Shown piece after piece: positions 1 through 37,455 of a DNA stretch of 37,455 nucleotides. The DNA comes from Nitrospinaceae bacterium (GTDB lineage: Bacteria > Nitrospinota > Nitrospinia > Nitrospinales > VA-1), in NCBI GenBank assembly GCA_029261515.1, contig JAJDBE010000015.1, positions 1 to 37,455 on the forward strand. The letters run 5' to 3'. A program made the position numbers and the translations under genes. Under the pieces are notes generated by a model. The model saw only the letters and a program-made list of their open reading frames with translations, ran no database searches and was not told the DNA's origin. Numbering within the stretch: position 1 is the stretch's first letter; each line of letters opens with the position of its first letter.

Positions 1-11
1 GCTTTTTTAGC

Positions 12-1685
12 TTAATGAATCGTCAGTTTTTTGTATTTGGAACGGCGATTTTCCTCTTTGCCGCCGAGTTCCTGCTTGTGTTTTTCCAGATACTCGGCAA
101 AATTTCCCTCGAACCAGCGCACCTTGTTGTTGCCCTCGAACACCAAAAGATGCGTACAGACGCGGTCGAGAAAATATCGATCGTGGCTGATCACCAGAAC
201 ACAGCCGCTAAAATCCAGTAGCGCGTTTTCGAGACTGCTGAGTGTGGTCACGTCGAGGTCGGTGGTGGGTTCGTCAAGCAGCAGGACGTTGCCGCCGCGA
301 CGCAAAAGTTTTGCCAGATGCACACGGTTGCGTTCCCCGCCTGAAAGATCGCCGACTTTTTTCTGCTGGTCGGTGCCCTTGAAATTGAACCGGCTCACGT
401 AGGAACGGGAGTTGATGGATTTGCCGGCGATTTCGATTTGATCGGTGCCGTCGGTGATTTCCTCGAAGATGGTTTTGCCCGCATCGAGTTCATCACGATG
501 CTGGTCGACATAAGACAGTTGCACCGAGGGACCGAGCTTGATCGACCCGGCATCGGGTTTTTCCTCGCCGACGATCATGCGGAACAGGGTGGTTTTGCCG
601 GTGCCGTTGGGGCCGATCAGGCCGACGATGGCGCCTCTTGGAATAGAAAACGAAAGATCTTCTATCAACGGGTTGTCCTTATAGCCTTTGCTCAAGGCTT
701 CGGCTTCGATCACCAGTTCCCCCAATTGTGGACCCGGCGCGATCTGGATTTCCAGAGAGTTGTCCTCAGCGTCTGTTTTTTTCGTGAGCAGTTGGTCGTA
801 ATTCTGCACCCGGGCTTTGTTGAGTTTTCTGCGGGCGCCAGGAGTGGTGTGCAGCCAGTCGAGTTCCCGCTTGATGCGTTTTTGCAGGTTGGCGTTGGTT
901 TTTTCCTTTTGCTGCAAGCGGGCGGCCTTTTGTTCCAGCCAGGAAGTGTAATTGCCTTCAAAGGGAATGCCCTTGCCACTTTCCAACTCCAGAATCCATT
1001 TGGTGATGTTATCGAGAAAGTAGCGGTCGTGGGTGGAGACAATCACATTGCCCGGATAACCCGCCAGCGTTTCCTCCAGCCATTGAACCGTTTCCGCATC
1101 GAGGTGGTTGGTGGGTTCATCCAGCAGAATGATGTCCGGTTTTTGCAGGAGCAATTTGCAAAGCGCCACCCGCCGGGCTTCGCCGCCGGACAGGGTGCCG
1201 GCCTTTTGCTCGTCTTCCGGCAGGACCAGGGCATCCATCGCGATGTTGACCTGACGGTCCAGTTCCCAGCCGTCCACCGCATCGATTTCATCCTGCAGGC
1301 GTCCCATTTTATCGAGCGCTTTCTGCATGGCATCGTCCTCCATCGGTTCGGCTAACTGGGCGCTGATGGCATTGAACTCGTCGATCATGTCTTTGATATG
1401 GGCGAAGGCTTCTTCCACGTTTTCGCGCACGGTTTTATCTTGCGACAACTTGGGCTCCTGAGGCAGGTAGCCGATGCGCGTGCCTTTTAAAGGTTCGGCG
1501 CGGCCCTCGAATTCCTTGTCTTCCCCCGCCATGATGCCAAGCAGGGTGGATTTCCCGGAGCCGTTTTCGCCGACGATGCCGATTTTGGCCCCGTGGTAAA
1601 AGGAAAGGTAAATATCCTTGAACACGGCTTTTTGACCGTAGGTCTTGGAAAGGCCGTTCATTGTGAAAATATATTCTCCAGCCAT
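12..1685 (-). CDS. ettA: Energy-dependent translational throttle protein EttA (ABC-F ATPase)
   Basis: ABC-F family ATPase that binds the ribosomal E site and gates entry into elongation according to ATP/ADP level. The 557-residue protein has two ABC cassettes. The first Walker A is GENGSGKST (residues 39-47), followed by signature LSGGEARR and Walker B LLDEPTNHLD. The second cassette has GPNGTGKTT, LSGGERNR and LLDEPTTDLD. A basic linker between them corresponds to the P-site tRNA interaction motif. Length matches the E. coli protein (about 555 residues), and there are no membrane segments. The ATG start has a GAGG ribosome site 5 nt upstream. It lies 69 nt downstream of the methyltransferase gene and probably shares its transcript. 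The close match along the whole length favours EttA over an antibiotic-resistance ABC-F. Confidence 0.96.
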   Translation of the reverse strand: MAGEYIFTMNGLSKTYGQKAVFKDIYLSFYHGAKIGIVGENGSGKSTLLGIMAGEDKEFEGRAEPLKGTRIGYLPQEPKLSQDKTVRENVEEAFAHIKDMIDEFNAISAQLAEPMEDDAMQKALDKMGRLQDEIDAVDGWELDRQVNIAMDALVLPEDEQKAGTLSGGEARRVALCKLLLQKPDIILLDEPTNHLDAETVQWLEETLAGYPGNVIVSTHDRYFLDNITKWILELESGKGIPFEGNYTSWLEQKAARLQQKEKTNANLQKRIKRELDWLHTTPGARRKLNKARVQNYDQLLTKKTDAEDNSLEIQIAPGPQLGELVIEAEALSKGYKDNPLIEDLSFSIPRGAIVGLIGPNGTGKTTLFRMIVGEEKPDAGSIKLGPSVQLSYVDQHRDELDAGKTIFEEITDGTDQIEIAGKSINSRSYVSRFNFKGTDQQKKVGDLSGGERNRVHLAKLLRRGGNVLLLDEPTTDLDVTTLSSLENALLDFSGCVLVISHDRYFLDRVCTHLLVFEGNNKVRWFEGNFAEYLEKHKQELGGKEENRRSKYKKLTIH

Positions 1686-1754
1686 GTTGCCTCGATTGAA
1701 ATGAAAGTTTACCGTGAAGAAATTCCGAAGATCAAAAGAGTGTCTCAGGAAATC

Positions 1755-2405
1755 TTAAGATTGTTTTTTAAGCACGATGAAATCTTTATCATTGTTGAAC
1801 AGGGTTTGCAATTGGAAGGTACGCGCGATCCAGTCGAAGGTGTCCCTGCAATAGAAAGAAATGTGGGTCGGGTCTCTCTTATAATACCATTTGCCAAACT
1901 TATCAAGGTCGGGCAGACGGTTTTCCTCGGGGTAAAAGCGGGTCATCACCGCAAGATGCCCTTTGGGGGAGAGAAGAGAAACGAGCCGGGCGATTTCCTT
2001 TCCCGGTTCCTTGAAGTGCTCGAAGGTTTCCGTTGAAACGATGAGGTCAAAGGCCGAGCTTAAATCCGTTTCCGGGAAAAAGAAGGGATCGTATCCTGCA
2101 ACCGAATAGCCTGCCCGCGTCAGCAGGGTTTGCAGGACCGGCGCATAGCCGCAGCCGTAGTCGAGAACCGTCCGCACCCCAGGGCAAACTTTTTTAAGAA
2201 TGTCGATTTTTTCCTGGAACATCTCGACGTAGCCGGTGTTTTCCAGACTGTTTTCGTGTTTGAGGTAATGTTCTCTTTCTTCGTCGTTTGCGATAAAATA
2301 TTTTTGAGGGACGAAAATCAATCCACAGCGGGAACATCTCCAGTATTGCCTTTTTTCTCCGGCAACGAGGAACAAGGCTTTGGAACGGCAAAGGGAACAA
2401 GTCAT
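1755..2405 (-). CDS. Class I SAM-dependent methyltransferase with N-terminal zinc ribbon
   Basis: A 216-residue cytoplasmic protein. Cys3, Cys6, Cys24 and Cys27 form a likely four-Cys zinc ribbon at the N terminus. A Rossmann-type SAM-binding motif I, VLDYGCGYAP, sits at residues 80-89, and a TETFEHF segment near residue 125 is typical of the Methyltransf_11/23 families. This architecture is common in methyltransferases of surface-sugar and small-molecule pathways, but the substrate cannot be read from sequence. No glycan-biosynthesis genes are adjacent. It lies upstream of ettA on the same strand and diverges from efp, whose promoter occupies the shared intergenic space. The family call is firm; the function is unknown. 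Confidence 0.85.
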   Translation of the reverse strand: MTCSLCRSKALFLVAGEKRQYWRCSRCGLIFVPQKYFIANDEEREHYLKHENSLENTGYVEMFQEKIDILKKVCPGVRTVLDYGCGYAPVLQTLLTRAGYSVAGYDPFFFPETDLSSAFDLIVSTETFEHFKEPGKEIARLVSLLSPKGHLAVMTRFYPEENRLPDLDKFGKWYYKRDPTHISFYCRDTFDWIARTFQLQTLFNNDKDFIVLKKQS

Positions 2406-2456
2406 GATTTTCAGGCACGCGATTTTATTAGCAGTGGTTGAAGTCTTTTATTTTAC

Positions 2457-2484
2457 TTGATTCTTCCCGGCTCCCGGATATAAT
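2457..2484 (+). promoter_or_regulatory. Sigma-70-type promoter for efp
   Basis: TTGATT (2457-2462) and a perfect TATAAT (2479-2484) are separated by 16 nt. Transcription would start near 2491, leaving a leader of about 78 nt before the efp ATG. Inferred from consensus match and position only. Confidence 0.55.
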
Positions 2485-2568
2485 CAGCCGCAAAAAAATA
2501 TTGTACCAAGTTGGACTATTTCCCAATTTCGTTTGGCATCCACACGATCAATACAAGAGGTTTTTAGA

Positions 2569-3141
2569 ATGGCAATTTATATTACCGGCAACGCAGTTCG
2601 CCCCGGCTATGTGATTAAATACAACAACAACTTGTACAAGGTGATGTCGGCGGAACACCGGACTCCGGGAAATAAAAGAGCCTTCATGCAGGCGAAACTG
2701 CGCAACCTGAAAGACGGAACCCAAACCGAAGTCCGCCTGCGCGCAGATGAGCAGATCGAACGCGCGGTTCTGGAGCAGATGGAGATGGAATATTTGTACA
2801 ACGATCCATCCGGCTATTGTTTCATGAATTGCGAAACCTACGAACAGACCTTTTTTGAAGAAGCCTTCGTCGAGGATGCAAAAAAATTCCTGCTTCCCAA
2901 TTCAAAAGTGCAGATCGAGTTTTGCGACGGAACCGCCATCGGTGTGACTTTCCCAGAAACCGTGGACCTTGAAGTCACCGATACGGACCCGCCGCTCAAG
3001 GGAGCCACCGCGTCCGGCTCCGGCAAACCCGCCACTTTAGAGACGGGGCTGGTGGTGACGGTTCCCCAGTTCATTCAGATCGGCGAGATGGTCCGAGTGT
3101 CCACCACTTCCGGGCAATACCTGGAACGGGTAAAAAACTGA
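2569..3141 (+). CDS. efp: Elongation factor P (atypical tip loop)
   Basis: EF-P binds between the P and E sites and rescues ribosomes stalled on polyproline. The 190-residue protein shows the KOW-like N domain, the central OB domain and the C-terminal OB domain with the family signatures VDTDPPLKG-type (here EVTDTDPPLKGATASGSGKPATLETG, split over residues about 138-163) and a VPQFIQIGEMVRVST stretch. I start it at ATG 2569 because AAGAGG lies 8 nt upstream and the protein then begins like other EF-Ps; an in-frame TTG at 2533 would add 12 unrelated residues. The tip loop reads PGNKRAF: the position of E. coli Lys34 is Asn35, followed by Lys36-Arg37. No epmA, epmB, earP or ymfI gene is nearby. 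Confidence 0.94.
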   Translation: MAIYITGNAVRPGYVIKYNNNLYKVMSAEHRTPGNKRAFMQAKLRNLKDGTQTEVRLRADEQIERAVLEQMEMEYLYNDPSGYCFMNCETYEQTFFEEAFVEDAKKFLLPNSKVQIEFCDGTAIGVTFPETVDLEVTDTDPPLKGATASGSGKPATLETGLVVTVPQFIQIGEMVRVSTTSGQYLERVKN

Positions 3142-3144
3142 TTC

Positions 3145-3161
3145 CACTTTGCTCTAAAGTG
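3145..3161 (+). terminator. Possible weak terminator after efp
   Basis: CACTTT (3145-3150) and AAAGTG (3156-3161) form a 6-bp stem with a 5-nt loop just after the efp stop codon. A loosely T-rich stretch follows. The stem is short and AT-rich, so the call is weak. Confidence 0.25.
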
Positions 3162-3333
3162 ACTGCATTTTATTTCCATAAAGATTTTCTGCGCCGCTTA
3201 AAAACCTGTTTCACCTGAGGGTGTAGCCAAAGTTCCGCAGCGGTTTCCCCATCCTTTTTTGACACCCCATTTCCAACGAGACCTTTGTGTGAGTGGAGAA
3301 TCTTCATGGATTTTACCCTGAGGCTATTCCATA

Positions 3334-3368
3334 CGTCATCGCGAGCTGCAAGGCAGCGCGCGATGACG
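3334..3368. repeat. Palindromic intergenic repeat element (hairpin 1)
   Basis: CGTCATCGCG (3334-3343) is exactly complementary to CGCGATGACG (3359-3368). Inside it GCTGC (3345-3349) pairs with GCAGC (3353-3357) around a 3-nt loop. The result is a long imperfect hairpin with 15 bp in its two perfect blocks. The CGTCATcGCGAG start resembles dispersed CGTCATTGCGAG-type repeats common in many bacterial genomes. It lies in a non-coding gap; the apparent ORF across it is only translated repeat. Confidence 0.7.
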
Positions 3369-3420
3369 GCTTAGGCAAACCTCCTAGGGGAATCCGTCTT
3401 TATCCTGTTCATCCTGTCAA

Positions 3421-3459
3421 ACGCCCCTCACCCTACCCTCTCCCCCTTGGGGAGAGGGG
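3421..3459. repeat. Palindromic intergenic repeat element (hairpin 2, CCCTCACCCTA type)
   Basis: CCCTCTCCCC (3436-3445) is exactly complementary to GGGGAGAGGG (3449-3458) with a 3-nt loop. It is preceded by CCCCTCACCCTA, the usual 5' flank of a REP-like element seen scattered through many unrelated bacterial genomes. Just upstream (3399-3419) is another phrase often found in such repeats, TTTATCCTGTTCATCCTGTC. On either strand the RNA would be a strong hairpin, but no clear T-tract marks a terminator. Confidence 0.7.
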
Positions 3460-3573
3460 TTTTAAATTACTTTTCTTCGAGGTGGCGGGTAAAGTTTGAA
3501 TTTTCACGTGTTACGATTTTTGCAAATCGGGCAGAGCCGCCGTTTCATGTGATCCGGGTTGAATTCATTTGAT

Positions 3574-3602
3574 TTGACAACCTGGGGGGTTTAAATTATA
3601 TT
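3574..3602 (+). promoter_or_regulatory. Sigma-70-type promoter for the tol operon
   Basis: A perfect TTGACA (3574-3579) and TATATT (3597-3602) are spaced by exactly 17 nt. They sit in an AT-rich stretch upstream of tolQ, with a predicted start near 3609 and a leader of about 73 nt. This is among the best promoter matches in the window. Confidence 0.65.
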
Positions 3603-3681
3603 TAAAATCTATAATATTTAATTGAATTATAATCCTTTATAGATTGAATTCCCGCCCCTTGAACCCAGCCAGAGGTACCTC

Positions 3682-4443
3682 GTGGAAAACTCAGTAGCAG
3701 ATCAGTCGTTGAGCATCGTAGAACTGGTGATGCAGTCCACCATGATGGCCAAAGCCGTTTTGTTGATCCTTTTGGCTTTTTCGGTTTTTTCCTGGGCCAT
3801 CATTCTCACCAAATACTTTGTATACAAATTGGCAAAAAAAGAAGACCACCGTTTTTTGACCAATTTTTCCAAGTCAGAGAACCTGACTCATATTTATAAT
3901 TTTTCGCGAGAACTTCGGTACAGCCCCATCGCCAGAGTATTTTTGACGGGATACCGGGAGTTGTTTCTATTTCAGGACATGGCAAAAAAGGAAAGAGACC
4001 GCCGCGGCGATTCTCCTTCTTCCCAGGGAGAGCCTTTGACCGCCAAAGACATTAAGGGGATCAGCCTGGTTCTCAATAAAGCCATCAACCGCGAAATCAC
4101 CCGCCTGTCCAACCGGTTGGAATTTCTGGCGACGACCGGGAGCACGTCCCCTTTTATCGGCTTGTTCGGAACGGTCTGGGGAATCATGCATTCCTTCCGT
4201 TCCATAGGAGTTCAGGGAACCGCGAGTATTGGCGGTGTGGCGCCTGGGATCGCCGAAGCCTTGATCGCAACCGCAGCGGGGCTGGCGGCGGCTATTCCGG
4301 CGGTTATTTTTTTCAATTTTCTGAACGACAGAATTCGAGCGTTTGCAAGCAACATGGATGACTTCTCGCATGATTTTATCTACATGGTAGAAAAGAATTT
4401 CATGCGGGAGACCACCCGGGAAAGGACATTGGACTTTTCCTGA
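3682..4443 (+). CDS. tolQ: TolQ/ExbB-family proton channel subunit
   Basis: Inner-membrane subunit of the TolQ-TolR stator, which uses the proton gradient to energise TolA during outer-membrane constriction. The 253-residue protein has the family plan: a first TM helix at about residues 21-45, a large cytoplasmic loop, and two more TM helices. Conserved blocks are FLATTGSTSPFIGLFGTVWGIM near 150-171 and the ALIATAAGLAAAIPA helix near 194-208. The start is GTG at 3682 with AGAGG 6 nt upstream. It is the first gene of tolQ-tolR-tolA-tolB. ExbB is the alternative, but the following tolB and pal make TolQ more likely. Confidence 0.93.
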   Translation: MENSVADQSLSIVELVMQSTMMAKAVLLILLAFSVFSWAIILTKYFVYKLAKKEDHRFLTNFSKSENLTHIYNFSRELRYSPIARVFLTGYRELFLFQDMAKKERDRRGDSPSSQGEPLTAKDIKGISLVLNKAINREITRLSNRLEFLATTGSTSPFIGLFGTVWGIMHSFRSIGVQGTASIGGVAPGIAEALIATAAGLAAAIPAVIFFNFLNDRIRAFASNMDDFSHDFIYMVEKNFMRETTRERTLDFS

Positions 4444-4486
4444 TCCAGATCACATGCAGTTTTGTTCATTGGGCTAAGGAGCGACC

Positions 4487-4888
4487 ATGCTGAACCGGCG
4501 ACGAGCATTAATGTCTGATATCAATGTGACTCCTTTCGTGGATGTCATGCTTGTTTTGCTGGTCATCTTCATGATCACCGCTCCATTGATGCAGCATGGT
4601 GTCGATATTGAGTTGCCCAAAGAGACCATCGCCCCGGTAGAAGTCAAAGAAATTCCCACCATTTCTGTCCAGAGCAATAAAAAAATTTACTGGAATAAAG
4701 ACAAAGTCGGCAATCTGGTCGAATTGACCGGCAATATCACCGAATACCTTAAGGACAATAAGGACGGCGGCGTTTACCTGCAGGCCGATCAGGGCCTCGA
4801 CTACGGGTTCGTCATGCGGGTGATGGCGACCCTAAAACGGGCGGGAGTCAAAAATATTGGCATGGTCACCGATCCTTCCGAGCCATGA
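4487..4888 (+). CDS. tolR: TolR/ExbD-family stator subunit
   Basis: A 133-residue single-pass inner-membrane protein with a periplasmic domain; it pairs with TolQ to form the proton path. The sequence opens with a short basic cytoplasmic N terminus, then [24 protein letters not shown]. This contains the membrane-buried Asp (VDVML, about residue 18) essential for proton conduction in this family. The periplasmic domain spans about residues 45-133. AAGGAG lies 5-6 nt before the ATG. It starts 43 nt after tolQ, and its stop overlaps the next start by 4 nt (ATGA), indicating translational coupling with the TolA-like gene. Confidence 0.93.
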
Positions 4889-6147
4889 GACTGCAGGTTA
4901 CCAAATCTTATGACTTTAACCAGATGCTGGTCGCCTCCGTTTTTGGACATCTCTTATTCATGACGTTTGTGATGTTTCTACCTGCCACGACGCATCAAGA
5001 GACAGTTATCAAACCCGCATTTATGGTAGAACTGGTTGAAATCAATCAGGGGAAGAAAGCGGCCAGAAAACCTCAGCGTCCAGCCTCAAAGAAAAATCTT
5101 AAGCCAGAAATTAAAAAATCGGTGCCGGTCAAAACGGAAACTCCAAAGGCAGCGATTCCCGATCCCTCAAATCAAATTTTGGAAAAACTGAATCAGCTGG
5201 AAGAGAATCCACCTAAAAAACTGGTGCAGGAACTCGATCAGTTGGCCAAGCTGACGCCGAAGAAACCAGAGGTTAAGGCTCCTATCCTGGAAAAAACATT
5301 TGACGAATTAAACGCGCTAAAAGAGAAAAAACTGGAACCGCAGGAAAGAGCCGTTCCACCTCCTGTCCAGGAGGATCCCCTGGCACAATTTGATAACTTG
5401 AAAATGCAGGACGTGACCCCGGAGGCTCCTGAAACAGCCGAACCCGAAAAACAAAATCCGTCCAAATTGCAAGAATTGGAGTTTGCATCGCTTTCACGCA
5501 ATACCGTGGAACTGGAGAAAAAAGAAAGTGAAAAATCCGCTTCTGACCTCTTAGAGGAACTTGCCAAGCTGGATACCTCGGAACCGGTCAAGGTGGAGGA
5601 ATCCCCGAACCGGCAACCCGAGACTCAGGTTCCGGATTCCAGGAACCGCGAAGAGTTTGGATCCATTCTGCAAAAACTCGACTCATTGAATGTAGAATCC
5701 AAAGATATCAAAACCGATACTGTGAATCCGGAAACGTTTGCTCAGGACTTTCAAAGCGACATATGGAAAGTATCCACTCCCAAGCAAGTACAGGTGCAGG
5801 TGGTCACTTCCTCCAGCGAGGCGTTCGTTCAGTCTTCGGTTGAAGGGGACCCCGGCGCCGATATTTTGTCCCTCTACATCGGGAAGATCCATGAAAAAGT
5901 CTACAAGAACTGGCGTGAACCGCTGGGAGAAAAATACAACAAGGAAGTCATCGTATCGTTTTATATTTACGGCAAAGGAAATATCGACAAACCCAGTCTG
6001 AAACAAAGTTCCGGTGTGGAGATGTTGGATTCTCTGGCCGTTCGTGCGATCATGGAATCCGAACCGTTTCCACCGTTTCCCGAGGACTTAAAGTATTCCA
6101 ACCTTAATATCAGCATTCACTTTAAATATGTCCCCGAAAAAAAATAA
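4885..6147 (+). CDS. tolA: TolA/TonB-like energy transducer with repeated Leu-rich linker motif
   Basis: Periplasm-spanning link between the TolQR stator and the outer-membrane TolB/Pal complex. The 420-residue protein has one N-terminal TM helix (about 15-34), a long charged Pro/Lys/Glu-rich linker (about 55-300), and a C-terminal TonB/TolA-type domain (about 328-416, with VYKNWREPLG and VRAIMESEPFPPFPE). The linker holds a motif of about 8-10 residues recurring roughly every 15-40 residues: ILEKLNQL (98), LVQELDQL (113), FDELNAL (139), LAQFDNL (166), LLEELAKL (222) and ILQKLDSL (261). E. coli TolA instead has an Ala/Lys-rich helix here. Position between tolR and tolB argues for TolA; by sequence alone it could be called TonB. 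Confidence 0.85.
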   Translation: MRLQVTKSYDFNQMLVASVFGHLLFMTFVMFLPATTHQETVIKPAFMVELVEINQGKKAARKPQRPASKKNLKPEIKKSVPVKTETPKAAIPDPSNQILEKLNQLEENPPKKLVQELDQLAKLTPKKPEVKAPILEKTFDELNALKEKKLEPQERAVPPPVQEDPLAQFDNLKMQDVTPEAPETAEPEKQNPSKLQELEFASLSRNTVELEKKESEKSASDLLEELAKLDTSEPVKVEESPNRQPETQVPDSRNREEFGSILQKLDSLNVESKDIKTDTVNPETFAQDFQSDIWKVSTPKQVQVQVVTSSSEAFVQSSVEGDPGADILSLYIGKIHEKVYKNWREPLGEKYNKEVIVSFYIYGKGNIDKPSLKQSSGVEMLDSLAVRAIMESEPFPPFPEDLKYSNLNISIHFKYVPEKK

Positions 6148-6148
6148 A

Positions 6149-7486
6149 ATGACTCGTAAAATATTTTTAGCGTTAATTATTGGCTTGCTGCTTTTCCCCT
6201 CTTCTTCCATTTTCGCTCAGGACTCAAAAATCCGCATTGATTTGCAGCGGGAAACCCGCCAAAAAGTGAAGATCGCCATTACGGATTTTATCTTGTCGGA
6301 CAAATACGAAGACCCGCAAGGATTGGGGGCGGAGTCTAAAAAAATTCTCGAGAATGATTTGCGGCTTTCCGAATTGTTCGACCTGGTCGATCCTACAACG
6401 TTCAAGGAGCTGGAGCGCCTCGAACTGCAAAGAACCAGCGTCGATTACAGCAACTGGTACCAGATGGGCGCTCAGTGGTTGCTAAAGACCCAATATAAAA
6501 TCAATCCGCTGGATAAGTCGTTCAATGTCACCTTCCGGCTATACGATACCGCCACCGAGCGGTTTCTTCTGGGAAAGCGTTATACGACGACAAAAAAATT
6601 TCTGCGGAAAATTGTGCACCGCTTTGCCGATGAAGTCGTTTTGCAATTGACCGGGGAACGAGGCGTTGCCGAAACAAAAATTGCATTTTTATCCGAAATC
6701 AACGGCAATAAAGAAATCTTTACGGTCGACTTTGACGGACAGAATTTGCGCAGGATCTCCGATGAAAAAAGCATCATTCTGACGCCCGCCTGGTCTCCGG
6801 ATGGCGGCTGGATTGTTTACACTTCCTATGCCCAGCGCAACCCCGATCTGGTGATGATTGGAGCTTCGGGCAAAAGGCGGAGGACCCTGCTGAAACTTCC
6901 GGGTCTCAATGCCGCTCCCGCCTGGTCTCCGAATGGCCAACGCATCGCCATCGTATTGAGCAAGGACCGTAACTCTGAGATTTATGTTTTGGAGAAAGAC
7001 TTTGGGCTCAAGCGGTTGACGCGGCATTTTAACATCGACACCTCTCCCACCTGGTCTCCCGATGGCAAGAAAATTGCGTTCACTTCCGATCGTTCGGGAA
7101 CCGGAGCTCCGCAGATTTATGTCATGGACGCGATAGGCGGCGATAAAAGTGGAGTCAAGCGAATCTCTTTCGGTTCCGGCTACAATGATGATCCCGCCTG
7201 GTCTCCCAATGGCGATAAAATCGCTTTCACCTCCAGGGTCGGACGAAAATTTCAAATCAAAGTCTATGACATTAAAACCCAAAAAGCGGAGCAATTCACC
7301 TTTGGTCCCGGTAGCAGTGAACAGCCCGCCTGGTCCCCCGATGGCCGTTTTATCGTCTATCGGCATAAGCAAAATAACCGCATGAGTGTGTTTATCAAGT
7401 CATTAAGCGGCGGAAAACCAAGGCAATTGACTTTGATACAAGGAGGCGGGTACAGCCCCGCCTGGTCGCCATATTCCAAAAGGTAA
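6149..7486 (+). CDS. tolB: Tol-Pal system beta-propeller protein TolB
   Basis: Periplasmic TolB links Pal to TolA and the outer membrane. The N terminus is a clear Sec signal (FLALIIGLLLFPSSSIFAQ) with cleavage expected after Ala. Next comes the TolB N domain (about 30-170) and then a six-bladed propeller marked by six repeats of the type PAWSPDG (TPAWSPDGG, APAWSPNGQ, SPTWSPDGK, DPAWSPNGD, QPAWSPDGR, SPAWSPYSK). Two starts are possible: ATG 6128, overlapping tolA by 20 nt, and ATG 6149, 1 nt after the tolA stop. I prefer 6149, which gives a normal basic n-region (MTRK) and 445 residues; neither has a strong ribosome site. It ends the promoter-proximal tol transcript. Confidence 0.94.
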   Translation: MTRKIFLALIIGLLLFPSSSIFAQDSKIRIDLQRETRQKVKIAITDFILSDKYEDPQGLGAESKKILENDLRLSELFDLVDPTTFKELERLELQRTSVDYSNWYQMGAQWLLKTQYKINPLDKSFNVTFRLYDTATERFLLGKRYTTTKKFLRKIVHRFADEVVLQLTGERGVAETKIAFLSEINGNKEIFTVDFDGQNLRRISDEKSIILTPAWSPDGGWIVYTSYAQRNPDLVMIGASGKRRRTLLKLPGLNAAPAWSPNGQRIAIVLSKDRNSEIYVLEKDFGLKRLTRHFNIDTSPTWSPDGKKIAFTSDRSGTGAPQIYVMDAIGGDKSGVKRISFGSGYNDDPAWSPNGDKIAFTSRVGRKFQIKVYDIKTQKAEQFTFGPGSSEQPAWSPDGRFIVYRHKQNNRMSVFIKSLSGGKPRQLTLIQGGGYSPAWSPYSKR

Positions 7487-7847
7487 CTCATTCACACATG
7501 ACGTGGCGGTTGAAACAACAAAATTAAAGGTTGACTAAAATTACATTTATCGTATATTAGAACTATAGAGAGTTATTTTTGTCTAAAAATAGGGCCGAGA
7601 ACAGGTGTGATGGGACTTTGAAGAAAGAAATCAAATAGTTCCGTCATTATATTTTGGAAAATAATGCTTAGACATGTTGATATTTTGTAGTAACTTAAAT
7701 ATAATTTAAGTGTTGGTCTGATTTGGTGAAAATCAAATAATTGGAATAATATCTTATAGTTAATAAGATTAGATTCTTTGGGGGAGCTTGAATCAAGGTT
7801 TTCAGGACTTTTATTTACAAAGGGGACAATAAATTTCGAGGGTGATT
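7487..7847. other. AT-rich intergenic region between tolB and pal
   Basis: About 360 nt with no credible ORF. It contains the near-consensus pal promoter described separately and a second, weaker candidate: TTGACT (7531-7536), 16 nt, TATATT (7553-7558). I see no terminator-like hairpin directly after tolB, so some read-through into pal is possible. Confidence 0.6.
7677..7705 (+). promoter_or_regulatory. Sigma-70-type promoter for pal
   Basis: TTGATA (7677-7682) and a perfect TATAAT (7700-7705) with a 17-nt spacer. Start expected near 7712, giving a leader of about 135 nt. It implies pal can be expressed separately from tolQRAB. Confidence 0.6.
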
Positions 7848-8618
7848 ATGAGAGGAAAAAAGTATTGGATCAGTGTTATGGCAGTATCGGTAGGATTGGC
7901 GTTCACCGCCGCGTGTTCAAAAAACTTGATGCCTCCCCCAGTTGAGACCGGGTCTGTGGCTGAAAGTGAGCTGGAAGAAGTGGCTCAGGCCAATGAAGGG
8001 GCAGGGCAAGGATTTGCTCCTGAATCTGATTTCCCAGTGGACGGTTCCGGTGATGAGTCGGGGTTTATGGCTCAGGAAAATCTGGCGGATGCCGGTAGCA
8101 TCAGAGAAGAAAGTTTAAATGAATTGGGCATGCCGAATGGATCTTCAGATTCTTCAGGTGGAACCGGAGATTATTCCAACCCGTTTGCTTCCAATGGTTC
8201 CAGTGGCAGTTTCGGCGCTGATGGCAGTGGAATGGGTGGAGACCAGGGAATGCAGGAAGCCCGGTTGTACTCTTTCCGTCCGACTTCAGAGTTGAAGGAC
8301 ATTCATTTCCAGTTTGACAAATACGATCTGGATGAGCGTTCTAAAGGTGTTCTGAAACAAAATGCTGACTTTCTAAAACAGCATCCCAGTGTAAAAGTGG
8401 AAATTCAGGGACATTGCGATGAGCGCGGAACCAACAATTACAACCTTGCTCTTGGGCAGCGTCGAGCGGACTCCACAAAGCGCTATCTGGCTTCTCTCGG
8501 AATTCCAGAAAGCCGCCTGCATGTGATAAGTTACGGTGAAGAAAAGCCATTTTGTGGCGAAACCGGCGAGAGTTGCTGGTGGCGAAACAGAAGGGCGCAT
8601 TTTATGGTTGCTGAATAA
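7848..8618 (+). CDS. pal: Peptidoglycan-associated lipoprotein Pal
   Basis: Outer-membrane lipoprotein that holds the outer membrane to peptidoglycan. The start is ATG 7848, with GAGGG 5 nt upstream; an in-frame GTG at 7842 overlaps that ribosome site. A signal peptide of about 22 residues ends in a lipobox-like FTAAC, so Cys23 is the lipidation site. Residues about 30-140 are a Gly/Ser/Glu-rich low-complexity spacer, much longer than in E. coli Pal (173 residues in the precursor, against 256 here). The C-terminal OmpA-like domain (about 148-256) has IHFQFDKYDLD, the peptidoglycan-binding block GHCDERGTNNYNLALGQRRA, and a terminal NRRAHFMVAE. A strong terminator follows. Confidence 0.95.
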   Translation: MRGKKYWISVMAVSVGLAFTAACSKNLMPPPVETGSVAESELEEVAQANEGAGQGFAPESDFPVDGSGDESGFMAQENLADAGSIREESLNELGMPNGSSDSSGGTGDYSNPFASNGSSGSFGADGSGMGGDQGMQEARLYSFRPTSELKDIHFQFDKYDLDERSKGVLKQNADFLKQHPSVKVEIQGHCDERGTNNYNLALGQRRADSTKRYLASLGIPESRLHVISYGEEKPFCGETGESCWWRNRRAHFMVAE

Positions 8619-8668
8619 ACAACCATATGGGTAACATTTTCACCTCTTGAATATTTGGATGATCACTT

Positions 8669-8705
8669 AGATCGCAGCGGGGATTCCCGTTGCGATCTAT
8701 TTATT
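8669..8705 (+). terminator. Rho-independent terminator after pal
   Basis: AGATCGCAGCGGG (8669-8681) pairs with CCCGTTGCGATCT (8686-8698) over 13 positions, with one G-U pair and a 4-nt loop. A T-rich run (ATTTATTTT) follows. It lies 50 nt after the pal stop codon. Confidence 0.8.
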
Positions 8706-8751
8706 TTGTCCCGACTTTTAAGAGTGGATTCAAGAGAGATTGAGGGTTAAA

Positions 8752-10389
8752 ATGACGACATCCTTCACTTTCAGAGAGCGCTTCTTCATGAAAACCGCAA
8801 AAATAATCAAGTCAATCACTTTCATTTTCCTTCTTTTCCTATTTCCGTCCAACCTGCACGCCGGACTTTTCGATAACGATGAAGAAAACTGGAGGAGGAT
8901 CTTCGGAGAAATAAAGAAGATCAACGCCCGGCTGGTTTCTTTGGAAACGGGGAAGTTGAAAGCTCTTGAAACCGTCCAACAGGATTCGATCCGTCAACTG
9001 GAAGAAATAAAAAACCTGATCCCGGCTCTCCAGGGAACGGTGGAGCAAAGCCAGTCTGAAATGGGAGGCCATATTCAGGTCACCAATAAGAAACTGGCGG
9101 ATATTGAAACCCAGCTCAAGTTGGAAGTGGTCAAAAACCTGAATCAACAATTGGATAAAGTGGTGCAACAAGTCAACCAGCAATTGACCCAACAGACCCA
9201 GGCGAACGAAAAATTTCAAGGAAGCCTGATTGGGCAATTTGATCAGCTGAAAACTCATTTGGCGGGGGACATGGATAAGTTTGCCAACGTCAACAAAGGG
9301 TTTTTTCAGGACATGGCCAAGACCAACAGCGAATCCCTGACGAAGGTGGTGGAGCGGCTGAACGCCCAAAACCAGGCCCTTGATAAAGTCAACCAAATCG
9401 TCAAATCCGAATTGATACCCGCCATTATTCAGCAAAACGAAAAAAGCCGAGACCTGCTTCTTTCCGAAATGACGAAGGCCAATAAATCCAATCAGGATGG
9501 CATCCTTGCGGCTTTTTCCCCCATCAATGCGAAGAACCAGAAGCTAGTGGAAATCCTGGAGCGCAGTCTCAAGGAAGAAGAGATGACGCGGTCGAACGTG
9601 GAGATCCTTTCCACAGGCATGACCCAGACCAATGACAACGTCATTCGAACCCATGACGATATGGTGAAACTAAAAGACGGTCTGCTACAGCAGATGGAAG
9701 CCATTTCAAAAATCCTGCAGGGCTTGTCCGCTCAGGTGAGCGCGGGGTCGCAAAAGGCGGAACAAAAAATTGATGGCGTTAATAATAATCTGCGAGTGGC
9801 GGATGAAAAAATAAACAAGCTGGCCGAAACCCTAAAAATCATCCAGTCGCAAAGCGCTTCCTCGGCATTGAACGGAGAAAAACTCAACAAGCTGGTGGGT
9901 TCTTCTGCCGAAATCGCCACGCACGCCAACAAAATGAACCAGTCGCTGCAAACGGTAGATCAGGCGCTCAATTCCATTCAGGGCGGGCTGGCAAATGTGG
10001 ATCTGGCCAATCAAAAGCTGTCAAAATTGATTGATATATTGAAGACCATTGCCACAGAGCAGGGGAAAATGACCCAGGTCATTCAGGCTCAACAGACACT
10101 GACGAAGGATCAGCAGGCGTTGATTCAGGCTCAACAGGCGATGAAACAGGCGCAAGGGCAAATGAATCAGATGCAGAACGACATCAAACAAAGTCAGAAT
10201 GAAATAAAAAGAGCGCAGGTGCAAATTTTAAAATCTCAGGCCGATATCAAAAACACACAAGCGGCGACACTTAAGTCTCAGGCAGACACCAAAAAAGAAA
10301 TCGCGGATTTGTCTCGTAAAGCCAATGTCAATATTTCGCGGAACGACGCCATAAGAAAAATCCTGGCCAACCTGGAGAAAAAGCCTTAG
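8752..10389 (+). CDS. Exported long coiled-coil protein downstream of pal
   Basis: I do not recognise a named family. The product has a Sec-type signal (KIIKSITFIFLLFLFPSNLHA, cleavage after HA) followed by about 500 residues of almost continuous predicted coiled coil, rich in Gln, Lys, Asn and Leu with few Pro or Gly. A Gln-rich zone of degenerate repeats (QAQQ.., KSQADIKNTQAATLKSQAD) occupies roughly the last 110 residues. ATG 8752 is chosen because GAGGG lies 5 nt upstream; ATG 8788 would give a more typical short signal peptide, and an in-frame TTG lies at 8740. In many genomes the gene after pal is cpoB/ybgF, an exported coiled coil plus TPR protein; this one occupies that place but shows no TPR repeats. 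A periplasmic scaffold is plausible and unproven. Confidence 0.75.
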   Translation: MTTSFTFRERFFMKTAKIIKSITFIFLLFLFPSNLHAGLFDNDEENWRRIFGEIKKINARLVSLETGKLKALETVQQDSIRQLEEIKNLIPALQGTVEQSQSEMGGHIQVTNKKLADIETQLKLEVVKNLNQQLDKVVQQVNQQLTQQTQANEKFQGSLIGQFDQLKTHLAGDMDKFANVNKGFFQDMAKTNSESLTKVVERLNAQNQALDKVNQIVKSELIPAIIQQNEKSRDLLLSEMTKANKSNQDGILAAFSPINAKNQKLVEILERSLKEEEMTRSNVEILSTGMTQTNDNVIRTHDDMVKLKDGLLQQMEAISKILQGLSAQVSAGSQKAEQKIDGVNNNLRVADEKINKLAETLKIIQSQSASSALNGEKLNKLVGSSAEIATHANKMNQSLQTVDQALNSIQGGLANVDLANQKLSKLIDILKTIATEQGKMTQVIQAQQTLTKDQQALIQAQQAMKQAQGQMNQMQNDIKQSQNEIKRAQVQILKSQADIKNTQAATLKSQADTKKEIADLSRKANVNISRNDAIRKILANLEKKP

Positions 10390-10416
10390 CCGTCTCAATC
10401 ATAAAAATCAGGACCG

Positions 10417-10444
10417 TTTATGAGTCACCCCTTGGACTCATAAA
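10417..10444. terminator. Perfect inverted repeat after the coiled-coil gene, possible terminator
   Basis: TTTATGAGTC (10417-10426) is exactly complementary to GACTCATAAA (10435-10444) with an 8-nt loop, 28 nt past the stop codon. There is no clean T-tract, so it may instead be a processing or attenuation hairpin ahead of radA. Confidence 0.4.
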
Positions 10445-10521
10445 AAATCCAAATTTCTGCGCAGATTTTCCTTCCTTCCATGTATGATGGCCCGCATTGA
10501 TTCTTTTGCCTTCGCGGAGAT

Positions 10522-11901
10522 ATGGCCAAATCCCTTTCTGAATTCGTCTGTCAAAATTGCGGGCACCATGCGCCCAAGTGGCTGGGAAAGTGCCCCGAAT
10601 GCAACGGCTGGAATACCTTTTCAGAGGAAATCCTCAAAGCCCGTTCGAAAAACTCCCGCTCAGGAGGAACAACGGCACCCGGTAAGTATGGCGGCGTTCA
10701 GGCGATCACCGAGGTTCAGGGGCTGACCCAAGCCCGCTGGACTACGGGGATCAAGGAGTTTGACCGGACGCTTGGCGGCGGCATGGTGGAAGGGTCTCTC
10801 ATCCTGATTGGCGGCGACCCAGGAATCGGCAAGTCCACTTTGATGCTTCAAAGCATGGGAGCCATCGCCCGGTCCGGGAAAAAAGTGCTTTATGTTTCCG
10901 GCGAAGAATCCCCCTCGCAGATAAAAATGAGAGCCGAGCGGCTGAACGCGCTTTCTGATCATCTACTCATCAGCTCCGAGATTTGCATTGAAGACGTGCA
11001 ACGCCTGATCGATAAAGTGAATCCGGATGTTCTGGTTTTCGACTCCATTCAAACCTTTTATACGGCAGAGTTGACCTCGGCGCCGGGCAGTATCGGCCAG
11101 GTCCGCGAAGTGGCGTTCAAGATATTTCAGGACATCAAGAAGCGCTCTATCCCGGCGCTATTGATCGGTCACATCACCAAGGACGGCGCTATCGCCGGGC
11201 CAAAATCCCTGGAGCATATCGTCGATACGGTGATATACTTCGAGGGCGAAAAAGGCCATTCCTATCGAATTTTGCGGGCGATCAAAAACCGTTTTGGGTC
11301 CACTCCGGAAATCGGGGTCTTCGAAATGGGCGCAGAGGGTCTCAATTCCGTGGAAAATCCCTCGGAAATTTTCCTGGCGGAGCGGCCTACAGATTGCCCG
11401 GGGTCTGTCATCGTTTCCAGCGTCGAGGGCAGTCGAACACTTCTGGTGGAGGTTCAGGCGCTGGTGACCAGTTCGTCCTCAATCGGTATGCCAAGAAGGG
11501 TGGCTACGGGATTTGATCCCACCCGGATGACGCTTCTCATCGCCATCATGGAAAAGCGATTGGGACTGCATTTCCAGGGCGAAGACGTTTTTGTCAATAT
11601 CGCCGGCGGGCTGAAAGTTTCCGAACCTGCGATTGATCTTGGAATCGCCACGGCAATTGCCGGCAGTCTCAAAAATCAGTTGATCGATCTTAAGACCGTG
11701 ATGATCGGGGAAGTCGGGCTGACAGGCGAAGTGCGCTCGGTCATGCAACTGGATTCGCGTATCATGGAGGCCGAGCGGCTGGGGTTTCAACGCTGTGTCC
11801 TCCCGTCTACAGGCGTTAAAGAAAAATCATTTCCCAACAGCAATATTGAACTTTGTTTCGTCAAAAGCCTTGCCGAGGCATTTGACGTGGTTTTTTCCTG
11901 A
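10522..11901 (+). CDS. radA: DNA repair protein RadA (Sms)
   Basis: RecA-related hexameric helicase that extends strand exchange and processes branched recombination intermediates. The 459-residue protein has the N-terminal zinc finger (Cys10, Cys13, Cys24, Cys27), a RecA-like core with Walker A GGDPGIGKST (about 97-106), Walker B LVFDSIQT (about 170-177) and the RadA-specific KNRFG motif (254-258). A C-terminal Lon-protease-like domain follows (about 285-459). Length matches E. coli RadA (460). ATG 10522 directly precedes the zinc finger at the usual distance. The ispD gene follows after 21 nt, so the two are probably cotranscribed. Confidence 0.97.
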   Translation: MAKSLSEFVCQNCGHHAPKWLGKCPECNGWNTFSEEILKARSKNSRSGGTTAPGKYGGVQAITEVQGLTQARWTTGIKEFDRTLGGGMVEGSLILIGGDPGIGKSTLMLQSMGAIARSGKKVLYVSGEESPSQIKMRAERLNALSDHLLISSEICIEDVQRLIDKVNPDVLVFDSIQTFYTAELTSAPGSIGQVREVAFKIFQDIKKRSIPALLIGHITKDGAIAGPKSLEHIVDTVIYFEGEKGHSYRILRAIKNRFGSTPEIGVFEMGAEGLNSVENPSEIFLAERPTDCPGSVIVSSVEGSRTLLVEVQALVTSSSSIGMPRRVATGFDPTRMTLLIAIMEKRLGLHFQGEDVFVNIAGGLKVSEPAIDLGIATAIAGSLKNQLIDLKTVMIGEVGLTGEVRSVMQLDSRIMEAERLGFQRCVLPSTGVKEKSFPNSNIELCFVKSLAEAFDVVFS

Positions 11902-11922
11902 GACCGTTTTATTCAAGAATTG

Positions 11923-12609
11923 ATGAAAGTTTCCGCAATCATTCCAGCGGCGGGGCAGGGGACTCGCATGGGCGCTTCGATCCCCAAACAGTTCCTTCTC
12001 TTGCAGGGAAAGCCGATCCTGCATTACACCTTGCAGGTCTTTCAAGCCTCCGGTCTGGTCGATTCAATCATCCTGGTCGTTCCGGAAAATGATTTCGAAG
12101 CGGCACAAAAAGAGTGGGCAAAAAATTTCAATATAATTGAGCAGGTCGTCGTTGGCGGAGAGAAACGCCAGGATTCGGTTGCCAACGGTTTAAACGCTCT
12201 TGACGCCGGTACGGATATTGTCATCGTGCACGATGGCGTACGTCCCTTCATCACGCGCGATATCATTGAAAAAACCATTTCCGCCGCCGAGGTTCATGGC
12301 GCGGCGATCACCGCCATTCCGGTCAGCGACACGATCAAACAGGCCGATGCGGAAAGTTTTGTCACGAAGACGGTGGATCGCACCGGATTGTGGCGCGTAC
12401 AGACGCCGCAGGCGTTTAAGTATGATTTGTTCAAAGAAGCGATGGCAAAGGCAATGGCCGACTCTTATTATGGAACCGACGAAGGGTCCATACTGGAGGC
12501 GGCAGGCAAAAAGGTGAAGATCGTCGAAGGGTCGGAATTGAATATCAAAATAACCCGTAAGGAAGACCTTGTCTTAGGGGAGCGTATTTTAAATGAGATG
12601 TTTCCCTGA
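11923..12609 (+). CDS. ispD: 2-C-methyl-D-erythritol 4-phosphate cytidylyltransferase IspD
   Basis: Third step of the MEP isoprenoid pathway: CTP plus MEP gives CDP-ME and diphosphate. The 228-residue protein has the nucleotide-binding loop AAGQGTRMG near the N terminus, the conserved Lys of IPKQF, the VHDGVRPF block and RVQTPQAF. The ATG at 11923 is preferred over the in-frame TTG at 11920, as IspD proteins begin directly with the first beta strand (here MKVSAIIPAAG). No ispF is fused or adjacent. It is downstream of radA on the same transcript. Length is normal for the family. Confidence 0.96.
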   Translation: MKVSAIIPAAGQGTRMGASIPKQFLLLQGKPILHYTLQVFQASGLVDSIILVVPENDFEAAQKEWAKNFNIIEQVVVGGEKRQDSVANGLNALDAGTDIVIVHDGVRPFITRDIIEKTISAAEVHGAAITAIPVSDTIKQADAESFVTKTVDRTGLWRVQTPQAFKYDLFKEAMAKAMADSYYGTDEGSILEAAGKKVKIVEGSELNIKITRKEDLVLGERILNEMFP

Positions 12610-12743
12610 GAAAGTTTTCCGGTCACTGAGCTGAAACACAAATTTTTGCTCCCCATCATTGTCTTTCGCATCTAAACCTCATGCTTAAAACTTTAATACA
12701 GAAAATATCTTCAGTAATCAACCTTATGATGAGGAGACCGACC

Positions 12744-13181
12744 ATGCTCGATACAGGAACCCAAGCCCCGGATTTTTCCGTCAAGGACCATAACGGCAAC
12801 ACAGTCAATTTAAAGGACCTTCGCGGCCAGAAGGTGATTCTATGGTTTTACCCTAAAGCCGATACCCCCGGCTGCACGATGGAAGGGCAGGGTTTCCGTG
12901 ACGACTATAGCCAGTTTGAAGGCAAGAACACTGTTGTTTTTGGAGTGAGTCTGGACAACGAAGCGGACAACAAGGCATTCGCGGAAAAGTATTCTTTCCC
13001 TTTTTCCCTTCTCTGCGATGTGGACCGCAAGATCGCCCTGGCCTATGGTGCGGTAACCGGTTCCGAGGACCAATACGCATCCCGCATCACCTATGTGATC
13101 GGTGAAGACGGCAACATCCAGGAAGCGATTGAAAAGGTAGACACCAAGACCCACTCCAAGGATTTGTGCTCGCGTTTATAA
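12744..13181 (+). CDS. bcp: Peroxiredoxin of the BCP/PrxQ type
   Basis: Thiol peroxidase that reduces H2O2 and organic hydroperoxides. The 145-residue protein is the usual length. The peroxidatic Cys44 lies in PKADTPGCTMEGQGFRD. E. coli BCP has its resolving Cys five residues after the peroxidatic one; here that position is Gln49. Cys91 (FSLLCDVD) sits where some PrxQ proteins have an alternative resolving Cys in helix 3, and Cys142 is close to the C terminus. ATG 12744 is selected because GAGGAG lies 7 nt upstream; an in-frame ATG at 12681 would add 21 residues outside the fold. It follows ispD after 134 nt. Confidence 0.92.
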   Translation: MLDTGTQAPDFSVKDHNGNTVNLKDLRGQKVILWFYPKADTPGCTMEGQGFRDDYSQFEGKNTVVFGVSLDNEADNKAFAEKYSFPFSLLCDVDRKIALAYGAVTGSEDQYASRITYVIGEDGNIQEAIEKVDTKTHSKDLCSRL

Positions 13182-13267
13182 CCTGCTGGTTTTGTTTATC
13201 TCCCTTCCGCGAGCGAATTTCCCCGGCCAGTGCGGATGATCCGGTTTTCTAAAAGTTTTCGAGCGGC

Positions 13268-13296
13268 TTGACCTTCCGCCAGCATGCCGATAATAT
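13268..13296 (+). promoter_or_regulatory. Sigma-70-type promoter for the deoxyhypusine-synthase-like gene
   Basis: TTGACC (13268-13273) and TAATAT (13291-13296) with a 17-nt spacer. The start would be near 13303, about 30 nt before the ATG, and GGAGG lies at 13321-13325. Confidence 0.6.
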
Positions 13297-13332
13297 GATA
13301 AGTTTTAACCTCGCTTTAATGGAGGAACGTAG

Positions 13333-14430
13333 ATGGCTTATAAAGACTTCCTGGTCCGAAAAACCATGGACGGTGGTGAGAAGAAGCAAAAGCAGGATCT
13401 TCTTCACACCAGGATTTCCCCGGTCGATTATGACAAGGTCGAAACCGTAGCCGATCTGGTAGAAAACTTCAGCCACTGTTCCATTCAGGCGCGCAATATT
13501 GGTCTCTCGGCCACTGTGTTCAAAAAAATGCTGACAGATAAGGACCGGCCCACTATCATGCTGGGGCTTGCAGGACCCCTGATTGCCGCCGGATTGCGTA
13601 AGGTCATCCGCGACATGGTACACAACAATATGGTGGACGTGATCGTATCGACAGGCGCTGTTTTGTACCAGGATTTTTATGCCGCTTTGGGCGGGGGACA
13701 TTATTACGGCAGTCCCAACGCCGATGACACGGAGTTGCGCGAGTTGTTCATCAATCGCATTTATGACACCTATGTCGATGAAGAACTCTTTGCCGAATAC
13801 GACACCATGATCGGTCAATTTGCCGGAACCCTTGAACCACGGCAATATTCGAGCCGCGAGTTTATTTCCAAGTTGTCGGAAACCATCGACGACGAAGAAT
13901 CCATTCTGGTGACGGCGAGGAAGAACGGCGTGCCGATTTTCTGTCCGGCCATCAGTGATTCCAGCATCGGCATCGGGTTGACCGAGCATTATTATCATGC
14001 CAGAAAAGAAGGCAAGGCTCCGATCACCATCGACACCATCCGTGACAATTACGAACTGACGCAGATTGTGGTGCAATCCGCCGGAACCGCGGCATTTTAT
14101 GTGGCTGGCGGTGTGCCGAAAAACTATATCAACGACTCCATCGTCATGTCCTACATCTTCGATAAATACACCGGCGGACACAAATACGCCCTGCAGGTGA
14201 CCACCGATTCCCCGCATTGGGGGGGGTTGAGCGGCAGCACCCTGGCGGAAGCGCAGTCCTGGGGGAAGGTCAATAAAGAAGCGAATTTTGCGATGGCTTT
14301 TGTTGAACCCAGCGTGTCCCTGCCCTTGATCTATGGATATGCCTACCAGAAAGGATTTTACAAAGATCGGAAAAAACTGCACCTTAAATGGGCCGGGGAT
14401 GTCCTCAAAGAACTAAAGGTAGTGAAATAA
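13333..14430 (+). CDS. Deoxyhypusine synthase-like protein (probable polyamine aminobutyl transferase)
   Basis: Member of the deoxyhypusine synthase (DHS) family. Archaeal and eukaryotic DHS moves an aminobutyl group from spermidine to a Lys of a/eIF5A using NAD. Bacteria lack eIF5A, and characterised bacterial homologs make polyamines such as homospermidine. The 365-residue protein keeps the NAD-binding pattern (GLAGPLIAAGLRKVI at about 78-92; DVIVSTGAVLYQDF at about 102-115), an FCPAISDSSIG block, and the active-site Lys in QSWGKVN (Lys312), matching the imine-forming Lys of human DHS in SWGK. It has its own promoter and a strong ribosome site (GGAGG, 7 nt). The cupin gene starts 26 nt downstream. 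Family certain, substrate uncertain. Confidence 0.88.
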   Translation: MAYKDFLVRKTMDGGEKKQKQDLLHTRISPVDYDKVETVADLVENFSHCSIQARNIGLSATVFKKMLTDKDRPTIMLGLAGPLIAAGLRKVIRDMVHNNMVDVIVSTGAVLYQDFYAALGGGHYYGSPNADDTELRELFINRIYDTYVDEELFAEYDTMIGQFAGTLEPRQYSSREFISKLSETIDDEESILVTARKNGVPIFCPAISDSSIGIGLTEHYYHARKEGKAPITIDTIRDNYELTQIVVQSAGTAAFYVAGGVPKNYINDSIVMSYIFDKYTGGHKYALQVTTDSPHWGGLSGSTLAEAQSWGKVNKEANFAMAFVEPSVSLPLIYGYAYQKGFYKDRKKLHLKWAGDVLKELKVVK

Positions 14431-14456
14431 ATTTCATTGCAACCGGAATCCAATCA

Positions 14457-14828
14457 ATGGACCTCAAAAAAGAAGTGCTTTTTCTCGAACCGGATGCGGC
14501 GGATTCTTTTAGTCTGAAGGGCATTCGCATCGAGCAATTATTGCCCAAAAAGGCGTGTAGGCAATTTTCCGCTTACCGAGTGAAGATGCAGCCCCACCAG
14601 GTGAAAAAAACCAGTTACCACAAAATAGGTGAGGAACTTTATTATGTTCTGGAGGGTTCCGGGACAGCGATTCTGGGTGAAAAGCAATATGTATTAAGTA
14701 AGGGCTGTTTCTTCCGGGTGCCTCCCAATACCCTGCATCAATTCACTACCGAAAATGACCCGCTGGACCTGCTGAACTTTCACAGCCCGCCTGTCTTTTC
14801 CGATCACGACACGTATTTCCAGGACTAG
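14457..14828 (+). CDS. Small cupin-domain protein
   Basis: A 123-residue single-domain cupin. The beta-barrel carries motif 1-like residues (SYHKIGEELYYVLEGSGTAIL, residues about 53-73) and motif 2-like residues (FFRVPPNTLHQF, about 91-102), giving a plausible His/Glu/His metal site. Such proteins range from sugar epimerase or mannose-6-phosphate isomerase relatives to dioxygenases and sensors, so no reaction can be assigned. It begins 26 nt after the DHS-like gene on the same strand, suggesting shared expression and perhaps a role in the same polyamine-related process. It ends 4 nt from the convergent CDF transporter gene. The chosen ATG starts at MDLKKEV; a longer start would overlap the upstream gene. 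Confidence 0.8.
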   Translation: MDLKKEVLFLEPDAADSFSLKGIRIEQLLPKKACRQFSAYRVKMQPHQVKKTSYHKIGEELYYVLEGSGTAILGEKQYVLSKGCFFRVPPNTLHQFTTENDPLDLLNFHSPPVFSDHDTYFQD

Positions 14829-14832
14829 GCGT

Positions 14833-15978
14833 TCAATTGTTTTGATTGATGTCTAAGAAAAACTGCACGTCATCTATTCCTTCAGTGGATATCAGACGTT
14901 TTTTTAGGGCATGGATCATGGGCTGGATTTCGTCGAGAGTTCTTCGTGGATTGATTTCGAGATAAAGTTCGACGATGGTTTTCCCTTTTGTGTGATGGAC
15001 TCGTAGCCGGGTTTTTTTTAAATCTCCGTCGAAGTGCGCCATGATGGGTTCCACGATCGGATTGAGCTCTTCCCGGGTGGCGGGGTTTAGCGTTAAAAGA
15101 TCCTGATCTTCTTCCGCATCGACATGCACCAGCACATCCTGTAGATTGTCAAACTCGTTGATTAAGCTTCTCCGCACTCGTTCGGCGACGGTATGGCCTT
15201 CGCTTACCGTGAGATCCGTGTCCACCAGAATGTGAACGTCCATGAAAATTTCACCGCCGATCTTGCGGGTTCTCAAATCGTGAAATTTTAGCACCTGTGG
15301 AATGCCGTCAATGATTTCTTTGATGCGTTTCGTTTTTTTCTCGCTCAAGCCCGTGTCCATCAGGTCGCGGATGCCTCTGGATAAAATATCGTAACCGACT
15401 TTCATAATCATCAAGGCGACCACGCCGCCAGCCAGTGGGTCCATCAGAGGATAGCCAAAATGGGCGCCGAGGATTCCAATCAATGCTGCAACCGAAGAAA
15501 TGGCGTCCGAGCGGTGATGCCAGGCGTTGGCGATCAAGGCGGGACTATTTTCCCGCTGCCCGACGATGCGGGTGTATCTAAAAAGCGCTTCATTGATGAT
15601 GATGGAGAGAGTCGCCATCGCCGCCGCCAGCCAGGTGGGAACCAGTTGAGAGCCGCTTTCGATGACTTGCCAGACGTCGTAACCGATCCAGATTCCAGCC
15701 AGAATAATCACACTCCCGACAATGACCGCGCCAAGCGTTTCGGCCCGCCCGTGACCATAAGGATGGTTGGAATCTGCTGGAATTTTGCCGATCTGATGCG
15801 TCGCCAGTACGACAACGTCCGTCAACAGGTCTGATAAAGAGTGCAGAGCGTCCGCCATCAGCGCCGTGCTGTTGCCAAACACTCCGCCAACGAACTTTAT
15901 AGCGGCAAGAATCAGATTGGCAATGGCGCCGATCAGGGTCGCTTTAACTCCTGGAGAAATTTGGGCTGGAATTACCAT
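14833..15978 (-). CDS. Cation diffusion facilitator (CDF) family metal transporter
   Basis: Divalent-metal/proton antiporter of the inner membrane, probably exporting Zn2+, Fe2+ or Mn2+. The 381-residue protein has six predicted TM helices in the first 215 residues and a cytoplasmic ferredoxin-like C-terminal domain. The paired transport site is visible as HSLSD (His46-Asp50) in TM2 and HHRSD (about 152-156) in TM5. A HPYGHGRAE motif (72-80) follows TM2. The His-Asp pair in both helices is the pattern of Zn/Cd or Fe-type members. The C-terminal domain is extended (about 90 residues beyond the minimal domain), suggesting a second regulatory fold. It is the last gene of a probable queE-mutY-CDF unit. 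Confidence 0.92.
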   Translation of the reverse strand: MVIPAQISPGVKATLIGAIANLILAAIKFVGGVFGNSTALMADALHSLSDLLTDVVVLATHQIGKIPADSNHPYGHGRAETLGAVIVGSVIILAGIWIGYDVWQVIESGSQLVPTWLAAAMATLSIIINEALFRYTRIVGQRENSPALIANAWHHRSDAISSVAALIGILGAHFGYPLMDPLAGGVVALMIMKVGYDILSRGIRDLMDTGLSEKKTKRIKEIIDGIPQVLKFHDLRTRKIGGEIFMDVHILVDTDLTVSEGHTVAERVRRSLINEFDNLQDVLVHVDAEEDQDLLTLNPATREELNPIVEPIMAHFDGDLKKTRLRVHHTKGKTIVELYLEINPRRTLDEIQPMIHALKKRLISTEGIDDVQFFLDINQNN

Positions 15979-16028
15979 CGGAAAATCAAAAGAAATTGTG
16001 GGTACGATTGAAAAAAGAGATTCCAGTA

Positions 16029-17180
16029 TTAGAGGAGATTTTTGACTCTGGGATTTCTTTTTTCTTTTTTTATGCCGGGCGATGCAATTTTATGACCATT
16101 AAGGCTATTTTGCTGCAAGTACTTTATTATTTTAACATTGGCGGCGGGAAAGGGGTATTGGTCGATTTCCTGTGCGGCAATCCATTTCCATTGGTCGCAG
16201 CTGGTGGCCCGGATTTTCCCGGATTTATGCGAGCAGAGGTAGACATGCAGGGTGACCCGGAATTGGGTGTAGCTGTGCTTGATGGTCATGATTTTTTCTT
16301 TGATAACAATTTTGATTCCCAGTTCTTCTTTTATTTCCCGATGCAGACAGTCTTCAGGGCTTTCGTTTTTCTCGATTTTCCCGCCGGGGAATTCCCAGAG
16401 ACCTGCCATGAGTCCTCGCTTAGGTCTCTGCTGAATATAAGTTTTTCCGTTACGGTAAATCACCGCGGCGCTGACCTCTATTTTTTGGGTGGGAGTTTTT
16501 ACTTTCGCCGGTGGGAACTTTTCCTGCGCCCCATTTTTTTGCGCCTGACAGGAGTCACTTGTGGGGCACAATAGGCACAGGGGATTTTTAGGCAGACAGA
16601 CCGTCGCGCCAAGCTCCATAAGAGCCTGATTGAAATCGCCTGATTGTTTTTCCGGTAGAATTTCTTCCGCAATCTGCCAAAGCTTATTCTCCGATTGAGG
16701 CGTGCCGCCGTTTTCCGGCAGGCAGAACCAGCGCGACAAAACCCGTTTGACGTTGCCGTCTAAAACCGGCGTTTTTTTGTCGAATGCAATGCTGAGAACG
16801 GCTCCTGCGGTATAGCGTCCGACGCCGGGTAATTTTAAAATCTCATCCAGCGTGTCGGGCACCTCTCCTTGGAATTGTTCTTTTATCATTTTGGCTGTGC
16901 GGTGCAGGTTGCGGGCGCGGGAGTAGTACCCCAATCCTTCCCAGTGTTTCAAAACCCTGGATTCAGAAGCGGCGGCGAGTTTTTGCACTGTAGGGAAAGA
17001 TTTTGCCCAGCGTGTGTAATACGGGATCACCGTCTTGACCTGCGTTTGTTGCAACATGAACTCGGAGACAAGAATATGGTAGGGGTTTCGAGTCTCGCGC
17101 CAGGGCAGATCGCGCTTTTCCTGCTGGTACCAGTCAGTGAGCGAGGATTGCAGAGTTTTAACAGTTTTTCTTGCCAGCAT
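16029..17180 (-). CDS. mutY: Adenine DNA glycosylase MutY fused to an apparently active MutT-like Nudix domain
   Basis: Removes A mispaired with 8-oxoG. The 383-residue protein has the HhH-GPD glycosylase domain (about 1-215) with catalytic Glu in SEFMLQQTQV, the helix-hairpin-helix LPGVGRYTAGAVLS, catalytic Asp in VLDGNVKRVL, and a 4Fe-4S loop CLPKNPLCLLCPTSDSC (spacing C-x6-C-x2-C-x5-C). The C-terminal domain (about 232-365) is Nudix-like. It differs from E. coli MutY, in which the Nudix catalytic residues are lost: here GGKIEKNESPEDCLHREIKEELGI satisfies the full G-x5-E-x7-REUxEExGU box and is MutT-like. It sits 59 nt after queE and 50 nt before the CDF gene. Confidence 0.94.
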   Translation of the reverse strand: MLARKTVKTLQSSLTDWYQQEKRDLPWRETRNPYHILVSEFMLQQTQVKTVIPYYTRWAKSFPTVQKLAAASESRVLKHWEGLGYYSRARNLHRTAKMIKEQFQGEVPDTLDEILKLPGVGRYTAGAVLSIAFDKKTPVLDGNVKRVLSRWFCLPENGGTPQSENKLWQIAEEILPEKQSGDFNQALMELGATVCLPKNPLCLLCPTSDSCQAQKNGAQEKFPPAKVKTPTQKIEVSAAVIYRNGKTYIQQRPKRGLMAGLWEFPGGKIEKNESPEDCLHREIKEELGIKIVIKEKIMTIKHSYTQFRVTLHVYLCSHKSGKIRATSCDQWKWIAAQEIDQYPFPAANVKIIKYLQQNSLNGHKIASPGIKKEKRNPRVKNLL

Positions 17181-17239
17181 GGAAGGGAATGTTAAGAAGC
17201 CAGGCAGTAAACGGGCCGGTTATTGGGGCAACAGGGAGA

Positions 17240-17878
17240 TCAAACTCCGATGGCGTCCTTGCTCCAGATCACTTTATGGAGCTGGGTTTGCAGGCGCACG
17301 GGAAGATTGTCTTCCAGAATCCATTGAGCCAGATCCTTAAGATCGAGTTTGTCATAGACCGGCGAGAACAAGACCTTGGCTTTTTTGTGAAGAGAATAAT
17401 CACTCACAATTTTCCGACTCCATTCGTAATCGTTGCGATCCAGAATCACACATTTGACCTCATCTTGTGGATTCAAGTAATCGAGGTTTTCAAAATTATT
17501 TTTAGTTTCTTCGCCGCTTCCCGGACATTTTAGGTCCACGATTTTGACGACCTCGGATGGCACCTCTTTTATGGACAACGATCCTCCGGTTTCGAGCATC
17601 ACCCGATAGCCTTTATCGAGCAAGGCCTGCATTAAGGGATACACTTCTTTTTGCATCAGAGGTTCGCCGCCGGTGATTTCCACCAAGGGAATGCCAAAGG
17701 CTTCCACGGTGTCGATGACTTCCTCGACTTCTAATTCCTTGCCCTCATAAAATGCGTACTCGGTATCGCAATAGCCGCAACGCAAGTTGCAGCCCGTTAA
17801 CCGGACAAAGACGCAGGGAAGACCGGTGAAGGAAGATTCGCCTTGAAGGCTTTTGTAGATTTCGTTGATTTTAAGCAC
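17240..17878 (-). CDS. queE: 7-carboxy-7-deazaguanine synthase QueE
   Basis: Radical SAM enzyme making 7-carboxy-7-deazaguanine, the precursor of preQ0/queuosine. The 212-residue protein has the Cys triad CNLRCGYC (Cys30, Cys34, Cys37, spacing C-x3-C-x2-C), a substrate-binding N terminus (EIYKSLQGESSFTGLPCVFVRLTGC) and the SAM-binding GGEP (70-73). The start codon is GTG at 17878, with AGGA 8 nt upstream. queC, queD and queF are not in the window. It is the first gene of a unit reading queE-mutY-CDF. No preQ1 riboswitch could be recognised in the 150 nt upstream. Confidence 0.94.
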   Translation of the reverse strand: MLKINEIYKSLQGESSFTGLPCVFVRLTGCNLRCGYCDTEYAFYEGKELEVEEVIDTVEAFGIPLVEITGGEPLMQKEVYPLMQALLDKGYRVMLETGGSLSIKEVPSEVVKIVDLKCPGSGEETKNNFENLDYLNPQDEVKCVILDRNDYEWSRKIVSDYSLHKKAKVLFSPVYDKLDLKDLAQWILEDNLPVRLQTQLHKVIWSKDAIGV

Positions 17879-18035
17879 TGCCCAAATCCTGTTCGCTGGA
17901 ACTCGATATTACCTGCTGATTCTACAGCAATCGCAGATTGGGGTCATCCCAAAACCCGTGGGGCGGGTAGGGATTCGAGGTAAGGCTTGGCAGAAAAATG
18001 CTCTGTTGGATTAGGGGGGAAGGATGTATTCCAGA

Positions 18036-18419
18036 CTATTGCAACGAAATATTGCCAGCGGAATCAATCAGAAACGTGTTGGGGCTTGCAATGTGGCTGG
18101 AATTGGCATCGAACCCGAGTTCCGTCCCTGTGGTTATGGAAACGGTCATATCTGCAGTAGGGCTGTACCCGTAAGAGGTCCCGGCGGCTATGGTTGTATC
18201 ACAGGGACTTGCAGAAAAAGTATCTCCCCAAAAAGCCTTACAGGCCGAATAAAGTTCTCTCAGGTTGGCTTTAGCAGCCGTATCGTAGCTTTGTCTTTTG
18301 TATGCCAAAAAATTGGGAATAGCAATGGCCGATAAAATGCCGATAATCGCGATGACGATCAGCAGCTCGATCAGAGTAAATCCCTTTTTATTCTTTAGAA
18401 TCAGGTTTTTATGAAACAT
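18036..18419 (-). CDS. pilA: Type IV major-pilin-like prepilin (PilA/PilE family)
   Basis: A 127-residue prepilin. The leader MFHKNLILKNKKG is cut by prepilin peptidase before Phe14; the mature protein starts FTLIELLIVIAIIGILSAIAIPNF, with the conserved Glu at mature position 5. The globular part is short (about 90 residues) and has two cysteines (YSACKAFW and ASPCDT), which could form a small disulfide loop. Expression is probably sigma-54 dependent (see the promoter entry). AGGTGG lies 10 nt before the ATG. No other pilus assembly genes are in the window, so this is an orphan pilin locus, as often seen for pilA. A minor pilin or GspG-type pseudopilin is possible, but the sigma-54 promoter favours a PilA-type pilin. 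Confidence 0.9.
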   Translation of the reverse strand: MFHKNLILKNKKGFTLIELLIVIAIIGILSAIAIPNFLAYKRQSYDTAAKANLRELYSACKAFWGDTFSASPCDTTIAAGTSYGYSPTADMTVSITTGTELGFDANSSHIASPNTFLIDSAGNISLQ

Positions 18420-18480
18420 GGGTTTGATCCACCTATTTTTTTAAATTTTGCGAGGGATTCGCCCCTCTTACCCGGTAAGT

Positions 18481-18496
18481 TGCAATTCAGGTACCA
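18481..18496 (-). promoter_or_regulatory. Sigma-54 (RpoN) promoter of the pilin gene
   Basis: Read on the minus strand the site is TGGTACCTGAATTGCA, against the consensus TGGCACGnnnnTTGCW. It keeps the invariant GG and GC at the required spacing and has a perfect -12 block. Transcription would start near 18470, about 50 nt upstream of the pilin ATG. Sigma-54 control of pilA is established in Pseudomonas, Geobacter and Myxococcus. Confidence 0.7.
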
Positions 18497-18577
18497 AAAC
18501 CTGGTTTTTTCTCTAAAAAAATAGAGGCTGATAAAAGGGGGGTAATTTCCATCTAATCGGCATCTCCGGGTCATTTT

Positions 18578-18615
18578 ACTGACAAAAATTGTCATTCTGG
18601 CTTAATTTTGTCAGT
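18578..18615. promoter_or_regulatory. Possible PilR-type enhancer site upstream of the sigma-54 promoter
   Basis: ACTGACAAAA (18578-18587) is exactly complementary to TTTTGTCAGT (18606-18615). In addition TGACAA/TTGTCA forms a tighter palindrome at 18580-18594, giving three TGTCA-type half-sites. They lie about 82-119 nt upstream of the -24 element, the expected place for a sigma-54 activator. A TGTC core has been reported for PilR sites in Pseudomonas; the match to PilR is inference. Confidence 0.5.
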
Positions 18616-18764
18616 CGATCAGAGGGGCAAAAAATGAGTTTTCGACGGAAAATCAAGAGTTTTAGCAAATAAATTGGGAAATCGGCTCTCCAGGGATTTT
18701 GATCTACTTTAAACAAAATAGGTTTTATTTCGCTATAAAGTGCCAAGCTAGTGGATTTTGAGGT

Positions 18765-18965
18765 TCACCGCTTTCTGTGATGCACCACTTCTCCGAAGGC
18801 CCAGCCTAACAAGATCCCGATGGCAAGCACCAGAAAAATCATGATCGCCCTGGAAATGGAAGCTTCCCAGAAAAAGAATTTAATGGTCACCACTTCCACG
18901 TTTTGCAGAGTGAAGATGACGATCAGGAATAAGAGGACCAACCCAAAATTCAATTTCGCGAACAT
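18765..18965 (-). CDS. lapA: LapA-domain (DUF1049) small membrane protein
   Basis: A 66-residue inner-membrane protein with two TM helices (about 5-22 and 40-60) separated by QNVEVVTIKFFFWEASIS, the pattern of the LapA/DUF1049 family. A basic C-terminal tail (VHHRKR) should be cytoplasmic. In E. coli, LapA together with LapB (YciM) tunes lipopolysaccharide synthesis by influencing LpxC turnover. Here lapB is not adjacent, and E. coli LapA is longer (about 100 residues), so the functional transfer is tentative. GGAGGCGAAAATAGT precedes the ATG, a strong ribosome site. The gene is divergent from the mscS cluster. Confidence 0.85.
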   Translation of the reverse strand: MFAKLNFGLVLLFLIVIFTLQNVEVVTIKFFFWEASISRAIMIFLVLAIGILLGWAFGEVVHHRKR

Positions 18966-19031
18966 ACTATTTTCGCCTCCTTAAATTTAATGGTCTGCTT
19001 CTTAATAATGGGACATTGAGGCTCCTAAAAC

Positions 19032-19067
19032 AATAGGGTTTTACTTTCATTTGCAAGTGACCCTATT
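19032..19067. other. Inverted repeat in the lapA/mscS divergent region
   Basis: AATAGGGT (19032-19039) is exactly complementary to ACCCTATT (19060-19067); inside it ACTT (19043-19046) pairs with AAGT (19055-19058). It lies between the two divergent start codons (lapA 18965, mscS 19200). It could be an operator or a bidirectional transcript hairpin; sequence alone does not decide. Confidence 0.4.
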
Positions 19068-19199
19068 TTAATTGAGTGGAGCCATTTTGGGCGCAGTGAT
19101 TTTGAAAGTCAAAGCATGAAGGATTTCTTATAAATAGTGTATATTAGAGCGGTCAATTTGGATTTTAATCAACCGATTGAACAAAAAAAGAGAAGCTGT

Positions 19200-20039
19200 A
19201 TGGATGAAATTTTTGCATGGATGGAAGTTTTAAATCTCACTGCTTCGAGTTTGCTGGACCAATTGATTGCATACGCCCCCAACCTGATTGGGGCGGCGTT
19301 TATCATTTTCCTGGGGTGGATCATCGCACGGCTCTTGCGCGCTGGGACCAAACGGCTGGCAACGGCTATCAACAGTTCGCTGGATCGTCTTTGGAAAAAG
19401 AGTAAGGCGGCGCGTTTTCGTTTGTCGGAAACGTTTATTTCACTCACCAGTAAAATCGTATTTTGGGTGGTGTTTCTTTTTTTCGCGGCATTTGCGACCC
19501 GTGTCCTTGGGTTGCATGCGTTTTCCGACTGGCTGGACGAGATCGTCGCTTATTTTCCGACGTTCGTGGCGGGTGCACTCATCATCGTTGCCGGGTTTTT
19601 ATTCGGTGCGCTGGTCCGGGATCTCACGATGACCGGAGTAGCTTCCGCCGGTATCAAACAAAGCCGTTTGTTTGGACGTATTGCTCAAGGGACGACCATC
19701 GCCACCGCCGTAGTCATTGGTCTCAGCCAGGTTGGGATCGACGTCACCTTTCTAGTGACTTTGATTTCCATCATCGTTGGTTCGCTATTGGGCAGTATCG
19801 CGCTGGCGGTAGCCCTTGGGTCGAAGAATCTGGTCAAGAATTTTATTGGTTCGCATTATATCCAGAAGCAATTCCGCGCGGGGCAAAAAGCCCGAATAGG
19901 CGATAAGGAAGGAACCATTCTGGAATTCACGCCCACTGCGGTCGTATTGGCAACCGAAGAAGGCCGCGTGACCGTTCCCGCGAAAGTGTTCAACGAGGAA
20001 TCCACCCTGTTAATGTTGCCGAAAGAAGACGATGAGTAG
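19200..20039 (+). CDS. MscS-family small-conductance mechanosensitive channel
   Basis: Inner-membrane tension-gated channel relative that relieves hypo-osmotic shock or conducts ions. The 279-residue protein has four or five hydrophobic helices (about 20-44, 78-102, 110-135, 152-176, 182-204). A Gly/Ala-rich pore helix, VGSLLGSIALAVALGSKNLVKNFIGSHYI, is followed by the start of the beta domain (FRAGQKARIGDKEGTILEFTPTAVVLATEEGRVTVPAKVFNEES). The large C-terminal alpha/beta vestibule of E. coli MscS is missing, so this is a short form. ATG 19200 is chosen (purine-rich AGAGAAG upstream); an ATG at 19137 would add 21 hydrophilic residues. Its last 8 nt overlap the next gene, marking an operon with Mg2+ and cation transporters. 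Confidence 0.88.
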   Translation: MDEIFAWMEVLNLTASSLLDQLIAYAPNLIGAAFIIFLGWIIARLLRAGTKRLATAINSSLDRLWKKSKAARFRLSETFISLTSKIVFWVVFLFFAAFATRVLGLHAFSDWLDEIVAYFPTFVAGALIIVAGFLFGALVRDLTMTGVASAGIKQSRLFGRIAQGTTIATAVVIGLSQVGIDVTFLVTLISIIVGSLLGSIALAVALGSKNLVKNFIGSHYIQKQFRAGQKARIGDKEGTILEFTPTAVVLATEEGRVTVPAKVFNEESTLLMLPKEDDE

Positions 20040-20886
20040 CGGGTATGAGTTGACACAGGCCTTTCTTGAGGCACGCAAAGAAGAAGCGGCGAAGGAACTG
20101 GAACGGTTGGCTCCCGAGGATGTCGCCGCATTCTTTGAAAATGTTCCTGCAAAAATTGCAGCGGGCGTTTTTGAAAAAATGATATCCTGGCAGGCATCCC
20201 GGTGCATTCTTCATATGAAACCCGAAACGGCGGCGGGCATGATGGCAGCCATCAAAGCCCCTGCTTCCACCACGCTTCTTCGTCTTTTGCCCCAGGAAAA
20301 TAAGGACCGGATTTTTGAGAAACTGCCGGCGTTAAAAAACAAATCCGTTAAAAAACTGCTGGCGTATCCAGAGGAGATGATCGGCGCCTGGATGAATCCC
20401 TTAGTGGCAACGGTGCCGGAGACTTCGAGTGTGGAGGAGAGTTTGAAGTATGCCGGTCGATTCGGCAATTCTTTGGGGCATTATATCTATGCAACGAAAC
20501 GGGAAGGAACTTATACAGGCATTGTGATGCTTGCGGATTTGTTTCAGGCGAAGAAGCGGGTTTTAATCGCGGATTTATTAAGCCATGAGTTCAACCCACT
20601 TCTCGACCGCGCCACTTTAGAGTCCGCCCGGTTTTTATCCGAATGGAATGATTTCAAACGATTGCCTGTTGTGAACCGGAAAAATCATCTGCTAGGAGAG
20701 TTGAGCCATGCCAGCCTGTGCGCGGCGCTTTCTTTGGATCCCGCAGAAGCCGCTTCTGAAAATATCGGATCGCTAGTGGCTCAATTTGGAGAAGTGTATT
20801 TCAACAGCCTGGGGGAAATGGTGAACTTTCTCGTCGAGACGAATGTTTTTGCCGATGAAAAACCCCGCCAGGAGAAAAAATCGTGA
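20032..20886 (+). CDS. Soluble MgtE-like regulatory protein (MgtE N domain plus CBS pair, no membrane domain)
   Basis: A 284-residue protein resembling only the cytosolic half of MgtE. The superhelical MgtE N domain (about 20-112) includes LAPEDVAAFFENVPAKIAAGVFEKM and RLLPQENKDRIFEKLP. A CBS pair follows (about 116-172 and 178-240), with MNPLVATVPETSSVEE and RLPVVNRKNHLLGELSH. There is no TM segment; the C terminus is charged (DEKPRQEKKS) and ends within the mgtE start codon (GTGA overlap). In MgtE these parts bind Mg2+ or ATP and close the pore. A separate soluble copy coupled to a full mgtE suggests a partner subunit or adaptor. Truncation of a transporter by mutation is unlikely, because both ends are cleanly overlapped by neighbours. 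Confidence 0.8.
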   Translation: MSSGYELTQAFLEARKEEAAKELERLAPEDVAAFFENVPAKIAAGVFEKMISWQASRCILHMKPETAAGMMAAIKAPASTTLLRLLPQENKDRIFEKLPALKNKSVKKLLAYPEEMIGAWMNPLVATVPETSSVEESLKYAGRFGNSLGHYIYATKREGTYTGIVMLADLFQAKKRVLIADLLSHEFNPLLDRATLESARFLSEWNDFKRLPVVNRKNHLLGELSHASLCAALSLDPAEAASENIGSLVAQFGEVYFNSLGEMVNFLVETNVFADEKPRQEKKS

Positions 20887-22190
20887 CCGGCAATGCAACG
20901 GTTGTTCAGGAGGCCCTAAACCGGCGGTTCTTGACCGATCACTCGGTCCTGGCGGCGCATCAACTTGAGACCATGACTCCGGGAGAAGCGGCGTCCCAGT
21001 TAATCAAGCTGCCAGCCAGAGTTCTTGTTCCTGTCCTGGAGAAGTTGACTCCCGGTTTTTCCGCCGGTTTGTTCGCTTGTTTTCCGGAAGAGAAAGTCAA
21101 AAGCATTTTGCCGGAGATGAACCCCAATCATCTGGTGACACTGCTTGGGCAAGTGAGCAAGGAGTTAAAAGATAAATACCTGTCCTGGGCGGACAAAGCG
21201 CTGAGAAGGGAATTGCTGGAGCTGATGAGCTACCCGGAGGACAGCGCTGGCCGGTTGATGGACACCAAAATGGGTTTGTTCCGTGAAACCATGACGGTGC
21301 CGCAGGGCTTGAAACGCCTTCGCGGCCTGGGGAGAAATAGCAACCGCAGTTTGTTTTTGATCGATGCAGAGAACAAGCTTTGCGGCAGGGTCAGCATTCA
21401 GGATATGGCGCTTGCCGATCACGATCAGCTCTTGAAAGATATTGCTGAGCCTGTTTCAGTGGTGGTGAATCCGTTGACTTCGAGGGACGAGGTCGTCGGT
21501 CTTTTAGAGAAGCACCGAATCACCAGTCTGCCTGTTACCGATCTCGATGGCCGCATGGTCGGCGTCATTCAATATGCCGGGTTGGTTAAAGCCATCGAGG
21601 AAGAAGCCACGGTCGATATCCAGACCATGGTGGGAGCAAGCAAAGATGAGCGCGCGCTCTCCAAAGTAAGTTTTGCCGTTTCCAAACGCCTTCCCTGGCT
21701 CGAAATCAATCTGCTGACGGCGTTCCTGGCGGCCTCGGTGGTGGGCATATTTGAGGACACCATCAGCCGCAACACGGCTCTTGCGGTTTTACTGCCCGTG
21801 GTCGCGGGCCAGTCCGGCAATACGGGAGCACAGGCGCTGGCCGTCACCATGCGCGGATTGGCTTTGCGTGAGATCACCATTCGCCAGTGGTTCCCCGTTG
21901 TGATGAAGGAAGTCTGTGTGGGATTTATTAATGGGATCGCCGTGGCTTTGACCACTGCAATTGGCGTCTATTTCTGGAGCCGATCCCTGGGTCTTTCCCT
22001 GGTCATTGGCGTGTCCATGGTGCTTTCCATGATCGCGGCAGGTTTTGCCGGAGCAATCGTTCCCATGGGTCTCGTCAAAGTAGGGCAGGACCCGGCCACC
22101 TCCTCCTCAATTATCCTCACCACCGTGACCGATATCGCGGGATTCTTTTCCTTTCTGGGAATTGCCACACTATTGTCCAGCATGTTGTAA
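20883..22190 (+). CDS. mgtE: Magnesium transporter MgtE
   Basis: Dimeric Mg2+ channel of the inner membrane. The 435-residue protein has an MgtE N domain (about 25-128), two CBS domains (about 132-190 and 196-256, with SLPVTDLDGRMVGVIQYAGL), a connecting plug helix, and five TM helices (about 278-435). The membrane part keeps PVVAGQSGNTGAQALAVTMRG and the pore motif TTVTDIAGFFSFLGIA, whose Asp corresponds to the Mg2+-selecting Asp of the Thermus thermophilus channel. GTG is the start, overlapping the previous stop. N domain and CBS1 are diverged from consensus, and acidic Mg2+-sensor residues appear fewer than in typical MgtE; this could relate to the extra soluble protein encoded just upstream. 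Confidence 0.92.
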   Translation: MTGNATVVQEALNRRFLTDHSVLAAHQLETMTPGEAASQLIKLPARVLVPVLEKLTPGFSAGLFACFPEEKVKSILPEMNPNHLVTLLGQVSKELKDKYLSWADKALRRELLELMSYPEDSAGRLMDTKMGLFRETMTVPQGLKRLRGLGRNSNRSLFLIDAENKLCGRVSIQDMALADHDQLLKDIAEPVSVVVNPLTSRDEVVGLLEKHRITSLPVTDLDGRMVGVIQYAGLVKAIEEEATVDIQTMVGASKDERALSKVSFAVSKRLPWLEINLLTAFLAASVVGIFEDTISRNTALAVLLPVVAGQSGNTGAQALAVTMRGLALREITIRQWFPVVMKEVCVGFINGIAVALTTAIGVYFWSRSLGLSLVIGVSMVLSMIAAGFAGAIVPMGLVKVGQDPATSSSIILTTVTDIAGFFSFLGIATLLSSML

Positions 22191-22233
22191 CCTATGAGGT
22201 CATTTTCCCCGCTTTCAACCTTGTACTTAAGCT

Positions 22234-23409
22234 ATGCATGACATAACCGCCTCCATCGAATTTCAAATGAGCCTGTTACTGTTCATCGCCCTTTCAGGCT
22301 ATTTGATTGCGTCCCGGATCGGACAGCCTGCGGTGGTTGGAGAAATTCTCGTGGGCATGGTCATCGGACCCAGCGTTCTGGGATGGATCACCTACACCAG
22401 CTTTGTCAGCAGCATTGCGCATTTGGGTGCGGTCATTTTGTTATTTGTCATTGGTCTCGAATTCAAGCTGAAAGACATTGCCAAAATAAAATATGGGGTC
22501 ATTGCTATTTCCGGGATCGTGGTTCCCTGGCTCGGAGGCTATTTTCTGGCGGTTTGGTTTGGCTTCGATGCCCCGCGCGCCATGTTGATCGGCGTGGCCC
22601 TTTGCGCCACCAGTATTGCGGTCACGGCGGACACGTTGAAAGAAATCGGCAAACTGAAAACCGAAGCCGCCAAAGCCATCATCGGCGCGGCAGTGATCGA
22701 CGACGTGCTGGCGCTGATGGCGCTCTCGGTCACCAATCAGATGTCGGCGGGGACGTTGTCCTTAGCGGGGACTTCTCTGGCGCTGGTCAAATCCTTCGGG
22801 TTTCTCATTACCGGTGCGCTGTTGGGACATTTCGTTTTGACGCGGTTTGTCAACAAACTCGATGGCATGCCCATCGCCCGCAAATACCCGGAATTTGTTT
22901 TTATTTTCGCCATGATGATCGCCTTTCTCTACGGAATGATGGCGGAGCTGGCCGGGCTGTCGGCAATCGTCGGCGCCTTCATCGCCGGCGTTTCTCTGGA
23001 AGGCGTGGGACTGAAATTCAGCCGTAGTTTTAAGGAAGGTTCGGAATATTTGCGCATCATCTTTGCGTCGGTGTTTTTTGTGTCCCTCGGAATCATCGCC
23101 GACGTGTCAGCGTTGACGCCGGATGTTCTGGGCTATTTATTGCTTTTGTCGGTTGTCGCGGTCATCACCAAAGTCGTGGGCTGCGGTATTCCGGCCAGAT
23201 TATATGGTCTCAGCAACCGCGATTCTCTGGTGGTCGGGTTTGGCATGTCGCCACGCGGGGAGGTGGCGATGATCATCGCGCTCTTAGGACTCAATCAGGG
23301 GATCATCGACCAGCCCAATTACGTCGCTCTGGTGCTGATGAGTCTTTTGACCACCATCGTGACGCCGCTGGTTCTCCGCTTCTGGCTTTATAAAGGTGAG
23401 GTGGCCTGA
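22234..23409 (+). CDS. CPA2-family cation:proton antiporter (KefB/NapA-like, membrane domain only)
   Basis: Monovalent cation/H+ antiporter of the inner membrane. The 391-residue protein has about 12 TM helices. Family blocks include RIGQPAVVGEILVGMVIGPSVLGW (about 29-52), LLFVIGLEFKL (about 70-80), ALCATSIAVTADTLKE (about 127-142) and the paired Asp of GAAVIDDVLALMAL (about 151-164), which carries the ion-binding carboxylates. There is no C-terminal TrkA-N (RCK) domain, unlike full KefB/KefC, so gating by NAD(H) or glutathione is not expected from this chain. It starts 43 nt after mgtE and is the last gene of the ion-transport cluster. Na+ versus K+ specificity cannot be judged. Confidence 0.9.
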   Translation: MHDITASIEFQMSLLLFIALSGYLIASRIGQPAVVGEILVGMVIGPSVLGWITYTSFVSSIAHLGAVILLFVIGLEFKLKDIAKIKYGVIAISGIVVPWLGGYFLAVWFGFDAPRAMLIGVALCATSIAVTADTLKEIGKLKTEAAKAIIGAAVIDDVLALMALSVTNQMSAGTLSLAGTSLALVKSFGFLITGALLGHFVLTRFVNKLDGMPIARKYPEFVFIFAMMIAFLYGMMAELAGLSAIVGAFIAGVSLEGVGLKFSRSFKEGSEYLRIIFASVFFVSLGIIADVSALTPDVLGYLLLLSVVAVITKVVGCGIPARLYGLSNRDSLVVGFGMSPRGEVAMIIALLGLNQGIIDQPNYVALVLMSLLTTIVTPLVLRFWLYKGEVA

Positions 23410-23461
23410 GCCGAATTTTGCCAGGGGTGTTTTCAGGAAAGATGTGTCAAGCCGCCGGAAT

Positions 23462-24463
23462 TTATTTCTCTAAACTATTCAGCTTGTCCAACGTTTTTTT
23501 GACTTTGTGAGTATTGATAAACGTGGCGATATGAAACAAAGCGTCGCCCTTGTTAACGAGGGGCAACTGGGTTTTTCCAATCACGATGCCTCCGACATTC
23601 GCCCGCACCGGAACATTGTGCTTGCCGAACGGGTCGCGAATAAAGCCCAGATTTTCCTTTGCTTCTACATGCGCTCCCAGAGGTTTTCCCGAGGTCAAAA
23701 TTCCGGCGGACGGAGCCCGGACCCAGACGGTTTTCTCGGAAATGAAGGTCTCCGGCCGTGTCGGCTGGGGTTTGGAGGGCAACATGCCGATGGCCCGCAT
23801 CACGGCTTTGATTCCATTCACTCCCATTCGAATGACGTGTTCATCATGACGCAGCGCTTCGCCGCCTTCGTAAAGCAGGATCGGAATATTTTTCTTATGC
23901 GCTTCCGCACGTAGTGAGCCGTCTCTGGAATTGGCATTGATGATGACCGGCACGCCGAACTGGAACGCCAGATTCTTGGTATCCCGGTCGCCAATAAAAC
24001 CGCGGATCTGTGGCAGGTTGGTTCGATGAATCGCCCCGGTGTGCAGATCGATCCCGTGAGTGCATTTATCCAGAATCTCGACGGTGAAGAGATTTGCCAG
24101 TTGCGCGGCCATGGAACCTTTGGAAGAGCCGGGAAAGGAGCGATTGAGATCCCGGCGGTCGGGCAGGTAGCGCGAGAGCGTGTTAAACCCAAAAATATTG
24201 ACCACGGGAATCGTGATCAGGGTGCCGCACAGCTTTTTGAGTGGTTTGTAGGTGAGCAGGCGGCGGATGATTTCAATTCCGTTGATCTCGTCCCCATGAA
24301 TGGTGGATGAAATGAATAGGGTGGGGCCGGGGCTCTTGCCACGTTTCACCTCAACGGGAAGACTGACTTCGGTAAAATCGTACAACTTGGCGACGACAAG
24401 ATGAACGATTCGGTGTTCCCCAGGTGCAATGATTTGCCCTCCGATTGAAAATTCTTTCTCCAT
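23462..24463 (-). CDS. Succinylglutamate desuccinylase/aspartoacylase-family zinc hydrolase
   Basis: M14-like zinc hydrolase of the AstE/AspA family. The 333-residue protein shows the zinc site HGDE (His56, Glu59), DLNRSFPG (about 105-112) and the third ligand His141 in DLHTG. A C-terminal beta-rich domain (about 240-333) is present, as in family members. It is translated 3 nt after rimK, with its ribosome site (GAGGA) over the rimK stop codon. No arginine-catabolism (ast) genes are nearby, so classical AstE activity is unlikely. A role in trimming or recycling glutamyl or N-acyl groups in a RimK pathway is more consistent with context, as inference. Confidence 0.85.
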   Translation of the reverse strand: MEKEFSIGGQIIAPGEHRIVHLVVAKLYDFTEVSLPVEVKRGKSPGPTLFISSTIHGDEINGIEIIRRLLTYKPLKKLCGTLITIPVVNIFGFNTLSRYLPDRRDLNRSFPGSSKGSMAAQLANLFTVEILDKCTHGIDLHTGAIHRTNLPQIRGFIGDRDTKNLAFQFGVPVIINANSRDGSLRAEAHKKNIPILLYEGGEALRHDEHVIRMGVNGIKAVMRAIGMLPSKPQPTRPETFISEKTVWVRAPSAGILTSGKPLGAHVEAKENLGFIRDPFGKHNVPVRANVGGIVIGKTQLPLVNKGDALFHIATFINTHKVKKTLDKLNSLEK

Positions 24464-24466
24464 TCC

Positions 24467-25372
24467 TCAACCGTCTCCGCTGGTTCGGGTATTCCCGGGT
24501 CGCGCGTCTTTCTCAATGAACTCGATGATCTTGCTGGCCACGTCCAGCCCTGTAGCTTTTTCAATGCCTTCAAGACCGGGGGAGGAGTTGACCTCCATGA
24601 CTACGGGGCCGTGGTTGGAACGCAGGAGGTCCACCCCGGCCAGGTTCAAACCCATCGCTTTGGCGGATCGAACCGCGGTGCTGCGTTCCTCCGGGGTGAT
24701 TTTGATGACATTTGCAGTCCCTCCCCGGTGCAGGTTGGAACGGAATTCGCCTTCCTTGCCCTGCCGCTTCATGGAAGCAACCACCTTTTCACCCACAACA
24801 AAACAACGGATATCCGCGCCACCGGCTTCCTTGATGAATTCCTGAACCATGAAATTGGCTTTCAGACTTTGAAAGGCGCCGATAACGCTCTCTGCTGCTT
24901 TGTAGGTTTCCGCCAGCACCACACCCTTGCCTTGGGTTCCTTCCAGGAGTTTGACTACCAGAGGCGCGCCGTTGCAGAGCTTGATGAGTTCATCGGTACT
25001 CTTGGCGGAGTGGGCGAAACCCGAAATGGGCAATCCGATGCCCTTACGGGCCAGAATCTGCAGAGACCTCAATTTGTCACGCGAACGCGATATGGCCACC
25101 GATTCGTTCAGGGAATACGTGCCGCCCATTTCGAACTGGCGCACGATGGCGGTTCCGAAAAAAGTAATAGAAGCACCGATCCGGGGAATGATCGCGTCTA
25201 CGTTGTTTAACACTCGGTCCTTGTAATGAACCGTGGGTTTATGCGAGGTGATATTGACGTAGCATTGGAGGGGATTGACTACTTCCACTTCGTGGTTTCG
25301 ATTCTTGGCCGCTTCCACCAGCCGCTTCGTCGAGTAAAGTTTGGGCCCACGGGATAAAATTGCGATATTCAT
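24467..25372 (-). CDS. rimK: RimK-family alpha-L-glutamate ligase
   Basis: ATP-grasp ligase. E. coli RimK adds glutamates to the C terminus of ribosomal protein S6 and can make poly-alpha-glutamate. The 301-residue protein matches E. coli RimK (300) in length and layout: N-terminal preATP domain ([22 protein letters not shown]), [18 protein letters not shown], glycine-rich ATP loop [34 protein letters not shown], and the metal-binding [19 protein letters not shown]. It overlaps the rimB stop by 4 nt (ATGA) and is followed by the AstE-like gene after 3 nt, so the three are translated as a unit. The S6 target is inferred from homology. Confidence 0.95.
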
Positions 25373-25839
25373 TTTTTTGTACCTGCTTTCTTTGATTTGA
25401 GAAAAGATTTTCCAGGGTCGACGAGATAAAATTTTCTGATCGCTTCCCGACCCAGCAGCAAACGAAATCCCATCATGTCCCGATTGACTAAAGTGAGTTC
25501 AATGGTGTGCTCAATGTCCCCAATGTTCAGGGTGGTTTTAATCACCGGCCGCAGGCTGGATTCGCCATTGGAGCTTTTGACGGACCGGTGCTCCATGATC
25601 CGTGCCGACACCAAAATTTCCGGGATATTGCTCCTTTGTTTTGGATGCACCAGAAATTCGATTTTTCTGGATTTACGGTTCAATTGAGCTTCCGAAATAT
25701 GCAGGGAGGAAGTCCGGGCGCCGGTGTCGACCTTGGCTTTGATTTGATCAATTCCCAGGTCCGGGAAGGACACCCATTCCCTCCAACCGATGACGGGAAG
25801 AGGGGCGCGCTTTTTTTTAGATAACTTCTTTTTTTTCAA
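25369..25839 (-). CDS. rimB: RimB-like retropepsin-type protease (ATP-dependent zinc protease family)
   Basis: Small protein of the RimB/YhgH-type retropepsin-like family (often annotated ATP-dependent zinc protease). The 156-residue sequence has [32 protein letters not shown], where Asp of the VDTGA motif is the expected catalytic aspartate, and a second half with [11 protein letters not shown]. In Pseudomonas, rimB sits with rimK, and the product modulates S6 glutamylation. The likely start is a TTG at 25839; the N terminus is Lys-rich ([11 protein letters not shown]) and encoded by two A8 runs, which are prone to slippage or sequencing error. It is the first gene of rimB-rimK-AstE-like. 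Confidence 0.87.
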
Positions 25840-25910
25840 TAGTAAACTTGCCTGATTAATATGAAAAGGTCAAAAGCGATCTCCGAATACATGAAGTTCA
25901 CTGTAAGAAC

Positions 25911-25960
25911 GGGTGAAGTTTTAAGCTTCGCCCGCGCCAATGCCTGCGGTTCAATGGCGC
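25911..25960. other. Two adjacent hairpin-forming inverted repeats
   Basis: GGGTGAAG (25911-25918) pairs with CTTCGCCC (25926-25933) with one G-U pair. Directly next to it GCGCCA (25934-25939) pairs with TGGCGC (25955-25960). They lie in the 221-nt gap between the radical SAM stop codon and the rimB start, both on the minus strand. There is no T-tract, so I do not call a terminator. Confidence 0.4.
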
Positions 25961-26060
25961 AGGGAAATATCTTAACATACCTCCCCGTCCCGTTTTAATG
26001 CTTTAAAAGCCGTTGCAGTAGGATTGAGGCGGAGTGGAGTGGGAATGATTAAAATAGAGA

Positions 26061-27494
26061 CTATCCGAAACTGAGGCGGCTGGTGAGAATTTTTGTGCCC
26101 ATACGGACTTTGGCGGAAAAGTCCTCCCAGGATTTGACTTTGGCCATCTGCTTCATGATATAGCCGGCCTGCCGATAAAAACGCGCGTGACACTCGTCCT
26201 GAATTTTCCGCAGTTCCTCTTCGGTGAAATCCTTGTTCCAGAATTTGATTTTAAACTGCGGCGTCGGGTTTTCGGCGAAGCGCTGCCAGTAGTCTTCCGT
26301 GACAATGCCTTCTTTCAGCATCTCGAAATACAATTCGGTTTTGGGGTAGGGGGTGCAGATGGAGAACTGCGCGTAGTCGGGTTTCAGCCGTTTGGCCAGA
26401 TCGACCGTAGCCATCATTTCTTCCCGGGTTTCGTGGGGAATGCCGATCATCATATAGGCGAAGAACCCGATGCCCGCCTGCCGCGTCCATTTGCAGGCGC
26501 GTTCCACCTTTTCAGGCGTCTGGCCTTTTTGCAGGTAGGCAAGATGGCGCGGCGTCGCCGATTCGATGCCGTAATGAATGCGGTAGCATCCGGAACGCTT
26601 GAGCGCGGCCAGCAGTTCCGGCGTGACCGTGTCCACCCGCGCCGAGATTTTGTAGTTGATCTTGATACCCCGCTCGACGATCAGCTCGCAGATTTTCAGC
26701 AGGTTTTTCTTGTTGATGGTGATGGTGTCATCGACAAAAAACAGGTCGTCCACGCCCATCGCCACCAACTCCTCGATTTCCTCGACGACGTTTTCCGCCG
26801 ACCGGCAGCGGAACGTGGTTTTACGGATATCGCAGAACGAGCAAGCCGCCGGGCATCCCCGGGTCGCTTGAATGGTGAAAAACTGACGGCCTTCGCCGAT
26901 GATGTGAACGTATTTGCTGACATCCACCAGATGCCGCGCCGGGTTTGGCAAGGTGTCCAGATCGAGCAGTTCGGTTTCAGCCGGGTTGATGTGGGCCACG
27001 CCGTCCCGTTTCCAGCCCAGTCCCTTGATGGATTTTAAAGCATCGCTGTCGCCGCCTTCTTTATCGAGAGTGGTCGCCAGTTGGGTGAAAATGGGTTCGC
27101 CCTCGCCGAACACGACATAGTCGATCTCCGGCAGGTTCAGCGTTTCTTTGGGGTACATATTGACGTGCGGGCCGCCCAGGCAGATTTTGACATTGGGATT
27201 TTCCCGTTTCAGGACCCGGGCCGACTGCAGAGCATCCAGCAAATTGAAAGTCATAATGCTCATCGCCACCAGGTCCGGCTGAATTTCCTTGAATCGCGTA
27301 AGCAGGTCGGCTTCCGAGACGTTTTCCGGCGGGCAGTCGATGAAGACGGGGGTGTTGCCGCTGACTTTTTCGTAATAGGCGGCGACGTACATCAGCCCCA
27401 GTTTGGGGTAATAGCCTTTTCCGCCTTCGAGAGCCTTGGGGACGGAGGATTCCAGCGATTCGGTTTCCGGTGGCACCAAAAATAAAATTTTCAT
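26061..27494 (-). CDS. Cobalamin-binding-domain radical SAM protein (class B type)
   Basis: A 477-residue protein with an N-terminal B12-binding-like Rossmann domain (about 1-150, with LGLMYVAAYYEK, LVAMSIMTFN and VKICLGGPHVNMYP), then a radical SAM core with CPAACSFC (Cys214, Cys218, Cys221, spacing C-x3-C-x2-C). Later blocks include DDLFFVDDTITINKKN and FFAYMMIGIPHETREEM. The DxHxxG cobalamin-ligand motif is not obvious, as in many members of this group. Known relatives do methylations or cyclisations in hopanoid, bacteriochlorophyll, phosphonate and lipid pathways, but none can be chosen here. The C-terminal domain (about 390-477) has one Cys. It is a single gene; both flanking gaps contain possible control hairpins or start sites. 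Confidence 0.87.
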   Translation of the reverse strand: MKILFLVPPETESLESSVPKALEGGKGYYPKLGLMYVAAYYEKVSGNTPVFIDCPPENVSEADLLTRFKEIQPDLVAMSIMTFNLLDALQSARVLKRENPNVKICLGGPHVNMYPKETLNLPEIDYVVFGEGEPIFTQLATTLDKEGGDSDALKSIKGLGWKRDGVAHINPAETELLDLDTLPNPARHLVDVSKYVHIIGEGRQFFTIQATRGCPAACSFCDIRKTTFRCRSAENVVEEIEELVAMGVDDLFFVDDTITINKKNLLKICELIVERGIKINYKISARVDTVTPELLAALKRSGCYRIHYGIESATPRHLAYLQKGQTPEKVERACKWTRQAGIGFFAYMMIGIPHETREEMMATVDLAKRLKPDYAQFSICTPYPKTELYFEMLKEGIVTEDYWQRFAENPTPQFKIKFWNKDFTEEELRKIQDECHARFYRQAGYIMKQMAKVKSWEDFSAKVRMGTKILTSRLSFG

Positions 27495-27558
27495 GGGATT
27501 AGTCGGACTTTTCTTTTAAAATCAGGTCTTTCCTTGAACCCGATGTCTAGATGAAAGG

Positions 27559-28548
27559 ATGGGAACAGCATTGAAACCGATTGTCACCGTGACCAATATT
27601 TTCCCGGAAGTGGCTCTTAACAAACTGGCGCCGCATTGCCAATTGCGCACCAACGCAACCGAAACCCCGCCAACAGCCAAGGAGTTGCAACAATCCGCCT
27701 CCGAAAGCACAGCTTTAATCACTTACTTATCGGATAAAATCACAGCGGACATTATCGACCTGGGCCAAAATCTTAAAATAATCGCCAACTACGGCGCGGG
27801 CTTTAACAACATCGACGTGGGGCACGCGGCAAAAAAAGGCGTCTGGGTGACCAACACGCCAGGCGTCCTGCACGAAACCACAGCCGATTTGACCTGGGCG
27901 ATGATTCTGGGCATCGCCCGCGCCATCGTCCCCGGCGACCGCTACACCCGCGAAGGCAAATTCAAGGGCTGGCAGGCGAAACTGTTTTTAGGCGGCGACG
28001 TCTACGGCAAGACTCTCGGCGTCATCGGCTGCGGCGAGATCGGCAAAGCCGTGGCACGGCGGGCATTGGGGTTCAACATGCGCGTGTTGTATCACCAGAG
28101 AAGGCGCTTGACCCCGGATATGGAAAAAGAGTTAAAGGTCGAATTTGTTTCGCTGGAGTATCTCTTAAAGCAAGCGGATTTCCTCACCCTGCACGTGCCT
28201 TTGAGCGAAGAAACAAAATACATGATCGGCAAGGACCAACTGGCGATGATGAAACCCACCGCGTATCTCATCCACACCGCGCGCGGCAAAGTGGTCGACG
28301 ACCGGGCGCTGGTGGAGGCGCTGAAAGCCGGTCAACTGGCAGGAGCCGCCTTAGACGTTTATGAAAACGAACCGGAGTTGACCGAGGGCATGATTGAACT
28401 CGACAACCTGATGCTCCTGCCGCACATCGGCAGCGCCAGCACCGAGACGCGGGACCGCATGGCCCTGCTCGTGGCGGATAACGTCCTCGACGCCCTCGCC
28501 GGAAAACAACCGCGCTCGCTGGTTCCCGGTTGGGCGGGTCCGGTTTAG
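27559..28548 (+). CDS. D-2-hydroxyacid dehydrogenase (glyoxylate/hydroxypyruvate reductase-like)
   Basis: NAD(P)-dependent reductase of the D-isomer 2-hydroxyacid family. The 329-residue protein has the flavodoxin-like catalytic halves and central Rossmann domain with GVIGCGEIGKAVARRAL. Catalytic residues are visible: Arg in HTARGKVVDD, Glu in ENEPEL and His in LLPHIGSAS. The sequence ANYGAGFNNIDV is typical of glyoxylate reductases (GyaR) and hydroxypyruvate reductases. Two starts compete: ATG 27559, and TTG 27571 which would give MKPIVTVTN, closer to homologs, with AAAGGA upstream. It is divergent from the radical SAM gene and upstream of the DyP peroxidase by 52 nt, perhaps one transcript. 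Substrate is not certain. Confidence 0.88.
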   Translation: MGTALKPIVTVTNIFPEVALNKLAPHCQLRTNATETPPTAKELQQSASESTALITYLSDKITADIIDLGQNLKIIANYGAGFNNIDVGHAAKKGVWVTNTPGVLHETTADLTWAMILGIARAIVPGDRYTREGKFKGWQAKLFLGGDVYGKTLGVIGCGEIGKAVARRALGFNMRVLYHQRRRLTPDMEKELKVEFVSLEYLLKQADFLTLHVPLSEETKYMIGKDQLAMMKPTAYLIHTARGKVVDDRALVEALKAGQLAGAALDVYENEPELTEGMIELDNLMLLPHIGSASTETRDRMALLVADNVLDALAGKQPRSLVPGWAGPV

Positions 28549-28600
28549 TCGAAAAAAGTTGAAACTGAATTGAAATGGATTTTTAAGGGAGAAGAAAGTT

Positions 28601-29533
28601 ATGAGTCAGCCGCAAACGGGAGTGATCGAGGAAAACCGGACCTTTGCATTTTTCCTGGTTCTGAAATTAAAGGATGCAAAGAAGGAGGGTCGAAAGGTTG
28701 CTAAAACCTGCGCTCAATTTCCGATGATGGTGACAGAGGCCGGGGAAAAAGACCCCAAGGCGGAGATCACGGCTTCGGTCAGTTTCGGATCGGAGTTCTG
28801 GGATGCGGTTTCCCCGGCAAAGCGTCCCGCGCTCCTGCATCCGTTTGCGGCCATTCAAGGCGATAACCGGGTGGCTCCGGCAACTGGCGGGGACATTTTG
28901 TTTCACATCAGTTCTCACCGGCACGACCTTAATTTCGAGCTGGCCCGCCGCATCATGACCGAACTGGGGACCTTGGTGGACGTGCTGGACGATGTGCATG
29001 GGTTCACCTATCTGGACAGCCGCGATTTGACCGGATTCATCGACGGCTCCGCCAATCCCAAAGGGGATGCGGAACGGTCGGAGGCGGCCCTGATCGGCGG
29101 GGAGGATGCGGCATTCGCCGGTGGCAGTTACGTGCTGACGCAACGCTACATCCACGACCTGGACCAGTGGCAACGCCTTCCGGTCAAGGAGCAGGAGAAA
29201 GTTATTGGCCGGACCAAGCCGGACAGTGTCGAGCTGGGTGAAAAGGAGAAGCCGCCGACGGCGCACATCAGCCGCGTGGAAATCGAAGAAGACGGAGAGG
29301 AGTTGAAAATCGTCCGCCACAGTTACCCCTATGGCAACGCGTCCGGAGAATCCGGATTATTTTTTATCGCCTACGCCAGGGACCTGAGCATTTTTGAAAA
29401 GATGTTGAATAACATGTACGGGGTGGCGGAAGATGGTCTACACGATCATCTCATGGACTACACCCGCGCCGTGTCCGGCGCGTTTTTTTTCACCCCGTCG
29501 CTGGAGGGGTTGAAAGGGGTTGCAGAAGGTTAA
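28601..29533 (+). CDS. Dye-decolorizing (DyP-type) heme peroxidase, YfeX-like
   Basis: Heme peroxidase using H2O2 to oxidise a wide range of substrates. The 310-residue protein matches the short class P/B (YfeX-like) forms. It has the GxxDG motif GFIDG (145-149) with catalytic Asp148, the proximal heme ligand His222 in AHISRVEIEEDG, and the distal Arg239 in KIVRHSYPYGNASGESGLFFIAYA. No Tat or Sec signal is seen, so it is cytoplasmic or cargo-loaded. No encapsulin gene is adjacent, and the C terminus (SLEGLKGVAEG) is not an obvious encapsulin-targeting peptide. GGGAGAAGAAAG precedes the ATG. It is convergent with the SnoaL-like gene. Confidence 0.93.
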   Translation: MSQPQTGVIEENRTFAFFLVLKLKDAKKEGRKVAKTCAQFPMMVTEAGEKDPKAEITASVSFGSEFWDAVSPAKRPALLHPFAAIQGDNRVAPATGGDILFHISSHRHDLNFELARRIMTELGTLVDVLDDVHGFTYLDSRDLTGFIDGSANPKGDAERSEAALIGGEDAAFAGGSYVLTQRYIHDLDQWQRLPVKEQEKVIGRTKPDSVELGEKEKPPTAHISRVEIEEDGEELKIVRHSYPYGNASGESGLFFIAYARDLSIFEKMLNNMYGVAEDGLHDHLMDYTRAVSGAFFFTPSLEGLKGVAEG

Positions 29534-29556
29534 TCTGTTGTGAGAAAGGGAGAAGA

Positions 29557-29955
29557 TCAAATCTTTGTTGCGGCAACGATCACCGCTGTGTCGGCGAACT
29601 GCCGGAACTTTTTTATTTTTTGGTTTTCAATTTCGTACAGGTGAACGGCGGCGGCCTTCATTTCTTTTTGCGTTGTTTTGTGTCTGCCGACATAGGCCCC
29701 CAGGACGACCACTTGCGAGTCATCCTTTGATTCGAACATGTCTTCGATTTCAAACTTAAAATAATCCCACTCATCGTTGAATCGCTTAAATACATTATCA
29801 ACAACGGAATCAATTCCGCGATGATGCGCTCCGTTGGGGAATCCCGCATTTTGTATCCATTCCAGATCGTCCGCACAGAGCTTGCGAATCAGGTCGTAAT
29901 CTTTATTCTTAAAACTGCTATAAAGTGTTTCGATGAGTTTGATGTTGGACATCAT
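29557..29955 (-). CDS. SnoaL/NTF2-like fold protein (ketosteroid isomerase-related)
   Basis: A 132-residue single-domain protein with the cone-shaped alpha+beta NTF2-like pattern: N-terminal helices (IETLYSSFKNKDYDLIRKLCADD), then sheet segments ending in KIKKFRQFADTAVIVAATK. Such proteins bind small hydrophobic ligands or isomerise or hydrolyse them, and many have no known activity. The catalytic Asp/His set of the polyketide cyclase SnoaL cannot be assigned from sequence. Two consecutive ATGs (29955, 29952) are possible starts. The gene begins 20 nt after the ychF stop on the same strand, suggesting cotranscription with ychF. Function unknown. Confidence 0.78.
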   Translation of the reverse strand: MMSNIKLIETLYSSFKNKDYDLIRKLCADDLEWIQNAGFPNGAHHRGIDSVVDNVFKRFNDEWDYFKFEIEDMFESKDDSQVVVLGAYVGRHKTTQKEMKAAAVHLYEIENQKIKKFRQFADTAVIVAATKI

Positions 29956-29975
29956 CAGAAGTCTTCCGCACCTTT

Positions 29976-31073
29976 TTAAACATTGAACCTGAAGTGAGCG
30001 ATGTCGCCGTCCTGGAAGACGTAGTCCTTGCCTTCGATGCGCAGTTTTCCGGCTTCCTTGACCGCGTGTTCTGTTTTAAACTTTACCAGGTCATCGAAAT
30101 TGTAAATCTCGGCGCGTATGAATCCCTTTTCAAAATCGGAATGGATGACGCCCGCCGCCTGCGGCGCTTTGGAATTTTTTCGCAAGGTCCAGGCGCGGTT
30201 TTCCTTGCCTCCGACAGTGAAGAAGGTGACAAGATCGAGCAGGTTGTAACCGGCATGGATCATGCGGTCGAGTCCGGTTTCCTGGAAGCCCATTTCTTCG
30301 AGAAACGCTTTTTGCTCTTCCGGGTCTTCGATGTCCATGATCTCCTGCTCCAGCTTGCCCACCAGCACCACCACGCCTGCGCCTTCTTCCGTTGCGTGGC
30401 GTTTCACCGTGGCGACGTGTTCGTTGTCGATCTCAGAAGGATCGGCGACGTTGCAAACGTAGAGCACCGGCTTCACCGTGATGAGGTTCAACGATTTGAC
30501 CACGCGGATTTCATCTTCAGAATGCAGTTCCAGGCTACGGGCGGGTTTGCCGTCGTTCAGTAGCTTCGTCAACTGTTCGACAATGCCGAGTTCAAAGCGG
30601 GCTTCCTTGTTGCCGCTCTTGGCCAATTTTTCAATTTTCACCCGGCGGCGGTCGAGGGTTTCCATGTCGGCGATCATCAGTTCGGTGTGGATGACCTCGA
30701 TGTCGGAATGCGGGTCGATCTTATTGGCGACGTGCGGGATATTGTCGTCTTCAAAACAGCGGACGACATGCGCCACCGCATCGACTTCGCGGATGTGGCC
30801 TAAAAACTTGTTGCCCAAACCCTCTCCCTTGGAAGCGCCTTTGACGAGTCCCGCGATGTCGACAAACTGCAAGGTTGTGCGCACGGTTTTATCGGCTTTG
30901 ATCAATTGCGAGATGGTGTCGAGACGCGGGTCGGGCACCGCGACAATGCCGTTATTCGGTTCGATGGTGGTGAAGGCGTAATTGGCCGACTCCGCTCCGG
31001 CACGGGTGAGCGCGTTGAATATCGTGGATTTGCCCACATTGGGCAGGCCGACCAGGCCACAGGTGAATCCCAT
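29976..31073 (-). CDS. ychF: Redox-regulated ATPase YchF (Obg-like)
   Basis: P-loop ATPase of the Obg family that prefers ATP and associates with ribosomes; in E. coli it affects oxidative stress response. The 365-residue protein (E. coli 363) has G1 GLPNVGKST (9-17), G3 DIAGLVKGASKGEGLGNKFL, a degenerate G4 region VCNVADPSE (no NKxD, as in all YchF), and the TGS-type C-terminal domain with FFTVGGKENRAWTLR and AGVIHSDFEKGFIRAEI. The start has AGAGGAAATT immediately upstream. It is separated from the ceramidase-like gene by a 266-nt gap holding a strong hairpin. Confidence 0.97.
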   Translation of the reverse strand: MGFTCGLVGLPNVGKSTIFNALTRAGAESANYAFTTIEPNNGIVAVPDPRLDTISQLIKADKTVRTTLQFVDIAGLVKGASKGEGLGNKFLGHIREVDAVAHVVRCFEDDNIPHVANKIDPHSDIEVIHTELMIADMETLDRRRVKIEKLAKSGNKEARFELGIVEQLTKLLNDGKPARSLELHSEDEIRVVKSLNLITVKPVLYVCNVADPSEIDNEHVATVKRHATEEGAGVVVLVGKLEQEIMDIEDPEEQKAFLEEMGFQETGLDRMIHAGYNLLDLVTFFTVGGKENRAWTLRKNSKAPQAAGVIHSDFEKGFIRAEIYNFDDLVKFKTEHAVKEAGKLRIEGKDYVFQDGDIAHFRFNV

Positions 31074-31123
31074 AATTTCCTCTTAGATTAGGGGAGCCTC
31101 AAATAATTCTTTTGGCCATGAGC

Positions 31124-31144
31124 GGCTCTTATGAAATAAGAGCC
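31124..31144. other. Perfect 9-bp hairpin upstream of ychF
   Basis: GGCTCTTAT (31124-31132) is exactly complementary to ATAAGAGCC (31136-31144) with a 3-nt loop (GAA). Weaker complementary AT-rich arms flank it (AATAATT at 31102-31108, AATTATT at 31163-31169). It lies 51 nt upstream of the ychF start. There is no T-tract on either strand, so a 5'-leader or processing element is as likely as a terminator. I see nothing else in the rest of the 266-nt gap between the ceramidase-like and ychF genes. Confidence 0.5.
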
Positions 31145-31339
31145 TGCGAGTTGCCTGAAAGAAAATTATTGAACTATTAGAGGCCCATTTAAAAATTTTT
31201 TGGATATCGATTCCGGCTCAAACGAGGCGGGAGTTGATTCTCAGTCCCTTGGATCATGCAATCGGGGGGATGCGGCAAGCCCATAGTATAGCCTGTTGCG
31301 CCAAAGGAACAACTATTTTTGCGGGATAGGACCAGAGGA

Positions 31340-32110
31340 TCAAACTTTCTCCCGGGTGCGGATATAGCGCACAAGGCCCCAGGCGGCCCAGGCCATGATG
31401 AGGTGTTTTACCGAATGGCCGCTGATCGCGCCGTTCGTCATCTCGAAGACTAAAGCATCGTAATGCTCGAACACCCGCGCCACGCCATAACCGATGAGGA
31501 TTTCTATGATGGTGCGCGCTCCGGTGTATCTTGGCGGGAAAAGCAGCAGCAGGAACGGAATCACCAGAATCGGCAAAAATAACGTGAGGATGTAGAGCCG
31601 AAGATCGCCCCGGCCTGCCGATTCGGTGACGCCCCAGTAAACCACGCTGATAATGCCTGCGAACAGTAACAGCGGCAGGAGAAACAACCCGGTTTTCAGA
31701 TGCATCCGTTCCGCAATGATGGTGGAAAGAAAAGCCATGATGACAAGCGTAATGGGAAGACGGTCCCAAACCAGGCTTTCGTTCGAGGGAACCCAATGAA
31801 AATAAGCCGAGCCGGGTCCCACCAGAATGAGACCGATAAACGCAATGAGAAACGGAATGGCTTCCAGAGGATCGGCGAAGCGGTCCGGGTCTTTCCAGTA
31901 AATATTTAATTTCCACAATCCCAGGATTCCCACCACGACAAAGGGAATATTGGACACCACATCGCCAAAATTGGGAATGCCGAGCCAGGTTCTCAAGTCA
32001 ACAAAGTTTAGATACGCCTGGGGCTGGGGAATAGGCGGGAAGGAGAAAGTCAGGGCGGTTGCCGTCGCGACGATAAAAACGATAATGCCTGTTTTAGCGA
32101 AGTGTTTCAT
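31340..32110 (-). CDS. Alkaline ceramidase-like membrane hydrolase (CREST superfamily)
   Basis: A 256-residue protein with seven predicted TM helices. It carries the metal-hydrolase signature of the CREST superfamily (alkaline ceramidases, PAQR receptors, Per1): GPGSAYFHW (98-106, with Ser and His), VWDRLP (114-119, with Asp) and GHSVKH (231-236, two His). These residues form the zinc site in alkaline ceramidases. Its natural substrate in bacteria is unknown; sphingolipid or another amide-linked lipid is possible. The N-terminal helix could be a first TM or signal anchor. It lies 48 nt downstream of recJ on the same strand, so it may be cotranscribed with rnhB-recJ. Confidence 0.82.
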   Translation of the reverse strand: MKHFAKTGIIVFIVATATALTFSFPPIPQPQAYLNFVDLRTWLGIPNFGDVVSNIPFVVVGILGLWKLNIYWKDPDRFADPLEAIPFLIAFIGLILVGPGSAYFHWVPSNESLVWDRLPITLVIMAFLSTIIAERMHLKTGLFLLPLLLFAGIISVVYWGVTESAGRGDLRLYILTLFLPILVIPFLLLLFPPRYTGARTIIEILIGYGVARVFEHYDALVFEMTNGAISGHSVKHLIMAWAAWGLVRYIRTREKV

Positions 32111-32158
32111 GGGTGGCGGGCTTTGAGAAGTTGGAAACGTTGCCGCAATGGAAGCTGG

Positions 32159-33904
32159 CTAACCATCGTCCCCGGTTGCCCGGATGTCCAGCAGCCGCAG
32201 TTCCACCTTATTCTGGCCGTTCCATTCGTTGAGATGAATTTCGTAGGCAAGGTCGACGCTGTCCTGCATCACGTCAATGGACGCCACTGCTTCGGCGAGA
32301 TTAAAGCCCACCACGTCGATGGTTTTTTTATTCTGAACGGCGCGGAAGCGGATGTGGTTTTCCTCTTTTCCCATCGTGCGCAGGTTTTGCATGCGCACAC
32401 CGCAAGTCATGAAGACCGGCATGGGGTTCTCCGCGCCAAACGGTTCCAACTGCTGAATGCTCTGGTACAGATTGCGGTCGACCTGGCTCAATTGCAGAGG
32501 CGTGTCGATTCTAAGTTCGGGAATGAGGTCTCCTTCCTTAAGGAAGGCGTGGCCGACTTCATTCATGGCATGGCGGAAAGCGTCGACGTTGTTTTCGTCG
32601 ATGTTCAATCCCGCCGCGTAGGCGTGGCCGCCAAACTGGATCAGGTGCGCGGAACAATTAGTGAATGCCTTGAACAGATTGAATTTTGGAATACTTCTTC
32701 CCGAGCCTTTGCCTTTGCCCTCCGCCAGAGCGATGAGCACGACGGGGCGGTAATATTTTTCGACGATGCGCGAGGCGACGATGCCGATCACGCCGGGATG
32801 AAAATTCTCCGAAGCCAGCACGATCACCCGGTCGCTCTCCAGATCGACTTCACGGTCGATCTGGTATTCCGCTTCCTCCTGCGTCCACTTTTGAATTTCC
32901 CGGCGTTCGGTGTTGATGGCGTCGATGTCTTTCGCCATGACCAGCGCTTCGTTGAGATCGGTGGACGTGAGCAGGTGCAGGCCGGCATCGGCTTTGCCCA
33001 ATCTGCCGGCGGCATTTAAGCGCGGGCCAAGCGCGAACCCCACCGAACGGGCGTCGACCCTGCCGTTCACATTGGAGACTTCTTTCAAGGCGACCAGTCC
33101 CGGTTTCATGGAGGCGGCCATGACTTTTAGACCGTGATACGACAAAATGTGATTCTCTCCGGTCAACGGCGCCACATCGGCAATGGTGCCCAACACGAAA
33201 AGATCGAGGTGACGTTTGAGGTTGGGCAGGCGGCTTTTTTCCCAGCCGGATTGATACAACGCCGAGCGGATGGCCGTCGCCATTTTGAAGACGATGCCCA
33301 CGCCGCTCAAAAAGCGGAACGGGTACTGGCAATCCGGCTGATGCGGGTTCAGCACCGCGATGGCGTCGGGCAAGCCGTCCACTCCCACCTGATGGTGGTC
33401 GGTGACGATCACGTCCAGGCCGATTTCATTGGCGATGTCCACCTCGCGGTTGCCGGTGATGCCGCAATCGGCGGTGATGATGAGGGTGCTGCCACCGGCG
33501 TGAATCTTGCGCACGGCGTCGGCGTTCATCCCATAACCTTCCGCCATGCGTTCGGGCAGATAAAAATCGACACCGACGCCAAGGTCGCGGAAGAAATGCA
33601 TCATGAACGCCGCCGAGGAGACGCCGTCCACATCGTAATCGCAAAAGACCGTGATCTTCTCCTGATGGTTGATGGCCAGGAGGATGCGGTCCACCGCCTC
33701 CTGCATTCCCGTCATCAGAAACGGATCGTGCAGGTGATTGAGATTGGCATCGAGGAAATAGCGCGCCTCGCTCGCCGTCGCCACCCGGCGGTTGATGAGC
33801 AGGCGGGCGACGACCGGGGAAATATTCAACTCCGTAGCCAATGCTTCAACGCTGTCGGCTGAGGCCGTGAGAATATTCCAGGTTTTATTGAGCAGTGAAA
33901 TCAT
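32159..33904 (-). CDS. recJ: Single-stranded-DNA-specific exonuclease RecJ
   Basis: 5'-3' ssDNA exonuclease in recombination and mismatch repair. The 581-residue protein (E. coli 577) has the DHH-family motifs: FCDYDVDGVSS (about 87-97, motif I), ADCGITGNREVD (about 145-156, motif II) and TDHHQVG (168-174, motif III). A DHHA1 domain follows with FGGHAYAAGL, then the OB fold near the C terminus (VELRLLDIRATG). The two-Mn2+ site residues are all present. It starts 15 nt after the rnhB stop, so the genes form one transcript, with the ceramidase-like gene after it. No clear Shine-Dalgarno is seen; coupling to rnhB translation is likely. Confidence 0.97.
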   Translation of the reverse strand: MISLLNKTWNILTASADSVEALATELNISPVVARLLINRRVATASEARYFLDANLNHLHDPFLMTGMQEAVDRILLAINHQEKITVFCDYDVDGVSSAAFMMHFFRDLGVGVDFYLPERMAEGYGMNADAVRKIHAGGSTLIITADCGITGNREVDIANEIGLDVIVTDHHQVGVDGLPDAIAVLNPHQPDCQYPFRFLSGVGIVFKMATAIRSALYQSGWEKSRLPNLKRHLDLFVLGTIADVAPLTGENHILSYHGLKVMAASMKPGLVALKEVSNVNGRVDARSVGFALGPRLNAAGRLGKADAGLHLLTSTDLNEALVMAKDIDAINTERREIQKWTQEEAEYQIDREVDLESDRVIVLASENFHPGVIGIVASRIVEKYYRPVVLIALAEGKGKGSGRSIPKFNLFKAFTNCSAHLIQFGGHAYAAGLNIDENNVDAFRHAMNEVGHAFLKEGDLIPELRIDTPLQLSQVDRNLYQSIQQLEPFGAENPMPVFMTCGVRMQNLRTMGKEENHIRFRAVQNKKTIDVVGFNLAEAVASIDVMQDSVDLAYEIHLNEWNGQNKVELRLLDIRATGDDG

Positions 33905-33919
33905 AGGAAAAGTGTAGAG

Positions 33920-34579
33920 TTAAGAATTTAGAGTGATGAATTCCGAACCTCCAGTTTCAATTGTCAATTCTGCATTCTCAATTCTTAAATACTCCCGAAC
34001 TCCCTTAAAGGTTTTGCGGTGAATGGGGCAGGGACCAAATTGCTGAATGCGCTCCCGGTGCAATTGGGTTCCATAGCCTTTGTGACGGTTGAATTCATAT
34101 TGAGGAAAACTGGCGTGATAATTCTGCATGATGCGGTCGCGTGTGACTTTTGCCAGAATCGATGCGGCGGCGATGGACTGGCTTTTGCCGTCGCCGCCGA
34201 CGATAGTCCATTGCCCGGCTGAGTGGTCGATGCGCTTGTTGCCGTCGATGAGAAGAAGGTCGGGGGCAAGGGCACAGTTTTCCACGGCCTGTTTCATGGC
34301 CAGCAGGGACGCCTGCAGAATGTTGATCTCCTCAATGACTTCAACGGATACGATGCCCAGACCGTAAGCAAGAGCGGCGGTTTTGATTTGCGCAAAAAAT
34401 TGTTCCCGCTGGACCGCAGACAATTTTTTACTGTCGTCGACGCCTTCGATGACCATCCCAGGAGGAAACACAACGGCGGCGGCGACCACAGGGCCGGCAA
34501 GCGGCCCGCGCCCGGCTTCATCGACTCCGGCGACCGCACGGTAACCGTGATTTTCGGCTTTCATTTCGTAGGCGAGCAT
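33920..34579 (-). CDS. rnhB: Ribonuclease HII
   Basis: Mn2+-dependent nuclease removing ribonucleotides and RNA-DNA hybrids. The protein has AVAGVDEAGRGPLAGPVVAAAVVF, with the catalytic Asp-Glu pair (residues 20-21), DSKKLS, LLLIDGN with a further catalytic Asp, and SIAAASILAKVTRDRIM. I start it at ATG 34579, with AGAAGGG 8 nt upstream; the in-frame TTG at 34639 adds 20 residues without a family match. The fold should end near VREYL. The last 20 or so residues (from about RIENAELTIETGG) are encoded by an AT-rich inverted-repeat segment (33920-33988) that looks like an intergenic repeat, so the C-terminal tail is probably an accretion. Confidence 0.95.
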   Translation of the reverse strand: MLAYEMKAENHGYRAVAGVDEAGRGPLAGPVVAAAVVFPPGMVIEGVDDSKKLSAVQREQFFAQIKTAALAYGLGIVSVEVIEEINILQASLLAMKQAVENCALAPDLLLIDGNKRIDHSAGQWTIVGGDGKSQSIAAASILAKVTRDRIMQNYHASFPQYEFNRHKGYGTQLHRERIQQFGPCPIHRKTFKGVREYLRIENAELTIETGGSEFITLNS

Positions 34580-34722
34580 TCCGGTACCCTTCTCGCAGGA
34601 GGGAAGTGGTTGAAACTCCAAATACTTGGAAGTTTTCAACTTGCCTGAGATAATATTTCATCGGCAAGAGTCAGGCAACTTAAAAATCAGATTTATTTTT
34701 TTATGTTATGCTTTAACCATGC

Positions 34723-34737
34723 GAATAATGATTATTA
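34723..34737. promoter_or_regulatory. Fur-box-like palindrome upstream of the M48 protease gene
   Basis: GAATAATGATTATTA contains the perfect palindrome AATAATGATTATT and matches the 7-1-7 Fur consensus TGATAATnATTATCA at 11 of 14 positions by my alignment. It lies 39 nt before the M48 start codon, in the divergent rnhB/M48 spacer. AT-rich sequence makes chance matches fairly likely. Confidence 0.3.
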
Positions 34738-34775
34738 CTGCCAATCCAGATCGATCAAATTTATAATTCAAGACT

Positions 34776-35570
34776 ATGAAAACTAAACTTAAAATCGCGC
34801 TACTCGTTCTTTTTGCTTTTTTTGCCGCCTGCGTCACCACGCCCGAATCGGGCAAGCAGGCGTTCATCATGGTTTCTCCGTCACAGGAAGTGACGATGGG
34901 CAAGCAGGCGTTTGAGGAAATTCAGCAAAAAGAAAAAGAATCCGAGGACAAGCGATTGGTCGGAATCACCCAGCGGGTGGGCGAACGCCTTGCGGTTCAT
35001 ACGGACATGCCGGATCTGGAATGGGAGTTTAAATTATTTGAATCCGATCAGATGAATGCGTTCGCATTGCCGGGAGGGAAAACGGCGGCTTATACGGGTC
35101 TGTTAAAAGTCTGCGAGAACGAAGCGGCTTTGGCGGCGGTCATGGGCCATGAAATTGCGCATGTGACGGCGCGGCATGGGGCCCAGCGGATGACTCAGCA
35201 AATGGTGTTGTCTACGGCGATGGCCGCGGCGAGTATCAGCCTGGCGAACAAGGACAGCCGGGCGCTGATTCTGGGCGCTCTTGGAATCGGAGCGACCTAC
35301 GGGATCCAACTTCCCTTCAGCAGAGACAATGAAGCGGAAGCCGACCAGATTGGGTTGATCTATATGGCCAGAGCGGGGTATGACCCCAGTGAAGCGGTGC
35401 GGTTCTGGTCCCGGTTCAGTGAGATGAAACAGGGAGGGCAACCTCCCGAATTCCTCTCCACGCATCCTGCAGATGCAACGCGGATCGCCAATTTAAAACG
35501 CTATTTGCCCCGGGCGATGGCGGAATACAAAAACGCCAAGACGAAATATGGATTGGGAGAGACGTTTTAA
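34776..35570 (+). CDS. M48-family metalloprotease lipoprotein (LoiP/YcaL-like)
   Basis: Outer-membrane-associated zinc protease of the M48 family, relatives of which (BepA, LoiP, YcaL) handle misfolded outer-membrane proteins. The 264-residue precursor has a lipoprotein signal with FFAAC (Cys19 lipidated). The zinc motif HEIAH (His125, His129) is followed by NEAEADQIG, whose first Glu (about 186) is the third ligand. An LSTHPADATRIANLKRYLP block near 218-236 is also conserved in the family. No TPR domain follows, so it is like LoiP/YcaL rather than BepA. The gene is inserted on the plus strand between rnhB and rplS, which are both on the minus strand. Confidence 0.92.
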   Translation: MKTKLKIALLVLFAFFAACVTTPESGKQAFIMVSPSQEVTMGKQAFEEIQQKEKESEDKRLVGITQRVGERLAVHTDMPDLEWEFKLFESDQMNAFALPGGKTAAYTGLLKVCENEAALAAVMGHEIAHVTARHGAQRMTQQMVLSTAMAAASISLANKDSRALILGALGIGATYGIQLPFSRDNEAEADQIGLIYMARAGYDPSEAVRFWSRFSEMKQGGQPPEFLSTHPADATRIANLKRYLPRAMAEYKNAKTKYGLGETF

Positions 35571-35659
35571 CTCAATAATAAACCGGGCGCTCCTGCCAAG
35601 CTGAACCCGTAAACGTTTTCATCCCATCCCGAATCCATCAGAGAAAGGAAGTTCGCAGG

Positions 35660-36082
35660 TCACGATGCGGATTTTTTGGCTTTGGCAGGTCTGCTCTTCG
35701 CCTTTGCGGCCTTGGCCTTTGTGCCCTTTTTCGCCCGTGTCGGTTTGATTTCCTTGAGGCGGGCAGCCTTTCCACGCAGTTCTCTCAGGTAATACAATTT
35801 TGACTGCCGGACTTTGGCGCGTTTGATCACCTCAATTTTCTCCACGCGGGGCGAGTGAACGGGGAAAATCCGTTCCACACCGACGCCGAAGGAAATCTTC
35901 CGTACCGTCAGGGTTTTGCGGGCGCCGCCGCCGCTCATGCGGATGATGACGCCTTCAATGATCTGGACGCGTTCTTTTTCTCCCTCGACAATCCGCATGT
36001 GGACCTTTACGGTATCTCCGATGTGGATGTCCGGCGCTTCTTTTTTCAACTCTCCGGTTTCTATCTGGTCGATCAGGTTCAT
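35660..36082 (-). CDS. rplS: 50S ribosomal protein L19 with basic C-terminal extension
   Basis: Large-subunit protein at the 30S/50S interface. The core (about 1-112) has the L19 pattern: [94 protein letters not shown]-type blocks in the expected order. About 28 further residues are Lys/Ala-rich ([19 protein letters not shown]), absent from E. coli L19 (115 residues). I start at ATG 36082, with GAGGAG 8 nt upstream; a GTG at 36091 overlaps the ribosome site. It follows the SPOUT methyltransferase after 92 nt and belongs to the conserved trmD-rplS neighbourhood. Confidence 0.96.
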
Positions 36083-36174
36083 CAATCTCACTCCTCTTCA
36101 AAATAGATTTTATCGTTTAAGAAAACTTTATCTCTAATCATTTTATTTCCGGCAGGCTCTGTCATTGCAAGCGA

Positions 36175-36750
36175 TTACCGTTTTATTCCCAGCAACCGAT
36201 CCAGAATAATGGCAATGGCCGCCCGAACGGGCAAATGGTTATAATCCTCCGGGCCTTCAATGGGGCTCAGCACATAATCCGCTTTGCTTATAATATTTTT
36301 TTCCAGGCCCCAACCCGTGCCAAAAACCAGCAAGTATTGCGATTTCTCCGCTAGCTCCTGCCGCATCGGCTCGTAACCGATGTTCTGCGGGAATTTGCGC
36401 GCATCGGTGACAACGGTTTTAGGCTTTTCCCCAAACTCCTGGTGAATGTCATTCACGACCTCATCCAGCGAATTTTTCACCTGCGTTTTAAGCAGAGCTT
36501 CTTTCCGGGTGGGATTATAAACCGCCCCATGACCCGTCTGCCAGTGGCCGATCAGCCGGTCCACCAGTTCCTGCTGAGTTTTAAGCGGCGTCACCACATA
36601 AAACCCACCGAGGCCATAAGTCCGGCAAATCCGCGAAATGTCATGCACGTCCAGCGTGGTGACCGAAGAGACGACGATCTCCCCGGTTTTGTCGTAGACC
36701 GGGAAATGCACCAGCGCCAGGTGAATATTCGATTGAACCGCTTCAGCCAA
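36175..36750 (-). CDS. Predicted SPOUT RNA methyltransferase (Methyltrn_RNA_4 family)
   Basis: A 191-residue protein of the family of predicted SAM-dependent RNA methyltransferases typified by Thermotoga TM1570. Conserved segments are [31 protein letters not shown] near the N terminus, [23 protein letters not shown], and the SPOUT knot region [28 protein letters not shown] near 140-170. The RNA target is not established to my knowledge. It overlaps the trmD stop by 8 nt and sits between trmD and rplS, a placement seen in several lineages and consistent with tRNA or rRNA modification. TrmD itself is a separate SPOUT enzyme; no fusion is seen. Confidence 0.87.
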
Positions 36751-37228
36751 TGTTGAGTTCTTTCAAGTCAACCCGGTCCTGATCCGAAAGTTCGGTCTTT
36801 TTTAACAGATCGGGTCTCACCTGCGCCGTTTTTTTCAATGCCTCTTTCCGTTGCCAATCCTGAATCTTTTTAGGGTCCCCGGAGACCAGAACCTCCGGCA
36901 CCTTGTGTCCCTTAAAATCCCTGGGCCGGGTGTATTGCGGGTATTCCAGAAGGTGATTGGAAAACGATTCCTCGACCACCGAGTTCTCATCTCCGAGAAC
37001 CCCTGGAAGCAGCCGCGCCACCGTTTCCACTACCACCATCGCCGGCAGTTCTCCTCCCGTCAGGACGTAATCGCCGATGGAGATTTCTTCATCGACGCAA
37101 TGCAGGCGCACTCGCTCGTCCACCCCTTCATAGCGTCCACAGACCAGAATCAGCCGATCTTCCTGCGAAAGCTCCCAGGCTTTTTCCTGATCGAACGGCT
37201 TGCCGCTCGGCGACATGAGGATCGTTCG
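36743..37228 (-). CDS. trmD: tRNA (guanine-37-N1)-methyltransferase TrmD, 3' part only
   Basis: SPOUT enzyme making m1G37 in tRNAs. Only the portion from about residue 85 of a normal protein is present: [56 protein letters not shown], and C-terminal [10 protein letters not shown]. The trefoil knot and SAM loop are therefore present. The N-terminal third (with the DDTPYGGGAGM-type region) is missing: upstream of about 37228 the minus-strand reading is not TrmD but the reverse of a hydrolase gene. This looks like a break or chimeric join, not a natural short TrmD. The apparent ORF start at 37342 is inside that foreign sequence. It overlaps the next gene by 8 nt. Confidence 0.88.
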
Positions 37229-37455
37229 CGAGTGGCTCCGGCCCACGGTCGCCCTCGTGCCCTGTGGGGACAGGTTCACCATGGGCGTGGCCTCGGCCGT
37301 CAAGGCGCTGGAGTATTGCGGGGCCAAGACGGCCCTGCCCATGCACTACGGCACCTTCCCCCTCATCAAGGACAACGCCAATGAATTCACCGCCGCCGCC
37401 GGGCATCTGGCACGCATCATCGTGCCGGCGCCCGGCGAGCGCTTTACCCAGGAGG
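37206..37455 (+). CDS. UPF0173-type metal-dependent hydrolase, C-terminal fragment (possible foreign or chimeric sequence)
   Basis: The plus-strand frame beginning at 37206 reads [20 protein letters not shown], then [19 protein letters not shown], and [22 protein letters not shown]; it stays open to the window end. GDxFTMG and MHYGTFPL are signatures of the UPF0173 beta-lactamase-fold hydrolases. Codons end almost entirely in G or C, and I count about 68 % G+C in 37241-37455, clearly above the flanking trmD part. The N-terminal metal-binding half is absent, and this gene overlaps trmD head-to-head inside both coding regions. The overlap of the two homologies (37206-37228) suggests a join at a short shared sequence, either by assembly error or real recombination. 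Confidence 0.75.

Follow-up and report, generated by a model that had tools for sequence, protein, structure and literature searches.

A free-standing paralog of the MgtE cytosolic domain, encoded between an MscS-type gene and mgtE, as a candidate regulatory subunit of an MgtE-family channel

A 37,455-nucleotide contig from a Nitrospinaceae bacterium (the whole stretch analysed here, hereafter the window) encodes a 284-aa paralog of the MgtE cytosolic domain that is devoid of the membrane part and lies directly upstream of a complete mgtE. We call this protein SOL and the adjacent channel the partner MgtE. MgtE is the standard textbook case of a channel and its Mg2+ sensor sharing one chain. 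We think it probable (roughly 60%) that SOL regulates a specialised MgtE channel as a dedicated subunit, and we infer that it binds this channel. The cytosolic N and CBS domains of this MgtE were duplicated to give a free-standing protein, which has stayed strictly linked to the channel in Nitrospinota and in Alpha-, Beta-, and Gammaproteobacteria. SOL would bind the N and CBS domains of its partner as a hetero-oligomer, and would set channel opening in place of a Mg2+ clamp that the partner has lost.

Three genes follow one another on the forward strand of the window with overlapping ends: a gene for a CmpX-type MscS-like channel (positions 19,200–20,039; PF05552, E-value 3.7e-17, with a weak match to PF00924), SOL (20,032–20,886, ATG start), and the partner mgtE (20,883–22,190, GTG start, 435 aa). 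The open reading frame of the MscS-type gene extends from 19,137 to 20,039, and its start is likely at 19,200, giving a protein of 279 aa that is typical of relatives. An 8-nt overlap (ATGAGTAG) joins the end of the MscS-type gene to the SOL start, and a 4-nt overlap (GTGA) the SOL stop to the start of mgtE. Against NF033912 the MscS-type gene scores 60.6 bits, below the cut-off of 100, and the C-terminal (vestibule) domain of MscS, PF21082, has no match in it (19,137–20,039). A Mg2+ riboswitch was sought upstream and no M-box was found, the sole match being a sub-threshold CRISPR repeat (E-value 0.89). A CPA2-type cation/H+ antiporter gene on the same strand (22,234–23,409; PF00999, 1.8e-63) is also found downstream in some Nitrospinota (L035, L036, L040, L049, and L050), and is outside the conserved operon core.

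SOL matches MgtE_N (2.5e-13; residues 17–115, positions 20,080–20,376, with predicted helices over residues 2–110) and CBS (6.9e-6; a CBS pair at about residues 118–235, positions 20,383–20,736, that includes the SOL-specific W120 and W205). It has no match to the PF01769 membrane domain, scores 47.9 bits against TIGR00400 (cut-off 232.75), and lacks a CorC_HlyC domain at E-values up to 1. It is 23% identical to the partner MgtE across 247 aa (2e-14). The AlphaFold2 model of SOL (mean pLDDT 90.8) has the MgtE N-domain and CBS-pair fold plus an extra C-terminal helix, predicted at lower confidence (residues 237–275, positions 20,740–20,856), and the top Foldseek matches to this model in the PDB are MgtE cytosolic domains (8gpv, TM 0.72/0.79; 2yvy, 2e-15). 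The sequence-only reading had described a 284-residue MgtE_N and CBS protein coupled to mgtE, and the domain searches and the 4-nt overlap bear this description out. Its phrase "no membrane part" is right in that PF01769 is absent, and is qualified by the C-terminal helix, which is moderately hydrophobic in most relatives, with a hydropathy below that of the partner's transmembrane helices.

The partner MgtE is complete, with N, CBS, plug, and 5-TM domains (PF01769, 1.5e-30; MgtE_N, 4e-13; CBS, 1.9e-10), and at 263.5 bits it exceeds the 232.75 cut-off of TIGR00400. The PX6GN motif and the pore aspartate D432 are each present in 84/84 partner MgtEs. The P(D/A)X4PX6D selectivity motif, as defined in PMC9276622, is not matched, its second proline being isoleucine in all 84; the motif is also missing in nine of the 23 canonical MgtEs compared. 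By sequence, the partner belongs to the MgtE channel family, with putative Mg2+ transport. The AlphaFold2 model of the partner (pLDDT 77.9, pTM 0.51) was too weak for use.

The suggestion that SOL goes with a full MgtE is upheld by strict co-occurrence and adjacency, in Nitrospinota and in the proteobacterial samples. In a first survey of the window's genome and 60 relatives, SOL was directly 5' of an MgtE in 17 genomes. Across 77 Nitrospinota genomes, SOL scores 329–420 bits in 17 (next match 123) and the partner-type MgtE 711–798 bits in the same 17 (next 330), and the two genes are adjacent in all of these carriers. A scan of named genomes with the partner MgtE gave 442 relatives. Among the best 80 of these 442, which were inspected and come from Nitrospinota and Alpha-, Beta-, and Gammaproteobacteria, SOL lies directly upstream in all except one (L158), whose record starts 137 nt before mgtE; at four other loci just the end of SOL is present, at a contig edge. 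Even samples of 369 Gammaproteobacteria and 289 Alphaproteobacteria contained 27 and 8 genomes, respectively, with the partner-type MgtE, and in each of these SOL is adjacent, allowing for two cases at contig ends (G221 and G240). One further genome, G333, was left out of the 27 because its MgtE lies in broken frames: on a 3.7-Mb contig (L212, 3958–4876) SOL is intact and the partner mgtE is split across several frames, by either pseudogene formation or sequencing error. No genome was seen to have SOL without MgtE.

The overlap between SOL and mgtE measures 4 or 11 nt at 51 loci. Natural SOL–MgtE or MscS–SOL fusions of the Rosetta-stone kind were sought and none was found, long stop-to-stop frames being read as overlapping frames. 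Pairwise identities of SOL correlate with those of the partner's cytosolic domain at 0.91, as against 0.77 for the partner's own two domains, a correlation that owes something to shared phylogeny. Ten proteobacterial carriers encode, away from the operon, one more MgtE_N protein that is as long as a full MgtE, and the operon is therefore an accessory system. In the window's own genome, a canonical MgtE is encoded separately (G000:C163, L052), and there is a further MgtE_N-containing frame of 216 aa (G000:C240, L051).

It had also been proposed that SOL couples the channel to the upstream MscS product, and at the gene level this tie is real and conserved. The MscS-type gene adjoins SOL in 74 of the 78 loci with room for it, the 8-nt overlap recurs in 57 of the 75 loci measured, and full-length orthologs in the phylum (14 genomes) are all within the SOL–mgtE operon only. 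A 67-residue MscS fragment in G019 was considered as a decayed operon and rejected, as a contig end cuts it off. Three operons (L047, L049, and L050) have no MscS gene, and a search elsewhere in those genomes found no ortholog; L049 and L050 come from one genus, so that the absence spans two lineages. Since SOL and MgtE persist there without MscS, the core pair is SOL and MgtE. The SOL C-terminal helix at these three loci has a hydrophobicity of 0.23–0.35 (minimum 0.54 in the others) and a charge of +3 to +6 (maximum +2 in the others). Because the tail is altered where MscS is missing, this covariation, which was noted post hoc and comprises two evolutionary events, points to a contact between the SOL C-terminal helix and the MscS-type protein.

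If the helix does contact the CmpX-type channel, MgtE-mediated divalent flux could thereby depend on membrane tension or osmotic state. A full three-part assembly, in which SOL would bridge the CmpX-type channel and a clamp-less MgtE so that tension or osmotic state, and not cytosolic Mg2+, is in control, is possible but in our estimate rather doubtful; the MscS coupling is a more novel and less certain step than the reading of SOL as an MgtE subunit. A primary role for SOL at the MscS-type channel, for instance as its cytosolic gate or anchor, with MgtE a co-regulated neighbor, is unlikely. Such a role would fit the MscS gene directly 5' of SOL, its frequent 8-nt overlap, and the covariation of the C-terminal helix with MscS presence, but the three genomes without a detected MscS ortholog retain both SOL and MgtE, and SOL without MgtE was seen in no genome.

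The idea that SOL is a copy of the Mg2+ sensor fares poorly on comparison of the acidic residues. Numbering was anchored on TtMgtE (2yvx_A), and the Mg2+-sensor positions are those of the TtMgtE structures. Acidic residues are found in canonical MgtE, partner MgtE, and SOL, respectively, at rates of 96%, 2%, and 5% for D91; 91%, 4%, and 1% for D95; 100%, 12%, and 8% for D247; 100%, 1%, and 20% for E258; 96%, 92%, and 15% for E216; and 100%, 94%, and 13% for D259, the SOL alignment at these positions being less certain than the partner's. The D214 equivalent is likewise mostly lost in both. Neither protein therefore retains the N–CBS clamp: its acidic residues (D91, D95, D247, and E258) are lost in SOL and the partner, whereas the canonical MgtEs of the phylum have them. 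The partner does retain its pore and its plug/TM acidic residues (D418 acidic in 100% of canonical and 99% of partner MgtEs, pore D432 in 100% of both).

Gating by nucleotide as in TtMgtE, also raised by the sequence-only reading, is weakened as well, because 83 of 84 partners have another residue at the position of the adenine-stacking F227, which just 23 of 79 SOLs retain. The ATP-site residues taken from PMC5529423 (Y170, R187, D188, N203, and F227) show mixed retention in SOL and the partner, and the phylum's canonical MgtE varies too. It is quite improbable that SOL, as a free sensor of Mg2+ or ATP, works in the manner of the TtMgtE cytosolic domain and controls MgtE gating via Mg2+ bridging: the fold is the same, some SOLs keep F227, and D188 is retained in 73 of 84 partners, but the equivalents of D91, D95, D214, D247, and E258 are mostly lost from both proteins. 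SOL or its partner may have a pocket for another ligand. We would give little weight to the view that SOL is a dedicated chaperone that helps the partner MgtE or MscS to assemble or remain stable and has no gating role. The strict pairing within the operon and the translational coupling would be compatible with this, but a full N and CBS fold, a known regulatory module, exceeds a chaperone's needs.

In a maximum-likelihood tree of the N and CBS regions (98 rows, including 37 SOLs and 37 partner MgtEs), SOL forms a clade with support of 100/98 and the partner one with 100/96, and the two together are set apart from canonical MgtE (100/99). On this phylogeny, SOL and the partner are sister clades from a single old duplication, which answers in the affirmative the earlier question whether the soluble paralog goes back to one. 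Close SOL pairs give dN/dS values of 0.07–0.34 (distant pairs were discarded because they are saturated), indicative of purifying selection. W205 is present in 79/79 SOLs and W120 in 65/79, and neither is commonly tryptophan in MgtE. That SOL is a truncated or decaying mgtE copy with no function of its own, as its missing membrane domain, its annotation by MgtE_N and CBS alone, and its faster evolution (mean identity over the cytosolic part 33%, versus 41% for the partner) might suggest, is hardly credible and is refuted by the clade test and by conservation: SOL is a separate clade and not inside full MgtE (the grouping that the sequence-only reading had named as its refutation), is under purifying selection with an invariant W205, has complete linkage across two phyla, and has no membrane-domain or TM relic at its loci.

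Several known systems bear on the reading of SOL as a regulatory subunit. The partner shares the N, CBS, plug, and 5-TM plan, PX6GN, and D432 with TtMgtE (Thermus thermophilus; TIGR00400, PF01769), whose cytosolic fold is also common to SOL. In known MgtE, however, the sensor is in the same chain and the protein is a homodimer, whereas here a second, soluble copy is encoded by an obligatory gene of its own; the partner also differs in having no Mg2+ clamp residues and isoleucine for the second proline of P(D/A)X4PX6D. Soluble MgtE_N–CBS proteins of the Rv1232c type exist in Actinobacteria. Salmonella CorC, a CBS-pair protein without a TM domain, has been proposed to regulate a transporter, itself described as uncharacterised (PMC12421838). 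CorC/YbeX of Salmonella and E. coli, beside CorB/PaeA, resembles SOL in being a paralog, without a membrane domain, of the regulatory CBS portion found in a family of cation transporters, although it has CorC_HlyC where SOL has MgtE_N, and SOL shares its operon with the presumed target channel. The regulatory-subunit reading would thus parallel Salmonella CorC, as an analogy of kind. CorA proteins with an MgtE-like N-terminus in Dechloromonas and Magnetospirillum (cited in PMC9276622) are another case, like SOL, of the MgtE cytosolic module reused outside standard MgtE; there it is fused to CorA, whereas SOL is a separate subunit beside MgtE. The cmaX-cfrX-cmpX operon of Pseudomonas aeruginosa, which encodes the MscS-type CmpX together with a Mg2+ channel and one further small protein (PMC7641640), is a precedent for the linkage of an MscS-type channel with a Mg2+ channel seen in the SOL operon, but its channel is CorA-like, and CfrX (84 aa, function unknown) is not an MgtE_N–CBS protein.

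The constant company of SOL, its MgtE, and nearly always the MscS-type gene in many environmental bacteria suggests an undescribed three-part ion-control system; no description of an mscS–SOL–mgtE operon was found in the literature searched, largely without subscription papers. A widespread clamp-less MgtE lineage with a separate, obligatory domain copy is a natural test of gating control, and the MscS link, if physical, would join osmotic sensing to divalent-cation transport. The operon is present in named, non-metagenome strains, such as those of Sneathiella and Pseudomaricurvus, and is therefore testable.

Other genes recur around the operon. A RimB-RimK-AstE/AspA trio, on the reverse strand of the window (23,462–25,839), is found beside it in Nitrospinota and Alphaproteobacteria in varied positions and orientations (L114–L117, L120, L123, L161, L130, L132, L135, L137, L139, and L142), which suggests a functional link through glutamate ligation or osmotic physiology. 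At two loci where MscS is missing (L119, 1621–4038; L122, 1560–3962), the genes 5' of SOL resemble, by eye, gamma-glutamyltranspeptidase and N-formylglutamate amidohydrolase. At positions 8,740–10,389 of the window, a 549-aa ORF with no Pfam match at 1e-5 lies beside Tol-Pal type genes (ExbB/ExbD/TonB/TolB/OmpA). A CDF-type cation efflux gene (PF01545; 14,833–15,978 in the window) occurs close to the operon at 15 loci, and CorA (PF01544) at several (L113–L120, L123, L124, L130, L132, L139, L142, and L161 for these two neighbors). Two loci (L116, 2393–3256; L161, 2428–3291) carry a second, divergent MscS-type gene beside the operon's own.
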